DNA from: a virus
Strand: one strand, 5' to 3'
Virus record (IMG/VR): IMGVR_UViG_3300020183_000046
Location: 1 to 64,000 of that record
DNA: 64,000 nt
The notes beneath the pieces were generated by a model, which saw only the letters and a program-made list of their open reading frames with translations, did not search any database and had not been told where the DNA came from. Positions 1 to 64,000 of this stretch are shown here, piece by piece; within the stretch, counting starts at the first letter, position 1, and every line of letters starts with the position of its first letter. The translations under genes and the position numbers were made by a program.

Positions 1-961
1 TGAGTACAATAATATCTTCTATTTCTTTGTGCCAGATTGGGAAGTGGACTGTCGCTGATCCACCTCTGATGCCATTTTGAGTGCAGCATCGGACAGTTGC
101 CTCAAACTTTTTGAGAAATGGGACAACACCTGTGTGTTGCACTTCTCCACCTCTGATTTTAGAGTTGATGCCCCTGATGCGACCTGCGTTGATACCGATG
201 CCCGCCCTTTGTGCAACATATCTGCCAATAGCCATATCGCTACTAAAGATACTATCGAGGGTGTCATCAACATCAACAAGAACACAGCTAGCGAATTGTC
301 TAAGTGGCGTTCGCACTCCTGCCATGATGGGGGTTGGAATGTTGATTTTGTGCTTGCTGATTGCGCTGTAGTATCGACGGACATAATCGATCCTGGTTTC
401 CTTAGGATAATTTTGGAACAGGGTAAGAGCGATCATCATGTACATAAACTGAGGAGTTTCGTAGTGGACTCCCGAGCTTCTATCCTGGACAAGATATTTA
501 TCCACTACTTGTCGCAATCCAGCATATGTAAACAGAAAGTCACGATCGTGATCGATGAATCTATTCAGAACATCCCATTCTTCAGCAGAATATTTTGCAA
601 GAATAGTCTTGTCATATACTCCTCTTTCAACACAAAGTTGTACCTGATCTACAAGACCAGGAAATTCTTCAGGGTGTCCAAAGACAGACTTCCTCAAACC
701 AAAAAGAAGTAGCCTTGAAGCTACGTATTGGTAGTTTGGGTTGTCTAGAGTAATCAAATCCGAAGCAGATCGAATCAAGATCTCTTGGATTTGACTTGTC
801 TTGATGCCATCAAAAAATTGCAGACCGCTATTGATTTCTACTTGAGATGGGGAGACTCCTGCAAGACCTTCACATGCCAGGTCCACCATCTTATGAACCT
901 TGTCAAGATTAATGGGCTCAGTTCTACCATCTCTCTTAACAACTTTGATTCCGTTACTCAT
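1..961 (-). CDS. nrdA: Ribonucleotide reductase large (alpha) subunit, partial
   Basis: This is the first 320 codons of an aerobic class I ribonucleotide reductase large subunit, which reduces ribonucleotides to deoxyribonucleotides for phage DNA synthesis. The gene runs off the left edge, so its C-terminus is not visible. I translated it by hand from the ATG at 961. It opens with an ATP-cone-like segment (KVVKRDGRTEPINLDKVHKM) and continues into the R1 barrel. RQFASCVLVDVDDTLDSIF carries the conserved first redox cysteine, and RAGIGINAGRIRG is a typical R1 motif. The start overlaps the stop of the primase gene by ATGA, which suggests translational coupling. The truncation is only the window edge. 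Confidence 0.95.
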   Translation of the reverse strand, partial: MSNGIKVVKRDGRTEPINLDKVHKMVDLACEGLAGVSPSQVEINSGLQFFDGIKTSQIQEILIRSASDLITLDNPNYQYVASRLLLFGLRKSVFGHPEEFPGLVDQVQLCVERGVYDKTILAKYSAEEWDVLNRFIDHDRDFLFTYAGLRQVVDKYLVQDRSSGVHYETPQFMYMMIALTLFQNYPKETRIDYVRRYYSAISKHKINIPTPIMAGVRTPLRQFASCVLVDVDDTLDSIFSSDMAIGRYVAQRAGIGINAGRIRGINSKIRGGEVQHTGVVPFLKKFEATVRCCTQNGIRGGSATVHFPIWHKEIEDIIVL

Positions 962-1953
962 ACTTTCCAATCTGTAAGTTTTAACTTTGCTTCTAGCCCT
1001 TGATAGATGTTAGATTCTATCACATCTTTGGCATTAATGCCAGCTTTAACCATGTCATTAATATCCTTTTCGTGAATACCCTTTGGCCAAATAACCACTG
1101 GATATCCAGAATCTATTGCTTTCTCAATTCGATCTGTAATTTGTTTGTTTCTCGGTTCATTATCAAAGATGTATACAAGATTATAGTTGAATCCACTGAG
1201 ATCTACATCAGCACCACACATGGCGATGCTGTTTTCTAAGAATAGAGAATCGAATGGTCCTTCAACAACGTATACGGTTTCATCATTCTTTACTCGATCA
1301 AGACCAAAAACCTTTGGGGCATCTTCATCTAGCATGATGGTGATATAACGCATTCTTGCGTCTGGTTCTAGAGATCTTCCCTGGTATCCGAATAGATTTC
1401 CTTCCTTGTCTTTGAGTGGAATGATGATGCGTTCATCGTCTTTGTTGGTATCCGAGAATGTTTCCTTTTGTTTATTCGTCCACTCTTTGAATTTTGGACA
1501 GAAATAAAACTCCTTTAATTTTTCTTCTGGAATACCTCTACCAAGCAAATATGCCCGAGCTGGGTGAAAGTTATTTAGCTCAGATATTGGTGTAAGGTCT
1601 ATTACTTTTTTTGATTTGAAGACAGGCGTATCAAAGGTCGGAAGGGTTGGTTTGGGAATAGGAGTTCCCTTACCAGTATGACCTTCACTATAGTGTTCCA
1701 TCAGATACTCATCATAAAGATGAGGCACCTGCTCCTTTATGAAGTTAGAAAAGGATCTACCTACGCCACAGTTATGGCACTTGTAAAAATAATCAGCCCT
1801 CTTCTTAACAAGATAACCCCTAGCTTTGTTTCGGTGCTTTTGAGAGTCACCGCAGTAGGGGCATCGGAAGTTATATACTCCAGGTTTTTTCTTGGAGAAC
1901 TTATCTAAAAAGGAGGACGAAAGACTTATGTACTTTTCGTCAATAAAACTCAT
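958..1953 (-). CDS. 61: DNA primase, T4 gp61-like
   Basis: This 331-residue protein is the primase that lays RNA primers for lagging-strand synthesis together with the gp41 helicase. The N-terminus has a zinc-binding module with CPYCGD (from residue 31) and CHNCG (from residue 59). The middle has a TOPRIM-type core with VVEGPFDS followed by VYIFDNEPRN, the acidic metal-binding motifs. Length and order fit T4 gp61. It overlaps the upstream coiled-coil gene by 4 bases and nrdA by 4 bases, so the three genes probably form one operon. Confidence 0.93.
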   Translation of the reverse strand: MSFIDEKYISLSSSFLDKFSKKKPGVYNFRCPYCGDSQKHRNKARGYLVKKRADYFYKCHNCGVGRSFSNFIKEQVPHLYDEYLMEHYSEGHTGKGTPIPKPTLPTFDTPVFKSKKVIDLTPISELNNFHPARAYLLGRGIPEEKLKEFYFCPKFKEWTNKQKETFSDTNKDDERIIIPLKDKEGNLFGYQGRSLEPDARMRYITIMLDEDAPKVFGLDRVKNDETVYVVEGPFDSLFLENSIAMCGADVDLSGFNYNLVYIFDNEPRNKQITDRIEKAIDSGYPVVIWPKGIHEKDINDMVKAGINAKDVIESNIYQGLEAKLKLTDWKV

Positions 1954-2339
1954 CTAGGCAACTTTGTCTCTGCCTGAATATTAGCACTGTCTGGGGAAGG
2001 AGTCAAGATGGGTTTAAGAATTCTAATACCAGCGTCGGAAACCATAAACGTGAGAACAGCGAAAGCTCCAGCGATGCTCCACAGTTTCTTTTCCAATTCT
2101 CTGATACGTCCATCAACAAGTTTGATGTCACGCTCACATCCTTTTTTGATTTCGTCAGTCTTTTCGTGAAGATCTTTATGTATATGTTCTATCTTCTCAA
2201 ATAAGATGTCATCTGCCTTTTCTTGCTTATCAAGTTTCTCTTGATGAACAGCGAGAAGCTGCCCCATCTTAATAGAGTTATCTTGAAGTGAAGCTACTAT
2301 TCTTTCTAGTCTGTCAATAATGGCAGAGTTAGCATCCAT
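1950..2339 (-). CDS. Hypothetical coiled-coil protein with a C-terminal membrane segment
   Basis: This 129-residue protein is not a family I can name. The first 85 residues are charged and heptad-like, so a coiled coil is likely. Residues about 88-108 (KLWSIAGAFAVLTFMVSDAG) form one hydrophobic membrane-spanning candidate, followed by a short polar tail. This architecture could suit a small membrane-anchored protein, perhaps linked to lysis or the envelope, but nothing in the sequence proves it. It is preceded by a late-promoter-like AATAAATA motif about 31 bases upstream and overlaps gp61 by ATGA. Confidence 0.75.
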   Translation of the reverse strand: MDANSAIIDRLERIVASLQDNSIKMGQLLAVHQEKLDKQEKADDILFEKIEHIHKDLHEKTDEIKKGCERDIKLVDGRIRELEKKLWSIAGAFAVLTFMVSDAGIRILKPILTPSPDSANIQAETKLPR

Positions 2340-2369
2340 CGTACAAAAAAGCTGATTGGAATCAAAATA

Positions 2370-2377
2370 TATTTATT
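2370..2377 (-). promoter_or_regulatory. Late-promoter-like AATAAATA
   Basis: On the minus strand this reads AATAAATATA, one mismatch from the T4 late element TATAAATA. It lies about 31 bases upstream of the 2339 start and just after the stop of the preceding gene. Confidence 0.5.
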
Positions 2378-3124
2378 TCAAAAGTATATTCTATAAATCC
2401 CATTACAATTTACACCATGTCCTTGTAGGGTAATTCTTTTATCATTTGCTGACAAATTTTTACCAGGAGCAATTTGATGTAGTACATGCCCAGTATGATA
2501 AAAAAGTTTTCCAACTTCATACTCTATGATTTTTGGGGTTGGAACTTGATTTTCTTTATCTCTAGGATCTTGAAAATTGAAAGTAGATATTTGATCAGCA
2601 GTAAGATCTATACTATCCCATAGATATAAAGATCCTCCTGTTTTTGGCAACTCCAAAGAAAGCGTAAAAGAAAATAAATCATTATAATCAATTGGACCAA
2701 ATTTATTCCAAACATTATAATGCTCCTGATATTGGATATCAACATGCAAAGAAGCTAATGGTTTTTGCATCGCTTTCAGTGCAGAAGGAAGCATCATTTC
2801 TCCTAACTTTGAACCAAAAATATGAAACCCAGGATATGCAACTTCCGAAAGTAACTCACAAGGTCCAAAGTGATCGGATAATTTTTTCAAGACAATATCA
2901 TACAACCAAGAAAAATTCTTGAGTAGTATTGGATTTAAAAGTTTCCTATGCTTGTGGTACTGCTCTTGACTTCTACACGCATCAATATAAGTTACAGCAC
3001 CTAACGTATAAAAAGGAACAGGATCAGGAGATCTCCTGATCCAAACCTTGTTTAATTTGTGAACTACCTCGACAGATTGCTTAGCTTCAGATTCACTCAA
3101 TACATCAATATATCCAAAGGGCAT
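2378..3124 (-). CDS. 2-oxoglutarate/Fe(II) oxygenase-like protein
   Basis: This 248-residue protein carries the ligand pattern of the 2-oxoglutarate-dependent oxygenases. SLHVDIQ gives HxD (about H127 and D129), GHVLHQIAPG gives the distal histidine (about H216), and RITLQGHG gives the arginine expected to bind 2-oxoglutarate (about R230). The substrate cannot be read from the sequence. I chose the ATG at 3124, which forms a TGATG junction with the upstream stop; a GTG one codon earlier is possible. It is one of several oxygenase-like genes in the window. Confidence 0.7.
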   Translation of the reverse strand: MPFGYIDVLSESEAKQSVEVVHKLNKVWIRRSPDPVPFYTLGAVTYIDACRSQEQYHKHRKLLNPILLKNFSWLYDIVLKKLSDHFGPCELLSEVAYPGFHIFGSKLGEMMLPSALKAMQKPLASLHVDIQYQEHYNVWNKFGPIDYNDLFSFTLSLELPKTGGSLYLWDSIDLTADQISTFNFQDPRDKENQVPTPKIIEYEVGKLFYHTGHVLHQIAPGKNLSANDKRITLQGHGVNCNGIYRIYF

Positions 3125-3852
3125 CACATTTGCATGAAGTTGATAACAAAGTCTGCGCTTGATGGAAGAAGATTAATAAACTTTTCCATATTTTCTTCGC
3201 TGAGTTCTTCAAATCTAGCGATGAATTGTCCTGCCATCTCAGCAGTAACTTCCAGTTCGCTCTCGTCGTTAAAGAAATAGTATACTGGATTTTGATTCTC
3301 TTCTTTGAGTTGACTTAAAAACGATTCAAGATAAGTCAAACCATCAAAGTCATATGAATTATTTTGTGCTTGCCTCTGCAGTTGCTGTGCGAGACTTTGC
3401 TGACGTGCTTTTGCTTTCTTCTGATAGTCAGTAGACTTAGCACGAGAAATTAATTGAATCTCTTGCTTACGATTTGCTGCACGCTTTTCACGCTCTTGCT
3501 TCTTCAGAACCTTACGTTTCTGAGCGATGAATTTATAAGCTTGTTTGGTTGTTTCTCCACCACTCGATGAAGAACTAGATCCTTCAGCTTCAAGAATTGT
3601 TTCTTCTGACATTTTTCTTTTGCGTTTAGCGAGACGTTTAATAAGTTTGCGAGCAGCTTGACTCCTACCATCTATATAGGTAGGATCATTTCTACGACGT
3701 TCCCACTGTTTACCAGCGGCTTCCATTTTCTTACGTTTTTTAGTTGCCCTTTTGGAAAATTTCATGATTGGATCGACGCCAGCGATGGCACCTTGCCCAG
3801 TCGTAGGTGTATTAATAGGACCAACGTTTGTAATTCCTGCAGATCCCATCAT
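3124..3852 (-). CDS. Basic protein with a capsid-like N-terminal motif
   Basis: This 242-residue protein has no function I can assign. Its first 25 residues contain TNVGPINTPTT, which is identical to the stretch just after the predicted cleavage site of the major capsid protein gp23 in this window. A very basic, glutamine-rich coiled region follows (KRATKKRKK, KRLAKRKRK, QQLQRQAQ), then an acidic C-terminus. It overlaps the upstream gene at ATGA. The motif suggests a virion or head-associated role, but that is inference. Confidence 0.8.
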   Translation of the reverse strand: MMGSAGITNVGPINTPTTGQGAIAGVDPIMKFSKRATKKRKKMEAAGKQWERRRNDPTYIDGRSQAARKLIKRLAKRKRKMSEETILEAEGSSSSSSGGETTKQAYKFIAQKRKVLKKQEREKRAANRKQEIQLISRAKSTDYQKKAKARQQSLAQQLQRQAQNNSYDFDGLTYLESFLSQLKEENQNPVYYFFNDESELEVTAEMAGQFIARFEELSEENMEKFINLLPSSADFVINFMQM

Positions 3853-4220
3853 AACTTTTTCAACTCCTCTATTATTTCATCGTTGATTTTGATTTCCCTT
3901 AGGCTTGTAGTATCTGGTTCTGGATATCTACTCAGGAAAATCATGAGCGATTTCAAAATTGACCAGAACTCCTTTTCCATTTTGAAAAATAGGAGAGGAG
4001 TTGCAGCTTCACCAAAAACATTATACAGTATGATGATATGATTTAAAAGAAGATTTAACTTAATCTCCTCACCCTTTGAATACTTTTTTAAGAGGCGCTT
4101 TATGTATTTAAAGCGCCTCAAGTCTTCAAAGAAATCCTCTTTGGTTGCTGCCTGAGGATTGTCATAATTTCTAATGGCGAAGAGAAGATAATTATCTTCA
4201 TTCAATTCATCAAATCTCAT
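3849..4220 (-). CDS. Conserved cyanophage hypothetical protein
   Basis: This 123-residue protein is rich in charged helices (RRFKYIKRLLKKY, EEIIEELKKL). It resembles a small protein I recall from many T4-like cyanophages, but its function is unknown to me. It sits between a structural Ig-domain protein and the basic capsid-motif protein. Its stop overlaps the next start at ATGA, so the two are probably coupled. Confidence 0.8.
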   Translation of the reverse strand: MRFDELNEDNYLLFAIRNYDNPQAATKEDFFEDLRRFKYIKRLLKKYSKGEEIKLNLLLNHIIILYNVFGEAATPLLFFKMEKEFWSILKSLMIFLSRYPEPDTTSLREIKINDEIIEELKKL

Positions 4221-4229
4221 TACAAGTTA

Positions 4230-4847
4230 TCAGGTTCCAAAGGTCAGAGTTGCAGCGCCATTAGAAATCACTTCTTCTGTACCGCCAGTAGAAGTGACTT
4301 TAACGCGATACTTGTAACCATTAAGGGTAGCACCTGCAAGACCGCTATATGCGAGAGTTGCTGTTGTGAAACCAGCATAGGTGATACCGCTATCAAGAGA
4401 GGCAGTGATATCGGTCCAACGACTGCCAGTTGCGGTTTGACGCTGCCACTGATAAACAAGAGTTCCAGGAGTTCCAGTTGTCGTTGTAGTAAGGGTGAAT
4501 GAACCAGCACCAGAGGAAGAAGTGGAACTTGCAGGTTGAACAGTAATAGTTACTGACGATGCTACGTCTGCTGCGTATGCGTCATCAGCGAGAGTCTCAT
4601 CAGCGTTAGCTTCAGGACCAGCAACTACAACCATCAGTTCTGCTTTGTGACGGGTGTTACCGTGCATGTCGGTATAGGTATCATACGCCCACCAACCTGG
4701 AGAAGTCAAACCGCGAGACTTGTTCTCCTCAAGCTGAGCTTCAGTGTCATCGATGAAAACAATTATTTTTGTGTTTGAGTCTGAAACAACACCACGACCA
4801 GCCTTAGTCTGGTTCTCGGTGCTGTCCGTTCTTCCGTATAAGGACAT
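4230..4847 (-). CDS. Probable virion protein with a C-terminal Ig-like domain
   Basis: This 205-residue protein has two parts. Residues 1-90 (MSLYGRTDSTENQTKAGRG, GWWAYDTYTDMHGNTRHKAE) resemble a conserved cyanophage structural protein. Residues about 98-205 form one Ig-like domain with YQWQRQTATGSRWTDI and a final ATLTF strand. That repeat type is the same as the six repeats of the giant 50878-55950 protein. A consensus late promoter lies 33 bases upstream. Display on the particle surface is a reasonable inference. Confidence 0.82.
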   Translation of the reverse strand: MSLYGRTDSTENQTKAGRGVVSDSNTKIIVFIDDTEAQLEENKSRGLTSPGWWAYDTYTDMHGNTRHKAELMVVVAGPEANADETLADDAYAADVASSVTITVQPASSTSSSGAGSFTLTTTTTGTPGTLVYQWQRQTATGSRWTDITASLDSGITYAGFTTATLAYSGLAGATLNGYKYRVKVTSTGGTEEVISNGAATLTFGT

Positions 4848-4879
4848 GGTTTCTCCAGGTTTAACGAATATCTATATTT

Positions 4880-4887
4880 TATTTATA
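4880..4887 (-). promoter_or_regulatory. Late promoter TATAAATA
   Basis: This is an exact T4-type late element on the minus strand, 33 bases upstream of the 4847 start. Recognition would need the gp55 sigma factor encoded at 32261-32731. Confidence 0.75.
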
Positions 4888-4917
4888 AAAAGGGAGACCT
4901 TATTTGTCTCTCAAATA

Positions 4918-5097
4918 TCATGCTTCGGCTTGTGGTTTAAACAGAAGTTGCTTAACAGTAACAAGAACCATGTCGTCAATACTATTGTCAGTTGTCTTTA
5001 CATACTTAGTTAAAAGATCAATCACAAGATTCTTAACAGCTGGGTGTGTCGCAAGTTGCATAATAATTGGTTTTACGACCGATACTACTGCGCCCAT
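4918..5097 (-). CDS. Small conserved phage protein, 59 residues
   Basis: I found this short ORF by translating the minus strand from the ATG at 5097. It begins MGAVVSVVKPIIMQLATHPA and ends FKPQAEA. It is helical with a hydrophobic N-terminal half and a DNSIDDMVLVTVKQ segment, and it resembles small proteins I recall at this position in cyanophages. Its function is unknown. A 70-base gap containing a late promoter separates it from the next gene. Confidence 0.7.
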   Translation of the reverse strand: MGAVVSVVKPIIMQLATHPAVKNLVIDLLTKYVKTTDNSIDDMVLVTVKQLLFKPQAEA

Positions 5098-5119
5098 GTT
5101 TTAATCCAAACTCTACAGT

Positions 5120-5818
5120 TTATATAGCATCTGGATCCTCTTCTAGAAGAGCTATGCCATGTTTTGTTAACTGTTCAATACTATAATCGAGAATGACAAT
5201 AATCCTGTCATGACTTCCCTCATGCTTAACCCAGTGCTTGTCATGATCTTTGAATGCAAAAACCTCACCGACATTCCATACTCTTCTTCTTCCTCTGACT
5301 TTAATCCATGCGCCAGGATCTGTAACGACAGGAAAGTGAATACGGAGTGAATCGATGTCTCCACAGTGAGGATTAATAATTGTTCCTGGAGAAAGACGAG
5401 AAATAGTTGCAGACTTTAAAAGTTTATTATCAATATCTTCCTGTAAGTATTTAAAGGTAAGAGGACAAGTTTTAATAAAACTTTGTCTTATTAAAGGAAG
5501 AATCTCTTGACATCTTTCTGTTGTGGTATTGAATAGCTTTGTGAAAGTAACCATCTCACTGAGCTCAAAGTCCTCATCAGTTGCAGTGGTTCCCACACAG
5601 TTAATTGGGAATGGAATAACTCTCCAGTCACCATCCCACAACTTAACTCTACCAAGGTTACGATCATCAACCCATTTATCCAAGCGCCATTCATCAAGTA
5701 TTCGTTGATTGTCTTCAACGAAACTTAAAACTTCTGGGATAATGTCTTGATAATATGTTTGAAGATTACGAAAAGAGGATAGCGTTTGAATGCTATCCTC
5801 ATGCCAAATTTTTCTCAT
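5120..5818 (-). CDS. Aspartyl/asparaginyl beta-hydroxylase-like protein
   Basis: This 232-residue protein matches the aspartyl/asparaginyl beta-hydroxylase group of 2-oxoglutarate oxygenases. The key stretch starts around residue 137: SATISRLSPGTIINPHCGD, then LRIHFPV, then FAFKDHDKHWVKHEGSHDR. Candidate iron ligands are H151 and H199, with R205 as the 2-oxoglutarate arginine. Such enzymes hydroxylate protein side chains, and the phage substrate is unknown. It stands alone between a short Cys-rich ORF and the 59-residue gene. Confidence 0.8.
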   Translation of the reverse strand: MRKIWHEDSIQTLSSFRNLQTYYQDIIPEVLSFVEDNQRILDEWRLDKWVDDRNLGRVKLWDGDWRVIPFPINCVGTTATDEDFELSEMVTFTKLFNTTTERCQEILPLIRQSFIKTCPLTFKYLQEDIDNKLLKSATISRLSPGTIINPHCGDIDSLRIHFPVVTDPGAWIKVRGRRRVWNVGEVFAFKDHDKHWVKHEGSHDRIIVILDYSIEQLTKHGIALLEEDPDAI

Positions 5819-5821
5819 ATA

Positions 5822-5974
5822 TTATCTTTGCTCTGGGCAACCCTTAGTTCCATGTACGGGACATTCTACACCTTCTTTGGTGTGATTGCAAGCCGCTTCT
5901 ACTTTTTGTTTAGGTGCCTTTGGCATCTTTTTGTCGCCTTGCTTCTGTCCCTCTGGGTCTTCGATCTCAGGCAT
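5822..5974 (-). CDS. Short Cys/His-rich ORF, possibly the frameshift tail of the upstream gene
   Basis: This 50-residue ORF starts at the ATG at 5974 and carries a compact Cys/His motif (CNHTKEGVECPVHGTKGC) that could bind zinc. There is only a weak ribosome-binding site before the ATG. The same frame is open upstream without a stop into the A-run at 5995-6002. A -1 shift there would join it to the 472-residue protein that stops at 5992. It may therefore be a C-terminal extension rather than a separate gene. Confidence 0.6.
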   Translation of the reverse strand: MPEIEDPEGQKQGDKKMPKAPKQKVEAACNHTKEGVECPVHGTKGCPEQR

Positions 5975-5991
5975 GATCTCAACGGGACCGA

Positions 5992-7410
5992 CTACTTTTT
6001 TTCAGCGATCTCCTTACGCCAGTCAGAGAAGGTATGCTCTTTCTTAACACAGTTAGGAACTTCCTTACCACCTTTTTTCTTGGTGCCTTTTGCTTCATAA
6101 CCATCCCAGCAGGTAGAAGCACCGACGTTAGCACGAGCAGCTTTCATGCCCTCTTCAACCTCTACCTCTTCCTTCTTGGTTTTGTTAGCGTGCTTCCAAG
6201 CAGTAGCGTAAGCGATGGACTTTTCCTTCTCAGTCAGGTTTCCATCTTTTGAATATGACTTTTTGATGTGCTTCACCGTGCGCTCTGCTTTATCACCAGG
6301 AGGAGCAACCTCATCAAGTTCTACTTCTTCTTTCTTAGCAGTCTTTGCTGCTTTCTTGAAGGCATCCTTTGCAGGATAATCCTCTTCACCTGGTCTAGCT
6401 GGACGCTCGCCACGCTCTCTCTTAGCGTGGATATTTGCATAGAGACCTTTCTTCTCTTCAATCTCTCCAACCTCTTCCTTCATCTTCTTACCCATCGCCT
6501 TGGAAACAGCGGCGCGACGGTTCTTCAAGTACGAATCAGATGAATCAGAATCTCCATCATTATCTACATCGTCATCTTCTTTACCAACTGGATCAAGCTT
6601 CTTTGCTTTCTTTGCTTCGAGGACTTCTTGATTCTTCTCATCGTTGATGACATGCTCATGCATTTCGCTAACGAGAATATTAAGTGAAGCAACAGAGACA
6701 TTATGCTCAAGACCATGCTCAAACATAACATCATAGTGAGTGATGTTACCTTGCTCATCGAGTGTATGCATCTCCTTGATGCAGTTACCCTCTCCCCACT
6801 CAGAGTGCTCAACTTTAGTAGCGCAAGAGTGCTTAGGTTTCTTAACCTTTGGCTTACCCTGTGTTCCAGCTGGTTCTGCCATCTTCATGCCAGGGGCATC
6901 ACCGCCTCCGACTCCAGATGCACCAAGACCTTTAACGTCTTTGTTTGCCATCTTGGCAGAGTTATCATAACGCCAGGTCTCATCCACACGATCCAGGGGA
7001 CCTTGATATTTTACTTTGCCAGAAAGTGCGGCGACTCCAGCTAATACGTACTCGTTGTTTTCCATCTTATCTTTTTTGGGGTCTGGGGGAATGACTTGTT
7101 TTACTTTAATTTTAGAGAAGGGTTGCTTCTTTTCTCCAGGAGTCAAAGACTGGAGATACTCTCGGTAAGCATCAGTGCCGATTTCAAATGCTTCTTTGAT
7201 ATCGGTAATCCATGTCCTAAAAGTTGTTTCCTCAGTAGTCAAACAGAGAACATAATTTGGTCCACGGCGGATGATCTTTCCAACCTTTCCACTTTCCGTA
7301 AGAATCCACTCACCTACTTTATAAATTTCATTACGATAAAACTTGTTACGGTTGATGTTTGTTTCCGCAACCTGTGCTTTCTTATGGAACTCGCTAAAAC
7401 TATTCATCAA
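5992..7410 (-). CDS. Conserved cyanophage structural-type protein, 472 residues
   Basis: This large hydrophilic protein has an ordered N-terminal region of about 100 residues (FSEFHKKAQVAETNINRNKF, KVGEWILTESGKVGKIIRR). After it come linkers and repeated modules known from cyanophage proteins, including DVDNDGDSDSSDSYLKNRR, GLYANIHAKRERGERPARPG and CWDGYEAKGTKKKGGKEVP. I know no biochemical function. An exact late promoter 22 bases upstream fits a late gene. The frame ends GAA AAA AAG TAG, a canonical -1 slippery heptamer directly before the stop, with AAGGAG 7 bases upstream of it. Confidence 0.85.
   Translation of the reverse strand: MMNSFSEFHKKAQVAETNINRNKFYRNEIYKVGEWILTESGKVGKIIRRGPNYVLCLTTEETTFRTWITDIKEAFEIGTDAYREYLQSLTPGEKKQPFSKIKVKQVIPPDPKKDKMENNEYVLAGVAALSGKVKYQGPLDRVDETWRYDNSAKMANKDVKGLGASGVGGGDAPGMKMAEPAGTQGKPKVKKPKHSCATKVEHSEWGEGNCIKEMHTLDEQGNITHYDVMFEHGLEHNVSVASLNILVSEMHEHVINDEKNQEVLEAKKAKKLDPVGKEDDDVDNDGDSDSSDSYLKNRRAAVSKAMGKKMKEEVGEIEEKKGLYANIHAKRERGERPARPGEEDYPAKDAFKKAAKTAKKEEVELDEVAPPGDKAERTVKHIKKSYSKDGNLTEKEKSIAYATAWKHANKTKKEEVEVEEGMKAARANVGASTCWDGYEAKGTKKKGGKEVPNCVKKEHTFSDWRKEIAEKK
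5995..6001 (-). other. Candidate -1 ribosomal frameshift site A AAA AAG
   Basis: Read on the minus strand, the zero-frame codons are AAA AAG followed at once by TAG. This is the same heptamer as in E. coli dnaX. A Shine-Dalgarno-like AAGGAG lies 7 bases upstream. In the -1 frame translation continues for about 59 more codons through the Cys/His motif. A short GTCCC/GGGAC pairing downstream might stimulate slippage but is weak. Confidence 0.5.
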
Positions 7411-7431
7411 TAATGTTTGAGGATCATACTT

Positions 7432-7439
7432 TATTTATA
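7432..7439 (-). promoter_or_regulatory. Late promoter TATAAATA
   Basis: This exact late element lies 22 bases upstream of the 7410 start, in the 31-base gap after the nucleotidyltransferase-like gene. Confidence 0.78.
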
Positions 7440-7441
7440 AC

Positions 7442-7996
7442 TCATGACATATTAGACCTAATCTCTTCCATCAATTTCCGCGCATCTGAATCACTCAAAG
7501 CCTTTGGAATACCAGATCTAAACGTTGCCAGATCTCCAGCAAGAGCTGCTCTCCGCATCTTGGTTCCAGATATTGCAAATGTATCTCCATCAGCATCTCT
7601 TTCACCAGAAGAGATCACTTCAAGTTTCCTAAAAAAGAAGTCCTTACCATTATACTTTTTAATCCACTGCATAGCAGGAACTCGATCAGATCCAACTACC
7701 ATAACAGCATCATCATATCCTTGTGTCTGCAGCTCTTGCAAGATTGATACTGGATCTTTGGGTCCACTGCGAAGATTGTTTGTAGCCCAAGGAAACATCT
7801 TCTTAGCGTAAAATAATTTACGATCTGGAGGTAATGGATTTTGCCCCTTACTATCTACACTCTGAGACAAATAAATGTACCAGTCACATCCTCCAGCTTT
7901 TGATCTGACTGCTCTAAAGTTTTCTTCGTGTCCTATAGTTGGTGGTTGAAATCTACCAAAGGTAAAGTAGACGCATTTATAATCTACTATTTCCAT
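7442..7996 (-). CDS. Nucleotidyltransferase (cytidylyltransferase/NMNAT-like)
   Basis: This 184-residue protein belongs to the HxGH nucleotidyltransferase superfamily. The N-terminal FGRFQPPTIGHEEN carries the TxGH signature, and ISGTKMRRAA near the C-terminus matches the ISxTxxR motif that binds the nucleotide phosphates. Related enzymes transfer CMP or AMP to a small phosphorylated substrate, and the sequence does not tell which. It follows the ligase-like gene with no gap (7996/7997), so it is the third member of a tight cassette. Confidence 0.85.
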   Translation of the reverse strand: MEIVDYKCVYFTFGRFQPPTIGHEENFRAVRSKAGGCDWYIYLSQSVDSKGQNPLPPDRKLFYAKKMFPWATNNLRSGPKDPVSILQELQTQGYDDAVMVVGSDRVPAMQWIKKYNGKDFFFRKLEVISSGERDADGDTFAISGTKMRRAALAGDLATFRSGIPKALSDSDARKLMEEIRSNMS

Positions 7997-9220
7997 TTAC
8001 TTCCAGTCCTTCTCTACCGTGAAATTGTTATAAGAAAATTCCAAACGATTCACCAACTTAATCATGTCCCCATCAAGGTGAAGTACATATCCTTCAGGAT
8101 TAGTTACCTGATAACCATTCGGAGTCTTAACAAAATATCTCACTGCCCCTAAACCTTCTACTCGGTTGAGCTCATCAATAACAATTTGTTTGTTATCTTG
8201 TATCTTTTTATATAGCGCAAGCATAGCGCGAAACTCATTCTCATGATCCTCAAGATATTTCAAACCAGCATACATTAAGGTTCTCTTTTCTGTTTTTGCT
8301 TTATCGGATTTGAGTCCATCTATAACCTTCATCATTTTAGTATGATAGAACTCACCCAAAGCCTTTAAAGTTTTTCTTGGATCAGATATAGATCTCTGCT
8401 TCTTCACTTCATCATTAAAAAATTGCTTGACGTAGGAAGCAACATGATATTTTTTATCACCAGTTGTTCCCATGTTTGCGACAAGAGCATTCAAAAAATC
8501 TTTGGTGATGGTACACATTCTATTAATGATCGTCACATTTTGTTCGAATGTTCTCAATTGAGATTGAGGAATTGCAGTGTCAACTAAAGGAGTATCATTA
8601 AAGAACTGAACAACTTCTGGTAGATCATTAGTCTGCGGAACATTTGCTCCAGCTCTTGCTTGCAAAGCAGATGGGTCCATGTACTGACCATCATAATGAG
8701 TATGAAATACAATACCCACCTTAGCTTGCATGATCTGTCTACCCAAAGGGTGATCATAAGGAACAGCATATGTGAGAGTGTTCATCCTAAATGTGACATA
8801 CCTCTCTTTATCAATTACCTCTACCTTCAATTTGTCTTCTGTGAAAAGAACATCACCCTGAACAATCCCTTTGATATTCATTCTGGGAAAATACTTGAAG
8901 CATGTCTTTAAGGTTTGCCCAAGACCACCAGATCCATACAACATATCAATTTCTTGTTCGTTGTATGCAATCTTTGGAGTTCCTACATTAAATGCAGATT
9001 TGTTTGCCACAAAAAAATCATTAGATTCTGGATCGTATCCACAGACTATAGATGGAGATCCATCCCATTTTGTCTGCATATAACCAGATCCTTTTTTCTC
9101 TCCCATCATTTTGATGAGTTCGCGCATGAACCTAACTGCGGCATGACATCCTTCTACGCCATAGTTAAGCATTTCATCTTCAAGGTGTTCTAGGTGAGTA
9201 AGGTGAACTACGTTTGCCAT
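7997..9220 (-). CDS. Ligase-like covalent nucleotidyltransferase
   Basis: From the ATG at 9220 this is 407 residues. I see the motif order of the DNA/RNA ligase nucleotidyltransferase fold: QTKWDGS as motif I (K51, D53, G54), GIVQGDVLF as a motif III candidate near residue 120, YVTFRMNTLTYAVP as IIIa, KVGIVFHTHYDG as IV, and GYVLHLDGDMIKLV as V near the C-terminus. Families of this kind in cyanophages are usually annotated as a domain of unknown function. Ligation, or another use of a nucleotide-lysine adduct, is inference. The start at 9220 has GGAG 8 bases upstream; an in-frame ATG at 9235 is less likely. Confidence 0.72.
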   Translation of the reverse strand: MANVVHLTHLEHLEDEMLNYGVEGCHAAVRFMRELIKMMGEKKGSGYMQTKWDGSPSIVCGYDPESNDFFVANKSAFNVGTPKIAYNEQEIDMLYGSGGLGQTLKTCFKYFPRMNIKGIVQGDVLFTEDKLKVEVIDKERYVTFRMNTLTYAVPYDHPLGRQIMQAKVGIVFHTHYDGQYMDPSALQARAGANVPQTNDLPEVVQFFNDTPLVDTAIPQSQLRTFEQNVTIINRMCTITKDFLNALVANMGTTGDKKYHVASYVKQFFNDEVKKQRSISDPRKTLKALGEFYHTKMMKVIDGLKSDKAKTEKRTLMYAGLKYLEDHENEFRAMLALYKKIQDNKQIVIDELNRVEGLGAVRYFVKTPNGYQVTNPEGYVLHLDGDMIKLVNRLEFSYNNFTVEKDWK

Positions 9221-10410
9221 CAGATCATCTCCCACTCCGAACGACCAGCTTTAGGATAGATAAAGATTCTAGTCCCAGGAACTCCAAAGTCAGAGCGATC
9301 TCCTTTACGTGCCATGAACACTGGTCTTGCCTCACCACTAAGAAGTTCGTTCATTTCATTTTGACTATCAGTGTGGATACTTCCTTCAACTTTCAAAACC
9401 TTTTGATCGTTACCAGAAAGGCTAGTTGGTTGACCCTGAATAATTAACTGAACTGAGTCGGAATTGTATGACCCTCTTCTATACAAAGGACCATAAACTG
9501 CTTCCACCTTCAAAGTATTATCATCTATCTCTCTTCCAATATTTGTTCCAGGAGGAGCACCATTTGGATATCTAGTCTTTAGATCATTAACAAAGTCTAA
9601 AACTTCTTGGTTGTTCCTATATCCAGATAAACCACCCCACTGTTGGAAATCTTTTGGTTTGCTTCCTTCCTTCAACGAAGTAAATCCAGTGATTCTCAAG
9701 TCAGTATTATTCTTGTAGTATAGGAATACAATATCTGCTTTTGGATCAGACGAAGCTCCAGGTGCTCCCATGGCACCAACACAATTTGGAATTATGAGAC
9801 TTCCAACCTTAAGATCAAAGAGCATAGACTCCCCGTTCTTTCTTCTCTTTTCTCTCTCAGCACCAACCAACTCATTAAAGTTATCTAACCAATCAGCTTC
9901 AACTGTTTTACCTGGTTTTAATAGAGTGAGGTTTTCTGCTGCAGCAATAGATTCAAGGTGTCCCCATTTCATATTTCTAGAATTCATGGAGACTTCTCTT
10001 CCACCAAAATCTGTTGTCTTCGACAGAATTCCCATAGAATGTAATTGATAGTCTTCAGAGATAACAAATATTTTTGTACCGAATCCAGGATCAGTTTTCG
10101 ATCTAAAATAATTATTGAATCGATTTATAAACTTCCGTACATCTTTACCGTAATTTGCTGGGTAAATGCATTTGTAATCTTTAATGTCACACCCCAACAG
10201 TCTTTCTGCTTTTGTACCTTTTGCTAGGGTACGAGGACTTTTATAGGCGAGACCAATAAGCTTTACACTATCTCCTGCAGGAATGTTTTTGCCGTAGACC
10301 TTGACTTCTTTTTCCAAAACAAATCCAGCTCCATCAACAACGTACTCATGAAATCTGCGTAGATTCTGGAGTTGCCTCTTTTTAAACTGAGACCAAGAAA
10401 GTGCTGCCAT
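9220..10410 (-). CDS. Putative PD-(D/E)XK nuclease-like protein
   Basis: From the ATG at 10410 this is 396 residues. The centre holds a pattern like the restriction-endonuclease fold: an acidic residue in WGHLESIAA (about E153), SDPKADIVFLY (about D226), then GFTSLKEGSKPKDFQQWGG, where the SLK lysine (about K247) fits the xxK position. The DPKAD to SLKxG spacing is typical of phage endonuclease-like proteins. Activity is unproven. I chose this start because GGGGAG lies 10 bases upstream; the ATG at 10428 lacks such a site. Its stop shares one base with the next start. Confidence 0.68.
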   Translation of the reverse strand: MAALSWSQFKKRQLQNLRRFHEYVVDGAGFVLEKEVKVYGKNIPAGDSVKLIGLAYKSPRTLAKGTKAERLLGCDIKDYKCIYPANYGKDVRKFINRFNNYFRSKTDPGFGTKIFVISEDYQLHSMGILSKTTDFGGREVSMNSRNMKWGHLESIAAAENLTLLKPGKTVEADWLDNFNELVGAEREKRRKNGESMLFDLKVGSLIIPNCVGAMGAPGASSDPKADIVFLYYKNNTDLRITGFTSLKEGSKPKDFQQWGGLSGYRNNQEVLDFVNDLKTRYPNGAPPGTNIGREIDDNTLKVEAVYGPLYRRGSYNSDSVQLIIQGQPTSLSGNDQKVLKVEGSIHTDSQNEMNELLSGEARPVFMARKGDRSDFGVPGTRIFIYPKAGRSEWEMI

Positions 10411-10432
10411 ATAAAAAAATCTCCCCATCTAT

Positions 10433-11071
10433 TTAGAATCGTTTCCAAAAGCGTGGGGAGAGTAATCCTGCTTCACTTCCAACCTTATGTTTTTTCAAGG
10501 TTAGCACGATGTCTCCTGCTAGAGATATCCGAGTGTGCAGTCTGTCAACTGGCACAGTGTAGTGCTCTAGTGAACCAGGGAATATTAATAGATGTTCCGC
10601 TTTGGGTTCAATCACATAGTCTCGTGTGTTCAACCCGTTCTGCTGACCAGTGAAAGAGAATGCTGCACCAAACCACTGGTTAGGATTTTCTGTGTGAAAT
10701 ACAATTGGATCTCCAGTTGGTTGCACATAATATACAAAGCTAATATGAGCACAAGAGTGATAGTGCATCGGAAAGGATTGACCAGGTTCACAAATACCAA
10801 ACCAACTTTTTGTTACATTAACCTCAAAGGAATCAGTATCCATATCAAAGTGATTGAGATATTCTCTCGTCTTCCTACCAATCGCTTTGAAGAAATCATG
10901 CAATCTCTTATCTTGATGAACTAAAACCTTTCCAGTTAGCTCACCAGTTATCTTACCGCCATCAGTCTCAAACTTATGATCGTCATACGATTTATAAATG
11001 GCAGGCAAAAACCCTGGTAGGTCTGTTTCGTAGACTACCAGGGGAGCAAAGGTATGGAAATTATACGCCAT
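10433..11071 (-). CDS. 2-oxoglutarate/Fe(II) oxygenase (2OG-FeII_Oxy_5 type)
   Basis: From the ATG at 11071 this is 212 residues. FPMHYHSCAHISFVYYV supplies the paired histidines (about H103 and H105) and LLIFPGSLEHYTVPV the distal histidine (about H170). RISLAGD supplies the arginine (about R181). This matches the small phage and bacterial 2OG-Fe(II) oxygenases whose second motif reads PSWLxHxVxP. The substrate is unknown. The start overlaps the thioredoxin stop by 11 bases; a TTG at 11080 is an alternative. Confidence 0.8.
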   Translation of the reverse strand: MAYNFHTFAPLVVYETDLPGFLPAIYKSYDDHKFETDGGKITGELTGKVLVHQDKRLHDFFKAIGRKTREYLNHFDMDTDSFEVNVTKSWFGICEPGQSFPMHYHSCAHISFVYYVQPTGDPIVFHTENPNQWFGAAFSFTGQQNGLNTRDYVIEPKAEHLLIFPGSLEHYTVPVDRLHTRISLAGDIVLTLKKHKVGSEAGLLSPRFWKRF

Positions 11072-11354
11072 ACTTGTCAAACAACTTGCGGATGTTTTGT
11101 GTAATGCCCATGCCGCCAGTGTAAGTTTCTAGAAGTTCTGCATTCTCATCAACAACAATCAAAACGGGAGTGGCAGTTACACCATACTTCTTTGCAAGAT
11201 CCAAATTCTCTTGTGGAATAGGGACATCACTGAAGTCTTCGAGATAAACTTCTTCAATAACACTGGTACGATTATCTTTAAGTGCATTAAGATATCGCTT
11301 AACTAATCCACAAGGACCACAAGAGTCCTTGGTAAACATAATAAACTTATTCAT
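11061..11354 (-). CDS. Thioredoxin/glutaredoxin-like protein
   Basis: This 97-residue thioredoxin-fold protein has the redox motif CGPC near residue 12 (FTKDSCGPCGLVKRYL) and the cis-proline segment TATPVLIVV. In T4-like phages such proteins can supply electrons to ribonucleotide reductase, and nrdA is present in the window. It overlaps mazG by 4 bases. Confidence 0.88.
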   Translation of the reverse strand: MNKFIMFTKDSCGPCGLVKRYLNALKDNRTSVIEEVYLEDFSDVPIPQENLDLAKKYGVTATPVLIVVDENAELLETYTGGMGITQNIRKLFDKYGV

Positions 11355-11755
11355 CGATCATCGGAAGCACGGTTTTCAGAATAGTGAATATCAAACTGCC
11401 CGCCAGGATAACGCTTCTCAAGCTTCTTGACATTACGCTCTAAGACTTCATCAAATGAAATTCCAAGTGCTTGAGTTGCTTGTGCTACGTACCAAAGAAT
11501 ATCACCCAACTCAATAATGAGATGTTCTCGATTGTCGTCGTTCCAAGGCTTACCTTGGAAAACCATCTTCTTAACAATCTCAAGAAACTCACCGCCCTCA
11601 GCATTAATGCCAACGCCAGCAGTAAGCAGTCGTTCAATATTGGCACCTTTAGCATCAAGCTCAACAAGGCGATCAGCAAGGTAAACAAAATCTTTAGAAG
11701 CGTCACTGGTGACTTCATCTACAAAATGTTCATAACGCTTGAAATCGATGCTCAT
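11351..11755 (-). CDS. mazG: MazG-like nucleotide pyrophosphohydrolase
   Basis: This 134-residue all-helical protein has the MazG metal-binding pattern: GGEFLEIVKKM in one helix and ELGDILWYVAQATQALG in the next, the E...ExxD arrangement. MazG enzymes hydrolyse nucleoside triphosphates to monophosphates. Cyanophages commonly carry one, and roles in nucleotide recycling or altering ppGpp have been proposed. It overlaps gp41 by 4 bases and the thioredoxin by 4 bases. Confidence 0.88.
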   Translation of the reverse strand: MSIDFKRYEHFVDEVTSDASKDFVYLADRLVELDAKGANIERLLTAGVGINAEGGEFLEIVKKMVFQGKPWNDDNREHLIIELGDILWYVAQATQALGISFDEVLERNVKKLEKRYPGGQFDIHYSENRASDDR

Positions 11756-13125
11756 ACTTTAAATCCTGAAAATTTTTGTAAAATATCACTGGGGTTGATC
11801 TCTTCATCAAAGTCTTGCCCAGAATCAACAAGGTTTTTTTGTGCTGACTGTTCACAATCATACAGCCTCATCTTCGCTCTGTCAATACCTACGACAAACC
11901 TTTTGTTAATGGTGGGATCGTTATATCTATTCTTCAATTGTTTGATCATAATCTGTCCAACCTGTTCCAGGTCTTCCGTACTAATAAGAGCAAACATAAG
12001 ATCGGCAGTAGCAGGAAGCCCAAAGGATTCAGAAGTATCAGTAAGTTCAACATCAGAGCTACCATAACCAGAGCGAGTAGTTTGGGTGGCTGATACGATG
12101 GGAACGTTGAACTCCACGGCGAGTCCTCTAAGTTCTTCTGCGATAGCTTTGACAAATGTGTAGGAGTTGACCAGAGAACCCTTAAAACGCTGGGAAGAGC
12201 AAATATTAAGGTAATCAATAAAGATAATATCTGGTCGGAAATCTTTCTTGAGAGCAAGATCATTAAGAAGAGCACGGAAATGACCAACGTGTGCTGATGC
12301 AGTAGGATACTCTTTAACAATTAACTTACCTTGAGTTTTCTTAGCAAGACTATTTACCTTGTTTTCAAACATCATCTTAGGCAATTGTGCCAGTTCTTGA
12401 ATGTTAACGTTTAGAAGGTTGGCATCAATACGTTCTGCAATCTTCTCTTCAGACATCTCCAAGGTAACATAAAGAACGTTCTTATTTTGCAGAAGAGTTG
12501 CAGCTGCCATGTGACACATGAACAGAGATTTACCTACACCTGTACCAGCAAGAGCGATATTAAGAGTCTTGTTTGGAATACCTCCCTTTGTGATCTTGTT
12601 TAGCATCTCAATATCAAAGGGGATCTTACTCTCTACCCTGTGGTAGCTTTCATAGCGTTCACTATAATCTTCGATGTAGTCATGACCAATATGATTATCG
12701 AAAGATACTCCCAGCGCGTCACTAAGAATACTAGGAATAGCATCGGGAGTCTTGTTATCATCCTTGCCATCTGCAATTCGGATAGACTCCATGAGCGCAA
12801 GGTAAATTGCCCTCTCTTTACACCACTTCTCCGTGGTGTCGAGCGCCCATTCAAGTTCCGATTTCTCATCATCAATACCTTGTATATACTCAACAATCTT
12901 TTTGTGCTGATCGTCAGAAATATTATCAAGGTGTCCAGCTTCAATCTCCATAGCTTCCTTAGATGGAATGGAGTTGTACTTGGAAAAATAATCAAAGATC
13001 ATCTGGAAGATAGATCTATCCTCCATGCTTGAAAAATATTCTGGCTTGACAAATGGTAGAGTCTTTCTTAAATACTCCTCATCATTCAGAAGATTCTTTA
13101 ATACCAGATTCTCTACTGTACTCAT
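11752..13125 (-). CDS. 41: Replicative DNA helicase, T4 gp41-like
   Basis: This DnaB-family hexameric helicase unwinds the fork and works with the gp61 primase. From the ATG at 13125 it is 457 residues, like T4 gp41. ALAGTGVGKSLFMCHMA is the Walker A motif near residue 190, followed by VLYVTLEMSEEKIAERID and the Walker B region DIIFIDYLN. SATQTTRSG is the sensor/H4 motif. In-frame starts at 13128 and 13140 exist, and the choice among them is not firm. It overlaps the upstream gene by about 44 bases. Confidence 0.94.
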   Translation of the reverse strand: MSTVENLVLKNLLNDEEYLRKTLPFVKPEYFSSMEDRSIFQMIFDYFSKYNSIPSKEAMEIEAGHLDNISDDQHKKIVEYIQGIDDEKSELEWALDTTEKWCKERAIYLALMESIRIADGKDDNKTPDAIPSILSDALGVSFDNHIGHDYIEDYSERYESYHRVESKIPFDIEMLNKITKGGIPNKTLNIALAGTGVGKSLFMCHMAAATLLQNKNVLYVTLEMSEEKIAERIDANLLNVNIQELAQLPKMMFENKVNSLAKKTQGKLIVKEYPTASAHVGHFRALLNDLALKKDFRPDIIFIDYLNICSSQRFKGSLVNSYTFVKAIAEELRGLAVEFNVPIVSATQTTRSGYGSSDVELTDTSESFGLPATADLMFALISTEDLEQVGQIMIKQLKNRYNDPTINKRFVVGIDRAKMRLYDCEQSAQKNLVDSGQDFDEEINPSDILQKFSGFKV

Positions 13126-13663
13126 CATGCGTAACCACAAAAGTAAACATCAAAGTAAATCTCTCCTCCTTAGACGTATTGATTGGAGAAGATGTATCCA
13201 CGTAGGAAGGATAGATTACAAGATCTCCTTCCTTCACCCACAGTCCCTTTACAGAATCAAACTCATTTGTAATGGTTTCTGGTTTCACACAGTTTAGCAC
13301 ATTATAAGCTGGATGGTAGTAGACATCTGCATGATGTTTGGATTCGTCATATTTCAAATAGTGTACAGCACTGTAGTGCCCTGGAAGGTAGGTGTCCCTA
13401 GGAAGAGACTCTCCTGATTTTAGCACAACCAGGGCGGCAGATGTGATGGTGATAGATCCGATTGGATAGACCTCATCTCGGAATTCATCCAGAGTCTCCA
13501 CATAGATTCCAAGAAGTTCTTGGATGTAATCATCGTAGTAAATGAATGGAGAGGGAACTTGAAATTTATTGGACTGATAGAACCCTAAAATGTTTTGCTT
13601 TACTTCTTCAGTTAGATCTATGTGATACTTTCTAAATGGTGCAGAAAACAAATCAGACTTCAT
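13082..13663 (-). CDS. Oxygenase-like protein with a degenerate iron site
   Basis: This 193-residue protein has the outline of the small 2OG-Fe(II) oxygenases: [18 protein letters not shown], then [19 protein letters not shown], then [10 protein letters not shown]. The position where that family normally has a distal histidine after the PSW/Y segment reads VDTS, so one iron ligand seems to be lost. It may be catalytically inactive or use a different ligand. It lies between uvsX and gp41 and overlaps both. Confidence 0.65.
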
Positions 13664-14676
13664 GATTCAGTTCCATATTTAAACTCTTGCCCTGCTGCCC
13701 AATCAAGCTTCTCCATCACTTCTTCGGTGAAGTATTTTTCGGGATCAGCAAGAATAGCAGAAGGATAAACGGAAGATTCCCCAACAACGACCCTATTGCC
13801 TTTGCGTTCGAATACTCCGTACTTCTCACCCAATTCCAGTAGTCCGTAATAGCGATCCAGTCCCCTTGCATCATAGTACAACCTTGTTTCTACCTTTGCA
13901 TTCTCTTTCGTCAGACGAGACTTTGCAGTAGTTGCCTTAATGATATTACCGATGACTTCTTTACCATCTTTCTCCTTTGACTTGCTGAGATAGATGATAG
14001 TGCTAGCTGCATACTTCAGACCACTTCCACCACCCATTTCTTTGGTGGGAACATAAGCACCAACAACATCATAGGTGTGGTTAGTTACCAGCATAGGAAC
14101 TCCCGCTTTACCAAGCTTGAGAGTAAGGATCCTAAAGATTGCTTTTACCACTTGAGCACGGGTCATATCTCTGGTATCTTTTCCAGCAGCAGAGTCTTCC
14201 ATCTCTTTACTAGTGGAAAGCATACCAAGACTATCAAGTACAAACATCATGGGTTTGCGATCTTCTTTCTTTTGCTCAAGATACTTATCTAGGATCTTGA
14301 TAGCTTGTGTACGAAACTCCTGCACTGTAGTAACAGGAACCAGAATCATTCGATCTCCATCAATACCACGCGAGAGAATCATCTCTTTGCTGATGGCAGA
14401 TTCAGATTCAAAATAAACTACTCCAGCGTCAGGGTTCGCCGCCAGGTAGTGCTGTACCACCCCGAGGCAGAAAAAGGTTTTACCAGTAGACGACTCACCC
14501 GCGATGGCTGTGATCTTGTTTGATGGTACACCACCGAAGATAGAGCCGCTAACCAGAGCGTTAAAAATATAAGAACCGCTATCAATAAACGATTCGATGT
14601 CACCGATACCTCCTTCGCTAATGAGTCCCGCATATTCATTACCGATGTCTTTGACTACTTCTTGCAAAAAATTCAT
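13660..14676 (-). CDS. uvsX: RecA-like recombinase UvsX
   Basis: UvsX pairs and exchanges DNA strands in phage recombination and recombination-dependent replication. This 338-residue protein has Walker [11 protein letters not shown] near residue 60, [13 protein letters not shown], Walker [11 protein letters not shown], and the TNHTYDVVG segment of RecA-type loop L1. The size is close to T4 UvsX. It overlaps gp43 upstream and the oxygenase-like gene downstream, each by 4 bases. UvsY and UvsW are also in the window. Confidence 0.95.
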
Positions 14677-17174
14677 GAGAATAAAAATTCAAGGTTAGTT
14701 ACTTTTTCCGTCTTCCATCCTATCACGTCTAGGATGATTTGTAAAGGATCGACAAATGCTTTTTGGAATTGAGCATCACGATCTATGCTATTCTCCAGCT
14801 CAAGTTCTGTGGGGAACGTATTGAGAAAAGAGATAACATTTTCATTAATTTTATTTGGGCGGCGAAGATAAAGAAACTTAATCTTTTCACCTTCCTGAAT
14901 TAATGGATACTTATACTCTAGGTTTTTTTGAGCAACATAAAAATTGTATAGCAGCGTGCCACGAACATGTATAGGGGTTCCCTTTGTATACACTGTTCCG
15001 TGCGATTTGAACTTACTGAGCCCATTTACAGACCTCGGAAATGCGATATCTTCGGGTGGTAATGAGTTGAATTCATCCCTAAAGTTATCTATGAATTCAA
15101 TCAAGTCATCTTCAGTTTTCGACATAATAATTGTCAGGGCTTCCTTAATTGCCTGACGGCAAGGAGCAGGTGTTGAAGACTTTACTGCTTCGATTCCCAT
15201 CATCTTGAGCTTGGGTTCTTTATAGCGAACACCCTCACTATCCCAGACGTTTAGGATATAACGTTTTTTGGCAGTCCAGATTCCACTAGAAGCGATGTTC
15301 TCTCGCTTCATCATCATCTTCTGCTCATATGCATTTACATATCTCGCAAGGGTCGAATAAGAATCTTCAATATATTTTTCAAGTTCCATTTGACACACCT
15401 TGTCAAGGAACCCCACGATGCTCTCATCATCTTTCTCTCTTCCTTCGTATACACGTTCAACCAGAGGACCCAGATTAAGGTAGATTGAATCAGTATCAGA
15501 AGCAATAACATAGTCAACTCCATCAGTTTTGAGAATCTTGTTTAGGTAGGCATTCATCTTGTTCTCAATCCAGCGGATAGATACCTGACCAGAAAGAGTG
15601 ATTGCCTCAGCATTTGCTAGATTGTAATAACGGAAGTATTGATTTCCGATGGCACCATAGGCAGAGTTAAGCTGGATCTTCCTTGCCATCTGAATGTTGT
15701 TGTATTTACTAATTGCTTTGGTCAATTCCTGAGATGGATTCTTTTCATACTCTTGCTTTGCCATAAGCATTAGCTTTTTAGACTGGACACGTTCATCGTA
15801 GATCTTCTGCATCATCTCTGGCAGAAAACCATGAATGTCTTTGCGATACTGAGATCCATTTGCACAGAGACAATATTTTGGATCGGGTTGAATCTCTTGG
15901 TTTAGGATCCTTTCAACAGTCGCAGTGGGATGTCGCCTTTCGGTAAGTGTCTCTGGCGAGATGTTGTACTGCATAATAAGATGGGGATACAGGCTATTAA
16001 GGTCAAAACTAACCACCCAATCATAACGCCCAGGAATCGGTTCTTTGACATATGCTCCAGCGTACTTTTCGCTTTTATCGCTACGTTTAGAGGGAGGAAC
16101 AACAATATTCTTATCGCGAAGAAAGTTGTAGATTAAGGTATCCCACATGCGTACCTGGAAGTACACATCTTTCATGTTTACCTTAGCGTCATATGCAAGA
16201 GCAATAGCAAGTTCAACGAGTTTCATTTTTTCTTCAAGGCGAAGAACAAGCTCCACGTCCTTGATGTTGTAGTCGATGAACTTTTGCCAGTTACGAGTAT
16301 AGAACTCCTTGAAGTTCTCAAACTCACTGTGGTCCAATTTGTTCTGTCCCAATTCTACATAGGCTATATGATCCAATCTATACGATTCTTGGTTCGTATA
16401 TGTGAACTTTTTATACAAATCAAGGTAATCCAAAACATTAACACCATAGATGTTGTAAATGATTTGCTTCCTTCCTTTGATTTCCATCTCCTCTCGGTGA
16501 ACAATTCCCCAAGGGGAGATCTGCTTCATTTCCTTTTCCCCAAACAGACGTTCCAAACGTCCACAAATGTACGGGATATCATACAGCTCCACATTCCATC
16601 CCGTGAGCACATCTGGAAATGCAGTTGACCAATAAGATAAGAAAGAACGGAGCAGATGTTCTTCACCGTCACACAGAATATATTCAACATCCTTGCGATC
16701 TGTCTGATAGGGTTTCGTACCCCATACCTTAATCTTCTTGGAGGTATAGTCCTGGACTGTAATCGATAGAAGCGGTTCAGCGCACTCTTGCACGTTAGGA
16801 AAACCATTTTCACATGCAACTTCAATATCAAGCGACGTAATCTTAAGAGCCTTAAGATTATAATCAACTTCTCCTGGGTACTCCTCTGAGACAAATTGAT
16901 ATAAGAAACGGTCATATCCATGGACTTCAAAACCCTGTACTTCCCGATACCTATCTATGAACTGACGAGCTTCACGAACGGATTCGAACTTGATAGGCTT
17001 GGCGTAGCGACCATCCAAGGTCTTGTGCTTGGTCTGCTTATCAGTAACAACAAAAAGAGTCGGAGAGAACTTCATCTTCCTTTGGATACGCTCAAGCAAC
17101 CCGCCAGGTCCCTCTTCATATCCAAGGTAGAGAAGGTCATCTCCGACCAATTGAACGTTTGTGTAAAAACTCAT
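14673..17174 (-). CDS. 43: Family B DNA polymerase, T4 gp43-like
   Basis: This 833-residue protein is the replicative polymerase with 3'-5' proofreading. [11 protein letters not shown] (near residue 112) is the Exo I motif. [20 protein letters not shown] (near 390) is polymerase motif [20 protein letters not shown] is motif B and [10 protein letters not shown] (near 560) is motif C. The C-terminal NLEFLFS is compatible with a sliding-clamp-binding tail. It heads the uvsX-gp41 run and probably depends on the consensus promoter at 18192-18220. Confidence 0.97.
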
Positions 17175-17377
17175 TTAGTCACTTGCTCATACTTCAAGCG
17201 GATCTCCTCCGCTGGTTCTACTATTGTAGCAAGTGTTTCGGAATAAAGCAAGATCTCGTCATCATTTGACCAGATTGGCCAAGGAGCTAGAGTGCCGTCA
17301 TCTCGAACCATATATGGTTGGGAGAGATGGCAAGCTGGTTCCTCATCCAGTTGCTCCACCTTGGAGATCAGGGTCAT
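17171..17377 (-). CDS. Short Sm-like family member, 68 residues
   Basis: From the ATG at 17377 this protein contains QPYMVRDDGTLAPWPIWSND and TLATIVEPAEEIRLKY. That corresponds to the second half of the two neighbouring paralogues, so it looks like a shortened copy. The start is uncertain because the frame is open further upstream, inside the 163-residue gene, and there is only a weak ribosome-binding site. It overlaps that gene by 35 bases and gp43 by 4 bases. Confidence 0.62.
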   Translation of the reverse strand: MTLISKVEQLDEEPACHLSQPYMVRDDGTLAPWPIWSNDDEILLYSETLATIVEPAEEIRLKYEQVTK

Positions 17378-17834
17378 TCCCGTTCTCAGAATCACTAACA
17401 TCGTTTTCATTTTCTTCATCCTCTCGTAAGATTTTTTCAGCTTCTTCAAAAATAGATTCCATATCCAATTCATTAAGACCCTTACCTGCAAGCATAGCTT
17501 CATGCTTCTTGAAGTTTTCTTCGTAGGTATCCTCTTTGATTGCAGAAATATATTGCTCTGCAATTGTATCCAAAGGATCATATGCAGTTAGCACATGATG
17601 ACCAGGAAGGAAAAAGTCTCTCTCTTTACTCAGAGGAGCCCAGGGGAACCAGTGCAATTGATATCCCTTTTCTCTATTAAAGATAATACCACCGTCTACA
17701 TCAGAAACAATATCTAGACGAAATGGTTTGTGTAAATGAAAACCGATCGGATCATTACTTTCAGGAGAACAGATCTCCTTTACTTCACTAATGATTTCTT
17801 CACCAGATTTCAACAACAAAAGCTTTACGCTCAT
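17343..17834 (-). CDS. Sm-like fold hypothetical protein, 163 residues
   Basis: This protein starts SVKLLLLKSGEEIISEVKEI, a strand-turn-strand typical of a small SH3/Sm-like barrel. It continues to LHWFPWAPLSKERDFFLP and HHVLTAYDPLDTIAEQY. An acidic, probably disordered tail follows from residue about 125. The core is shared with its upstream and downstream neighbours and with 32858-33241. The function is unknown; RNA or nucleoprotein binding would be a guess from the fold. Confidence 0.82.
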   Translation of the reverse strand: MSVKLLLLKSGEEIISEVKEICSPESNDPIGFHLHKPFRLDIVSDVDGGIIFNREKGYQLHWFPWAPLSKERDFFLPGHHVLTAYDPLDTIAEQYISAIKEDTYEENFKKHEAMLAGKGLNELDMESIFEEAEKILREDEENENDVSDSENGNDPDLQGGATG

Positions 17835-18166
17835 TCTACTTCACCGCCCATTTTACGAACATTCTCGATGTATGTATCTCGAAGGCTAGGAACTGGTTCA
17901 AGAATAGTTGCAACAAAAGAAGTATTAATTGCCATCTGAACATCTGCACTCAGAGGACACCAAGGTTCATAATGAACTTTAACTTCTGGATCAAGCACAA
18001 TACCTGTACCATCAAGTTGTGGTTGATCGTAAGTAACTTTGTATGGAAAATTAAATACCCAAGCTTGACGTTCTCCAGTATCTTTATGCACTGCTTCCTG
18101 AACATCGGCAATCACACGTTCACCATTTACAAGAACTACAACTTTAACTCTATCTGCGTTGATCAT
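17831..18166 (-). CDS. Sm-like fold hypothetical protein, 111 residues
   Basis: This is the most compact member of the paralogous family: KVVVLVNGERVIADVQEA at the start, YEPWCPLSADVQ in the middle and FVATILEPVPSLRDTY at the end. It is the first gene after the consensus early promoter at 18192-18220 and overlaps the next gene by ATGA. It is therefore the leading gene of the gp43 operon. The function is unknown. Confidence 0.85.
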   Translation of the reverse strand: MINADRVKVVVLVNGERVIADVQEAVHKDTGERQAWVFNFPYKVTYDQPQLDGTGIVLDPEVKVHYEPWCPLSADVQMAINTSFVATILEPVPSLRDTYIENVRKMGGEVE

Positions 18167-18191
18167 ATTTTCAAGTAGTTTTACTATAGAT

Positions 18192-18220
18192 TATAGAGGG
18201 GTTCTTGGTCTTTGTCAAGA
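18192..18220 (-). promoter_or_regulatory. Consensus sigma70-type early promoter
   Basis: The minus strand reads TTGACA (18220-18215), a 17-base spacer, then TATAAT (18197-18192). Both hexamers and the spacing are perfect. The start codon of the 111-residue gene lies 26 bases downstream. The promoter overlaps a 12-bp inverted repeat at 18198-18229. Confidence 0.9.
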
Positions 18221-18229
18221 ACCCCTCAG
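18198..18229 (-). terminator. 12-bp hairpin after hsp20, interlocked with the promoter
   Basis: The arms GAGGGGTTCTTG and CAAGAACCCCTC pair perfectly around an 8-base loop. It follows a smaller GCGCC/GGCGC hairpin at 18231-18250. There is no T-run after the stem because the -10 box begins there, so termination may be partial. It could equally stabilise the hsp20 mRNA 3' end. Confidence 0.55.
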
Positions 18230-18254
18230 CGCCGACGATATTTGGCGCAACTAT

Positions 18255-18689
18255 TTAGAGGTAATCTTTACGAGCATGATGTTCTGGAATAACCTTACCA
18301 AGAACAATTGTCAGTAATCCATTATCAAAGGTGACATCTCGTACTTCTGTATCATCTGAGAGTGTCCATACTCTTTTGAAAGATCGTTGAGCCAATCCCT
18401 TATGGACGTAACGTGTGTCAGATTCTTTATCTTCCTTTTGTCCTTCAACAAAAAGTTTTCCATACTCCGTGTACACATTCACTTCTTCATTTTTAAATCC
18501 AGCTAGTGCAATTTCCAGACGTGATTCTACGTTACTTACCTGAACAAGATTGTATGGAGGATAATTTGAAGTGGTTTCATGAAGATTGAATAGACGGTCA
18601 AAGTACTCGTCCATTCCAATACTGTTGCGAGTGATCTTTTCCATCAGGGTAGGAAGATCCGCAGCCGTATAACGGGTAACATTAGTCAT
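18255..18689 (-). CDS. hsp20: Small heat-shock protein Hsp20
   Basis: This is an alpha-crystallin-type small chaperone of 144 residues from the ATG at 18689, which has AAAGGAG 8 bases upstream. The core runs NLVQVSNVESRLEIALAGFK to LSDDTEVRDVTFDNGLLTIV, with the usual A-x-x-x-x-G-L-L-T-I strand. Hsp20 genes are nearly universal in T4-like cyanophages and probably protect proteins or membranes during infection. The gene has its own leader with an inverted repeat and its own 3' hairpins, so it is a single-gene unit. Confidence 0.93.
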   Translation of the reverse strand: MTNVTRYTAADLPTLMEKITRNSIGMDEYFDRLFNLHETTSNYPPYNLVQVSNVESRLEIALAGFKNEEVNVYTEYGKLFVEGQKEDKESDTRYVHKGLAQRSFKRVWTLSDDTEVRDVTFDNGLLTIVLGKVIPEHHARKDYL

Positions 18690-18718
18690 TATGGTAGCTC
18701 CTTTAAAAGCGAGTTTGT

Positions 18719-18763
18719 GTTTTGTGGACCCTTTCGGCATCCAATACTATTTAACCACAAAAC
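18719..18763 (-). promoter_or_regulatory. Inverted repeat enclosing a TAAATAG motif upstream of hsp20
   Basis: The 9-base arms GTTTTGTGG and CCACAAAAC enclose GTTAAATAG, which resembles a relaxed late element. The layout is like 55964-55998, where an exact TATAAATA lies in a hairpin loop. The promoter call is tentative. Confidence 0.4.
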
Positions 18764-18764
18764 G

Positions 18765-18800
18765 AAAAAGAGAGGAACGGTAAAAACCGAACCTCTCTTT
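18765..18800 (-). terminator. Intrinsic terminator after regA
   Basis: The minus strand forms a 9-bp stem AAAGAGAGG/CCTCTCTTT, then a 2x2 internal loop and a CGG/CCG top, followed by a T-run. It lies about 50 bases after the regA stop and ends the gp45-gp44-gp62-regA unit. Confidence 0.85.
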
Positions 18801-18848
18801 AGGGTGTTCCGACTTTTGTAGAGACCGCACGAAAGATCTCACAAATAT

Positions 18849-19274
18849 TTATACTGCCTTTTTCTTTCCGATGTTGTACTTACTCTCCAGTGTCCAATCA
18901 TTCTTTTCCTTGTAAGAAAGAACTTTGATCTGACTCAGAGGAGCTACATCAACTACATCATCCTTCTTAGCAACAGTGATCAGACCCCAATCACTAAGCA
19001 ATTGAATAATACGATTCCTTCTCTGTACATCGTTAATGCTAAGATTTGCTTTCTTACCATCAAGAGCAAACAACTCTTTAAAGTGTACGATGTAATACCT
19101 ACCTTGCTTATGAAGGATGTGGCAAGACTGATAGAGTTTCTTTTCTTTGCGAGAAGCAACACCAATCCTGGTTAAGGTCTCACGAACTTTTAAGAAATCA
19201 TCTGGTTCATTCAAGCTAACTTCAACCATGCAATCGGAAGTCCAATACACTTCCTGCTCAGCGACCGCTGTCAT
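18849..19274 (-). CDS. regA: Translational repressor RegA
   Basis: RegA binds start regions of early phage mRNAs and represses their translation. This 141-residue protein has the conserved stretches MVEVSLNEPDDFLKVRETLT, LYQSCHILHKQGRYYIVHFK and LLSDWGLITV. All align by eye with T4 RegA. It has about 10 extra N-terminal residues compared with T4. It overlaps gp62 by 4 bases and ends the clamp and clamp-loader operon before the terminator. Confidence 0.94.
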   Translation of the reverse strand: MTAVAEQEVYWTSDCMVEVSLNEPDDFLKVRETLTRIGVASRKEKKLYQSCHILHKQGRYYIVHFKELFALDGKKANLSINDVQRRNRIIQLLSDWGLITVAKKDDVVDVAPLSQIKVLSYKEKNDWTLESKYNIGKKKAV

Positions 19275-19654
19275 CTTTTTCCTCCCATGTCATGTTTTGT
19301 TCTAATAAAATCAAGTTGTTGTTCAGTTAGAAGAGTGAGAGCGATCTTTGCTTTTTCGTTGCTATAACCATAGTAACTTTTTACATGCTCTAGATCGTCA
19401 ATCTTAGCTTTCTTCAACCAAGGTGAAAACCGTTTTCGTTTCCTAACGATATTTATATAAAAATCATATTGCATCCTCTTATCTAGATGATGCGCTTTGT
19501 TCATTTCGTTTGCAAACAGAACAGTATCAACGTGTCCAGCAAGACACTTGTTGATAATGTAAGGAGGATATGCTTTTTCTAAAGTAGGATCTTCTTCTAG
19601 AATATTTTGTTTGTTATCATTAATACTGTTTAACCAGTCCTTCAATTCTGCCAT
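19271..19654 (-). CDS. 62: Clamp loader small subunit, T4 gp62-like
   Basis: This 127-residue protein partners gp44 in loading the gp45 clamp. The N-terminus LKDWLNSINDNKQNILEEDP and the segment YPPYIINKCLAGHVDTVLFA are hallmarks of gp62. It is shorter than T4 gp62 (187 residues), as is usual in cyanophages. It lies between a small ORF and regA. Confidence 0.92.
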   Translation of the reverse strand: MAELKDWLNSINDNKQNILEEDPTLEKAYPPYIINKCLAGHVDTVLFANEMNKAHHLDKRMQYDFYINIVRKRKRFSPWLKKAKIDDLEHVKSYYGYSNEKAKIALTLLTEQQLDFIRTKHDMGGKR

Positions 19655-19656
19655 AA

Positions 19657-19869
19657 TTAAGTGATAATCTTAGTTGGACCAACGACTCCAGTTCCACCAC
19701 TATTGACCTTGTAAATAGCAACAGAACCACTCTTGAGGGTCACATGAACCTCATCACCATTAATCAACGCAAACTGTGCATTTGGACAGAACGTTGATAG
19801 AGCTCCTCTTGTAGTGTGATACAGTTGGCAGTAACCACTACGGAGAACACGCACCCCTAAACTTCCCAT
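19657..19869 (-). CDS. Small hypothetical protein, 70 residues
   Basis: This ORF contains RVLRSGYCQLYHTTRGALST and ends GSVAIYKVNSGGTGVVGPTK, which looks like a small beta barrel. I do not recognise the family. The stated start overlaps the methylase stop by 32 bases; a start at the GTG five codons later would reduce the overlap. It sits immediately before gp62. Confidence 0.65.
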   Translation of the reverse strand: MGSLGVRVLRSGYCQLYHTTRGALSTFCPNAQFALINGDEVHVTLKSGSVAIYKVNSGGTGVVGPTKIIT

Positions 19870-20722
19870 AATTAGTAAGAATCAATTCACGACGGTCTTG
19901 TTGGTCTGCCATGTAATCTCCAGTAGATCGCATGGTATAAGTGTGGGCATAATCATACTGACACCATTCAGTAAACCTTTGACAAATGTCTGGATGATTG
20001 TTGTATGAGATCATGATGTTGCATAACCAGCAATCCATCTCATCAGCAAAACGAGAGTGATCAAATCCCTTGTGCATACTTCCTTTATTGCCATAGAGAT
20101 TATCTTTAATGTCATAGGGAGGATCCGCATACACAAAGACATTCTTATCATCAGACTTAAGATGATCGTATGACAAGTTTGTAATCCTCCACTTCTCAAT
20201 TACTTTTGAGTAGTCTGGGAACTTTTCAATTCCTCGCAAGGTGAAGTTGGCGACGCTTGCTTGTTTTGAGAAGGAGGAAGATTCAGTAAGACCAGAAAAA
20301 GAGCACTTATTGACAATCCAAAAATCAATAGCTCTCTGGTAGTTATTTGCTGTTCCGTCATTTAGTTCACTTTTAGCTTTAAGAAATACCTGTTCGGCTC
20401 TTGCGTAATATGAGTTGAGTTCTACAGAGTCTGATTTGTCGGGAACAACTCCAAGATCATTTTTAATTTGAGTTAGATCTTTACACATCTCAGGTCCAAA
20501 CGCCTGAAGTTGTTGCCAAAAGTTAACCAGTGGCTCATAAAGATCATTTACCCAAACCACTCTACCTGGAAAAGATTTGGTAACTTCTATTGCCATACTA
20601 CCACCACCTAAGAAAGGTTCTCTATATTCAGAGAACGGTTCATCAGGCAAATATTCAAATAGTTTAGTTAAAGCTCTGGACTTACCGCCAGGATAACGAA
20701 GAGGTGTTTTCAGAGATTTCAT
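19838..20722 (-). CDS. dam: DNA adenine methyltransferase (Dam, D12 class)
   Basis: This 294-residue N6-adenine methyltransferase has the N-terminal LRYPGGKSRALTKL motif, FLGGGSMAIEV for SAM binding, and the catalytic DPPY in VYADPPYDI near residue 198. It would methylate phage DNA, probably as protection from restriction, with T4 Dam as the precedent. The recognition site cannot be read from the sequence. It is inserted between gp44 and gp62, which are adjacent in T4. Confidence 0.92.
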   Translation of the reverse strand: MKSLKTPLRYPGGKSRALTKLFEYLPDEPFSEYREPFLGGGSMAIEVTKSFPGRVVWVNDLYEPLVNFWQQLQAFGPEMCKDLTQIKNDLGVVPDKSDSVELNSYYARAEQVFLKAKSELNDGTANNYQRAIDFWIVNKCSFSGLTESSSFSKQASVANFTLRGIEKFPDYSKVIEKWRITNLSYDHLKSDDKNVFVYADPPYDIKDNLYGNKGSMHKGFDHSRFADEMDCWLCNIMISYNNHPDICQRFTEWCQYDYAHTYTMRSTGDYMADQQDRRELILTNYGKFRGACSP

Positions 20723-20724
20723 AA

Positions 20725-21252
20725 TTACATAAAGGTACAGATAAGAACCACTCGTCTTGATTTTGAAGGAAGGTAATGATAGTGTTCTCCCTCAAAAACT
20801 ATTATAGCATCTTCTTTTGGGGAAAAGGATTCTCCTCCACAAACAGTATCACCATCTCCACCATTTAAATAAATAAGTAAATTTTTATGAGGGAAATCAT
20901 GATCTACATGTGGTAATGTTTTTTCAGATCCTATAACTGGTATAGTTAAATTTACTCCAATCCTAAAAACACATTCAACATTTATTTTATTATAAAGAAA
21001 TATTTGCTGAAGTATGGAATTAGCTATGTTGACGTATGCAGAAGTTTGCTTTGGGTATAAATTATAATCAGGTGGATCCAAAGGTCGTTTTACTATGGTG
21101 TGAGTAAATACTGGAATTGGATTTTTATGTGGATTATCATCTTCATCCTGAACACTATCCGCAGTCCAACACCAAGGAAAGTAACAATCAAGAACTTCTT
21201 TTTTAAATTTTAAATATTCTTGAGTTTTTGGATTACTAAACTCCGAAATCAT
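20725..21252 (-). CDS. Prolyl-4-hydroxylase-like 2OG-Fe(II) oxygenase
   Basis: From the ATG at 21252 this is 175 residues. TLPHVDHDFPHKNLLIYLN gives HxD (about H115 and D117). FEGEHYHYLPSKSRRVVLI gives the distal histidine (about H157) and an arginine about nine residues on, the usual spacing. This is the double-stranded beta-helix oxygenase pattern. The start forms an ATGA junction with the gp44 stop, and a GTG at 21264 is an alternative. Like dam, it interrupts the gp44-gp62 pair. Confidence 0.75.
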   Translation of the reverse strand: MISEFSNPKTQEYLKFKKEVLDCYFPWCWTADSVQDEDDNPHKNPIPVFTHTIVKRPLDPPDYNLYPKQTSAYVNIANSILQQIFLYNKINVECVFRIGVNLTIPVIGSEKTLPHVDHDFPHKNLLIYLNGGDGDTVCGGESFSPKEDAIIVFEGEHYHYLPSKSRRVVLICTFM

Positions 21253-22193
21253 TTGAATTGACACTCACACATAATTTCAGTAAGAGCAGCAAGAAGATTA
21301 ATTTCTTGATCAGCAACAAAAGCAGATTGATACTGATACTTGGCAATCACCAAGACTGCATGAGGAATGCTCTGAGGTTGAAGACTATCATACAGAGTTT
21401 CATAGATCGTCCTAAGAATAATGTTAGGGTCATTATCCAAATTAGTATTGACCCACTTACGAGCTAAGGTAAACTCTTTATTCTTCAAAGCTTCCATAAG
21501 TTCGCCCATGCGAACTTCCGCCATGTTGGCAAGAATACCTGTATCAATTATACCACCAACGCTATAACGTTGCAACTCATTTAGGGTACGTCGAAAATCG
21601 GGAAAGTACTTTTGGACAACCTCTGCGAGAACCTTCGGATCATACTTGATACTTTCGCTCTCAAGTATAGTCCTGACACGGTTGAAGAAATTTCCAGCAA
21701 TCTGAACTTTTTGCTTTCCTTTGATTCCAAAGTCAACAACGGCACACCTTGAGTGGAGTGGTTCGATAATTTTGTTCTTGTAGTTGCAGGTAAAGATGAA
21801 ACGGCAATTGCCAGCAAATTCCTCAATAGACGCCCGTAGGAGGAGCTGTACATCGTGGGTTGTGTTGTCTGCCTCATCAATAATAATAACCTTGTGCTTA
21901 GCAGACGAGGTAAGTGAGACGGTCGAAGCGAAAGACTTCGCATGGTTTCTGACAGTATCAAGGAATCTACCTTCGTCGGATCCATTAATGACATAGGAAT
22001 CTACATTAAGTTCATTACACAGTGCTTTAGCTACCGTGGTCTTTCCAATACCAGCGGTGCCACAAAGAAGAAGGTTGGGGATCTCCCCAGCATCAACAAA
22101 AGATTGGAATGTATCCTTCGTTTCTTTAGGAAGAATACAGTCCTCAATAGTTTGTGGGCGATACTTTTCAACCCACAGAAAATCATCCTTCAT
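21249..22193 (-). CDS. 44: Clamp loader ATPase subunit, T4 gp44-like
   Basis: This AAA+ protein opens and loads the gp45 sliding clamp. From the ATG at 22193 it is 314 residues. FLWVEKYRPQTIEDCILP is the typical clamp-loader N-terminus. LLCGTAGIGKTTVAKAL is Walker A, VIIIDEADNT is Walker B, and EPLHSRCAVVDF is the arginine-finger SRC motif. It overlaps the gp45 end by 11 bases. Confidence 0.95.
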   Translation of the reverse strand: MKDDFLWVEKYRPQTIEDCILPKETKDTFQSFVDAGEIPNLLLCGTAGIGKTTVAKALCNELNVDSYVINGSDEGRFLDTVRNHAKSFASTVSLTSSAKHKVIIIDEADNTTHDVQLLLRASIEEFAGNCRFIFTCNYKNKIIEPLHSRCAVVDFGIKGKQKVQIAGNFFNRVRTILESESIKYDPKVLAEVVQKYFPDFRRTLNELQRYSVGGIIDTGILANMAEVRMGELMEALKNKEFTLARKWVNTNLDNDPNIILRTIYETLYDSLQPQSIPHAVLVIAKYQYQSAFVADQEINLLAALTEIMCECQFK

Positions 22194-22837
22194 ACTTAGA
22201 GTCGGGTTCAAGGGCAATCAAATATTCCAAATCCAGTGTAGCATGTCTGAAGAGAGATGCGTTGTGCTTACTGACAACGACAGAATAATCACCAGGAAGA
22301 AGCTTCAGGGTCTCAACCTTAAAATTGAAACAGAAGTTCGAATCTGTTTCTCCAACGCTAACAGCATAGCTGTTAGAGGTGTCATTCTTTTTATCTCTAA
22401 CGACCAGATCAATAGTAGATCCATTTCCAACGACAGACAGATCTTCTACACCATAGATGCCAGCAGCTTTAATAATGTTTGAAAGGTCGGTTGACGATAC
22501 AAGGAAGCAAACATCTTGAGTTGGCAACTCAACTTTTTTATCTGGTGGAGTTGTAATTACAGAAGGATCTGCAAAGAAATACCGAGTCTTGTTACGACTA
22601 TCTTTAATTGTAAGATAACTATCGTTTGTAAAATCAAACTCAGCATCGTTGAATAGAGTCAGACCAGAGAGAAACTCACTCAGATCATAGATTGCAAAGT
22701 CTCTTGGAAACTTTTCTTCTACAACGCAACGACCAAGAATGTTTTTTTGAATCGAAAGAGTTGAAACTTGACTACCTTTCTTAAAGCAAATCGACTGATT
22801 GATAGTGGAGAAATTCTTCAGAATGTCGAGGGTACTT

Positions 22838-22851
<14 letters not shown>
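22183..22851 (-). CDS. 45: Sliding clamp, T4 gp45-like
   Basis: This trimeric processivity clamp for gp43 also activates late transcription with gp55. From the ATG at 22851 it is 222 residues: MKLSRSTLDILKNFSTINQS is the typical gp45 start. It is composed of alternating short helices and strands and has no enzymatic motif, as expected. It shares the operon with gp44, dam, gp62 and regA. Confidence 0.93.
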
Positions 22852-24963
<2,112 letters not shown>

Positions 24964-25001
24964 AGTTGGTTTCCTTGATTGGTATGGACATATCATAAAG
25001 C

Positions 25002-25023
25002 AAAAACCCGCCTCAGGGGCGGG
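25002..25023 (-). terminator. Intrinsic terminator between speD and cobS
   Basis: The minus strand reads CCCGCC, loop CCTGA, GGCGGG, then TTTTT. It lies just after the speD stop and 39 bases before the cobS start. It is the second of two tandem hairpins here. Confidence 0.9.
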
Positions 25024-25030
25024 CAGTGGA

Positions 25031-25044
25031 CACTTAAGAAAGTG
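25031..25044 (-). repeat. CACTT-N4-AAGTG hairpin, copy B
   Basis: This perfect 5-bp hairpin contains the speD stop codon and is followed within 7 bases by the terminator stem. The same arrangement occurs at 28054-28067. Confidence 0.6.
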
Positions 25045-25369
25045 GTCTGAAGAACTCCTGACTAACCATGTTGTCAGCATAAAGCATTTTCCTCATGTAT
25101 TCGACTCCATCCTGAGGGGTTGTGTGATCTCCACATGTAAAAATATCACAGACCGCCATCCCTAACTCTGGCCAAGTGTGAATGCTGATATGACTTTCAG
25201 CAAGCATAGCTACACACGTCACTCCTTGTGGATCAAACTTGTGAGAATTAATCGCCAACAGAGTCGAGTTGCATTTGATAGCGGCATATAACACGACATC
25301 TTTGACGTATTGCTCATCATCAAGAAGTACAGCAGAACAGTTTTTCAAAGTAAAAAGGACGTGTCTCAT
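25034..25369 (-). CDS. speD: S-adenosylmethionine decarboxylase proenzyme
   Basis: SpeD makes decarboxylated SAM, the aminopropyl donor for polyamine synthesis. This 111-residue protein has the self-cleavage site in LAESHISIHTWPELG, with cleavage expected between E58 and S59 to create the pyruvoyl group, and the downstream CDIFTCGDH. The size fits the prokaryotic class 1B enzyme. Some cyanophages carry it as an auxiliary metabolic gene. It overlaps the upstream gene by 4 bases. Confidence 0.93.
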   Translation of the reverse strand: MRHVLFTLKNCSAVLLDDEQYVKDVVLYAAIKCNSTLLAINSHKFDPQGVTCVAMLAESHISIHTWPELGMAVCDIFTCGDHTTPQDGVEYMRKMLYADNMVSQEFFRPLS

Positions 25370-25893
25370 ATCCAGTAAGGTTTTCTCTCAGGTTTACGAA
25401 GGTAATTTGAAGCAGCCCAAGGTTTAGATGCAACATACATTTTGTATGCGTCGAATGTATCTATACTTGTGTCAAGCTTAAATTCATCTGGCATGGCACG
25501 GGCAAAGTTCTCTGCCATGCAATAACAAGTTATGGTCTTACTGGTTTGCTGATGAAAAATTAACTTAGCTTCAAACAAAGACTTGGCGCACGAATGCACT
25601 TTATTATATCTATAAGAGTATTCAGATGACAAAGCACAACCGTGCTGAATCAACCAAGCTAGATTGTAAATGTTTTGTGCTGCCCATTTTGTACAAGGAT
25701 GATTACGAAAAGCACCCTTTGCTGTTGAATAAGCTTGTCCATCTGCTCTATGAATTTCACCCCAGTTAAGATACCACTTAGAGTAGATGATGGAGATCAT
25801 CTGACAACATTCTAGTGGCATCTTAACGATGTGCTTATCTGGCAAAGAGATAGCAGATCTACGGGGAGATGGATCGGTCGCGAAAATGTTCAT
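25366..25893 (-). CDS. Putative pyrimidine-dimer glycosylase-like conserved protein
   Basis: This 175-residue protein starts MNIFATDPSPRRSAISLPDK followed by HIVKMPLECCQMIS, and has NHPCTKWAAQNIYNLAWLIQ. These resemble phage proteins annotated as pyrimidine-dimer DNA glycosylase or Pyr_excise-like, which have an N-terminal MNIF..DP...A..L...VVKM pattern. I see no way to confirm catalytic residues, so DNA repair is tentative. It overlaps both neighbours by 4 bases in the cobT-like to speD operon. Confidence 0.7.
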   Translation of the reverse strand: MNIFATDPSPRRSAISLPDKHIVKMPLECCQMISIIYSKWYLNWGEIHRADGQAYSTAKGAFRNHPCTKWAAQNIYNLAWLIQHGCALSSEYSYRYNKVHSCAKSLFEAKLIFHQQTSKTITCYCMAENFARAMPDEFKLDTSIDTFDAYKMYVASKPWAASNYLRKPERKPYWI

Positions 25894-27989
25894 GCAATCT
25901 GCTCGATAAAGGATGAGAGAATCTTCTTGTTGGACTTCTTGCCGCTCAGGGCTTTTCTAAATGCACTCTTGATCTGTGCTTTAGACGCATCCTCTCCTAC
26001 TACAAACTCGGTGTCTGTGTCAAGGCTTTCGTTACGAAGTGCGTAGGAAATGCTGTATGCAGTATGTGGATTGATGTAGCAGCGATTCTTCTTCCACTCT
26101 TCATCAGCTTGGATTGAGTAGGTACGCCCATAAGGAAGATCGGACATCTTGTAACGATTCCATTCACGACCAGAGAGGATTCGAATCGAAATGATCTCAC
26201 AGTCAGAGAAACGATCTCGGAAGTTTTGCACAAAAGTGCTGGTCTGAGCCCACTGATTATGACCAAACTGATAGGTCTTTCCAGTCTTTCTATCGCGAAG
26301 CAGACAGTTACCGTAAATAGGATTGCGAATAATCATAGAAGATCCATCACGATAATTGCGGACTGACTTACTACGGCACATGGGATGACCCTCACCATCA
26401 GTCAGATTAATGATGTGAACCTTCTCGCACTTGTTTTCCTTCTTGAACTTAGGTGCGATATGGAACATAGATAGCACAGCTTCATTCAACGGAGTGCCAG
26501 AAAGATGAAGCTTCCTAGCAACAGGATAGTATGTCGGAAAGTTTGCACGACCTAAAGTAGCTGCAAGTCTAAAAAGATTGCGGCACTGACGCTCATGCTC
26601 GGAGTTGTTGGACTTGCTAGTAAGAAGAGTCAGCATGGAAAAATCTGGATGAATCCAAATCTTATTTGCCTCTTCATGAGCAAAGTCTCGAAAAGTTTCT
26701 GGAGTCCAACCATCACTAAAAGCATACACGGTGTATGCAATACCAACTTTACGGCAGAATAAAACCAGAGCAATCAACTGCTTGAAGGTAGCAAAGATTG
26801 TATCCCGCATAGAACCAGACCAATCAAGGTTAAAGATCAGACCATGGTTCTTGCCCTGCTGAAGGTTGGTAACCTTCTTGAAGAGATCTTCGTTGTACTT
26901 ATAGGTATGAAGCTTAGTGCAATCCAGAACACCAGTGCGAGAGGTAGTAGCGCGAGCATATGAGCTTGCAGACTTCTTACACTCAAACTCTTTCACGAGA
27001 TAGTTGACTTCCTGGGCACAGTTTTTCTTGAACTGACGATACTCAGAATCTACACGGTAGAAAGATTCACTACTATCATCATAATCATTTGCTTCCCAGG
27101 CACCTTGAATGTGCTCATGGACACGGGAATTGCTAACGATGACTTGGTTCCAATCGAAGTTCGGAACTTCGAGATAATCAAACAATCCGCCGTTGTTGTC
27201 AATCAGATCCTTAACAAAGTCGTTAAAGTTAGAATCAGTCTGAACCTCAACATCATCTGCACCATGATCTTCAAAGTCCTGGGATTCCTGCTTGATCTCA
27301 GGAGAACCAGAAAGATCGGAAGGAGATTCATTAGTACTATCATCTTCATTCTCCCCATCCTGAGAATCAGAGAAGTCAGATTGAGTAGACTGACCCTGAG
27401 ATGGTGAAGTGCTCTGAGGAGCATCAGCATCAAGATCTTCTACTTTCTCTTTGATGGATTCCTTACAGAACTTATAGATAAGCTTTGCAAGCTCAACAGC
27501 ATCAGCAAAAGTCTCCAGAGAGTTTGCAATACTCACAAACTCTTTTTCCTCTTCGGAGAAAGGAACGGTAACAAAATTACCAATCTTGAAATGAATGTTC
27601 AGACGATCGGCAGTGTTATAGGAACTGAGATCGGAATCACCGATAGAGAAGAAGTCTTGGTCGCTGAGATCTTTATATCCACGGAAGAAAGTCTTTGCAA
27701 GACCAGGATAGCGACGCTTCATCAACTTCTCAACACGAATGTCCTCAGTGACATTCACAAATTGAGTAGGAACCTCGCTCTCAAAAGACCAGTCATTAGG
27801 AGTGTAGAGAGCATGTCCAACCTCATGCGAGATCAACAAATCAAGAACATCATTACTAGCTTTCTTCCACATAGGAAGAGTGAGCACACGAGTCTCTACG
27901 TTGAACTGTGCAGTCTCAACCTGTCTGTGCTCAACAATCAGATCCTCTTGAGCGAGAAGGCGAGCGAGATGGTCTTTGACGTTGTTCAT
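25890..27989 (-). CDS. CobT-like protein with HExxH and VWA domains
   Basis: This 699-residue protein begins with a zinc-metallopeptidase-like module: SHEVGHALYTP (H55, E56, H59) followed by NVTEDIRVEKLMKRRYPG, where a glutamate near residue 82 could be the third ligand. A long acidic, Ser/Gln-rich linker (about 195-250) leads to a von Willebrand A domain with the MIDAS motif LDWSGSMRD near residue 391. CobT of cobaltochelatase shares the acidic linker and the VWA domain. It is probably the partner of the MoxR ATPase CobS. The start is preceded by an ATGA overlap with a small ORF. Confidence 0.88.
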   Translation of the reverse strand: MNNVKDHLARLLAQEDLIVEHRQVETAQFNVETRVLTLPMWKKASNDVLDLLISHEVGHALYTPNDWSFESEVPTQFVNVTEDIRVEKLMKRRYPGLAKTFFRGYKDLSDQDFFSIGDSDLSSYNTADRLNIHFKIGNFVTVPFSEEEKEFVSIANSLETFADAVELAKLIYKFCKESIKEKVEDLDADAPQSTSPSQGQSTQSDFSDSQDGENEDDSTNESPSDLSGSPEIKQESQDFEDHGADDVEVQTDSNFNDFVKDLIDNNGGLFDYLEVPNFDWNQVIVSNSRVHEHIQGAWEANDYDDSSESFYRVDSEYRQFKKNCAQEVNYLVKEFECKKSASSYARATTSRTGVLDCTKLHTYKYNEDLFKKVTNLQQGKNHGLIFNLDWSGSMRDTIFATFKQLIALVLFCRKVGIAYTVYAFSDGWTPETFRDFAHEEANKIWIHPDFSMLTLLTSKSNNSEHERQCRNLFRLAATLGRANFPTYYPVARKLHLSGTPLNEAVLSMFHIAPKFKKENKCEKVHIINLTDGEGHPMCRSKSVRNYRDGSSMIIRNPIYGNCLLRDRKTGKTYQFGHNQWAQTSTFVQNFRDRFSDCEIISIRILSGREWNRYKMSDLPYGRTYSIQADEEWKKNRCYINPHTAYSISYALRNESLDTDTEFVVGEDASKAQIKSAFRKALSGKKSNKKILSSFIEQIA

Positions 27990-28162
27990 ACTGAGGTCTC
28001 TTGGATGTACCTACAATACGAAGAAACCCCGCGCTTGGCGGGGTTCATGTGACACTTCTTGAAGTGGCTCAGGCGAGCTTTCGCTTGTCTTAGTGCCTGT
28101 GGCTTAAGGTGGCGCTTCTTCTCCTTCTTGGAGTGGTGCTGCCAGTTTGGTACGTTAGTCAC
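27986..28162 (-). CDS. Possible 58-residue basic ORF spanning the leader hairpins
   Basis: This ORF starts at a GTG (28162) with GGAGG 4 bases upstream and ends with an ATGA overlap at the cobT-like start, both good coding signs. It encodes a basic peptide (SKKEKKRHLKPQALRQAKAR). However, it contains the double-hairpin element and is more GC-rich than its neighbours. It may be a leader peptide whose translation affects the hairpins, or only an open frame over a regulatory region. Confidence 0.4.
   Translation of the reverse strand: MTNVPNWQHHSKKEKKRHLKPQALRQAKARLSHFKKCHMNPAKRGVSSYCRYIQETSV
28021..28046 (-). terminator. Intrinsic terminator upstream of cobT-like
   Basis: The minus strand forms AACCCCGC, loop CAAGC, GCGGGGTT, then TCTTC. 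The stem is 8 bp, but the T-run is short, so read-through is likely. It is the second hairpin of copy A of the double-hairpin element. Confidence 0.7.
28054..28067 (-). repeat. CACTT-N4-AAGTG hairpin, copy A
   Basis: This perfect 5-bp hairpin (CACTTCAAGAAGTG) precedes the terminator stem by 7 bases, as at 25031-25044. Further upstream (28068-28150) lies a GC-richer stretch with a small GCGA/TCGC inverted repeat. Confidence 0.6.
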
Positions 28163-28475
28163 GTTGCCTCCAGTCGTCGGGTTTGTCTTCGGTGAACCAG
28201 TCCACCATGTCATCCACACTATTAAAACCCCTTCTCCCGAATCTGTCAAGCCCCGTCCCACCAATATCAAGTTGGTTTAAAAAATCATCCATATCTCCCT
28301 CCTGCATATCTGGGTTCTCAGCAGTCCTACGTGCTTGACGGAGGATGGTAGCAGCAGAGCGATTTGCCTTAGCAAGTTTCTCTGCCCAGATCATATCTTC
28401 GAGACTTACTTCTTGATGTTTTGCAATCTTATCACAGATTCCTTCAAGGCGAAGACGATATTGTGCTGACAGCAT
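28155..28475 (-). CDS. Conserved cyanophage hypothetical protein, 106 residues
   Basis: The N-terminal 60 residues (LSAQYRLRLEGICDKIAKHQ, EDMIWAEKLAKANRSAATIL) are helical and resemble a protein I recall from many T4-like cyanophages. The C-terminus is acidic and contains DDMVDWFTEDKPDDW. The function is unknown. Its 3' end carries the GGAGG that could start the 58-residue ORF. Confidence 0.82.
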   Translation of the reverse strand: MLSAQYRLRLEGICDKIAKHQEVSLEDMIWAEKLAKANRSAATILRQARRTAENPDMQEGDMDDFLNQLDIGGTGLDRFGRRGFNSVDDMVDWFTEDKPDDWRQRD

Positions 28476-28508
28476 ATGAAATTTCTAGATGGGGTTGGTT
28501 AGCATTAA

Positions 28509-28703
28509 TTACTTGATCCTTGATTCCAAATCGTTAATCCTATTGAATTCTTGATATGCTCGTTCAGATCTCTCTGAGAGGATATCAGATATATCATTTA
28601 GGATAATTTCATTTTCAATTTGCTCATCCAGATAATTATCGATCGCTTCTTTCAGATACCTTTTACGATGCCATTCTGGAGTATATGGTTTGTAGTGTGT
28701 CAT
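28509..28703 (-). CDS. Conserved cyanophage hypothetical protein, 64 residues
   Basis: This small helical protein (MTHYKPYTPEWHRKRYLKEA) resembles one I recall near gp46 in cyanophages. It is acidic in the centre and has a coiled C-terminus. The function is unknown. A late-like AATAAATA lies 20 bases upstream and overlaps the gp46 stop. Confidence 0.85.
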   Translation of the reverse strand: MTHYKPYTPEWHRKRYLKEAIDNYLDEQIENEIILNDISDILSERSERAYQEFNRINDLESRIK

Positions 28704-28722
28704 GACAAAATGTATGATTTAT

Positions 28723-28730
28723 TATTTATT
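28723..28730 (-). promoter_or_regulatory. Late-promoter-like AATAAATA
   Basis: It lies 20 bases before the 28703 start and contains the gp46 stop codon TAA. It is one mismatch from the consensus, and the downstream gene is not obviously late. Confidence 0.4.
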
Positions 28731-30444
28731 CTTCTGTTATAACAGAGAAGTTCTGCTTTTTTTCTATACGAAGAATACTAGCAAACTTATCCTGCAATAC
28801 ATCTGGTTTATGAGAAATAACAAAAACATTTGTATTGTCAGAGAATGTCCTAAGGATTTTCATGAAGTCCTCTGTTCCAGAAGTATCCAGACTACTATCA
28901 AAAATTTCGTCCAGAATAAGGAGGTTGGTATTAGCACTGTTCTTCATCTTAGCAATAGTTCTCCAAGTAAACAACAGAGCTAAGTCTATTCGCATCTTTT
29001 CACCTTCGCTAAAAGAAGCATAAGAGAAGTCATCACGATAACGTGACTTGATGGTTTCCTCAAAGTTTTCACTAAGACTAAACGAAACATAAAAGTCCAA
29101 CTCTTTGAGATAACGGTTGATGAGTTGGTTCATCACGGGCAGATACCTTTTAATGATCTGGGATTTGATACCAGTATCTTTGAGCATGGAAAGGACAACC
29201 TCGTGGTTATCCCTTTTATGTTTTGTGGAAGAAAGTTCTTTTTCAATCGAAATTCCTTCCTTAGCCAACTCCTTTAATTTTTCTTGTTCCCGTATTAGGT
29301 TCGCCCCGCCACCATTTTGCTTTTCAATTTCTTCTTCAATTTTTCGTATAGAGTCTTGCTTCCACTGGATCTCCCTATTATTGGTAGAGATTTGCTGCTG
29401 GAGGTCTTGGTAATTTTTAAGAAACTCTTTTTTCTTATTGAGGGATTCAGTGATATCATGGATCTTAACCTTAAGATCTTTTGTAGCGGACTCTAGCTCC
29501 TCAATAGAGGATTCAATATTTGATTTCTTTTCTACTCTAAGTTCTTCAGTTATACTTTGCTTGCAAGTAGGGCACGTATCATTCTCTTCAAAGAATTTAT
29601 AGTCGCTCTTCAGTTTTTTAGATTTGTCTTGGAACTTAGATTCGAAGATTTTGAGTTTATCAAACTCATCTTCTACTGTACCACATTCATCGATTTGGTT
29701 TTGTATTCCCTCACACAATTCAAGGTTCTCAATATTGATACCTTGAATCAATTCAATCTCAGATCGAATGGAGTTAATACTCGATTGTCTTTGAACGTTG
29801 TTAGCTGCAGACTGCTCCTTCAGATCAGCAATAAATCTTTGTTGCAGTTGCACCTTTTCTTTAGCGATCTCCATCTTGTAATCAAGATCTCTAATATCAT
29901 CCCGAATGATTTTAATTCGATCTTTAAGAAGAAGATTCATCGTAGAGAAGATCTTGATATCAAGCAAGTCTTCAATAACTTCTCTACGATGCGCTGGAGG
30001 AAGCTGCATGAATGGAACAAAAGTAGATGAACCAAGAATGACAACCTGAGTGAATGACTTGAAATTCAACTTCAGAATGTTTTGCTCTAGGGACCTCTGC
30101 TGATCAACAGCTGAAGCTTCTTGATTCAACATTTGTCCATTCAGATGTACCTCAAAAATAGAGGGTTTGATTCCACGACGAACAAGATATTCTTTAGAAC
30201 CAACACTGAACTCTACTTCAACAAGGCAATCTTTTTCATTAATCGAGTTGATTAACTGGGGTTTGTTGATTTTCCGAAAGGGTTTGTTAAACAGGGCGAA
30301 GCAAATCGCATCCAAAAGAGTGGACTTGCCAGCACCATTACTACCCACGATCAGAGTAGAAGGACTGTTATCAAGACGCAGTTCAGTAAAAACATTTCCC
30401 GTAGAGAGAAAGTTTTTCCAACGTATAGACTTGAATATAATCAT
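28726..30444 (-). CDS. 46: Recombination endonuclease subunit, T4 gp46-like (Rad50/SbcC family)
   Basis: gp46 is the SMC-like ATPase that works with gp47 to resect DNA ends. This 572-residue protein has Walker A GSNGAGKSTLLDAICF near residue 34, a zinc-hook CPTCKQS near 290 between long coiled coils, and the Walker B/D-loop LLILDEIFDSSLD near 513. The signature SFSEGEKMRIDLALLF precedes it. It follows gp47 and the DUF3110 gene. Confidence 0.95.
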   Translation of the reverse strand: MIIFKSIRWKNFLSTGNVFTELRLDNSPSTLIVGSNGAGKSTLLDAICFALFNKPFRKINKPQLINSINEKDCLVEVEFSVGSKEYLVRRGIKPSIFEVHLNGQMLNQEASAVDQQRSLEQNILKLNFKSFTQVVILGSSTFVPFMQLPPAHRREVIEDLLDIKIFSTMNLLLKDRIKIIRDDIRDLDYKMEIAKEKVQLQQRFIADLKEQSAANNVQRQSSINSIRSEIELIQGINIENLELCEGIQNQIDECGTVEDEFDKLKIFESKFQDKSKKLKSDYKFFEENDTCPTCKQSITEELRVEKKSNIESSIEELESATKDLKVKIHDITESLNKKKEFLKNYQDLQQQISTNNREIQWKQDSIRKIEEEIEKQNGGGANLIREQEKLKELAKEGISIEKELSSTKHKRDNHEVVLSMLKDTGIKSQIIKRYLPVMNQLINRYLKELDFYVSFSLSENFEETIKSRYRDDFSYASFSEGEKMRIDLALLFTWRTIAKMKNSANTNLLILDEIFDSSLDTSGTEDFMKILRTFSDNTNVFVISHKPDVLQDKFASILRIEKKQNFSVITEE

Positions 30445-30460
30445 AATGAAAGGACAAAAA

Positions 30461-30721
30461 TTAATCTTCTCTAGGAGGTATCACTATATCGTCGGGAGTT
30501 ACGATATAGTATGGATGACCATGCTGCTCGCAAGCTCGCATAGCATTACGGTCTTCCACTTCTACTACTGACATTTCTGGAAAATCATCTGCTTCCAGAA
30601 GACCAGCATAGCGCACTGCGTCGTCTTTGTCAAGAAAAAGGTACACAATCTGCTCACCCTCATCTGAAGTGACAGCATATGCACCTTCTTCTTCATAACC
30701 TTTCAGTGCGAGTATGTACAT
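30461..30721 (-). CDS. DUF3110-like protein of cyanobacterial type
   Basis: This 86-residue protein has VYLFLDKDDAVRYAGLLEAD followed by DFPEMSVVEVEDRN and a C-terminal CEQHGHPYYIV. This is the pattern of DUF3110, a family found mainly in cyanobacteria. The role is unknown, and a host origin is likely. The ATG at 30721 shares one base with the gp47 stop (TGATG). Confidence 0.78.
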   Translation of the reverse strand: MYILALKGYEEEGAYAVTSDEGEQIVYLFLDKDDAVRYAGLLEADDFPEMSVVEVEDRNAMRACEQHGHPYYIVTPDDIVIPPRED

Positions 30722-31767
30722 CAAACAAGCTCCAGTGCTTCGACGTACAAAGATTTCAAAAGATTCTTGAGACCAGATTTATCTTGATGCTCAAGGTCAT
30801 CAACATACTTCTCAAGAATAGTGAGAGTGTCTTCAGTTTCAATATCAATTTCTTCTCGGAGATCTGATTCGAAAGAAGGGTCCTCGATGATCTTTACTTC
30901 ATGTACTCCTGCTGCAAAAAGTTGAGTTACAAAAAAATCAAACTTGTGAGAGTCATTTTTCTTTTCAACTACAACCTTAACAAATTTCTCTGAGTAATCT
31001 TTGTACTTAAACTTAGAACTATTTACCTTGCTTTCATCATAGTAAATCTTTTCATAGATTTCATATGGATTTTGAATGTACTCAAGTTCAAGAGTGTCTG
31101 TGTCAAAGATATGAAATCCTCTTTGATCTTTGTAATCATTCCAATAAATTTGGTAAGGATTGCCAAGGTACTTTACATTAGCTCTGGATGACTTGTGATG
31201 GTAGTGTCCCGAGAATACTTGCTTGAACTTTTTATAGCGACCGCTCTCATCACCGTGGTCCATGATGAGTCCTCTACGGACTTCAAATCCGTTGAGCTCA
31301 AGGTGCCCCATCGCACACTCGCAAGTTGTCTTTTCAATAAGTTGGAAAGTTTCTTCAGCATTTTCTTGATTGATCCATGGAACAAACAAAATACCCAAAC
31401 CACCAATATTCACTTCAGTTGGTTTTGAGTATATCTTAATATTATCATACTGCCCAAGAACGTTATCCAGGGTGTTGATGTTATTGGTATCTTTAAAGTA
31501 TGCCGTGTGATTACCAACAACAGAATAAACATTCACGCCCATTTTATCTAGGCGGTCGTAATAATTTTTTCTAGCCCAGTGAATAGACCACAAGTCAATA
31601 TTGCGGCGGTTGTCAAATGTATCACCTAAGTCAATTACTACTTTGATGTCACGTTCTTCCAGTGTTGGAAAAAAGATGTTGTTATAAAATTTTAGGAAGA
31701 AGTCATGAAAGATTCTGTTTGACTTTCTTGCTCCAAAATGCTGGTCTGTAATGATCGCTACTTTCAT
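30721..31767 (-). CDS. 47: Recombination endonuclease subunit, T4 gp47-like (Mre11/SbcD family)
   Basis: gp47 is the metallophosphoesterase nuclease partner of gp46. This 348-residue protein has all the motifs in order: ITDQHFG, DLGDTFDNRR, VVGNHTAY, MGHLELNG and FSGHYHHKS. It is nearly the same size as T4 gp47. A 65-base gap separates it from the next gene downstream of gp55. Confidence 0.95.
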   Translation of the reverse strand: MKVAIITDQHFGARKSNRIFHDFFLKFYNNIFFPTLEERDIKVVIDLGDTFDNRRNIDLWSIHWARKNYYDRLDKMGVNVYSVVGNHTAYFKDTNNINTLDNVLGQYDNIKIYSKPTEVNIGGLGILFVPWINQENAEETFQLIEKTTCECAMGHLELNGFEVRRGLIMDHGDESGRYKKFKQVFSGHYHHKSSRANVKYLGNPYQIYWNDYKDQRGFHIFDTDTLELEYIQNPYEIYEKIYYDESKVNSSKFKYKDYSEKFVKVVVEKKNDSHKFDFFVTQLFAAGVHEVKIIEDPSFESDLREEIDIETEDTLTILEKYVDDLEHQDKSGLKNLLKSLYVEALELV

Positions 31768-31832
31768 AATTTAAATACTCGTTACAACTTGCCACCTACG
31801 TAACCTTCGTGGGTTGAAATTGGATCTGGAAA

Positions 31833-32054
31833 TCATTTCTTCTTTTTATTCTTAGGTTCTTTGTGATCTAGAACTTCAACGTGACTTAAAAAATTACCAC
31901 CACGCTCAAACCACCTACGCTGCACATCTTCATAATTATCAAAGATAACAGATTCGCCAGTGCTTGTTACTAATTTATAATCGTGACGGAGATATGGTTC
32001 GTCAGATGTTTGTCGGAAATAGCGTGGATCAGAGGGGTCAATAAGCTGAGTCAT
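31833..32054 (-). CDS. Conserved cyanophage hypothetical protein, 73 residues
   Basis: This small protein (IDPSDPRYFRQTSDEPYLRH, then GESVIFDNYEDVQRRWFERG) ends in a lysine tail. I recall similar proteins close to gene 47 in cyanophages. The function is unknown. It overlaps the upstream gene at ATGA. The 65 bases downstream hold only a weak hairpin. Confidence 0.78.
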   Translation of the reverse strand: MTQLIDPSDPRYFRQTSDEPYLRHDYKLVTSTGESVIFDNYEDVQRRWFERGGNFLSHVEVLDHKEPKNKKKK

Positions 32055-32224
32055 TCGAGTGTAATTGCAGTGCGTGGGGTGTGGGGTGTACGGCGAATAG
32101 ATGATGCTTTGAATATTTTAGCAAAGGAAGAGTCCCATACAAGTTCTTCATCTGCTTCTGTTAGCGGACCCCAACGGGAGGTAGCAAGTGCTGATTTAAG
32201 TAGTGTTTTAATAAGATCAATCAT
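32051..32224 (-). CDS. Small hypothetical protein, about 57 residues
   Basis: From the ATG at 32224 the product starts MIDLIKTLLKSALATSRWGP and contains EADEELVWDSSFAKIF. I do not recognise it. Starts at 32230 (ATG) and 32236 (TTG) are also in frame. It is preceded by a 15-codon ORF (32217-32264) that overlaps the gp55 stop and this start, so translation may be coupled through it. Confidence 0.62.
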   Translation of the reverse strand: MIDLIKTLLKSALATSRWGPLTEADEELVWDSSFAKIFKASSIRRTPHTPRTAITLE

Positions 32225-32264
32225 AATCATTTGCAATACGTTCTAATTCTTCTTCGTTACTCAT
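32217..32264 (-). CDS. 15-residue micro-ORF after gene 55
   Basis: The ORF MSNEEELERIANDYD begins at an ATGA junction with the gp55 stop and ends overlapping the next start. It may serve only to carry ribosomes across the gap, or it may be the remains of a longer N-terminus. Confidence 0.35.
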   Translation of the reverse strand: MSNEEELERIANDYD

Positions 32265-32731
32265 TTGATTCTAATCTCTACGTTTTCTTTGATGGTGTTA
32301 TAGTCCGAAGAAAAATCGTTGTCATCAGAATGAAACACTTGTTCATATCCAGATCTAGTAAGAATTTTATTCTTGATTTCTAGCTGACGTTTTTCTTTTT
32401 GGATTCTACGCAAGAAAGCATAGTAGATGATCTGAGTAAAGTAAGCAAAGGGATTGCTTGATTTATCAGGATTAAAGTTCTCGATGTATTGAACGCAGTT
32501 CTCAATTCCATCACAGATCATATCCTCTCTGAACATGTAGTTCACGAAGTTTGGTTTGTATGATAAGTGAGTTGCGATCTTCAGAAAACACTCGCCAATA
32601 TAATTATTAATTTGAGGACGTGGTTCACCCTTCTCAGCAGCAACTTTGCACTTGCGTTTGAATTCGATGAGTTCCTCTAAGAATTCTTTGTTATTAACGT
32701 AGTGTTCTGATTTTCCAGTTTTCTTTGTCAT
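32261..32731 (-). CDS. 55: Late-transcription sigma factor, T4 gp55-like
   Basis: gp55 directs host RNA polymerase to TATAAATA late promoters. This 156-residue protein has INNYIGECFLKIATHLSYKP, MICDGIENCVQYIENFNPDK and SSNPFAYFTQIIYYAFLRRI, which match sigma region 2 as conserved in gp55. It lies directly downstream of a good sigma70-type promoter and is a single early unit. The late motifs across the window are its expected targets. Confidence 0.95.
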   Translation of the reverse strand: MTKKTGKSEHYVNNKEFLEELIEFKRKCKVAAEKGEPRPQINNYIGECFLKIATHLSYKPNFVNYMFREDMICDGIENCVQYIENFNPDKSSNPFAYFTQIIYYAFLRRIQKEKRQLEIKNKILTRSGYEQVFHSDDNDFSSDYNTIKENVEIRIK

Positions 32732-32758
32732 TCATACAACATGTATTGATTTTCTATA

Positions 32759-32787
32759 AGTGTAGCAAATTGAACTGCGTAAGTCAA
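32759..32787 (-). promoter_or_regulatory. Sigma70-type promoter for gene 55
   Basis: The minus strand reads TTGACT (32787-32782), a 17-base spacer and TACACT (32764-32759), 28 bases upstream of the gp55 ATG. Confidence 0.75.
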
Positions 32788-32792
32788 GGGGC

Positions 32793-32821
32793 TTGACAGA
32801 CCCCCCAAAAAACGATACAAT
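32793..32821 (+). promoter_or_regulatory. Sigma70-type promoter facing rightwards (antisense)
   Basis: The plus strand reads TTGACA (32793-32798), a 17-base spacer and TACAAT (32816-32821). It faces away from gene 55, and its -35 box is 5 bases from that of the gene 55 promoter. No plus-strand gene lies ahead. Confidence 0.55.
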
Positions 32822-32837
32822 AACCCTGTGGAGGGTT
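32807..32837 (-). terminator. Weak hairpin terminator candidate
   Basis: AACCCT/AGGGTT with a 4-base loop follows the 32858 stop. The T-run is about 10 bases beyond the stem, so it is a poor terminator. Confidence 0.35.
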
Positions 32838-32857
32838 CAAAAAATAGTTAATAGCTT

Positions 32858-33241
32858 TTATCTTTTAAATAGATTCTCTAATCTTTTTCTAGCTTCTTCT
32901 ACAGATCCAAGTCTTCCTATCCCGTTTGTCTTGTCTACATTCAATTGATTTGAATCACGATTTAATTTTCTCAAAGAGAGCTTGTAGAATACTTCGACTT
33001 CTGAACTGACTTCTACAAGTGTGACAATTTTTTCTTTTGGAATAATGAATACAGTTTCATTTGAGAACTTCATCCAGGGTCCAACTTTGGCTCCTGCTTT
33101 CCTACCGAGTTGAACTTCTTCTACTTCGATTGGATTCTCAACAATTACATATTCTCCAGCTTCATCATTAACAGGACAAACGACAGCAAGAATCTCTTCA
33201 CCAGTAATTAGTTTTAGTGCGGCAAGAAATTCCTCATCCAT
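32858..33241 (-). CDS. Sm-like family hypothetical protein, 127 residues
   Basis: From the ATG at 33241 the protein begins MDEEFLAALKLITGEEILAV and continues VGPWMKFSNETVFIIPKEKI, then VTLVEVSSEVEVFY. The order and spacing of these elements match the family at 17171-18166. A longer start at 33277 would overlap UvsW and is less likely. The function is unknown. It ends the UvsY-UvsW unit. Confidence 0.82.
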   Translation of the reverse strand: MDEEFLAALKLITGEEILAVVCPVNDEAGEYVIVENPIEVEEVQLGRKAGAKVGPWMKFSNETVFIIPKEKIVTLVEVSSEVEVFYKLSLRKLNRDSNQLNVDKTNGIGRLGSVEEARKRLENLFKR

Positions 33242-33242
33242 T

Positions 33243-34715
33243 TTAGTTATCTCGAATGCGAACATCGATGAATTCATAATTAAAGTTTTCTTCGTTGTAT
33301 ATTTTTACTCTTTCTACTAAGTGATTGAGTGTATAGTTTTTTTTTGATCCTTTTGATATATCGTCAGCAATATCATAAAGTACTGCTTTTCTTTTGTTCT
33401 CACCTTTTCTGAGAACGCGCCCGATACTTTGTAAGTTTCTTACTCTTGATTTTGACGGGGAGGCAAATACAACATTATGAAGATTACGAATGTTGATGCC
33501 TGTACTAAATGTTCCGTATGATGCAACGATGATAGAGTTCGATGTAGTCTCTGCGATTTGTCTAACTTTCTCGCGGTCTTCGACTTCTACTCCCCCGTGT
33601 ACCAAGAAGACCAATCGATCTTCTCCAACTTTATTATTTATGAGATCAAATAAAGGCATACCATGACGCTCAACGTAGTTAAACAGCACGAGAGTATTAC
33701 CCTCAAGATCACACACCAGATTGCGAATGAATTTGTTTCTACCAGAATGCTCTACAAGGTAATCAATCTCTTGCTGGTAGCTATCAAATGCTTTTGAGTC
33801 ATGCTTTAGAATAAGAACCTTAATTTCAAATTCAGAGAGATGCCCCTGTTGAATAAGACTCTCAGTCTTAATGACTTTATTGACAGCACCAAACACACCT
33901 TCAAGAACAAGGCGATTGGTTGCAGTTCCGTCTAATGTACCTGTGAACCCAACGCGGTATTTACAATCATGCAACTTATTCATGATCCCAGTGAGTGACT
34001 TAGCTTTAAAGAGATGTGCCTCGTCTCCAATCACTGCTCCAAAATCATTAAAGTAATTCTTAGGGAGCTTGTAGATAGACTGCCAAGTTGTAATCACCAC
34101 ATCCTTTTTGGAAATCGGAGATTGTCCACCATATACTTTATGGCAGTGGTGCTTAGCGTTCCAACCATAATCCTCAAAGTCCTTATACATCTGTTCGACC
34201 AGCGATGTAGTTGGGACAACGATGAGTGTCTTTAAATTCTTTTTCTCGAAGTATCTGATAATCGCATAGATCATCAGCGATTTTCCAGATCCAGTCGGAG
34301 ACAACAGAAGCTTCCTTTTGTTTCTCAGAGCTTCGTAGATGCCTTTGTATTGATAGTCTCTTACTTTATGTGGTATGTTTAGAGTCTTTACGAATTCTCC
34401 GATTCCTTCAGGGGTGACAAACTCATCCACTTCTGATGGAAGTCCGTAAAACTTGTTTTCTCTATAGACATATTCATACCCCCTTTCCTTGCAAAAACTT
34501 GTAACGTAAGGGAGAAGACCAACATAAATCTCGCCCGTACCAGGGGAGAATAATTTGATTTTGCCATCCCAGAACCTCTTCTTATAAGCTGACATGAATT
34601 TCGCTTGAGGTACATCAAACGTGAACTCGTCAGCTAACTCATATTGTACGTGCGGTTCACAATCAATCTTTAAATAAACCTCGTTCTTCTTTTCGATGAT
34701 GACACTAGACTTCAT
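33243..34715 (-). CDS. uvsW: UvsW-like DNA/RNA helicase
   Basis: UvsW is a superfamily 2 helicase that unwinds branched DNA and R-loops late in T4 infection. This 490-residue protein has LLSPTGSGKSLMIYAI (motif I), VVPTTSLVEQM, VIGDEAHLFKA (motif II), VGFTGTLDG (motif III), IVASYGTFSTGINI and LQSIGRVLRKG (motif VI). The N-terminal 80 residues fit the UvsW-specific domain. It overlaps the uvsY end by 11 bases. Confidence 0.95.
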   Translation of the reverse strand: MKSSVIIEKKNEVYLKIDCEPHVQYELADEFTFDVPQAKFMSAYKKRFWDGKIKLFSPGTGEIYVGLLPYVTSFCKERGYEYVYRENKFYGLPSEVDEFVTPEGIGEFVKTLNIPHKVRDYQYKGIYEALRNKRKLLLSPTGSGKSLMIYAIIRYFEKKNLKTLIVVPTTSLVEQMYKDFEDYGWNAKHHCHKVYGGQSPISKKDVVITTWQSIYKLPKNYFNDFGAVIGDEAHLFKAKSLTGIMNKLHDCKYRVGFTGTLDGTATNRLVLEGVFGAVNKVIKTESLIQQGHLSEFEIKVLILKHDSKAFDSYQQEIDYLVEHSGRNKFIRNLVCDLEGNTLVLFNYVERHGMPLFDLINNKVGEDRLVFLVHGGVEVEDREKVRQIAETTSNSIIVASYGTFSTGINIRNLHNVVFASPSKSRVRNLQSIGRVLRKGENKRKAVLYDIADDISKGSKKNYTLNHLVERVKIYNEENFNYEFIDVRIRDN

Positions 34716-35118
34716 AACCTTTCAAAAATTTGGCAAACTCAATCGCGTTCTTAATATGGAATGAACGATTGTTAATTGCCGTGATGATGGTCTTTAGTGA
34801 TTCGACCATCTGGTTATAATACTTAAGTTTCAGAACCGCTCTTTGATATTCTTCGTCAGAGTCTATGTAGATGCCTACATCTTGTTTGAGAAGTTTAATG
34901 TGAAAAGGTTTTTCTGATTTGCCAGTATAAAATTCCCAACGATCACGGTATACCGATTTTACGGTTAGCTCTTGCTGATCCCGAAGAACCGCAAAACTAT
35001 TGTATAGTCTTAAATATTTAGCATGTAATCTGGGGATCGATAATGAGTCATGATCTAATTTTTCATCATCTAAGTGGGAATCCTTTTCCCACATTTCGTC
35101 AAGGGTTTCAAGATTCAT
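34705..35118 (-). CDS. uvsY: Recombination mediator UvsY
   Basis: UvsY loads UvsX onto gp32-coated single-stranded DNA. This 137-residue protein starts NLETLDEMWEKDSHLD and contains SIPRLHAKYLRLYNSF and YQRAVLKLKYYNQMVESLKT, all characteristic of UvsY. The size equals T4 UvsY. It overlaps both neighbours by a few bases. Confidence 0.94.
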   Translation of the reverse strand: MNLETLDEMWEKDSHLDDEKLDHDSLSIPRLHAKYLRLYNSFAVLRDQQELTVKSVYRDRWEFYTGKSEKPFHIKLLKQDVGIYIDSDEEYQRAVLKLKYYNQMVESLKTIITAINNRSFHIKNAIEFAKFLKGYEV

Positions 35119-35672
35119 ACAATCTGTCCGTCAGAGTCAGTGATTTCATATAAAGTATACTTGAAATTTACCTCTGCTGTAAAGTAATTAATATCTGTAG
35201 CAGTGGAATCAAATTCCAAGGTTGTTAAACTAGTTGGCCAAATATTGTAAAAATTGACACTCGATACTGTATTGTAGTTGCTATTAAGAATCAGTAGACG
35301 TGCGTCACTCATTTGTTTAGTGAAGCTTGTAGATCTACCTGATTCATCTACAGTTTGAATATACTCATAGAACTCTTCCCATTCCTGTGGGTTTGTGAGT
35401 CCTTTGAGCCATCTGTAAATCTCATAATAATTATCAAGTGTTTCGTTCACCAGGAATCTGAGATTCAGATCTCCGTATGTGATCTTGTCTCCTGGTACAC
35501 TGAAATCTTTGATTGGTGTTTGGATTTCTCGAATACCAATATTCACATCTGGAATCGAAGCTGATTGGCAGAAGTAGTCCACGTTTGGAGTTCTACCAAT
35601 AACAAATTTGAATCCTACTGGAGATAAGAAGTTTTGATTTCTTGGAGAAAATAAATTTGTTTCAGACGCCAT
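35115..35672 (-). CDS. T4 gp19/gp54-like tail protein
   Basis: From the ATG at 35672 this is 185 residues. SPVGFKFVIGRTPNVDYFCQ, IKDFSVPGDKITYGDLNLRF and NYYEIYRWLKGLTNP are typical of the T4 gp19-type tail-tube fold. The true tube protein is at 41077-41679, so this one is more likely a baseplate-tube adaptor such as gp54 or gp48, but I cannot tell which. It lies apart from the tail block, before uvsY. Confidence 0.75.
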   Translation of the reverse strand: MASETNLFSPRNQNFLSPVGFKFVIGRTPNVDYFCQSASIPDVNIGIREIQTPIKDFSVPGDKITYGDLNLRFLVNETLDNYYEIYRWLKGLTNPQEWEEFYEYIQTVDESGRSTSFTKQMSDARLLILNSNYNTVSSVNFYNIWPTSLTTLEFDSTATDINYFTAEVNFKYTLYEITDSDGQIV

Positions 35673-35823
35673 CTTTCTTATCACCACTAATCATATTTAG
35701 TTTCATACTGTCACAGGGTAAAGTAACTGATTCCACATCCACATAGCGCATGTAATCAACCTTACAAACGTTAGGTCCGATTTCTGCCATACCAATAATC
35801 GCAAATGCGATTAGGTCAATCAT
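35662..35823 (-). CDS. Small conserved cyanophage protein, 53 residues
   Basis: This ORF (MIDLIAFAIIGMAEIGPNVC, then VDVESVTLPCDSM) starts at an ATGA junction with the lysine-rich gene and overlaps the next start by 11 bases. It resembles small proteins I recall downstream of gene 23 in cyanophages. The function is unknown. Confidence 0.7.
   Translation of the reverse strand: MIDLIAFAIIGMAEIGPNVCKVDYMRYVDVESVTLPCDSMKLNMISGDKKDGV
35694..35701 (-). promoter_or_regulatory. Relaxed late-promoter-like ACTAAATA
   Basis: It lies 22 bases upstream of the 35672 start, inside the 53-residue ORF, and has two mismatches from TATAAATA. Confidence 0.35.
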
Positions 35824-35927
35824 TTTTTCTTTCCTCCGTTCTTAGCTTTATTAGCGGTAGCGTTACCTTGGTTTTGCTTTTTATTATTGGCAGATCCTTT
35901 CTTGCCTTTGTTAGCTGACTTCGCCAT
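35820..35927 (-). CDS. Short lysine/asparagine-rich protein, 35 residues
   Basis: From the ATG at 35927 the product is MAKSANKGKKGSANNKKQNQ and continues to a GGKKK end. It is strongly basic and low in complexity, so binding to DNA or RNA is possible. A GATAAATA late-like element lies 23 bases upstream, directly after the gene 23 terminator. Confidence 0.65.
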   Translation of the reverse strand: MAKSANKGKKGSANNKKQNQGNATANKAKNGGKKK

Positions 35928-35949
35928 GGTACATGTGCGTGGAATAATA

Positions 35950-35957
35950 TATTTATC
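35950..35957 (-). promoter_or_regulatory. Late-promoter-like GATAAATA
   Basis: One mismatch from TATAAATA, 23 bases upstream of the 35927 start and 6 bases after the T-run of the gene 23 terminator. Confidence 0.55.
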
Positions 35958-35962
35958 CCAAT

Positions 35963-35986
35963 AAAAAAGGACCTCCGAAGAGGTCC
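35963..35986 (-). terminator. Strong intrinsic terminator after gene 23
   Basis: The minus strand forms GGACCTC, a TTCG tetraloop, GAGGTCC and six Ts. The stem starts about 20 bases after the gp23 stop. The UUCG loop makes it very stable. Confidence 0.95.
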
Positions 35987-36007
35987 CAGTAAATGTGAGG
36001 GAAAGAC

Positions 36008-37369
36008 TCACATGAGGTTCTTAACGCGAACGCGACGATAGTAAGCGTTAGCAGACAGGTTGCTGCTGTGCTGAGGATCGCTATTGCTCAGTGCAGTCAG
36101 ACCCTTAGCAAATGGGTTCAGGACCATGCCGTAGCGGGTCTTGAATCCGATGCGTGGCTGGAAGGTATCCTGACCGATCGCTCTGTACATTTGCAGAGGA
36201 ACGTATGGGCAATAGAAGAGACCAGCGTCATAAGCGTTGGAACCCTTGTAGCCAACAACGTAGTATTGGTCAGAAGCAACGTTTGCCGAATAAGGATCAA
36301 TATAGACCTTGAAGCGACCGTTGAGAGTGCCGACAAAGGTGTTACCAGTGTCATCGATCTCGCCCAGACCACCAACAGCTTGATTGATGCCGCTGGAGTA
36401 GTCCAGAACGCCTGCCATAGCGAGTGCAGAAGCAACGTCAGCAGAAGTGACGATGACGTTACCCTTCCCTCTACGAGTCTCTTGTGCGATTGCGTTGGCA
36501 TCGCGCTCGATTTGGAAGAGCAGACCTTTGAACTTCTCAACCGACCAACGACCGTTGGAGTCAACGTCGAGGTCAAATACGCCAGCGTTAGCAACGTTAG
36601 CTTGAGCACCAGGCTTAGCACCGCGATATACGGTACGAACAACCTCACGGTTGATCTCAGCAAGGATCTCGGTTGACAGAATGTTTGCCAGCTCCGACTC
36701 GGCATCAAGACCGTGGATCGCCTTGAGGTCTTGTGCCAGTTCAACGGAGTAATCGGCTCTCAGCGCACGACCTTTTGCTTCAACAGCAATACGATCGATG
36801 GTGAATGCCATCTCGTTGAACTCACTACCGCTGTCACCAGCAGCTTCCAGGTTTGAAGTGGAGAGCTTGGAGGAAGCGAGGTCGTAGTTGGTTGCGGTTG
36901 TACCACCACCAGTTGCGTCGTTGATCAGACCTGGGTTCAGTTCTGTGGTTGGGGTTGTGGTTGCGCCCAGAGTACCAGAGAACTGTGCGTCTGCCTCGTC
37001 GAAGAAGGCTTCAGAACCAGTCTGGTTGGTGTAACGTGAACGCATCGCGAAGATGAGTCCAGTAGGACCTGTCATAGGTTGAACACCTGCGATGTCATAA
37101 GCAATCAGCTTAGGCATCGAACGGCGGATCAGGCTAATGAGGATAGGGTCGAAACCGAAAACATTACCTGATGCGGTTGTTGGGGTGTTGATAGGACCAA
37201 CGTTGGTTGGTGCTTCGGTAAGGATGGCACGCTCCTCACGCATAGCTTTCTCTTGGTTTTCCAGGAGGATAGCGGTAACAGCCTTACGATAGTTATCCTT
37301 GATTTCAGGAAGACCATCATGGTTAAGGACTGGTGACCACTTCTCTTGGAGGTTCTCAGATTGATACAT
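36008..37369 (-). CDS. 23: Major capsid protein, T4 gp23-like
   Basis: This 453-residue protein builds the head lattice. The N-terminal 52 residues form the propeptide; ILTE just before A53 fits the (I/L)xE cleavage rule of the gp21 protease. Then come PTNVGPINTPTTASGN and IRRSMPKLIAYDIAGVQPM, followed by TGPTGLIFAMRSRY, all gp23 hallmarks. It is shorter than T4 gp23 (521 residues), as in other cyanophages. It is followed by a strong terminator. Confidence 0.97.
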   Translation of the reverse strand: MYQSENLQEKWSPVLNHDGLPEIKDNYRKAVTAILLENQEKAMREERAILTEAPTNVGPINTPTTASGNVFGFDPILISLIRRSMPKLIAYDIAGVQPMTGPTGLIFAMRSRYTNQTGSEAFFDEADAQFSGTLGATTTPTTELNPGLINDATGGGTTATNYDLASSKLSTSNLEAAGDSGSEFNEMAFTIDRIAVEAKGRALRADYSVELAQDLKAIHGLDAESELANILSTEILAEINREVVRTVYRGAKPGAQANVANAGVFDLDVDSNGRWSVEKFKGLLFQIERDANAIAQETRRGKGNVIVTSADVASALAMAGVLDYSSGINQAVGGLGEIDDTGNTFVGTLNGRFKVYIDPYSANVASDQYYVVGYKGSNAYDAGLFYCPYVPLQMYRAIGQDTFQPRIGFKTRYGMVLNPFAKGLTALSNSDPQHSSNLSANAYYRRVRVKNLM

Positions 37370-37405
37370 TTGAGTTCTCCTTTTAGGGGTTTAAGTGGGT
37401 TACAA

Positions 37406-38461
37406 TCAGATGCGCTTAGCGAGAGCAGCAACGTATGCTGACATAGACTCGCTAACGACTTCAATTTTGGCTGGTTCATCTGAAGAAATTTCTCCAGGAA
37501 CCTCTACTTTGGGAGCACCAAAGTATGATTCTTTGATTTGAATCAGCTTCTCACGATACGACTCTTCAGTTTTGAATTCAACTGCTTCAGCGAGAGAGGT
37601 GAACTTATCCTTTTGGGTCTCTGCGAGACCACGGGTCAGTTCATTCAAAATCTCATTTTTACGATAACCAGATACCTTCTCATGCAGTTGGATATTCTTC
37701 TCAACTTGTTCGTTGAGTCGGGTCTCCATTTCATCAAGCTTTTCGCTCATCTCTGAAACAAGATCAAGTTGCTCGTTAGGAACGTTGATGTTGCTTTCGA
37801 TGAACAGATTTCTAAGACCTTCCATGAAGCTCTCTACAATTTCAGCGCGGAGACCTTGCTCAATAGAGAGCTCGTTCTCGGTCATCCACTCTTCACATGC
37901 ATAATTCAGGAAGTTCTCTACACGTCCAGCAAACTCTTCTTTGATCGATTCGATCTCTTCAGTGAGTTTTGCTTCGACGGATTCCTTAATAGCAAAAACC
38001 TTTTCTTCTACTTTTGCAGATACTGCTGCTTCGAAAACGGTTTTTGCTTTTTCTTGGAATTCTTCGGACAGATCAGCACCAGACAGAATCGCTACGATGT
38101 CTTCGGTGTTGTCCTCTTCGGTAACTACCTCGCCCTCTGCCTCTACTTCGTCAAAGATCTTTGCAGACAGAGCACCAGGCATAGCGGAGGAAGCACCACT
38201 AGGCTTGGTCTTGAGGGTAGAATCTTTAGTCGCAGTCACAGGAGCAGCAGCCTTGGCACCAGGATTATCTGTGCCTTCTGGTTTCTCCTTGCTGTTGCTT
38301 GCAACCTCCGAACCATCATTCTTGAGGTCGGACTTTTGAGGAGGAACAGCGCCTTTCTTGATGGCAGCATCGCCAGTGGCAGCTTCTTCCTCAATAACTT
38401 CTTCTTCAACCGCAGTCTTTTCTGCGATCAATTTCTGAAATTTTTCATCAATAGTAGACAT
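37406..38461 (-). CDS. 22: Prohead core scaffold protein, T4 gp22-like
   Basis: gp22 forms the internal scaffold around which the prohead assembles and is later degraded by gp21. This 351-residue protein is acidic and helical. It has a low-complexity N-terminal third (about 20-110) and a long coiled region including GLRAEIVESFMEGLRNLFIE. A consensus late promoter lies about 45 bases upstream, and genes 22 and 23 are consecutive. Confidence 0.9.
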   Translation of the reverse strand: MSTIDEKFQKLIAEKTAVEEEVIEEEAATGDAAIKKGAVPPQKSDLKNDGSEVASNSKEKPEGTDNPGAKAAAPVTATKDSTLKTKPSGASSAMPGALSAKIFDEVEAEGEVVTEEDNTEDIVAILSGADLSEEFQEKAKTVFEAAVSAKVEEKVFAIKESVEAKLTEEIESIKEEFAGRVENFLNYACEEWMTENELSIEQGLRAEIVESFMEGLRNLFIESNINVPNEQLDLVSEMSEKLDEMETRLNEQVEKNIQLHEKVSGYRKNEILNELTRGLAETQKDKFTSLAEAVEFKTEESYREKLIQIKESYFGAPKVEVPGEISSDEPAKIEVVSESMSAYVAALAKRI

Positions 38462-38505
38462 AATTGCTCCTACGGGTAATAAGACTGCGGGGTAATTTCT
38501 ATATT

Positions 38506-38513
38506 TATTTATA
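38506..38513 (-). promoter_or_regulatory. Late promoter TATAAATA
   Basis: Exact late element about 45 bases upstream of gene 22, in the gap after gene 21. Confidence 0.78.
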
Positions 38514-38515
38514 AA

Positions 38516-39163
38516 TCACAAATTTCTGAGGAAAAGTTCAAATGCGCGTAACTTTCTCTCTTGAAGCTCTTGACTACTGGGTGCAGTGTCAAGCATTTGC
38601 TTGATCTGTTCGATGTGTACTTCCTTAATGCGGTTACCTTCCATGACCCACTCTTTACCTTCATAGATTCCCTCAACAAATGCATCGGGGGCAGAAGGAT
38701 CTGCTACGATATCCGCAGCAGTAGCAAGCATAAAGTCATCAGCAACTACATTAGTGTTTCCCTCTTTTCTAATGGAACCAAGTCCTCTAGAAGAGACACC
38801 GAGCTGAACCCCCTCGTCAAGTAAGCTCTTTGCGATCTTACCCATAGGGGTTTCTAAAAGTTTTGCCTTACCAATAAAGTTTGTACCTTCTGGATAAAGC
38901 TCAACAATTTTATGTGACACACGATCGAGGTTAATCGTTGGACCGTCAGGATGTCCAAGTTCTCCGAGAGCACGTCCGCGCTGAACGAACTCTTCGTTGT
39001 ACTTATTGACCTCACGTTCCATGGTTGCATATTTGTACATGCGCCCATTTCTGTTATTGATCTCAGTTTGAAGGAAGATACCCTTAATAAAAGTATCTTT
39101 CTTACCGTCGTTTTCTTCGGTAAGAATTTCAATATCTTCAATCTGTTCCGTGATCAGTTTCAT
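38516..39163 (-). CDS. 21: Prohead protease, T4 gp21-like
   Basis: gp21 is the serine protease that cleaves gp22, gp23 and other head proteins. This 215-residue protein shows the herpesvirus-protease-like pattern: a catalytic histidine in RALGELGHPDGP and the serine in LGVSSRGLGSI. Length matches T4 gp21 (212). It overlaps the gp67-like gene by 26 bases. Confidence 0.94.
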   Translation of the reverse strand: MKLITEQIEDIEILTEENDGKKDTFIKGIFLQTEINNRNGRMYKYATMEREVNKYNEEFVQRGRALGELGHPDGPTINLDRVSHKIVELYPEGTNFIGKAKLLETPMGKIAKSLLDEGVQLGVSSRGLGSIRKEGNTNVVADDFMLATAADIVADPSAPDAFVEGIYEGKEWVMEGNRIKEVHIEQIKQMLDTAPSSQELQERKLRAFELFLRNL

Positions 39164-39386
39164 CGGTTTCCTCTTCTGTGGTTTCGTCTTCAGTTTCTTC
39201 CTCTTCTTCGCTTTCGGGTTCTCCGTCTACGGGAACATGAGGAAACATTTTTGCTGCAATATCTTGTTTAGAAGCATCCACTGCCATAGCAGCTTTTACC
39301 TGCAGCATGTCTTTGAGTTTTGCAAGCGCATCCGCTTGATCATTATCCCAAAGCAAATCAACGATTTCTCGCTCTTGTGTATCCAT
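39138..39386 (-). CDS. 67: Prohead core protein, T4 gp67-like
   Basis: This 82-residue protein has a short helical N-terminus (DALAKLKDMLQVKAAMAVDA) and an extremely acidic C-terminus (ESEEEEETEDETTEEETDET), like T4 gp67. It lies between genes 20 and 21, where T4 has 67 and 68. It probably fills the prohead core. A late-like AATAAATA lies 22 bases upstream. Confidence 0.82.
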   Translation of the reverse strand: MDTQEREIVDLLWDNDQADALAKLKDMLQVKAAMAVDASKQDIAAKMFPHVPVDGEPESEEEEETEDETTEEETDETDHGTD

Positions 39387-39406
39387 AATATTAACTTGAC
39401 TGTAAA

Positions 39407-41035
39407 TTATTTATTACTGTTGCTCTTTTGAGATGCGGGTTTGGGCGGATTTTTAGCTTGCTGGATCTGAACCTTCTTCATATCCATGTCCAAGTCTGCG
39501 CTTTGCTGCTCCCTATCCATGGAATCTTTCTCTTGAGATACCGTGTCGAGCGGATCAATTACTTTGCCAGACTTGATATCATTTGCCATTTCAACATCCA
39601 ACTCTTCCATTTGTTTCTCAGTCTGACCAAGAATTTGTTTGCGAATGTAATCCGTAGAGAAATACTTACCGACAAATGGATCCATCTGCGCGAGAATCTG
39701 AAGTTTCTCGTTCATCATCTCAAGGTTCTTTAATTCCGTGAAATGATTGTCATACAGATAGTCATACTGAATGTGCTCCTTCATCTGCTCCCAATCTTCA
39801 GGAGTAATAACTCCTTTGAGAATCAATTGAGTTTTCAGAGTATCTTGGAACAGTTCACTGAACTTTTTACGAAGCTTACCAACAAACTTTGTGAACTTTA
39901 GTTCATCTCTGGTGATCTCAGAAGATCTACCAAGGTTAAATGAGGTAGCGGAATCGAGTCTACCAGAAGGGACATTTAACGCTTTGTAAAGTTTTGTTTG
40001 GAAATATTGCACATCTGTAAGCTCTCCGAGGTTCTGCCCTCCTGGGAGAGTTGTGATCTCCGTGCCACGACCACCTTCCCTACGTGGAAGCCAAAAGTCT
40101 TCCAGCATAGACATATATTTGCGATCGTCACGGATCTCCCCAGTATTGGCGTCGTAAACTAACTTGTTACGATAACGACCCATTACCTCTCTGAGGTATT
40201 GTTCTGCTTTTACCTTGGGAAGATTACCAACGTCGATGTAGAAAATTCTACGTTCTGGTGCGCGAGAGATTCTGTAAATAACAAGACTGTCCTCAATCAT
40301 TCTCAGTTGATTGAGAACTTTAATTGCCTTGTGTAAATATGAAAGAACAATATTTCTATTCGTATCTAAGATGCCAGATGTCACATAGGTGATAGCATCT
40401 TTTGCAATTTTAATACCACTATTTGCAGCAGTATTGTTTAATCCTTTTGAGTTGTAAATGAAATATTCCTCGGTCCTACCGAAATCATAATTCATAAACT
40501 CGTCAACGTTCTTCGGATTCTTATTAATCTGACGAACTTTTTTAATCTTGTTTGGATCGATATAACGCAGCTCAAGAATGCCATCTTGAGGTTTGTTTAA
40601 GTCGATTACTTTATGATAATATAAACGCCCATCGATGTACCAACGACGGAACATCTCATGGGCTTTGTTATCAAATCCAAAAAGATTTTTGATATAATCA
40701 AACTCTTTGCGAATCATTCCCTTGACGCTATCGCTAACTTCAAGGTTGTCAAGATTAATTTCTACTGGGGAATCATTCTGATCAGCAACGATTGCTTCAT
40801 GAACAATATCCTCAATAGCGGAATCAACTTCTGGATGCATCGCCATTTCGCGATACTTTACCACCATGTCAAACTCGGTCTTAAAGTTACCATCTAAGTC
40901 AATATACTGACCGTAGTAACCTCCAGCAATAAAGCTAGTAGCGCCGTCTTCGTTTGTAGGGGGAACAGGGGAAGGTGCGTTTACCTTTTTCCCCTGTTCT
41001 TTTTCCCTAAACGAAAATCCAAATAACTCTGCCAT
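39407..41035 (-). CDS. 20: Portal protein, T4 gp20-like
   Basis: gp20 forms the dodecameric portal through which DNA enters and leaves the head. This 542-residue protein has GGYYGQYIDLDGNFKTEFDM, VDSAIEDIVHEAIVADQND, RISRAPERRIFYIDVGNLPK and the EFDYIKNLFGFDN region. All are familiar from cyanophage gp20, the standard marker gene. The Gln-rich tail after residue 500 is likely flexible. Confidence 0.97.
   Translation of the reverse strand: MAELFGFSFREKEQGKKVNAPSPVPPTNEDGATSFIAGGYYGQYIDLDGNFKTEFDMVVKYREMAMHPEVDSAIEDIVHEAIVADQNDSPVEINLDNLEVSDSVKGMIRKEFDYIKNLFGFDNKAHEMFRRWYIDGRLYYHKVIDLNKPQDGILELRYIDPNKIKKVRQINKNPKNVDEFMNYDFGRTEEYFIYNSKGLNNTAANSGIKIAKDAITYVTSGILDTNRNIVLSYLHKAIKVLNQLRMIEDSLVIYRISRAPERRIFYIDVGNLPKVKAEQYLREVMGRYRNKLVYDANTGEIRDDRKYMSMLEDFWLPRREGGRGTEITTLPGGQNLGELTDVQYFQTKLYKALNVPSGRLDSATSFNLGRSSEITRDELKFTKFVGKLRKKFSELFQDTLKTQLILKGVITPEDWEQMKEHIQYDYLYDNHFTELKNLEMMNEKLQILAQMDPFVGKYFSTDYIRKQILGQTEKQMEELDVEMANDIKSGKVIDPLDTVSQEKDSMDREQQSADLDMDMKKVQIQQAKNPPKPASQKSNSNK
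39408..39415 (-). promoter_or_regulatory. Late-promoter-like AATAAATA
   Basis: 22 bases upstream of the gp67-like start; it ends on the gp20 stop codon. Confidence 0.55.
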
Positions 41036-41060
41036 TATAAATCTTTTGATTCCGTTCTAC

Positions 41061-41068
41061 TATTTAGT
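41061..41068 (-). promoter_or_regulatory. Relaxed late-promoter-like ACTAAATA
   Basis: Located 26 bases upstream of gene 20, with two mismatches from consensus. Confidence 0.4.
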
Positions 41069-41076
41069 TTACTAAT

Positions 41077-41679
41077 TTAGACGTTAGCTGCTTCCATAGT
41101 ATTACCACCACCGCCTTGTTGGGCAGATGTGGTAAAGAACTGGTATGCAAACTCTACGTCAAATTCCTCATAGGAATCGTTGTTGTCATATGCAACAGTT
41201 ACCTGAGAAACTGAAACTGGGAAAGCTTGAACCAGAGTGTAGCTTCTAATAGCTCTTAAACCATTAGCGCCACCACCAAACTTATCAAGTTGTGCAATTT
41301 CAATATCCTTAAGGATATCGCTATAAGCAGTTACTTCAGAAATGTTGGCGTTAACTCTGTTTGTCAGATCAACCCATCTTTCGTAGGCACCTCTGAGTTG
41401 GAAGCTATCATCCATGTAGAATGTTGCTGTCCAGTTCTCAAAGGTTCTGTCTCCAGGAACTTTAATCACACGACCACGGAAAGGAAGTTCTACCGTTCCG
41501 ACGCTAGTTGCTGGCAGAGCAGCGGACTTACACATGATTGAAACTGTCTCTCCATCTGGTCCATTCAAACCACCAGCATCAGGAAATGAATGCTGGACTT
41601 GGAACAGATTGGGGCGAACTGCCCCTTTGATTTTATTTTGAAATTTGCTCAACCCAAGAGCACTTGCTTCTAATGCCAT
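41077..41679 (-). CDS. 19: Tail tube protein, T4 gp19-like
   Basis: gp19 polymerises into the inner tail tube. This 200-residue protein has FQVQHSFPDAGG, FRGRVIKVPGDRTFENWTAT and FYMDDSFQLRGAYERWVDLT, typical of the gp19 fold. It follows the sheath gene after 22 bases and precedes the portal gene. Confidence 0.95.
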   Translation of the reverse strand: MALEASALGLSKFQNKIKGAVRPNLFQVQHSFPDAGGLNGPDGETVSIMCKSAALPATSVGTVELPFRGRVIKVPGDRTFENWTATFYMDDSFQLRGAYERWVDLTNRVNANISEVTAYSDILKDIEIAQLDKFGGGANGLRAIRSYTLVQAFPVSVSQVTVAYDNNDSYEEFDVEFAYQFFTTSAQQGGGGNTMEAANV

Positions 41680-41701
41680 TTTAGATACTTCTCCTGATTA
41701 A

Positions 41702-43663
41702 TTATCTACGGGGAACGACTTCTTCAAAGCTAACTCCAGTGCGAGTTGCGATGAAGGTCAGGGTGATGAAGTTAATAGAGCGTGCTGGTTTGATGTAAAT
41801 CTCAGCAACGAATTCGTTGGAATCAATTACTGCAGCAGTGTTATTAGTGTCATCGCAGACTACAAGAAAATCTGTGATGCCTCTAGCAGCTTGAATGTCT
41901 CTGAGGAATGGCTCAACAACATTCTTAAAGTTTGCTCTAGTGAACTCATCGTTAATTTCAAAGAGTACCCCCTTCGCAGCGTTACCGATTGTCTTCTCTG
42001 CAATCAGGAAGAGACGGCGAACGTTAATGCGATCAAATGCGGATGGCGAAGCGAGAGCTGTTTTGTCACCAAAGAGAACAATTCCTTGACCAGGCAGAGA
42101 AGTAACTGGGTTGATTCTCTTCTGATAGAGGCGATCTCTTTCAGCTTTGGTTGGTGAATATGCTAACTTAATAGCATTTTTGATTGAACCACGATTCAGA
42201 CCAGCTGGTGAGAACCATGGAGTTCCGTTTGCTGTAACGGAAGCGCACAGACCAGCAACATCTGGGTTGCAAGGAATGTAGCGATACTTATCGTTGAATC
42301 TGTCATAGATGTACTTATATCCGTTATCGAAAACGGCATATGAAGTGCTTTCTAACGAATCGAAGAAAGAGACAACGTTGTTAGTTTGATCAGTCGATGA
42401 CTGTACACCGATAACGTTTGATCTTGCTGGTGAAAGGAAAGCGATGCAATCTTTTCTGGAAGATGCAATACTGATCAGAGAAGCTGCTTTTGACTTAGCA
42501 TCAGAAACGCTACCAGCAGAAGGACCCATCAGGAGATAGTCAACCTGAACGGTTTCTGGATCAGCAAGTTCTTGATATGCTTGTTGTACTTCACCAAGAG
42601 TAACTGCAAAATCATCTGCACCCTTTGCAAGAGTGTATACGTATTTTCCAAGAATATCAAATGCAGTTGAAGAAGTGCCACCAGTATTGGTGTTAGATGA
42701 AGTAACTGCATTTGCGCTTACTTCATAAGAATCTTCTTCATGCTTACCCCAGTGAACCCAAGATGAAGCTTCAAGAATAACATCTGGATAGTAATTAACT
42801 CCACCTTCTGCAGTTCTTGCGTCAGATGCCTTCGAGAGATAGGTCAACTTTTCAAGAACAGTATTTGGAGTTCCAGTGATCTTACCATCAGCATCATATA
42901 CAACCATGTGAAGTTCATCTCTTGAACCACCACGATCTGATACAAACTTTGAGGTGCCAGGACGAGGAGCGATATTGTTCCACTTGAGACCAGTGAAAAC
43001 TACTTGCTCATCGTACCATTCAGCAACTGCTGAGATTGACAGGTCAGTAGCACCATTTTCTACAGAGTCGCTTCCAGTAAACTCACCACCAGTTTTGTTA
43101 ATAATGGCAAGCTTGTTAGATACAGAATCCCAGGAATAAATCCATGCCTCTTTAGTTGCACCAACGTTAGTGATTACTGTACCAACAGTAGTAGTCGAAG
43201 GTGCGCCACTCAGGGTCAGGATTTGATCAGCGCCAGAATCAATAAAAGCAACACGTAAAGAGTTTCCAATTGCCCCAGGTGTTCTGGCAGCAAAGTGCCA
43301 ACCGTTATTACCAGTGTAATAGTTTGATTCGAAATCTTCCTTATTCTTGATCTTTAAGGTATATGGGAGTGTTGCGTCATCCGATGCGTTGAGGTGACTT
43401 GCATCACATCTTACAACATCAAGAACACCACCATAAGCTAAGAAGCTCGATGCACACCACCAGTATTCGTAGTTCTCTTCTACTGGTTTACCAAAGATTT
43501 CCAGGAGCTGCGCTTCACTGGTAACTCTGGTTGGTGTAAGAACTGGACCCTTTTGGAAAGGACCAGCAATAGCTCCTACATTAGTTTCTACTGTCTCAAT
43601 CGATCCAAGAGTGAGGTCTCTTTCTTGGATCGCTACTCCTGGCGAGAGAAGCGTGCTAGCCAT
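41702..43663 (-). CDS. 18: Tail sheath protein, T4 gp18-like
   Basis: gp18 is the contractile sheath subunit. This 653-residue protein begins STLLSPGVAIQERDLTLGSI and has GAIAGPFQKGPVLTPTRVTS. It ends with FLRDIQAARGITDFLVVCDD and a terminal strand, as in sheath proteins that interlock between neighbours. It is close in size to T4 gp18 (659). A consensus late promoter precedes it. Confidence 0.96.
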   Translation of the reverse strand: MASTLLSPGVAIQERDLTLGSIETVETNVGAIAGPFQKGPVLTPTRVTSEAQLLEIFGKPVEENYEYWWCASSFLAYGGVLDVVRCDASHLNASDDATLPYTLKIKNKEDFESNYYTGNNGWHFAARTPGAIGNSLRVAFIDSGADQILTLSGAPSTTTVGTVITNVGATKEAWIYSWDSVSNKLAIINKTGGEFTGSDSVENGATDLSISAVAEWYDEQVVFTGLKWNNIAPRPGTSKFVSDRGGSRDELHMVVYDADGKITGTPNTVLEKLTYLSKASDARTAEGGVNYYPDVILEASSWVHWGKHEEDSYEVSANAVTSSNTNTGGTSSTAFDILGKYVYTLAKGADDFAVTLGEVQQAYQELADPETVQVDYLLMGPSAGSVSDAKSKAASLISIASSRKDCIAFLSPARSNVIGVQSSTDQTNNVVSFFDSLESTSYAVFDNGYKYIYDRFNDKYRYIPCNPDVAGLCASVTANGTPWFSPAGLNRGSIKNAIKLAYSPTKAERDRLYQKRINPVTSLPGQGIVLFGDKTALASPSAFDRINVRRLFLIAEKTIGNAAKGVLFEINDEFTRANFKNVVEPFLRDIQAARGITDFLVVCDDTNNTAAVIDSNEFVAEIYIKPARSINFITLTFIATRTGVSFEEVVPRR

Positions 43664-43703
43664 GCGTTAACTCCTGAATAAAGATTTCATTTTTGTCTAG
43701 AAT

Positions 43704-43711
43704 TATTTATA
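43704..43711 (-). promoter_or_regulatory. Late promoter TATAAATA
   Basis: Exact late element 41 bases upstream of gene 18, just before the end of gene 17. Confidence 0.78.
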
Positions 43712-43723
43712 AATTGCCTTGTT

Positions 43724-45400
43724 TCAGCGATACTCCCACATGAAGGAACGATCACCATATTCGTCAAGATTCCATCCAGCATTCCGATCATTAATATCTG
43801 CAGTCCAAATATTTCCTTGACTGTCAACTTCAACCATATCATCTAGACCATCAAGAATAAAACCAAACGGTGCCATGTCCTGCTCAATTTGATTTTTCTG
43901 CTCTTCATATATCCTCTTTCGGATATCTTGATCTGTCATCTCCTTAAAATAAGGTTGTTGAACCAACCAAGAAAAAATAACCAAACACATTACCAAGTCA
44001 TCGTTGTATCCTTCATCGGCTTCAAACGATTGTTTTCTTTGAATGAACGTTGTTAGTTCCGAAACAATATTGTAATCATTTACAACTAACTTATCGTCTT
44101 CTATTAATGTCTTTAAGTTTGAACATCCTTGAGCTTTAACTGTCTTGGACATCTTGACTCCCATTTGAGTTTTACCTCCAGAGAATCCATGTCCAACTAT
44201 TTGACCTGCACGACCTCTCATCGCACACATCAAAACATTTTCATATTCAATATCATAGTGAAGCATGGAGGCAACAGCTTCTCCAATATCATTTACTTCA
44301 ACTAAAACATATGCATTATTATAACTTGATGCCACCCGTTGAATAACATTAGGAAGCAACATGGGTTTGATATCATGGTCCCTATATTTTGCCACTAGCT
44401 TCCACGGAGCTTGAGTAATATCAATAACAACGAAAGCAGAGTAGTCCTGAGACAAACCTCTACTAACATCAACACATATAATATAATCGTGGTTATCGAG
44501 TGCTGGTTCATATACATCCAAACCTGCGTTACTTGTGATGGGATCTTCGTATATTAATGATCTAATTTTTGATGCTGAAATTAAAGTATCAACAGATCCG
44601 AGAAACTCACATTCAAATTCTTGTGTGAACTGTCGTTCAGATGTATTAGCTATTGTAGTTCGTTTCCAATCATCATCCCTACCAGGAACTTCTGACCAGT
44701 GAACTTCGGTCCAAATATATCCATTCCTATTCTTCTGAGCATCAACCCAAAGTTTATAGAAATGGTTCATTCCATTTGGCGTTGAAATAATTATGACCTT
44801 CGTGCTTTTACCTGAAGTAATAGTAGGATAAACAGAGGCAAAGAATTGCTCTGCAATATGGTTTGGAATGAAAGCGAATTCGTCGAGGAAGATGATATTA
44901 AACGACATGCCTCGGACAGCAGACGCAGATGTAGAAGCTGCCAATATCTTACTGCCATTTTCCAACTCCATCGAACCTTTGTTGTAGACCACTATACCCT
45001 GTTGCATCCAGAGTGGCAACTGTTCATAAGCTAACTGTAACCTACCCAGAAGGTCCCTGGCTGTGGACAATTTGTTTGCCAGGATGCCTATGTTGACGTT
45101 ATCGTTAAACAGGGCATAATGGAGGAGATACGATACACACGTTGTTGATTTGCCAGTCTGTCTTGGCAACTTTGCAATATTGAATCTATGCTCGTGGAAA
45201 TTTTGAATGAGCTGCTTTTGAAAATCCCACATCTTAAAGGGAACAACACCTTCATCAAGAGAGATAATTTTCACATAGTTCATAGCAAAGTAGACTGGAT
45301 CTTCTTTGCACTTGATGTATTCTTGAATCTGTTCTTCCGTAAACTCAATTGGCGTTCCAACTTTCTTGAGGTTGGGGTTACCAAGATAAAATTCAGACAT
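43724..45400 (-). CDS. 17: Terminase large subunit, T4 gp17-like
   Basis: gp17 is the packaging motor and headful nuclease. This 558-residue protein has Walker A LPRQTGKSTTCVSYLL, Walker B NIIFLDEFAFIP and the RNase-H-like nuclease segment IICVDVSRGLSQDYSAFVVI. A relaxed late motif and a terminator lie directly upstream. Confidence 0.97.
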   Translation of the reverse strand: MSEFYLGNPNLKKVGTPIEFTEEQIQEYIKCKEDPVYFAMNYVKIISLDEGVVPFKMWDFQKQLIQNFHEHRFNIAKLPRQTGKSTTCVSYLLHYALFNDNVNIGILANKLSTARDLLGRLQLAYEQLPLWMQQGIVVYNKGSMELENGSKILAASTSASAVRGMSFNIIFLDEFAFIPNHIAEQFFASVYPTITSGKSTKVIIISTPNGMNHFYKLWVDAQKNRNGYIWTEVHWSEVPGRDDDWKRTTIANTSERQFTQEFECEFLGSVDTLISASKIRSLIYEDPITSNAGLDVYEPALDNHDYIICVDVSRGLSQDYSAFVVIDITQAPWKLVAKYRDHDIKPMLLPNVIQRVASSYNNAYVLVEVNDIGEAVASMLHYDIEYENVLMCAMRGRAGQIVGHGFSGGKTQMGVKMSKTVKAQGCSNLKTLIEDDKLVVNDYNIVSELTTFIQRKQSFEADEGYNDDLVMCLVIFSWLVQQPYFKEMTDQDIRKRIYEEQKNQIEQDMAPFGFILDGLDDMVEVDSQGNIWTADINDRNAGWNLDEYGDRSFMWEYR

Positions 45401-45421
45401 GTCTAATAGTTCTTCACAGAA

Positions 45422-45430
45422 CTATTTAAC
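45422..45430 (-). promoter_or_regulatory. Relaxed late-promoter-like GTTAAATAG
   Basis: Located about 22 bases upstream of gene 17 and directly after the T-run of the 45431-45452 terminator. Confidence 0.45.
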
Positions 45431-45452
45431 AAAAAAAGGAGGTCAAGCCTCC
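45431..45452 (-). terminator. Intrinsic terminator before gene 17
   Basis: The minus strand forms GGAGG, loop CTTGA, CCTCC and seven Ts. The stop codon of the 61-residue gene lies in the loop. Confidence 0.9.
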
Positions 45453-45628
45453 CTAAAGTTATTTAAATAATACCAATCTTCTGCAGTTTCGTAACTCTCA
45501 AAGTAGTGGATTCTACCTTTCCAAACTAAAGTAAATCTTCCAATCAAGCTATCGAAACCGATGTTAGGCTTACCATCCTCTTCAATTTCGTCTTCGACAT
45601 AGAGACGATCTTCTGGAACTTCACTCAT
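45443..45628 (-). CDS. Small acidic hypothetical protein, 61 residues
   Basis: This protein has an acidic N-terminus and a beta-rich C-terminus (FDSLIGRFTLVWKGRIHYFE, then AEDWYYLNNF). I do not recognise it. It overlaps the preceding 49-residue ORF by 8 bases, and its stop lies in a terminator loop. Confidence 0.72.
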   Translation of the reverse strand: MSEVPEDRLYVEDEIEEDGKPNIGFDSLIGRFTLVWKGRIHYFESYETAEDWYYLNNFREA

Positions 45629-45770
45629 CTAAAACCTTCTCCCTTTCTACTCTTGCGAGTTCACGTTCAATTATAGCACGAACTTGTCTTGCTCGTCCAG
45701 TCTCTCTAAATTGCTCTAGTATAAAAAGTTCTCTTTGTAGGTCTTCGATCGAGGGAAATCTTTCTTCCAT
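45621..45770 (-). CDS. Small helical hypothetical protein, 49 residues
   Basis: This ORF (MEERFPSIEDLQRELFILEQ, then RARQVRAIIERELARVERE) is a charged helix that could coil with itself or a partner. It fits snugly between its neighbours, which supports it as a gene. The function is unknown. Confidence 0.65.
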   Translation of the reverse strand: MEERFPSIEDLQRELFILEQFRETGRARQVRAIIERELARVEREKVLDE

Positions 45771-45774
45771 AACA

Positions 45775-45879
45775 CTACTCTGTGAATGCAATCCAGAGTA
45801 TATATCCTACGCAGAAAAGTGTCAATAATAATCCTACACAAAGGATTGCTACAACACCATATGGAAAATCTTGTGGCAT
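45775..45879 (-). CDS. 34-residue single-span membrane peptide
   Basis: The ORF MPQDFPYGVVAILCVGLLLT is followed by LFCVGYILWIAFTE. It is almost entirely one membrane helix with very short ends. Its start forms a TAATG junction with the upstream stop. It is the size of small photosystem or cytochrome subunits and of small phage membrane proteins, but I recognise no specific family. Confidence 0.6.
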   Translation of the reverse strand: MPQDFPYGVVAILCVGLLLTLFCVGYILWIAFTE

Positions 45880-46091
45880 TATGGGTGATCTTCTTCTAAT
45901 TCTTTAAGTCTTTTTCCCCAGGTTGTTCCCTTTTCGGAACCCCTCTTAGGATTTATACAACTATCATCTCCAAATTGATTACAAACAAGACCTGCTAGAT
46001 CATCTTCATTTCCAAGCTTGTTTGTACCAGTCCAATAATGTTGGTTGCCAATCCAGGTAGCCCCGCATTTAGGGCATATCTTTGTGTTCAT
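45879..46091 (-). CDS. Zinc-ribbon-like small protein, 70 residues
   Basis: KICPKCGATWIG supplies CxxC, and LVCNQFGDDSCINPKRGSEK supplies two more cysteines, so one zinc site is likely. Similar proteins occur in T4-like cyanophages as I recall. The role is unknown. It overlaps the upstream membrane protein by 23 bases. Confidence 0.8.
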   Translation of the reverse strand: MNTKICPKCGATWIGNQHYWTGTNKLGNEDDLAGLVCNQFGDDSCINPKRGSEKGTTWGKRLKELEEDHP

Positions 46092-46299
46092 CTTTATACT
46101 CCTTGAGGAACTTTTGGAAGTCGGTTGTGTCTCTCACTAGTTTCCTCTTGAGTTTCCAACCCATCCATTTCATTTGAACTCTTACGAATGCATAACGCAC
46201 TTGCAAATCCGCATAAGCAAAAAGCTTCATGGTCTCTTCCAATCCAGCGTAAGCTACCAAGATTGCAAAGAAGACTATGATGAAATAAAAACCGTACAT
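46069..46299 (-). CDS. Small membrane protein, 76 residues
   Basis: Residues about 2-20 (YGFYFIIVFFAILVAYAGL) form one membrane helix, followed by an amphipathic, basic tail with KWMGWKLKRKL. I recall similar proteins in cyanophages; the function is unknown. An extended -10 promoter lies 24 bases upstream. Confidence 0.75.
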   Translation of the reverse strand: MYGFYFIIVFFAILVAYAGLEETMKLFAYADLQVRYAFVRVQMKWMGWKLKRKLVRDTTDFQKFLKEYKDEHKDMP

Positions 46300-46322
46300 T
46301 TTGGTAACTTTCTGCTACACAG

Positions 46323-46331
46323 ATTATACCA
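46323..46331 (-). promoter_or_regulatory. Extended -10 promoter TGGTATAAT
   Basis: A perfect TATAAT with the extended TGn element lies on the minus strand, 24 bases before the 46299 start. No good -35 is visible. A TAAATAG motif sits just upstream. The rest of the 96-base gap is AT-rich and featureless. Confidence 0.55.
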
Positions 46332-46395
46332 CTATTTACCAAAATGAAACATTCTTAAAATTAATGTGATATATCAAAAGAAATTATTAATGATT

Positions 46396-47004
46396 TCATC
46401 GGCAGTTCCATCTCCTCAGTGCTTTATTGATTCTGCTATCTGGATCTCTAGCAGTTTTAGATGAAGTTAGCTTTGTCTTCATTCCTTTCATACGGCGACA
46501 GAATGATGCTCTACGCTTAGCTCTTTTTCCTTTGGGTTTCTTTTCAGTAACTGCGGTCTGTAGTTTAGAACCTGGGTTCTCTTTACGATATGCATTAACT
46601 GCTTTCTGACTCAACCCATCCGTTTTATCCTTACGATTGACTGACTGCCAATCCTCCTTTTGCATCTTCTTAACATTCTTCTGTGCTTCAGGGTGCTCTC
46701 TAGAGTATACTTTCTTATCGTTTGTAGATTTTTCTACCGCACATCCACAGTGCTCTCTAAATTCTTTGAATGTTTTCATTTTCCTTTCTTCTTTAGTTAG
46801 GAATACTGAAGAATCTGTAGGATCAGATTCCCAAAACGTAACAACTCTACTTCCTGGATAAATCCTATCTACAATTCTTTGAGCTTGAGATCTTTGCATT
46901 AATGCAGTTTTAGATCTAAAAACATTTACAGAAAAAGGTGACCCTCTCCACATCAAGGAGATGGTATAGTATCTACCATAAGAAGTGGGAAGTCTTTCCG
47001 CCAT
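46396..47004 (-). CDS. Two-part protein with a DUF6321-like basic domain
   Basis: The N-terminal 75 residues (SYGRYYTISLMWRGSPFSVN) form a small beta-rich domain. The rest begins MKTFKEFREHCGCAVEKS and contains KAVNAYRKENPGSKLQTAVT and RRASFCRRMKGMKTKLTSSK, a basic domain like DUF6321 of marine phages. An internal ATG at 46779 has AAAGGAAA just before it, so a separate 127-residue product is possible. DNA binding is inferred from the basic character only. Confidence 0.75.
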   Translation of the reverse strand: MAERLPTSYGRYYTISLMWRGSPFSVNVFRSKTALMQRSQAQRIVDRIYPGSRVVTFWESDPTDSSVFLTKEERKMKTFKEFREHCGCAVEKSTNDKKVYSREHPEAQKNVKKMQKEDWQSVNRKDKTDGLSQKAVNAYRKENPGSKLQTAVTEKKPKGKRAKRRASFCRRMKGMKTKLTSSKTARDPDSRINKALRRWNCR

Positions 47005-47303
47005 CAGTTTCTATATGCAATAGAGGTTGCATACACAATTCCATCAGCGTAGATAAAATGTGCTGGATTCTTTTCAATAACTAAAGTTTCTTGAAGTGCA
47101 ACTCTGATGGATGCAATTGGAGCTTGACCTTGAGTGGATACAATATTGATTGTTATACCATCTTGATCTTGAGTTGTTCCACCACCAAGAACCAAACCCG
47201 CTGGATAAACGTGAATTAATTTGGCATTACTTAAAGTCGTTGCAGTGCCACTACTGGTTGGTAATAACGCCGTAGTGTTCAGTGGCTTAATGATACCTGT
47301 CAT
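47004..47303 (-). CDS. Small structural-type hypothetical protein, 99 residues
   Basis: This protein is beta-rich (SNAKLIHVYPAGLVLGGGTT, APIASIRVALQETLVIEKNP) and looks like a small virion component. I do not recognise a family. It shares one base with the next start and has a GATAAATA element 24 bases upstream. Confidence 0.72.
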   Translation of the reverse strand: MTGIIKPLNTTALLPTSSGTATTLSNAKLIHVYPAGLVLGGGTTQDQDGITINIVSTQGQAPIASIRVALQETLVIEKNPAHFIYADGIVYATSIAYRN

Positions 47304-47325
47304 TTTATTTTAAGTGACCTTCTTT

Positions 47326-47745
47326 TTATTTATCTTTTTTCTTCGATGCGTCTTTCAACATCTTTTGTAGATCAGCCGTGCTTCCAACAAAAAGAGCATT
47401 AGTTACATTAGTAGGACCTTTTGCTTTCTCATCCTTAACATCTTTCTTGAGTTTTTGGAGTGCCATTAATTTATCGGCAACATCCCCTACGTGCTTGATT
47501 AACTGTCCAGCAACTTCGTATGCTCTAGGGTGATCAGAAGACATAGCCAAATCAAGAGCGCCGTTGATAGCTTCTTGTCCTTTGTCCACCAGCAGGTATA
47601 AATTGGATCTTGCATATTCATAGTCGCTTTGAACATCATCTCCATCAGGTTTTTCTTTCTTTACCTGAGGTTTTTCTTCTTGTTCAACTGGAACTATCTC
47701 GGCAAGAGTCTCAAATGCTTGATCTAAACCTTCAAAATTATCCAT
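47326..47745 (-). CDS. 16: Terminase small subunit, T4 gp16-like
   Basis: gp16 recognises DNA and stimulates gp17. This 139-residue helical protein has YEYARSNLYLLVDKGQEAIN and RAYEVAGQLIKHVGDVADKL, the central helices of the gp16 family. It follows gp15 with an 8-base overlap. Unlike T4, several small genes separate it from gene 17. Confidence 0.92.
   Translation of the reverse strand: MDNFEGLDQAFETLAEIVPVEQEEKPQVKKEKPDGDDVQSDYEYARSNLYLLVDKGQEAINGALDLAMSSDHPRAYEVAGQLIKHVGDVADKLMALQKLKKDVKDEKAKGPTNVTNALFVGSTADLQKMLKDASKKKDK
47327..47334 (-). promoter_or_regulatory. Late-promoter-like GATAAATA
   Basis: 24 bases upstream of the 47303 start. It overlaps the last codons and stop of gene 16. Confidence 0.5.
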
Positions 47746-48739
47746 AGAAAGAAGTCAATTCATTAAATCCAAAGTCATCTCCAGCTTCAACCAGAGCATC
47801 ATCTGCCGTAGTAATTACATCGACAGGTGTTCCAGCAGCATGTGCGTCTGCTATAGTACCGTTCTGAGCTCGAACGACGGCAATCTTATTCGTACCTGGT
47901 TTTGATTTAACCTTCATTACTTCATTACCAATTTCTACAAATGCTCCAATTGGAATATTTGTAAAGTCCGCAACCTCAATAGTGAGAGTCTTAGTTGTAA
48001 TTGCACTAACAATAGTTGTTGTGTTATCCTTGTCTCTATCAACCAGTGCCTTTGGAGTAACTTGATAGGATACTTGTCTAGTTGCAGCTAAATCAACCTT
48101 GGTATGATAATCGACAGTTGCTTTTTTGATTGGCGACGTTGTTCCAACGGGACCAAAGACGTATGCTTTAGCTGTAAAATTTAAAGTGAAAAGTGTGAGT
48201 TTGCGATCATCAAATGATCCTTCATAATCATCTGAATATGAGATACTATTCAGAGTGATTGGAACGTCTCTAAACTCTTCCATCTCTTCTACAAGTTTGA
48301 TGGTAAGGTTATAAGATGGTTGGAAGAATGGTAAAATCTGCTCGACAATTTCTAACGCATCATCATTTGTCTTTGAGATAATATTTAACTCAAAGTCAAT
48401 ATTGTATGGGACAGGAGTAAATTGCTTCTTGACTACGTTATTATCTACAGACTTAAATGTAGTTGTGATTGGAGCTAACTTTCTAGATGCATCATAAGAA
48501 ATACCAGTCATCTCAAATGAAAGACGTGGTAAAGTAATAGCAACCTTTTGATTTAAGTCTGCTTGTTCTGTAATTCTTGCGAGAAACTTTTGGCGAGGTC
48601 CATATGCAAGAGGAACTTTCATCCTACTATAAGTAGTTCCATCTGGATTTTCTTTTCTTACTTCAATAGTATTGAAGACAGTTCCGAATGCAATAACACA
48701 CTTTCGGATTATCTTATTATAAGTATAGGTTCCCAACAT
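47738..48739 (-). CDS. 15: Tail terminator/sheath stabiliser, T4 gp15-like
   Basis: gp15 caps the tail and joins it to the neck. This 333-residue protein starts GTYTYNKIIRKCVIAFGTVF and has PRLSFEMTGISYDASRKLAP, both typical of gp15. It is longer than T4 gp15 (272), with an added C-terminal segment after residue about 240 (LTIEVADFTNIPIGAFVEIG). Confidence 0.93.
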   Translation of the reverse strand: MLGTYTYNKIIRKCVIAFGTVFNTIEVRKENPDGTTYSRMKVPLAYGPRQKFLARITEQADLNQKVAITLPRLSFEMTGISYDASRKLAPITTTFKSVDNNVVKKQFTPVPYNIDFELNIISKTNDDALEIVEQILPFFQPSYNLTIKLVEEMEEFRDVPITLNSISYSDDYEGSFDDRKLTLFTLNFTAKAYVFGPVGTTSPIKKATVDYHTKVDLAATRQVSYQVTPKALVDRDKDNTTTIVSAITTKTLTIEVADFTNIPIGAFVEIGNEVMKVKSKPGTNKIAVVRAQNGTIADAHAAGTPVDVITTADDALVEAGDDFGFNELTSFYG

Positions 48740-48740
48740 A

Positions 48741-50069
48741 TCAAGTAGCTACTCCAAATGGATTCGATTCAGTGAAATCTATAATGTCATCACCACTGAC
48801 TTCATAGAATTCATTTTCATAATATTTAGTATCTGTACTATCTATGTTATTATAAGAGTTGAGTGAAATGATCGCTCCAGAATTATCTCCAATAATCGCT
48901 TCACCGAGACTAAATGATTTTGTTGGATTCTTGAGTTTAATCCAACCCTCAGATGAATCCCACTCAACGAGTTGTGCTTGAGAACCAGTTGTTCCACCAG
49001 TTACAGTTTCTGGCACAACAAAAGATCCAGTGATTCCTGATGGTGGAGCAGAGAATGAGACAGTGGCAGTGGTATATCCTGAACCTGCATTTGTTACATC
49101 AATAAGACGAACTGACTTGTAGTTTGATCCACCATCAAGTAACTTGATAGATGTTAAAACTCCATTCGTAAATACTGGAAGCATAGAAGCAGTTTGTCCA
49201 CCAGTATCGGGATCTGAGACAACGAGAATTGTTCTATCCTCGTCATAACTTAAACCACCATCAACGATAGTAACTGCTCTTATTTCTCCATCCTTTACAG
49301 TAGCTCTAATTTTTGCTGCTCGAATAGGAGTTCCACCAGTCAGAGATACTGTTGCGAGATATGCTTTTGCAGTAGCTCCATTTCCATCTCCAGCAATTGT
49401 TACTGTTGGTGCTTCCATATATGAAGATCCACCATTAGTAATCAGAACTTGCTCAATCGATCCATTATTACGAGTAAGATTAGCAGTTGCAGTTGTTCCA
49501 GTATCTTTAAGGTAGTAGTACTTAACAGTATATCCAGTATCAATAAGTTCTTCGTCTCCCTCAAAGATATCTCCTTTCTCATCTTGATATTCAAAGAGCT
49601 CACACTTGAGTTTAAATATGTAGTTCTTTCCAATCTGATAGAATGGTTCTTCGTGTTCTACAAATTTGATTTCAAAATAATTATTAGTTAGTGGGAAGTA
49701 AACCAGATCACCTTCCTGTGGTCTTGTTCCTAAAAGAACTTCTGGATCTGCTAGTAAAAACTGTGAGATAAGATCCTCAAATCTTTGCTGGGAAATGACA
49801 AGAGTAATCTCATCGGATTGTCTAATTCCAAATTTAGTAAGTAAGTCTCCACCACCTTGGAATCCCTCGGCATTTTCTAAGTAAGCTTCGATGATATATG
49901 AGTCATCAAATTGAGAAATGATCTCTTCGTTAAAAACACTATCCTTACTAACAAGTTGTCTTGGAATATAAAGAATATCCATCCCAAACATCTTGAGATA
50001 TTCCTCCACAAGATTTTGTTGAAGGAATTGTTCGTTGCGAGTTCCGTGAGTGAAGTATACGTTTCTCAT
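48741..50069 (-). CDS. 14: Neck protein, T4 gp14-like, with a repeat insertion
   Basis: gp14 helps join head and tail. The N-terminal 180 residues (YFTHGTRNEQFLQQNLVEEY, FPLTNNYFEIKFVEHEEPFY) and the C-terminus (NEFYEVSGDDIIDFTESNPF) match gp14. Between them, about residues 190-390, is an insertion with repeated strands such as ITNGGSSYMEAPTVTI, IVDGGLSYDEDRTILV and LLDGGSNYKSVRL. That makes 442 residues against about 256 in T4. Confidence 0.92.
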   Translation of the reverse strand: MRNVYFTHGTRNEQFLQQNLVEEYLKMFGMDILYIPRQLVSKDSVFNEEIISQFDDSYIIEAYLENAEGFQGGGDLLTKFGIRQSDEITLVISQQRFEDLISQFLLADPEVLLGTRPQEGDLVYFPLTNNYFEIKFVEHEEPFYQIGKNYIFKLKCELFEYQDEKGDIFEGDEELIDTGYTVKYYYLKDTGTTATANLTRNNGSIEQVLITNGGSSYMEAPTVTIAGDGNGATAKAYLATVSLTGGTPIRAAKIRATVKDGEIRAVTIVDGGLSYDEDRTILVVSDPDTGGQTASMLPVFTNGVLTSIKLLDGGSNYKSVRLIDVTNAGSGYTTATVSFSAPPSGITGSFVVPETVTGGTTGSQAQLVEWDSSEGWIKLKNPTKSFSLGEAIIGDNSGAIISLNSYNNIDSTDTKYYENEFYEVSGDDIIDFTESNPFGVAT

Positions 50070-50875
50070 CCGATCATATCCAGCGGTGGCATTTCGTACA
50101 TCGTGAGCATTTCTGACTCAAGTTTTTCTACTGCTTCTTTTCCTTCGTTGTAAATAAATTCACCGTTCATGGTGATTCCACCAGGAAGTTGAGCGCCCTG
50201 GAACTTAATCAGGTTTGCTCCCCACTGACGACGAATCAAAGCAGTTAGATATCTCTTAACCCAGATATCGTTATATACATTATTGTAATCTGCTGGATCA
50301 ATAGCTCGATAACATTCGAATACCAAGTAGTCTCCAGCCGCAAGATCTTCTTGAACGTCGATATCTAAGAAGAGGCGATTTCCTCTCATATTAAATCTTA
50401 CTTGCTTCTGCCCTTCGAGTAAAAAATAGATATCTTCAAGTCTTCTGTTTACCATTTCATAAGTCAGAATCTCAGTTTGAGTAAGATCCCAAAGATCATT
50501 AAGTCTCCACTGATATCTAACATCAAAAAGATTAGTTGTATTTTTTGAAGTAAAATCAAAGATCTTGATCACACTTGTAATGTGAGATGGAAGTGTGATA
50601 AAATTATTTTGCTCTTTAAATGATGTAGATCTTGCACCAACCTGAGTCGTTGTAGTAGTCGTATCAGTTTTCATCAGGTCAATTGTTGCTTGATCAAATT
50701 GATACTTCAAATAAGTTTTGATGTATCCATCCATGTGACGCTCATTATAAAATTGGATAGCGTCATCTACGAGATCATCGATCTGATCATCATCGACGTT
50801 AATTTCTAATACTGGAGCTCCCAACTGACGCAGAGCGTAGTCGATAAGATTTTGTCTGGAAGATGGCTTTGACAT
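50066..50875 (-). CDS. 13: Neck protein, T4 gp13-like
   Basis: gp13 works with gp14 in head-tail joining. This 269-residue protein has NLIDYALRQLGAPVLEINVD, DLVDDAIQFYNERHMDGYIK and VKRYLTALIRRQWGANLIKF, which are standard for this family. The size is close to T4 gp13 (309). It overlaps gp14 by 4 bases and follows the giant gene by 2 bases. Confidence 0.95.
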   Translation of the reverse strand: MSKPSSRQNLIDYALRQLGAPVLEINVDDDQIDDLVDDAIQFYNERHMDGYIKTYLKYQFDQATIDLMKTDTTTTTTQVGARSTSFKEQNNFITLPSHITSVIKIFDFTSKNTTNLFDVRYQWRLNDLWDLTQTEILTYEMVNRRLEDIYFLLEGQKQVRFNMRGNRLFLDIDVQEDLAAGDYLVFECYRAIDPADYNNVYNDIWVKRYLTALIRRQWGANLIKFQGAQLPGGITMNGEFIYNEGKEAVEKLESEMLTMYEMPPLDMIG

Positions 50876-50877
50876 GA

Positions 50878-53800
50878 TTAAACTTGATTTACGTTGAACC
50901 TAATACGTACATAATAAGTTGTGTTTGGATCTAAAGATACATCCTGTGGTAGAATGTATTGGGTCTTGTTAGCGGTGTTACCAAGTGATTGGTGAATGAT
51001 TGTTTGGAATTGGTTTGTTGGTGAAAACTGCCAATCACTAGATGTGTGTGCATATCCAGCTTTAACTTGTGCTGGGTCTACATTAATTGTTGGATTAAAC
51101 GCGGGAACAATTGTTTGGATAACTGGTTGATCTACGAATGGAGTTGTGAAGTTTTGAGCAGAAGTGTAAGAACTTTCAAGACCATTTTGGTCTCTGAATT
51201 TTACTTGAACACTATAAACAGTATCAAATGACAGAATTCCAGGTGGGACTGTAAATGTTGTTAGATTTCCAGTGTCACCTGCTGCAAAAATGCTTGCTGT
51301 ATCATAGATGATTGTGTTATCTCCAACTCTTTTGATTCTCCAGAAAGTTGAATAGTGAGTCGATCCAGTATATTGAGAAACAAATGCTGATGTAGTAATT
51401 GTAGGAGTTCTGGAGAATGTTTTCAGCGTATCTGGATCTGTTGTTACAGTCACAGTAGCTGGAGCACTTACAAACTCAGATTCATTTACAGTCAACGTTG
51501 CAACGCTAGAAGTTACAGTAGTTGCAGCAAGGTTTGTTAGCACACATCTATATTGTACGTTTGGAGTTGTTGGATATACAGTTGGGGCAGTTGTATAACT
51601 GGAAGAGTTCGCACCATTAATATTACTCCAGTTAGCTCCAGAGTTACTTGAGATTTGCCACTGATATGAAATTACATCACTAGTAATCGTTGCAATTACA
51701 GTAAAGGTTGCAGTAAATCCTTCAATAACAGCAACGCTTTGTGGTTGTGTTGTTATTGTAATTACTCTGAGAACTGTAAGTAATGCAAATGTTGATGTTT
51801 GTGATCCAGCAGAACCAGTGAGAGTTACAACGCAACGATAACGATCATTATTATCTTGAGTGTATACTAACTGAGGAGTCGTATATGATGAGTTGGTCGC
51901 ACCAGAAATATTAGAGTAGTTAACACCACCATCATCAGATCTTTGCCACTGATAAGATGGAGCTCCACTACTTGCGCTAACAGTTACTGAGAATGTAACA
52001 GTACTATTTTCATTTGCTGTTTGATTATTTGGATTTGCAGTAATTGTGAAAGTTCTTAGTACAGTTAATGTGACACTATTTGTGTATGCTGGCGCAGCTG
52101 CACCAGTAGCATCAATTTTACATCTGTAGCGATCTCCATTATCACTGGCATATGTAAGAGTTCCTGTTGTATATGATGCTGAAGTAGCTCCAGAGATATC
52201 TCCCCAGTTGCTTCCGCCATCATCTGATTTCTGCCACTGATATGTTACTGGTGGTTCGTGCTGGGACTGCAGAGATACTGAGTATGGATCTATGGAGTTA
52301 CCACTACCTGCAGAAGGAGTTGTGAAATCTTCAACGTCAAAGGAGGATGAAGCTGCATTAGCTCCAATCTGACCCATCGTTACATCACCAAGACATGTAA
52401 ATGTTGCCGTGGCATTTTCATTTGCAGTTTTATTTGTTGGTTGTTGAATAACTACTGGAGTTACTGTTTCTACTTGTAATGTTGCACTTCCCGAGTTGAC
52501 TGGAGTAGCTCCAGTACATGAAAGAACGCAACGATATCTTTGCTCATCATTTGATGCAGTTAATGTTGGAGTTGTATAAGTTGCTGTTGTTGCACCACTT
52601 CCTCCAACTACGTTAGACCACGATGCTCCACCATTAATTGAGAACTGCCACTGGTAGGTAATATCTCCAGGATCACTGTCGGAGGTTGTAGCTACAACGC
52701 TAAACTGTACTGTACCACCAACTGCTCCAGTTACATTTTGAGGTTGAGTTGTAACTGTAATTGTTCGAGTCAATAGCAGTTGAGCTGCACTTGACGTTAC
52801 TGGAGATGCTCCAGTTGCTGAGCAAATGCATCTATAGTAATGTCCAAAATCAGCATCGTATGTTGTTGCTCCTGTTGTATAAGACGCAGACGTTGCTCCA
52901 GATACTGATGTGTATGAGATACCATCGTTAGATTTTTCCCACTGATAAGATATTGATGCAGCATCAAGTGTAGATGCGGTTACGAAGAATGTGGCTGCAG
53001 CAGGAGCCACTGGAGTTTGGTTAGTTGGTTGAGTGCCAATAGTAACTACTCTGAATACTGTTAGTGTTGCTGAGTTTGTCGTTGTTGTTGCAACTGCAGT
53101 CGCACTGTTAAGAACACAACGATATTGATTGCCATTAAAAGCAAAATCATCATCTACGGTAAGAGTTCCAGTTGTTTCTCCACTATGTCCAGCAAGAGAA
53201 GAAATATTTGCCCAAGTAGAACCACCGTTTGTTGAACGCTGCCACTGAAAAGTAACGGTTGATCCATCATCTGCAGTACCAGCAGCAGTAAATGTTGCGT
53301 TAATACCAGCTCCCGCTTCTACTGAAGTATTTGATGGTTGAGTTGTGACAGTAATTGCTACCCCAGTGCCAGTAATTGTGAAGTTATAATTTCTAGACTG
53401 ACCAGTTGTAGTTTCAGTAACTGTAATATTATATGTAAGATTTTGATATGATGCAGTTACTGTACCAGAAAGAACACCAGTGGTTCCATTAAAGGTAAGA
53501 CCAGTTCCAGAAATACTAGTGCCACTTAAAGTGTAACCTTGAATTGTAATTGGTTCTGAAGCCCAAGTTGTAAGTGAACTAAGTCCAAGATTGAGATTGA
53601 TTGATGCTCCATTCGCAAAAGGAGTTCCAGTGAGAGAACCAGATGCTGCCGCCCAAGTTACTATGATATCAACATATGGATAAACGGATCCTCTATTAGT
53701 TGTACCTAAGCTTGAGAGATTAAAATCTACACCTGGATCTACTGGAATATTTTTAATAGCAGTGCTTGTACCTCCAGTCTCCTGGGCATCGGTTTGGGTA

Positions 53801-55950
53801 TACAGTTGAGTTCCACTAAATTCTGGTCCATCAGATGCTTCATGAGTTCCAGTTACAATAGCAAGATAATGACCAGATCCTCCAGCATTTGCCTGTGTTG
53901 ATAATCCAGAAGATGCCATAGTAACAGTAATTGTATAGTTCCCTGCATTTTGTGCAGAGATTGTCAACCACTGTGTACCTTGCTGTTGAATATTAACTCC
54001 ACCAACTGTTGTTCCTGATATAGCTCTTAACTGTACTTTCTTACCGACGTTTCCAATAAAGTATGCAGAATCTGCTGGATTGAAAGAGATAATTAAATTA
54101 CTTGATCCATTACTTACAGTAAATGGATTTGTTGGTAAAACTTTTTCTTCAATACTATTGATTGGATATTGATCTGTCCCACATCCATTTCCTAAGAAAT
54201 CAGCACCACTTCCCCTAACAAAAGATTTTGATAACTGTGGTAAGTATGGTGTTGTTCTTGTGTACGAATTTGCAGCGACCCAAGAAGCTAAAATACCAGT
54301 GACGATTGGGCAGGAGAAAGAAGTTCCGCTGATGATATCATAGTTAGATGTTGAGGTATAGACTGTGTTACTAGTCCAATCATACTTTGGAGAAACCAAT
54401 CTTATACCTGGAGCAGTAGTGGTTACACCACCACCATAGTTTGAAAAATATGCCCAACGGTCATTATATTCTGTTGCACCAACAGAAATTTTATTTTGAT
54501 TTGCATCAACTGAATTAAATACTGGATCACTATATCCAGCAGTTCTAGTACCTGCAATATACTTTCCTTGGATTGGACCAGCAAAATTGCCAGAGGTATC
54601 TACAAATCCATTACCAGCAGATCTAGCTAAAATAATATTGTAAGTATCAGTTACAGTCTTTTCAATTTCATCAAGCAATTCTACCTCAACTCCAGCATCA
54701 GTTCCAGCATCGTTGAGTTCAATATAAGGATATGATCCACTAGGAATTGTTGGACCAAATGATGCGTTGATAATAGCTGGACGATTGTTTCCTTTGTAGT
54801 TTGCATCTAAAGGATCGTTGTGATCAATTACTGCCTGATATGCCGATAAGATTTGAGAGTATGAAGAAGACAATCCGCTATTAAATGCCTTCAGTGAATA
54901 TATCCTTGCCTTTCTAGAAACACCTGCTGTTCTACCAGATGACATGATTGCACAGAAAGTTCCGTGACCATTATCATCTTCGTTATTAGTACCGTATGCT
55001 CCAGCATAGTGTGAGAGTTGATATACTCTATAGTTTTGTTGTTCTGCTGTACCGTTTAAGTTAGTTGCAAAATCTGGATCATAAAGTTCTGGGTGTAGTG
55101 CTGCGTTTGTTCCTGTTGGTCTGCTTGCTCCACGAACACCAGAATCAATAACATAGATGTCTACACCATCCCCAGTTTCAGTTGCACTAAATTCTCTATT
55201 GAGATATGAACGATCTGACTTTGTAATTCTATCCAGGTGCCAGTAATCATGAATATTAATTGTTCCATATAAATTTGGTGCTGCTTGATATCTGCCCATG
55301 CCAGAATGAACAGTACAATAGTAGAATAAAATGGATGGAGTCGTCGCTCCAACAACTATTCTAGTGTATGAACCAACAGTACCAGAAGTTCCAGATACAG
55401 ATACTCCAGATGTTAATTGGGTTCCACCACCATGAGTTCCATCTGGAGTTTCGGAAAATCTAAATGGGTGTCCAGCATTTGATGAGTGTGCAGTATCAAA
55501 TGTATATGTGCCACCCTGTAGGAATCCACTGAGGTTTAAGTATCTTATGTATATTCCACCAGATGTTTGAGAGAATGTATAAAAATTACTTCCACCAATA
55601 TTAGCAACTCTTACATATATTGTACCAGTGCCAGAAGTTGTAATATTTCTTGTTCCGTAAGTTGCATCCGCTGCTGCTTCATTTAAAGTTTCATCTTCAT
55701 GGGCAACAACATTCGATTCAACTGAATCTGCTGGATCACAAGTAACTTCCATATCCCATGTTGCCTGATGCCCTAATGAGCGAATATCATACAAGGCAGT
55801 TTCTTCGTTTTCCTCTGGTACATCAAAGGTAACGATACTAAAGCTTCTAAATTTCTCTACAAAAACTAAGTATCCAAATTGATCTAGGATAGAGTCCTTT
55901 GCCGCTTCTAGATCAGAATTATTGGTTACCTTGACTACTACCCTCTTCAT
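50878..55950 (-). CDS. Giant virion-type protein: cupredoxin-like motif, subtilase and Ig-like repeats
   Basis: This 1690-residue protein has these parts in order. Residues 1-75 resemble a protease-inhibitor/propeptide fold. About 125-225 look like a cupredoxin: GHPFRFSET and FYYCTVHSGMG give a His...CxxxHxxxM set. About 255-580 are a subtilisin-type serine protease with YVIDSGVR (Asp about 268), NGHGTFCA (His about 329), ARSAGNG and SGTSFSCPIVTG (Ser about 544). About 760-860 are a cadherin/He_PIG-like domain. Six Ig-like repeats of the YQWQ...YRC type follow to about 1490, with fibronectin-like domains at the end. It lies directly before gp13 and has its own late promoter, so it is probably a tail or head decoration. 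Confidence 0.85.
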   Translation of the reverse strand: MKRVVVKVTNNSDLEAAKDSILDQFGYLVFVEKFRSFSIVTFDVPEENEETALYDIRSLGHQATWDMEVTCDPADSVESNVVAHEDETLNEAAADATYGTRNITTSGTGTIYVRVANIGGSNFYTFSQTSGGIYIRYLNLSGFLQGGTYTFDTAHSSNAGHPFRFSETPDGTHGGGTQLTSGVSVSGTSGTVGSYTRIVVGATTPSILFYYCTVHSGMGRYQAAPNLYGTINIHDYWHLDRITKSDRSYLNREFSATETGDGVDIYVIDSGVRGASRPTGTNAALHPELYDPDFATNLNGTAEQQNYRVYQLSHYAGAYGTNNEDDNGHGTFCAIMSSGRTAGVSRKARIYSLKAFNSGLSSSYSQILSAYQAVIDHNDPLDANYKGNNRPAIINASFGPTIPSGSYPYIELNDAGTDAGVEVELLDEIEKTVTDTYNIILARSAGNGFVDTSGNFAGPIQGKYIAGTRTAGYSDPVFNSVDANQNKISVGATEYNDRWAYFSNYGGGVTTTAPGIRLVSPKYDWTSNTVYTSTSNYDIISGTSFSCPIVTGILASWVAANSYTRTTPYLPQLSKSFVRGSGADFLGNGCGTDQYPINSIEEKVLPTNPFTVSNGSSNLIISFNPADSAYFIGNVGKKVQLRAISGTTVGGVNIQQQGTQWLTISAQNAGNYTITVTMASSGLSTQANAGGSGHYLAIVTGTHEASDGPEFSGTQLYTQTDAQETGGTSTAIKNIPVDPGVDFNLSSLGTTNRGSVYPYVDIIVTWAAASGSLTGTPFANGASINLNLGLSSLTTWASEPITIQGYTLSGTSISGTGLTFNGTTGVLSGTVTASYQNLTYNITVTETTTGQSRNYNFTITGTGVAITVTTQPSNTSVEAGAGINATFTAAGTADDGSTVTFQWQRSTNGGSTWANISSLAGHSGETTGTLTVDDDFAFNGNQYRCVLNSATAVATTTTNSATLTVFRVVTIGTQPTNQTPVAPAAATFFVTASTLDAASISYQWEKSNDGISYTSVSGATSASYTTGATTYDADFGHYYRCICSATGASPVTSSAAQLLLTRTITVTTQPQNVTGAVGGTVQFSVVATTSDSDPGDITYQWQFSINGGASWSNVVGGSGATTATYTTPTLTASNDEQRYRCVLSCTGATPVNSGSATLQVETVTPVVIQQPTNKTANENATATFTCLGDVTMGQIGANAASSSFDVEDFTTPSAGSGNSIDPYSVSLQSQHEPPVTYQWQKSDDGGSNWGDISGATSASYTTGTLTYASDNGDRYRCKIDATGAAAPAYTNSVTLTVLRTFTITANPNNQTANENSTVTFSVTVSASSGAPSYQWQRSDDGGVNYSNISGATNSSYTTPQLVYTQDNNDRYRCVVTLTGSAGSQTSTFALLTVLRVITITTQPQSVAVIEGFTATFTVIATITSDVISYQWQISSNSGANWSNINGANSSSYTTAPTVYPTTPNVQYRCVLTNLAATTVTSSVATLTVNESEFVSAPATVTVTTDPDTLKTFSRTPTITTSAFVSQYTGSTHYSTFWRIKRVGDNTIIYDTASIFAAGDTGNLTTFTVPPGILSFDTVYSVQVKFRDQNGLESSYTSAQNFTTPFVDQPVIQTIVPAFNPTINVDPAQVKAGYAHTSSDWQFSPTNQFQTIIHQSLGNTANKTQYILPQDVSLDPNTTYYVRIRFNVNQV

Positions 55951-55961
55951 TCGGTAAGCAC

Positions 55962-55998
55962 AAAAAAGTCCTCTGTTGTATTTATACAGAGGACTTTT
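55962..55998 (-). terminator. 12-bp hairpin terminator with the late promoter in its loop
   Basis: The minus strand forms AAAAGTCCTCTG, an 11-base loop and CAGAGGACTTTT, then more Ts. It ends the upstream unit (last stop at 56001), and the loop contains TATAAATA for the next gene. Confidence 0.88.
55979..55986 (-). promoter_or_regulatory. Late promoter TATAAATA in a terminator loop
   Basis: Exact late element 29 bases upstream of the giant gene. Transcripts starting here would carry only the right arm of the hairpin. Confidence 0.8.
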
Positions 55999-56000
55999 GG

Positions 56001-56321
56001 TTAAGTATCTAGATTTGGAACATTAAGTTCTCGTAGATTCTTCGGTGTCATTTTTTCCAGAGGTTTGGTGTATTTCAAATCATGCTGACTATCAAAAGTA
56101 AATCTTGTAGTCACATGAGTTCTATCACCTCTCACAACCAAACTATAGTTCCAACCATAAACAGTTTGAGCTGTTGATATGGAAAGAATCTCTCTTCCTT
56201 CGTATAGATCACCAGATCTGTATGGAAGAGTTTCTAAATCTCCATCAAATTTTATTGGATTTCTGGAAGAGTTGATGTGCTCTAGTTGTCTAGCATCACT
56301 CGGCGGATTCGGTGATCTCAT
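56001..56321 (-). CDS. Hypothetical protein, 106 residues
   Basis: This protein has a polar N-terminus and beta strands (ILSISTAQTVYGWNYSLVVR, HVTTRFTFDSQHDLKYTKPL). I do not recognise a family. It overlaps the coiled-coil gene by 26 bases and is followed by a terminator, so it ends an operon. Confidence 0.72.
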   Translation of the reverse strand: MRSPNPPSDARQLEHINSSRNPIKFDGDLETLPYRSGDLYEGREILSISTAQTVYGWNYSLVVRGDRTHVTTRFTFDSQHDLKYTKPLEKMTPKNLRELNVPNLDT

Positions 56322-56481
56322 TCTCTTGATTCTTTAAAGTCATATTCAAAGCTTCTATTGCTCCTTCTAATCTGAGAACCTGATTCTTTCTCGCTGTCAA
56401 AGCTGTTTCAAGTTCAACAATAGTTGCTTTTTGCTCTTTCAGTTGCTCGGTGAAATCCTTCACCATATCTTCTGTAGTCAT
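56296..56481 (-). CDS. Small coiled-coil protein, 61 residues
   Basis: Nearly the whole protein is one heptad helix (FTEQLKEQKATIVELETALT, LRLEGAIEALNMTLKNQENE). Similar small coiled coils occur among cyanophage tail genes as I recall. The function is unknown. A late-like AATAAATA lies 22 bases upstream. Confidence 0.78.
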   Translation of the reverse strand: MTTEDMVKDFTEQLKEQKATIVELETALTARKNQVLRLEGAIEALNMTLKNQENEITESAE

Positions 56482-56502
56482 GGTTAATAATGATAACTGA
56501 TT

Positions 56503-56510
56503 TATTTATT
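56503..56510 (-). promoter_or_regulatory. Late-promoter-like AATAAATA
   Basis: 22 bases upstream of the 56481 start, overlapping the end of the oxygenase-like gene. Confidence 0.5.
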
Positions 56511-57216
56511 GTAAAAATGCATTAAATGTTAGACGGTTAGTACTCCACTCTCCTTGTTTAAAATATGGAGAATGCCAAAGTCTTCCCTCATACAACAATA
56601 CGGAATTATATTCATGAAGTTCAACATGATATCTTTCCCATTCTTTTGATTTATATTTTGATGGATCAAAATTAACAAAAGCATTAATATGATTTAGTGC
56701 TCTAGATGATCTGTAATTTTTATCAGAAGAAACAAATTCTTCACACAATTCAGTATTCCTAAAGAAAGCGGTTCCAGAATCTGTACCAACTAATTCTTCT
56801 GACTTATTCAAGCACAATACAGCAGCATAGTGAGTATCATCCGTGTGGGGTGATAGGCTACACATTCTACATTTTTCATTTACTTCATACATTTGAAAAG
56901 TAAAATCCGACATAGCTGGAATACTCATTACAGATCTACCAGCTTCAAAGTAAGTATGACAAGCAAATTTGAATGGCTCATTAAATTGTTTTGAGGTATG
57001 TCCAATTCTATGGACATATCCAGGTAAGTTTGTATATTCACCATTTAGCGTAGAAACATAATCACATGATAATGCATATGCTCTAACTGAATCTGGATTC
57101 TTGAAAAAATTTTTTATTTTGATTATACGATTTTTACTCTTACCAATATGTGTTTGCTCAACATCCCAATCTCTAGGATGATGTACTTCTAATATATCTG
57201 GATTAATTACTTTCAT
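56506..57216 (-). CDS. DUF6445-type 2OG-Fe(II) oxygenase-like protein
   Basis: From the ATG at 57216 this is 236 residues. LSPHTDDTHYAAVLCLN supplies HxD (about H124 and D126). SVLLYEGRLWHSPYF supplies the distal histidine (about H215) and NRLTFNAFL the arginine (about R228). This resembles proteins grouped as DUF6445. The substrate is unknown. It directly follows the U32-like/methyltransferase fusion, which it overlaps by 14 bases, so the two may act on the same target. Confidence 0.75.
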   Translation of the reverse strand: MKVINPDILEVHHPRDWDVEQTHIGKSKNRIIKIKNFFKNPDSVRAYALSCDYVSTLNGEYTNLPGYVHRIGHTSKQFNEPFKFACHTYFEAGRSVMSIPAMSDFTFQMYEVNEKCRMCSLSPHTDDTHYAAVLCLNKSEELVGTDSGTAFFRNTELCEEFVSSDKNYRSSRALNHINAFVNFDPSKYKSKEWERYHVELHEYNSVLLYEGRLWHSPYFKQGEWSTNRLTFNAFLQ

Positions 57217-58963
57217 TTCCAAAATACTCATCAACTACTTTAGTTTTCTCTAAGACCAAAACATGAATTCCATTCCACCAGTGGGTAGGATTTTCTATTA
57301 TACCACTTAGAAGTTTTCTTTCAAAATAACAAGTTAAATTATTTTCCTTTACGAATTGTACAGTTCCTTCAACAACACCATCAAAATTAGCATCATCCAC
57401 AACCAAAATAAATTTATCATCTAAAAATGGTAAAATATGATTGAGGTTATTCATCTGCTCAATCATATCATGATTTGCATCATAGAAAACTACATTTGGT
57501 TTATATCCATCAAAGTCATCTTTAGTTAGTTCTTGAGCACTAGCTTTTATGAAAACGGAATTACCATTTTCATATTTTTCCCAGTGCTGAACAAGCATAT
57601 CATATGGATTTGATATTTCTGCCCATGAAACATGGGGCATCATGGGTTTACATTCTGGTTCAGAAAAATCGTCAACTCCAAAACATTTTGTAGCATTATT
57701 CATTCCTGCAGCAAAGAATGTACTTCCAATAAAAGTTCCAATCTCTAAGTATACTGAATCTTTATGCGAACATAAACTATTTAAAAAATGTCTAACTCTA
57801 TCAGAGGTCAATCCACGTACAATATAGTTTTCTGGGTTATAGTTTGAAGATCTTGTCAATCCATCATTAATTGCTTTTAATGTTCTCTTTGTAAATTCAT
57901 CAACTTCAGTTGGTCTTTCATCTCGTTTGAGATGAGATTCAACAACAGCTTCACAGTAATTACAATCCCAGCAATTAAACTGGCAAGTTTTAATTTTTTC
58001 TCTCCAAATATCAATTGGTTTTTTCTCCATGGATAAATCTTCCATGTAATTATTAAAGGTTGGAAAAAGTAAATCATCTTCTTTTGCCCACCTTTCAACA
58101 ATATCCATAGATTCTTTTAACTTCATGGTGTTTTCTCTACCATGCATTTTAAATACATCAATACCTAAATCTAAAAATTCATTCCAGTCCTCTCTCCATG
58201 GTGGGAGATTTGCAGATTTTAATGCATGTGAATTATCTTGAATATCCCAAAGAGCACATGAATTTGTACTAATTGGATCCATGAAATATTGAGGAATATT
58301 TTCAGTTCTAGTGTTATTAAAATGGTAGTGTTCATCCATCATGGAACATCCTCCCCAGCAACCCTCATTTGCCAAAAGAGAAAGTTCTACTGGTTTACCA
58401 ATAGATGCACAGTATTCCTTAGATTTTTTAATCTTAAGTAAGGAATCTCTATCTCTCATTAAATCCCTATCGAGATTAATATAATGAAACCCAGCATTAG
58501 CTAGTGATACAATCTCATTTGCTTTAGTTACATTTCTCAGGATTGTATTTTTAATTTTAAGTTCTGGAAATTCTTTTTGTATAATGCCAGAAGCAACCCA
58601 ACTGGTATGTGGAATAGTTGCTATTCTAACTCCATTATCATATAACTGTTTGAAGTTGTGTACAAATAGATCTAAATTTTCTTGGTCTGGTCTAACATAG
58701 ATATTATTGAATGTTGCGGATAATGGAATTCCTGCTGCATCTGCAATAGATTTTGCATTATAAAAAAGTTGCACAATATCTCCAGCAAAAACATCTCCCA
58801 TAGCATCATTAACAAATGGGGGCATTCTTGATGTAAAATAAAGATCTACAATATAATCTTTATATTTTTTTAACCAAGGAACAAATACTGTCTCTGCAAA
58901 TTTAGAATCAATCTTCGGATTTATTGGAAGACTGAAGACGAATTTTTTCTTTTGGGATGTCAT
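57203..58963 (-). CDS. U32-peptidase-like Fe-S barrel fused to a SAM methyltransferase
   Basis: This 586-residue protein has two halves. Residues about 8-345 look like a TIM barrel of the peptidase U32 family: LSLLANEGCWGGCSMMDEHY with C202 and C206, C236 further on, and GIDVFKMHGRENT near 270, which is the KxxGR element of that family. A CQFNCWDCNYC cluster follows at 327-337. Residues about 385-575 are a class I methyltransferase with VYLEIGTFIGSTFFAAG as the SAM-binding loop and FYDANHDM and ILVVDDANFDG as later motifs. U32 relatives bind 4Fe-4S and hydroxylate nucleic acids or quinones. A hydroxylate-then-methylate function is inference. Confidence 0.72.
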   Translation of the reverse strand: MTSQKKKFVFSLPINPKIDSKFAETVFVPWLKKYKDYIVDLYFTSRMPPFVNDAMGDVFAGDIVQLFYNAKSIADAAGIPLSATFNNIYVRPDQENLDLFVHNFKQLYDNGVRIATIPHTSWVASGIIQKEFPELKIKNTILRNVTKANEIVSLANAGFHYINLDRDLMRDRDSLLKIKKSKEYCASIGKPVELSLLANEGCWGGCSMMDEHYHFNNTRTENIPQYFMDPISTNSCALWDIQDNSHALKSANLPPWREDWNEFLDLGIDVFKMHGRENTMKLKESMDIVERWAKEDDLLFPTFNNYMEDLSMEKKPIDIWREKIKTCQFNCWDCNYCEAVVESHLKRDERPTEVDEFTKRTLKAINDGLTRSSNYNPENYIVRGLTSDRVRHFLNSLCSHKDSVYLEIGTFIGSTFFAAGMNNATKCFGVDDFSEPECKPMMPHVSWAEISNPYDMLVQHWEKYENGNSVFIKASAQELTKDDFDGYKPNVVFYDANHDMIEQMNNLNHILPFLDDKFILVVDDANFDGVVEGTVQFVKENNLTCYFERKLLSGIIENPTHWWNGIHVLVLEKTKVVDEYFGNESN

Positions 58964-59684
58964 ACTTCACTTCAGGTAATGTTGGTTTTTGGTCAGTCAA
59001 TTCAGACCCATTAATTTGTGGAGGTCTAAAGTCTTCAAGTTTTCCATTCAATATAGATTGCATAGCTGGTTCCATTTGTTTTTGCATATTTCCAATACCA
59101 GCACGAAGGAGAGATGAATGATGAACGGCTCCAGATAAAACTTGAATTTGATCTTCTGGTTGCATGTTCATAATTGAATCCATGTTTCCACTTCCAATAT
59201 TCCCAAAGGAAATGATATCAACGGCAGCTTGTTTTGCCATTCTACTGATCCAATATTTACGATCCTCTTCTTCATTATTTTTCAAATAGTATTCTTTACC
59301 AAGATTGGGATCGATATCTTTCTCTAATTCTTCTACGAAGTGCTCAACTTCTTTCTTGATAAGTCTATATTTCTGTTCCCAGATAGATTTATCATAGTGA
59401 GCTTTTTCAAGTTCGATCGCAATCATTTCTTTCTCAAGATCGTCTTGCTCTAATTTTAAAGCTCTTTCTAATTGTTTAATCTGAACAGTATTTTTCTTCA
59501 GACGATATTCAAGCTCTACCCTACTATTATCTCTCATCTGGAGTTCAAGAAAAGCTTGTTGAACTCTTTTGAATGGAGTTATTTGGGATCCACAAACAAA
59601 ATTTTGATTTTGGTATCTTGTTTGCCCACCCTCTAATTTGTAAGATAATTCAATCCAAGATTTTTCAGAATCCGAAAGTTCCAT
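58908..59684 (-). CDS. Coiled-coil tail-module hypothetical protein, 258 residues
   Basis: Residues about 45-130 are a long coiled coil (RLKKNTVQIKQLERALKLEQ). A Met- and Gly-containing helical region follows (NIGSGNMDSIMNMQPEDQIQ). The family appears to be specific to cyanophage tail modules, and I know no function. It overlaps both neighbours: 20 bases upstream and 56 downstream. Confidence 0.78.
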   Translation of the reverse strand: MELSDSEKSWIELSYKLEGGQTRYQNQNFVCGSQITPFKRVQQAFLELQMRDNSRVELEYRLKKNTVQIKQLERALKLEQDDLEKEMIAIELEKAHYDKSIWEQKYRLIKKEVEHFVEELEKDIDPNLGKEYYLKNNEEEDRKYWISRMAKQAAVDIISFGNIGSGNMDSIMNMQPEDQIQVLSGAVHHSSLLRAGIGNMQKQMEPAMQSILNGKLEDFRPPQINGSELTDQKPTLPEVKYDIPKEKIRLQSSNKSED

Positions 59685-60597
59685 AAGCTAGTTCTCCATC
59701 AATTCGCTTTCCATTAGAATCGATTCTTCCCAGCATTTCTGCCTGCTTTATTGGCATACCTACATTCAAGTAATCTTCATACAAGATGTTGATATCCCAC
59801 ATATTATCACAGTTTTTAAACTGAGAACGAATCGCATGATATTTGCCCAACAAAGAGGCATAATCTATAAGATATTTATCATGATGATCAAGCACTCTTT
59901 TTACTAAAACTTCCTTTGCCATTCCTCTAGTCATGCAAAGAATATCTAAAAATGGAGTCTTTGCTTCTTCATTTTCTTTATATTTTCTTGCTTCTTCTAA
60001 CTGATAAATCCAAGATTCAGTTTCAACATCGCAGCAATTTTTAAAATTTTTAAATCGTAAATCAAATTCATGCTCAATAACTAAGATTGCTTGCTTTTTC
60101 ATGAAAGAAATTGCAAGTTGAATATTTTCTTTCGGTGTAATTTTCTTTACTTTTTCGAATTTGAGCTCTCCAGTATCAGTCATTACTTGCTCATATTCTT
60201 TGTAATGAGCTCTAGTTTCCCCCTGAAATCTTACTCCATGAGTAAATTCTTTTTCTGGAATCTCGACATATCTCCTAAAAGATGATTTGATTGTTTCAAA
60301 AACAATTTTATTCATCTTGATTGTAGAGACATTACAAAAATTATATAAAACAAAGTAAGTAGTTTCGTCGGCTTTAATGTCAGCCAACCTCAAAGCATCT
60401 TCATGGATCATCATGTAGATAAACCCTTCTTTGATCTTCTCTTTATCCTTAATAAATTTTCTTGTCTCTAATTCTAAAGGATGCTGTGGTTCATATTTTG
60501 GACGTAAAAAATCTTCCTCTTGAATTAAATCTTGAGGGATTCTTTCCTTCCAAGCAACATCAAATGATTTTTCTTCTATAAAATTACTTGTTTCCAT
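59665..60597 (-). CDS. Hypothetical protein in tail-fibre module, 310 residues
   Basis: This mostly helical protein (PLELETRKFIKDKEKIKEGF, KNIQ-type segments, RVLDHHDKYLIDYASLLGKY) has no catalytic motif that I can see. Its place between a fibre protein and coiled-coil proteins suggests a role in fibre assembly, but that is inference only. Confidence 0.75.
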   Translation of the reverse strand: METSNFIEEKSFDVAWKERIPQDLIQEEDFLRPKYEPQHPLELETRKFIKDKEKIKEGFIYMMIHEDALRLADIKADETTYFVLYNFCNVSTIKMNKIVFETIKSSFRRYVEIPEKEFTHGVRFQGETRAHYKEYEQVMTDTGELKFEKVKKITPKENIQLAISFMKKQAILVIEHEFDLRFKNFKNCCDVETESWIYQLEEARKYKENEEAKTPFLDILCMTRGMAKEVLVKRVLDHHDKYLIDYASLLGKYHAIRSQFKNCDNMWDINILYEDYLNVGMPIKQAEMLGRIDSNGKRIDGELAYGTFGF

Positions 60598-60730
60598 CTT
60601 TATTCTTAAGTTCTTCTATTTCTTTTTTTAGATTTTCTACTTCTAACTTAAGATATTTAAATTCTTCATATAGAACAAAATCTGGTCTATTGAAAAACAT
60701 ATTATTACTACTTCCAGTTTTTGATGACAT
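60584..60730 (-). CDS. Small coiled-coil ORF, 48 residues
   Basis: This ORF (MSSKTGSSNNMFFNRPDFVL, then EEFKYLKLEVENLKKEIEEL) starts with a TAATG junction after the fibre gene and overlaps the next start by 14 bases. That exact fit supports it as a gene. The function is unknown. Confidence 0.65.
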   Translation of the reverse strand: MSSKTGSSNNMFFNRPDFVLYEEFKYLKLEVENLKKEIEELKNKDGNK

Positions 60731-62160
60731 TACTGATACCTCCTACCAGTTACTGCAAATGCACCACTCACACATGCTCCAGAAGATTGCCCTTGGTGAC
60801 CTTTTGGCTCGGACTTAAATCCAAGAACAATATCAGAATCATTAGCATAAAAACGCTTCCACGTCCTATTGTTCTGATAGTTTCCTCCAGCATCTCCATA
60901 ATTTCCTAAGCAATATCCCCAGTCTTGTCCCTCTTCCATGTTTTCTTCTCCACTTGCAACATCTTTTTGGTTGAATTGTGATCCAATAGTAGTCGCAGTG
61001 AGATCATTAAATTTAATCCAAGGTAAAGTTACGTTTGCTCCAGCTCCATGATAGCAGTGACCCCATTTAGATGAAAGATTTTTTTTCCATCCATCATTAG
61101 TTCCCCAGCTAGTCAAGGTGTAACTAGTAACACTTTCACTACTAAATGTGACATAAACTGCATTTGAGTTATCTCCAAACAAATATCCTCTAGTTTCCCC
61201 TTCGCATCCAGTGGCATTACCATTAGTAAATCCACCAGCTAAACGAGTTGACATTTCAGTAATAAAGTTTAATCTTTGAATACTTGCTGGTCCACCACCA
61301 GCAGTATATCCTCTTTGAGTCACAAAACCAGAAACAGAACCTGGGTCGTCAGTACTATCCCAAGTATCCATGGAAGCACCGAGACTATCTGGAGTAGTGC
61401 TATAAGCGTCTCCGTGACCTGGACTGCCATTCGGACCAAATGTTCTATTCGTTCCGTTATGTAAGTTTATACTAGAAACAGATGCACCAGATCCACCGTA
61501 TGCGTTTTCTGTTCCAAATACATATCCATTAAAATCTCCAAAGTTTCCATCTACATACGATGCTGCTCTATCCAGCTGATCACCGCGAGAAATAGTAATA
61601 TCGGTTGCATGGAAAGTTTGATTTACAGTTCTCCATGGATTTGATCCACGGTATCCACCGATCAAAAATCCATGAGTAAAAATACTTCTATATCTAAAAC
61701 TTGATCCAACAGTAATATTATATAATGCCCCAGTAGAATCATACCACTGACCAGTTCCAGTATAGGGCAAATAATATGCACTAGATATTGTTGGATTTTG
61801 CCCTCCAGCAAGAGTAGTTGTTGATGGAGTGGATCTATACGTACCAAATTCATTTGAAAATGTTGTTAAACTCCCACCAGTATTCGGTCCTGTTGGTTGA
61901 GTTGCCCAATATGCTCCAGCACCAACACTTTCATTTGGCACAGCATTAGCCCAAAAAGCATTTTGTCCATCTGACATCAATACCGATCCAGCAGTTGCTG
62001 GAGATTGATTTGGGATTGCTGCAAATGGTTGACCGTTTTGAAGTAACTGACCCGTGAAGTTAATATTTCCAGTTACATCAACATTTTTTGGAATAGCTAC
62101 TGTGGTCCCACCGCTGGTTAAAGTATTGGCTTGTACAGTAGTGGTAGTTACCTGAGACAT
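60730..62160 (-). CDS. Tail-fibre-like protein, 476 residues
   Basis: Residues 1-80 are an attachment-like region (NVDVTGNINFTGQLLQNGQP, AGSVLMSDGQNAFWANAVPN). The remainder consists of glycine- and aromatic-rich blades such as GFLIGGYRGSNPWRTVNQTF, GYVFGTENAYGGSG and GYLFGDNSNAVYVTFSS. The regular G-Y-x-F-G pattern suggests a beta-propeller-like receptor-binding tip. Proteins like this recur in cyanophage tail modules. Confidence 0.8.
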   Translation of the reverse strand: MSQVTTTTVQANTLTSGGTTVAIPKNVDVTGNINFTGQLLQNGQPFAAIPNQSPATAGSVLMSDGQNAFWANAVPNESVGAGAYWATQPTGPNTGGSLTTFSNEFGTYRSTPSTTTLAGGQNPTISSAYYLPYTGTGQWYDSTGALYNITVGSSFRYRSIFTHGFLIGGYRGSNPWRTVNQTFHATDITISRGDQLDRAASYVDGNFGDFNGYVFGTENAYGGSGASVSSINLHNGTNRTFGPNGSPGHGDAYSTTPDSLGASMDTWDSTDDPGSVSGFVTQRGYTAGGGPASIQRLNFITEMSTRLAGGFTNGNATGCEGETRGYLFGDNSNAVYVTFSSESVTSYTLTSWGTNDGWKKNLSSKWGHCYHGAGANVTLPWIKFNDLTATTIGSQFNQKDVASGEENMEEGQDWGYCLGNYGDAGGNYQNNRTWKRFYANDSDIVLGFKSEPKGHQGQSSGACVSGAFAVTGRRYQ

Positions 62161-62166
62161 GATTTA

Positions 62167-62493
62167 CTACTCGGGTTTTGGATATTTTGCCTTAATGCTA
62201 TTTATTGTTTCTTTCCAAGCATCAATATCATGATAAATCATATCAAGTTGTTCTTCAATTGGAGGATACTCTGACTTTCTAGATCTTTGATATCTAGCAT
62301 TAGTATATTCCAACTCTAATTTTTTTACTTCTTGGTTTATTTCAAATTCTGAAGGGCACTCGCTATCATTTTCAGGTAACCAATTAATTCCTTCATATGA
62401 ATTATTTTCCACAATCCATTTTGATCCTGGTCTGAGACTTTCTAAAGCCAGGGCAATATTAATTCTTTTACCATCATCTCTAATAATTGTCAT
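62167..62493 (-). CDS. Tail-fibre accessory protein, 108 residues
   Basis: The C-terminal half (RSRKSEYPPIEEQLDMIYHD, then WKETINSIKAKYPKPE) matches a common marine phage module in which EYP.IE.QLDM.. and KYPKP recur. The N-terminal part starts TIIRDDGKRINIALALESLR. It probably acts as a fibre chaperone or adaptor. It overlaps the upstream gene by 4 bases. Confidence 0.8.
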   Translation of the reverse strand: MTIIRDDGKRINIALALESLRPGSKWIVENNSYEGINWLPENDSECPSEFEINQEVKKLELEYTNARYQRSRKSEYPPIEEQLDMIYHDIDAWKETINSIKAKYPKPE

Positions 62494-63077
62494 ATTCTAA
62501 TCTCCCATATTTGAATATAATTTGATCCCCATCCATAGTTGAATTCACCAACTCCAGCATAAGGAGTAATACCAAGAGTAAATGTAGTTGAATTTTTATT
62601 TACAGCTGCGACTGATGTAAATACTCTAATTTCAGAGTGATGATTTAGTGCCTCTCCTTTATAATAAAAATCAAGAGAACTTCTTTGAAATGATGGATTT
62701 ACAAAAGTCCCATCTCTTTTTAAATACCCAGACATACCGAATCCACCATTAGATCTAGTTTGACACTGTGCAAAAATAACCAATTTACTATCAGAATATT
62801 TTGGCGTCATAGAAAGTGATACTGGAGTATCATAATTAGTTGCATCTGCAATATTCACATAGTTATCATTAGTAGATGGGACTATATAATCAACCATCTG
62901 TACGACACTTCCAGAGAACAAATTTGCCCCAGAAGATGTTTGTAAATTATCAGTTCTTACTGTTCCAGAAGTAAGAATACCACCAAAGTCAACATTTCCA
63001 GATGCATTTAGCTGCAAAAATGGAGTTGAAGCTCCAGCAGAGACGTGTTTGATTCTATCAACTCTAAGCTCAGACAT
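62490..63077 (-). CDS. Tail-fibre-like protein, 195 residues
   Basis: The N-terminus SELRVDRIKHVSAGASTPFL with NASGNVDFGGILTSGTVRTD is a repeated fibre-attachment pattern of cyanophages. The C-terminal 140 residues form a beta-rich head domain ending YGWGSNYIQIWEIRI. A consensus late promoter lies 24 bases upstream. Confidence 0.8.
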   Translation of the reverse strand: MSELRVDRIKHVSAGASTPFLQLNASGNVDFGGILTSGTVRTDNLQTSSGANLFSGSVVQMVDYIVPSTNDNYVNIADATNYDTPVSLSMTPKYSDSKLVIFAQCQTRSNGGFGMSGYLKRDGTFVNPSFQRSSLDFYYKGEALNHHSEIRVFTSVAAVNKNSTTFTLGITPYAGVGEFNYGWGSNYIQIWEIRI

Positions 63078-63100
63078 TTTCTAAAATGACTATACAGGGT

Positions 63101-63108
63101 TATTTATA
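63101..63108 (-). promoter_or_regulatory. Late promoter TATAAATA overlapping a stop codon
   Basis: The exact late element contains the TAA stop of the upstream fibre gene and lies 24 bases before the 63077 start. Confidence 0.75.
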
Positions 63109-64000
63109 CGATGCTCCAGTATCCGCCACTATTGATGGTAACCGTAGTTCCATTTGCAATTGTGATTGGACCTGCGCTCATACAATTATCTCCATTAGCA
63201 ACAATTACATTTTCTGCTACTGTATTACGATTGCGCTTGAAGATTCCGTAAGTATCAATCCACTGCTTATCCCCAGTTGCTCTCAGAACAGTTGTCTTCT
63301 GACCACTAGCGAGTGCTTCTGCTGCGTTGATATTAATACCACTCTTAGCTCTTACTTCAAGTGCGTAAGTTGTCTGGAAGTAATCGGTGCCACTATTTCC
63401 ACCGAGCGTCATGGTGCCAGTATCAGTTAATGTGGCAACACAATTATCATTATCGGATCTCCAAACAAAATCATCTCCTGTTCTAAAGTATGTTGTGCCA
63501 TCAGTAGCAAAGAAGAATCTTTGTTGGGCATCAGTCGAAGTGATCCAAACATTAGTTGAACCTCCCAGGTACGGAAGCGTCAGTGCAGAGTAACCATCGA
63601 GCAGGTCAGCGTTCAGGTTGGTAACAACCGTAGTAGAACTAACCGTGAATGGTGCTGTTCCTGTAGCAACGCTAGATTCAAAGGTTGGAGATATCATCTT
63701 CACGTTAGCTGTAACATTACCATTTATGGCAATTGTTAAAGCATCAGTTCTAGTTGTTGGGAATAGTTGATTTCCATTACTGCTTGTTTGAGAAATTCTA
63801 AATAAACCACTCAACTGACCAATAGACCAGTGGGCAGTATCTATATCATGCAATTTGATACCAATACCATTACCAAAAGTTCTGCTTGCTACAGCATCAC
63901 CAATACGCATCCATGGAGCGTTTTGATCCAATCCAAGAGCGTTAACATCATTTGCATCTGTTCCAGCATTAAGAAGTCTCAGAATTGCATCGGTTTGAAC
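63104..64000 (-). CDS. Tail-fibre protein, C-terminal part (partial)
   Basis: The frame is open to the right edge, so the N-terminus is missing. The visible 298 residues start VQTDAILRLLNAGTDANDVN and contain VTNLNADLLDGYSA, a motif of long phage fibre shafts, and FQTTYALEVRAKSGI. They end VTINSGGYWSIV. The TTG at 63931 is not a convincing start because the frame continues upstream. Confidence 0.85.
   Translation of the reverse strand, partial: VQTDAILRLLNAGTDANDVNALGLDQNAPWMRIGDAVASRTFGNGIGIKLHDIDTAHWSIGQLSGLFRISQTSSNGNQLFPTTRTDALTIAINGNVTANVKMISPTFESSVATGTAPFTVSSTTVVTNLNADLLDGYSALTLPYLGGSTNVWITSTDAQQRFFFATDGTTYFRTGDDFVWRSDNDNCVATLTDTGTMTLGGNSGTDYFQTTYALEVRAKSGININAAEALASGQKTTVLRATGDKQWIDTYGIFKRNRNTVAENVIVANGDNCMSAGPITIANGTTVTINSGGYWSIV

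Follow-up and report, generated by a model that had tools for sequence, protein, structure and literature searches.

Gene content of the locus

The window, meaning the whole stretch of DNA that was analysed, comprises 64,000 nucleotides (positions 1 to 64,000 of the IMG/VR record IMGVR_UViG_3300020183_000046) and belongs to a virus record of 78,325 bases. It contains F1, a gene for a U32-like barrel fused to a methyltransferase, whose neighbours are phage neck, tail and fibre genes (Table 1). F1 is a single unbroken ORF, and the plus strand of the same interval is closed by many stops. The ORF proposed here in the initial annotation was borne out as an uninterrupted and conserved frame. Its placement in the tail-fibre/neck region was also correct, as was the overlap with a 2OG-oxygenase-like gene, here called F5. 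The name 'minor coat protein' that F5 bears in PHROG is doubtful.

Table 1. Features of the F1 locus, with coordinates in the window
Feature	Position	Strand	Basis or remark
F1, U32-like barrel-methyltransferase fusion gene (phrog_1458; T4-GC 354)	57203..58963	minus	586 aa, ATG start
N-terminal (beta/alpha)8 U32-like barrel, about residues 9-300	58064..58939	minus	AlphaFold2, Foldseek 5d88, hhalign
C202-W-G-G-C206, first two predicted cluster-1 ligands, directly after barrel strand 7	58346..58360	minus	residues 202-206
H212, predicted third cluster-1 ligand	58328..58330	minus	Cys at aligned RB69-type position
C236, predicted fourth cluster-1 ligand	58256..58258	minus	alignment
KMHGRE, residues 272-277, end of barrel strand 8	58133..58150	minus	in place of U32 K-x-x-G-R
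C327-X3-C331-X2-C334-X2-C337 (CQFNCWDCNYC, residues 327-337), predicted second four-cysteine site, outside barrel	57953..57985	minus	alignment, AlphaFold2
Class I SAM-dependent methyltransferase, about residues 381-573	57245..57823	minus	Pfam, AlphaFold2, Foldseek
F5, downstream overlapping gene, DUF6445, 2OG-Fe(II) oxygenase-like	56506..57234	minus	Pfam
F2 (phrog_1409; T4-GC 353), co-inherited, overlaps F1 start	58908..59684	minus	PHROG, synteny
F3 (phrog_1604; T4-GC 352), conserved neighbour	59665..60597	minus	PHROG, synteny
F0, tail-fibre-like (phrog_1417; T4-GC 351, 'sericin 1 precursor-like'), co-inherited with F1	60730..62160	minus	PHROG, synteny

The F1 product matches phrog_1458 nearly end to end (E 1e-239) and phrog_36869 with its first half (E 2e-72). 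Neither family carries a functional annotation in the PHROG listing. T4-GC 354, the name of the F1 family in the grouping of Sullivan et al. (2010), is annotated 'hypothetical' in the notes of cyanophage records. The initial annotation knew of no described phage system of this kind. This holds for the function, which was never assigned, but not for the family, which is already listed in cyanophages under these names. Relatives of F1 are encoded at no fewer than 582 metagenomic viral loci, and a plasmid search with F1 gave zero matches.

A diverged U32-like barrel

A full-length AlphaFold2 model of F1 was built with 45 family members and reached a mean pLDDT of 86.8. In the model, eight beta strands alternate with helices between residues 10 and 273 (strands at 10-13, 38-44, 81-84, 114-116, 136-138, 161-164, 193-198, and 270-273). 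The barrel-like strand/helix order noticed earlier is that of an eight-stranded TIM barrel. The barrel is followed by a helical segment bearing the second cysteine group, and the class I methyltransferase begins at about residue 381. The barrel modelled alone from 15 sequences has the identical order of elements (pTM 0.79).

In Foldseek searches with the full model, the U32 protein Mk0906 (5d88) has the top TMt among the barrel matches (0.69, rmsd 4.8 Å). The barrel alone gives nearly the same values (TMt 0.68, rmsd 4.7). 5d88 is the sole U32 structure among the solved-structure matches returned. Methylenetetrahydrofolate reductases have slightly lower E-values against the F1 barrel, but their TMt is about 0.5 and their rmsd about 8 Å. 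In the search of viral models, 'Peptidase' of the T-even Escherichia phage OLB35 (TMt 0.73, 20% identity) is the first match that is clearly not an orthologue.

The Pfam U32 profile (PF01136) finds no match in the F1 product or the rest of the virus record, and nothing was found in direct Pfam, NCBIfam, and PDB sequence searches with the barrel. A type III effector and YacP, the top PDB sequence-profile matches of the whole F1 protein, were rejected as chance-level. Compared directly by hhalign, the F1 barrel family and E. coli UbiU, UbiV, TrhP, and RlhA match weakly (E 0.007, probability 5). This is too weak alone, and an intermediate phage family was therefore used. The intermediate is an RB69-type T-even phage protein of 389 residues (RB69ORF050c, phrog_5757), which matches PF01136 above the cut-off (1.8e-11 for the Serratia phage protein). 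The F1 barrel family aligns with this family over 305 columns, that is, the whole barrel (E 3.2e-7, probability 93). The RB69-type family in turn matches the four E. coli proteins with an E-value of 6e-7 in profile comparison.

The predicted fold and the two-step profile chain support a relationship between the F1 barrel and U32 proteins, even with two textbook features failing, as described below. The U32 identity suggested in the initial annotation thus holds in its fold, profile chain, and K-x-x-G-R element, but not in a Pfam match or the CX6CX15CX3/4C motif. The barrel is U32-like but diverged, and we do not class it among the canonical U32 oxidases.

Predicted metal sites

Conservation was assessed in an alignment of 45 diverse sequences, 41 of them fused and four barrel-only and cellular. 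Seven cysteines (C202, C206, C236, C327, C331, C334, and C337) and H212 are invariant in all 45. N199-E200, E211, K272, and H274-G275-R276 are likewise invariant. For the seven cysteines together with H212, K272, and G275-R276, this invariance is far beyond chance. Only one other column is mostly cysteine (position 45, in 36/45). The CWGGC and KMHGRE elements singled out in the first reading are present and invariant at their key residues throughout. Since every candidate ligand is invariant, the prediction that F1 binds Fe-S is plausible.

The candidate ligands form two predicted metal sites, CX3C-X5-H-X~23-C and CX3CX2CX2C. In the first set, the CX3C spacing and the five residues before the histidine are fixed. 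The gap between H212 and C236 is 22–27 residues in 44/45 (23 in the window protein), and an insertion extends it to X45 in the remaining sequence. In TIM barrels, the active site is found at the C-terminal mouth. C202 and C206 follow strand 7 and K272–R276 follow strand 8, which places the first set at this mouth. The aligned order in the RB69-type proteins is C-X10-C-X5-C-X23-C, and their X5 and X23 spacings agree with those of F1. Their cysteine occupies the position of H212, which suggests that cluster 1 of F1 is a 3Cys-1His cluster. The RB69-type proteins also have a second four-cysteine site, CX4CX3CX2C, which corresponds to CX3CX2CX2C of F1. They differ from F1 in this cysteine at the H212 position and in having no methyltransferase.

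UbiU/UbiV, RlhA, and TrhP resemble F1 in the TIM barrel, in cysteine ligands after strand 7, and in K-x-x-G-R after strand 8. The last element is K272, G275, and R276 in 45/45 of the family and KIEGR in E. coli UbiU, TrhP, and RlhA. Described U32 proteins contain one four-cysteine motif each, usually CX6CX15CX3/4C, with CX6CX16CX38C in UbiU and CXnCX12CX3C in UbiV (PMC6747719; PMC11574389). The canonical motif is absent from F1, and the two sets given above are found instead. TrhP also has an essential glutamate eight residues before the first cysteine (E162). The corresponding position 194 is hydrophobic in the F1 family, and the invariant N199-E200 pair sits closer to the first cysteine. The histidine in the first set, the extra four-cysteine set, and the fused methyltransferase set F1 apart from the described U32 oxidases (PF01136).

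The methyltransferase half

The initial annotation described the C-terminal half as a class I methyltransferase, and both profile and structure agree. Of the two Pfam profiles it named for comparison, Peptidase_U32 was silent, whereas Methyltransf_24 (PF13578) matches end to end (E 3.5e-5) at 25.1 bits, which is 1.2 below its curated cut-off of 26.3. In Foldseek, this half matches MeT1, a sugar O-methyltransferase of Mycobacterium hassiacum, and, among viral models, many phage methyltransferases. The methyltransferase motif EIGTFIGST spans residues 407-415, and acidic residues are found at D431, D495, and D523-D524. G409, G413, D431, D523-D524, and N526 are invariant in 41/41 fused sequences. 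D495 is also invariant in 41/41, while one barrel-only row aligns another residue there. Acidic residues of this kind bind SAM through its ribose and, in enzymes of the TylF/COMT type, also a divalent metal. The conserved acids would fit a putative O-methylation by F1. Fold, profile comparison, and conservation together support the two-domain reading of a barrel and a methyltransferase.

F1 lies among structural genes and is co-inherited with a fibre gene, and it might be read as a virion structural protein that keeps an enzyme-like fold without activity. A scaffold would have no need for strict conservation of all predicted metal ligands and SAM/metal-site acids, and a purely structural role is scarcely to be expected.

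Neighbourhood and co-inheritance in phages

Across 46 representative loci, the usual gene order is F0, F3, F2, F1. At most marine loci, at least one gene of the 2OG-Fe(II) oxygenase superfamily (PF13640, PF13759, or DUF6445) lies downstream of F1. In some loci, a flavin-dependent tryptophan halogenase (PF04820, E 1.2e-105) follows or adjoins. In another branch, F1 is instead followed by F10 and a gene for a DUF401 transporter.

F1 (full-length), F2, and F0 are each found in 123 cyanophage records, compared with 418 records that have the T4-like cyanophage helicase; many of the 123 are near-identical S-RIM2 isolates, so independent lineages are far fewer. The breakdown is identical for the three genes (77 Synechococcus, 38 Cyanophage, and 8 Prochlorococcus), the record sets being matched on count and breakdown and not record by record. 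On metagenomic contigs, F2 and F0 accompany F1 in 12/14, and in 12/12 of those that extend upstream. One of the two exceptions (L117) begins just upstream of F1, and the other (L135) has about 3 kb upstream. In S-ShM2, F1 lies about 6 kb away from F2. None of T4-GC 351–354 occurs in the 20-60 kb region of S-SM1, where other fibre genes are present. S-SCSM1, which has virion proteome data, is without F1. Co-inheritance is the strongest clue to the function of F1.

The genes around F1 also bear on what it might modify. F1 could act on a sugar or some other small molecule instead of a protein side chain; a nucleotide sugar that is afterwards put on the fibre or the host surface would be one example. 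The match to MeT1, which is among the best methyltransferase fold matches, favours such a substrate, and sugar-modifying AMGs are common in cyanophages (PMC9602691). However, no glycosyltransferase or nucleotide-sugar gene is conserved adjoining F1 in the 46 loci, and we consider a sugar substrate unlikely.

Barrel-only relatives in bacteria

A few Campylobacterota genomes and one Cloacimonadota genome (3/397 and 1/125 genomes sampled) encode relatives of the barrel with 39–43% identity. These phrog_36869-like proteins share the eight-ligand pattern with F1 but have no methyltransferase. Their genes are chromosomal and near secretion or modification genes. Two MAGs (L150 and L151) have the barrel gene immediately upstream of type I secretion genes, which encode an outer-membrane efflux protein, an ABC transporter containing a C39-like domain, and an HlyD protein. 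In L150, it also follows the 3' end of a gene that by eye resembles one for an RTX-type secreted protein, a likeness that Pfam did not confirm. Two diverged tandem copies of the barrel gene precede SapC (PF07277) in G354. In G336, HlyD, an M50 peptidase, SecA, two APH-like genes, and a Trp halogenase (E 1.8e-92) are found in the neighbourhood, with SelO on the other side. The barrel gene of Hydrogenimonas follows type III CRISPR genes. On short MAG contigs and in a small sample, the contexts in L150/L151, G354, and G336 point to a pairing of the barrel either with large proteins that are exported or lie at the surface or with other oxidative tailoring enzymes.

Comparison with known U32 systems

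U32 oxidases hydroxylate electron-rich rings, namely an rRNA cytidine, a tRNA uridine, and a quinone precursor, and prephenate is required in the RNA cases (PMC6599085; PMC11574389). Hydroxylation by a U32 protein followed by methylation is the order of steps in the ubiquinone and mo5U pathways, and the pairing of domains in F1 is alike. In B. subtilis, two U32 genes and a COMT-like methyltransferase gene form one operon (yrrMNO) whose products, TrhP1/TrhP2 and TrmR, act in that order (PMC6599085). Hydroxylation and then O-methylation is also what we propose for F1, but the B. subtilis enzymes are separate proteins with a tRNA substrate, and F1 was compared with them only via the E. coli homologues.

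F1 might accordingly be read as a tRNA wobble enzyme, in which the barrel makes ho5U34 like TrhP and the methyltransferase makes mo5U34 like TrmR, with the activities of yrrM-yrrN-yrrO in one chain. The initial annotation drew a similar comparison with tRNA cmo5U synthesis. On domain grounds this is possible, as the domain types of F1 match the tRNA mo5U pathway, but context and co-inheritance tie F1 to the tail-fibre module and its bacterial relatives to protein-export loci. No tRNA gene lies within the 64-kb window. The RNA-specific C-terminal domains of TrhP and RlhA are missing from F1. The nearest phage U32 relatives with a pathway context belong to DNA modification, not RNA. Action on tRNA is thus weaker than the tail-fibre reading, and we regard it as quite improbable.

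The DNA-modification context is that of the RB69-type proteins, which form a separate phage U32 family. Their gene lies within the cluster for arabinosyl-5-hydroxycytosine DNA and adjoins a gene for a thymidylate-synthase-like enzyme. A chorismate mutase type II gene is found one to two genes after the U32 gene in 4/5 phages scanned (E 4.9e-12 to 8.2e-8); the phages with this order infect Erwinia, Serratia, Shewanella, and Providencia. A U32 gene with its own source of prephenate beside a thymidylate-synthase-like enzyme is a strong hint that prephenate is used by phage U32 proteins. In a 2026 paper, the synthesis of 5-hydroxy-dCMP is attributed to the thymidylate-synthase-family enzyme, with no mention of U32 or prephenate (PMC13390438).

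F1 might likewise supply phage DNA with a modified nucleotide, the role that its position suggests for the RB69-type gene; the RB69-type proteins are the nearest PF01136-positive relatives of F1. Against this, nucleotide-metabolism genes are not conserved beside cyanophage F1 in the 46 representative loci, and chorismate mutase was not found in ten phage records with the fused F1. A role in DNA modification is only a slim prospect. A chorismate mutase identity was weighed for the small neighbour F14 and dismissed.

Proposed function

Our preferred reading, which we hold tentatively, is that F1 is a bifunctional tailoring enzyme of the tail-fibre module that combines U32-like hydroxylation with subsequent O-methylation. 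Both the chemistry and the substrate are what we infer. The barrel would hold one Fe-S cluster at its C-terminal mouth, ligated by C202, C206, H212, and C236, and the second site (C327/331/334/337) could relay electrons. If F1 behaves like UbiU/UbiV, RlhA, and TrhP, it would hydroxylate its substrate without O2, with prephenate as the likely source of oxygen. Since the ten phage records gave no chorismate mutase, the host would have to supply the prephenate. With SAM as methyl donor, the fused methyltransferase would next turn the new hydroxyl into a methyl ether.

F1 travels with a fibre gene and with hydroxylating and halogenating neighbours, which makes the fibre module the likeliest target. 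The substrate may be a residue or glycan of the co-inherited F0, or of the partners F2 and F3. Further decoration could come from the adjoining 2OG-Fe(II) oxygenases and, in some phages, from the flavin-dependent Trp halogenase. The F0 protein is only mildly Trp/Tyr-rich (Trp 2.4% versus a background of 1.9%). With Trp raised only modestly, it is a guess that the target is perhaps an aromatic side chain of the fibre module. Several points count against our preferred reading: no U32 protein is reported to act on protein in the U32 literature surveyed, the canonical four-cysteine motif and the TrhP glutamate have no equivalents in F1, and F1 and F2 lie apart in S-ShM2.

In its fullest form, the proposal is that F1 would be the first oxidase of the U32 type with a protein substrate. 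With a His-ligated and an auxiliary cluster, it would hydroxylate and then O-methylate a tail-fibre protein independently of O2. It would work together with 2OG oxygenases and the halogenase in an island for fibre decoration, and the bacterial counterparts of this island would be those next to secreted surface proteins. We put this forward as a possibility that is, on balance, doubtful. U32 oxidases are a young enzyme class, so far reported for ubiquinone and RNA, and if the proposal is true, the class would gain a new type of substrate. It would also account for the many 2OG oxygenases near cyanophage structural genes. In these very abundant marine viruses, chemical decoration of the fibres might then be a trait that bears on host range or stability.

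Genes adjoining the fusion in phages

Arrays of 2OG-Fe(II) oxygenase genes lie directly 3' of the fusion (F1, a U32-like barrel with a class I methyltransferase); they vary, holding a single gene or several different ones. The make-up of these arrays differs among relatives, as in a cassette site. In P-SSM4 and Syn19, the gene immediately 3' of the fusion is annotated as denV or 'DNA endonuclease V'. Since the corresponding position in P-RSM1 is occupied by a 2OG-oxygenase-like gene (PF13640, E 2.6e-4), this label may be wrong.

Several T4-like phages (L051, L050, L118) carry a flavin-dependent Trp halogenase gene, in some cases two, beside their tail-fibre module. A tail-type protein of 1690 residues in the window contains a subtilisin-like protease region (residues 248-561, phrog_3677) as well as immunoglobulin-like repeats.

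U32-like genes in bacteria

Barrel-only genes, which lack the methyltransferase half, are found in various bacterial settings. In the Campylobacterota genome G336, one is clustered with genes for HlyD, an M50 peptidase, SecA, a Trp halogenase, and two APH-like proteins, and a SelO gene adjoins this cluster, which is possibly an export-linked locus for protein modification. In a Hydrogenimonas MAG, type III CRISPR (Cas10/Csm) genes are directly followed by a barrel-only gene on the same strand. Genome G354 carries two tandem diverged U32-like genes of about 540-550 residues each, with a SapC gene directly downstream; the N-terminal halves of both proteins look like a second barrel.

U32 proteins of RB69-type phages

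The distinct U32 gene (PF01136) of RB69-type T-even phages is present in 218 records. Its pairing with a chorismate mutase gene (PF01817) within the arabinosyl-5-hydroxycytosine DNA-modification cluster suggests that prephenate made by the phage is the oxygen source for 5-hydroxy-dC.

Loci and coordinates of the features described
Feature	Locus and positions	Source or strand
2OG-Fe(II) oxygenase arrays after fusion	L032, L031, L025, L098, L121 and other loci	
denV-annotated gene	L169 9710-10219; L171 10713-11210	P-SSM4 and Syn19
2OG-oxygenase-like gene	L072 7722-8222	P-RSM1
Tail-type protein	window 50878-55950	(-)
G336 gene cluster	L173 5806-10331	Campylobacterota
Barrel-only and type III CRISPR genes	L152 1100-7062	Hydrogenimonas MAG
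Tandem U32-like gene pair	L172	G354:C27
U32 and chorismate mutase pairs	L176 3492-5002; L071 3494-5138; L177 3001-4391; L174 994-2727	RB69-type phages
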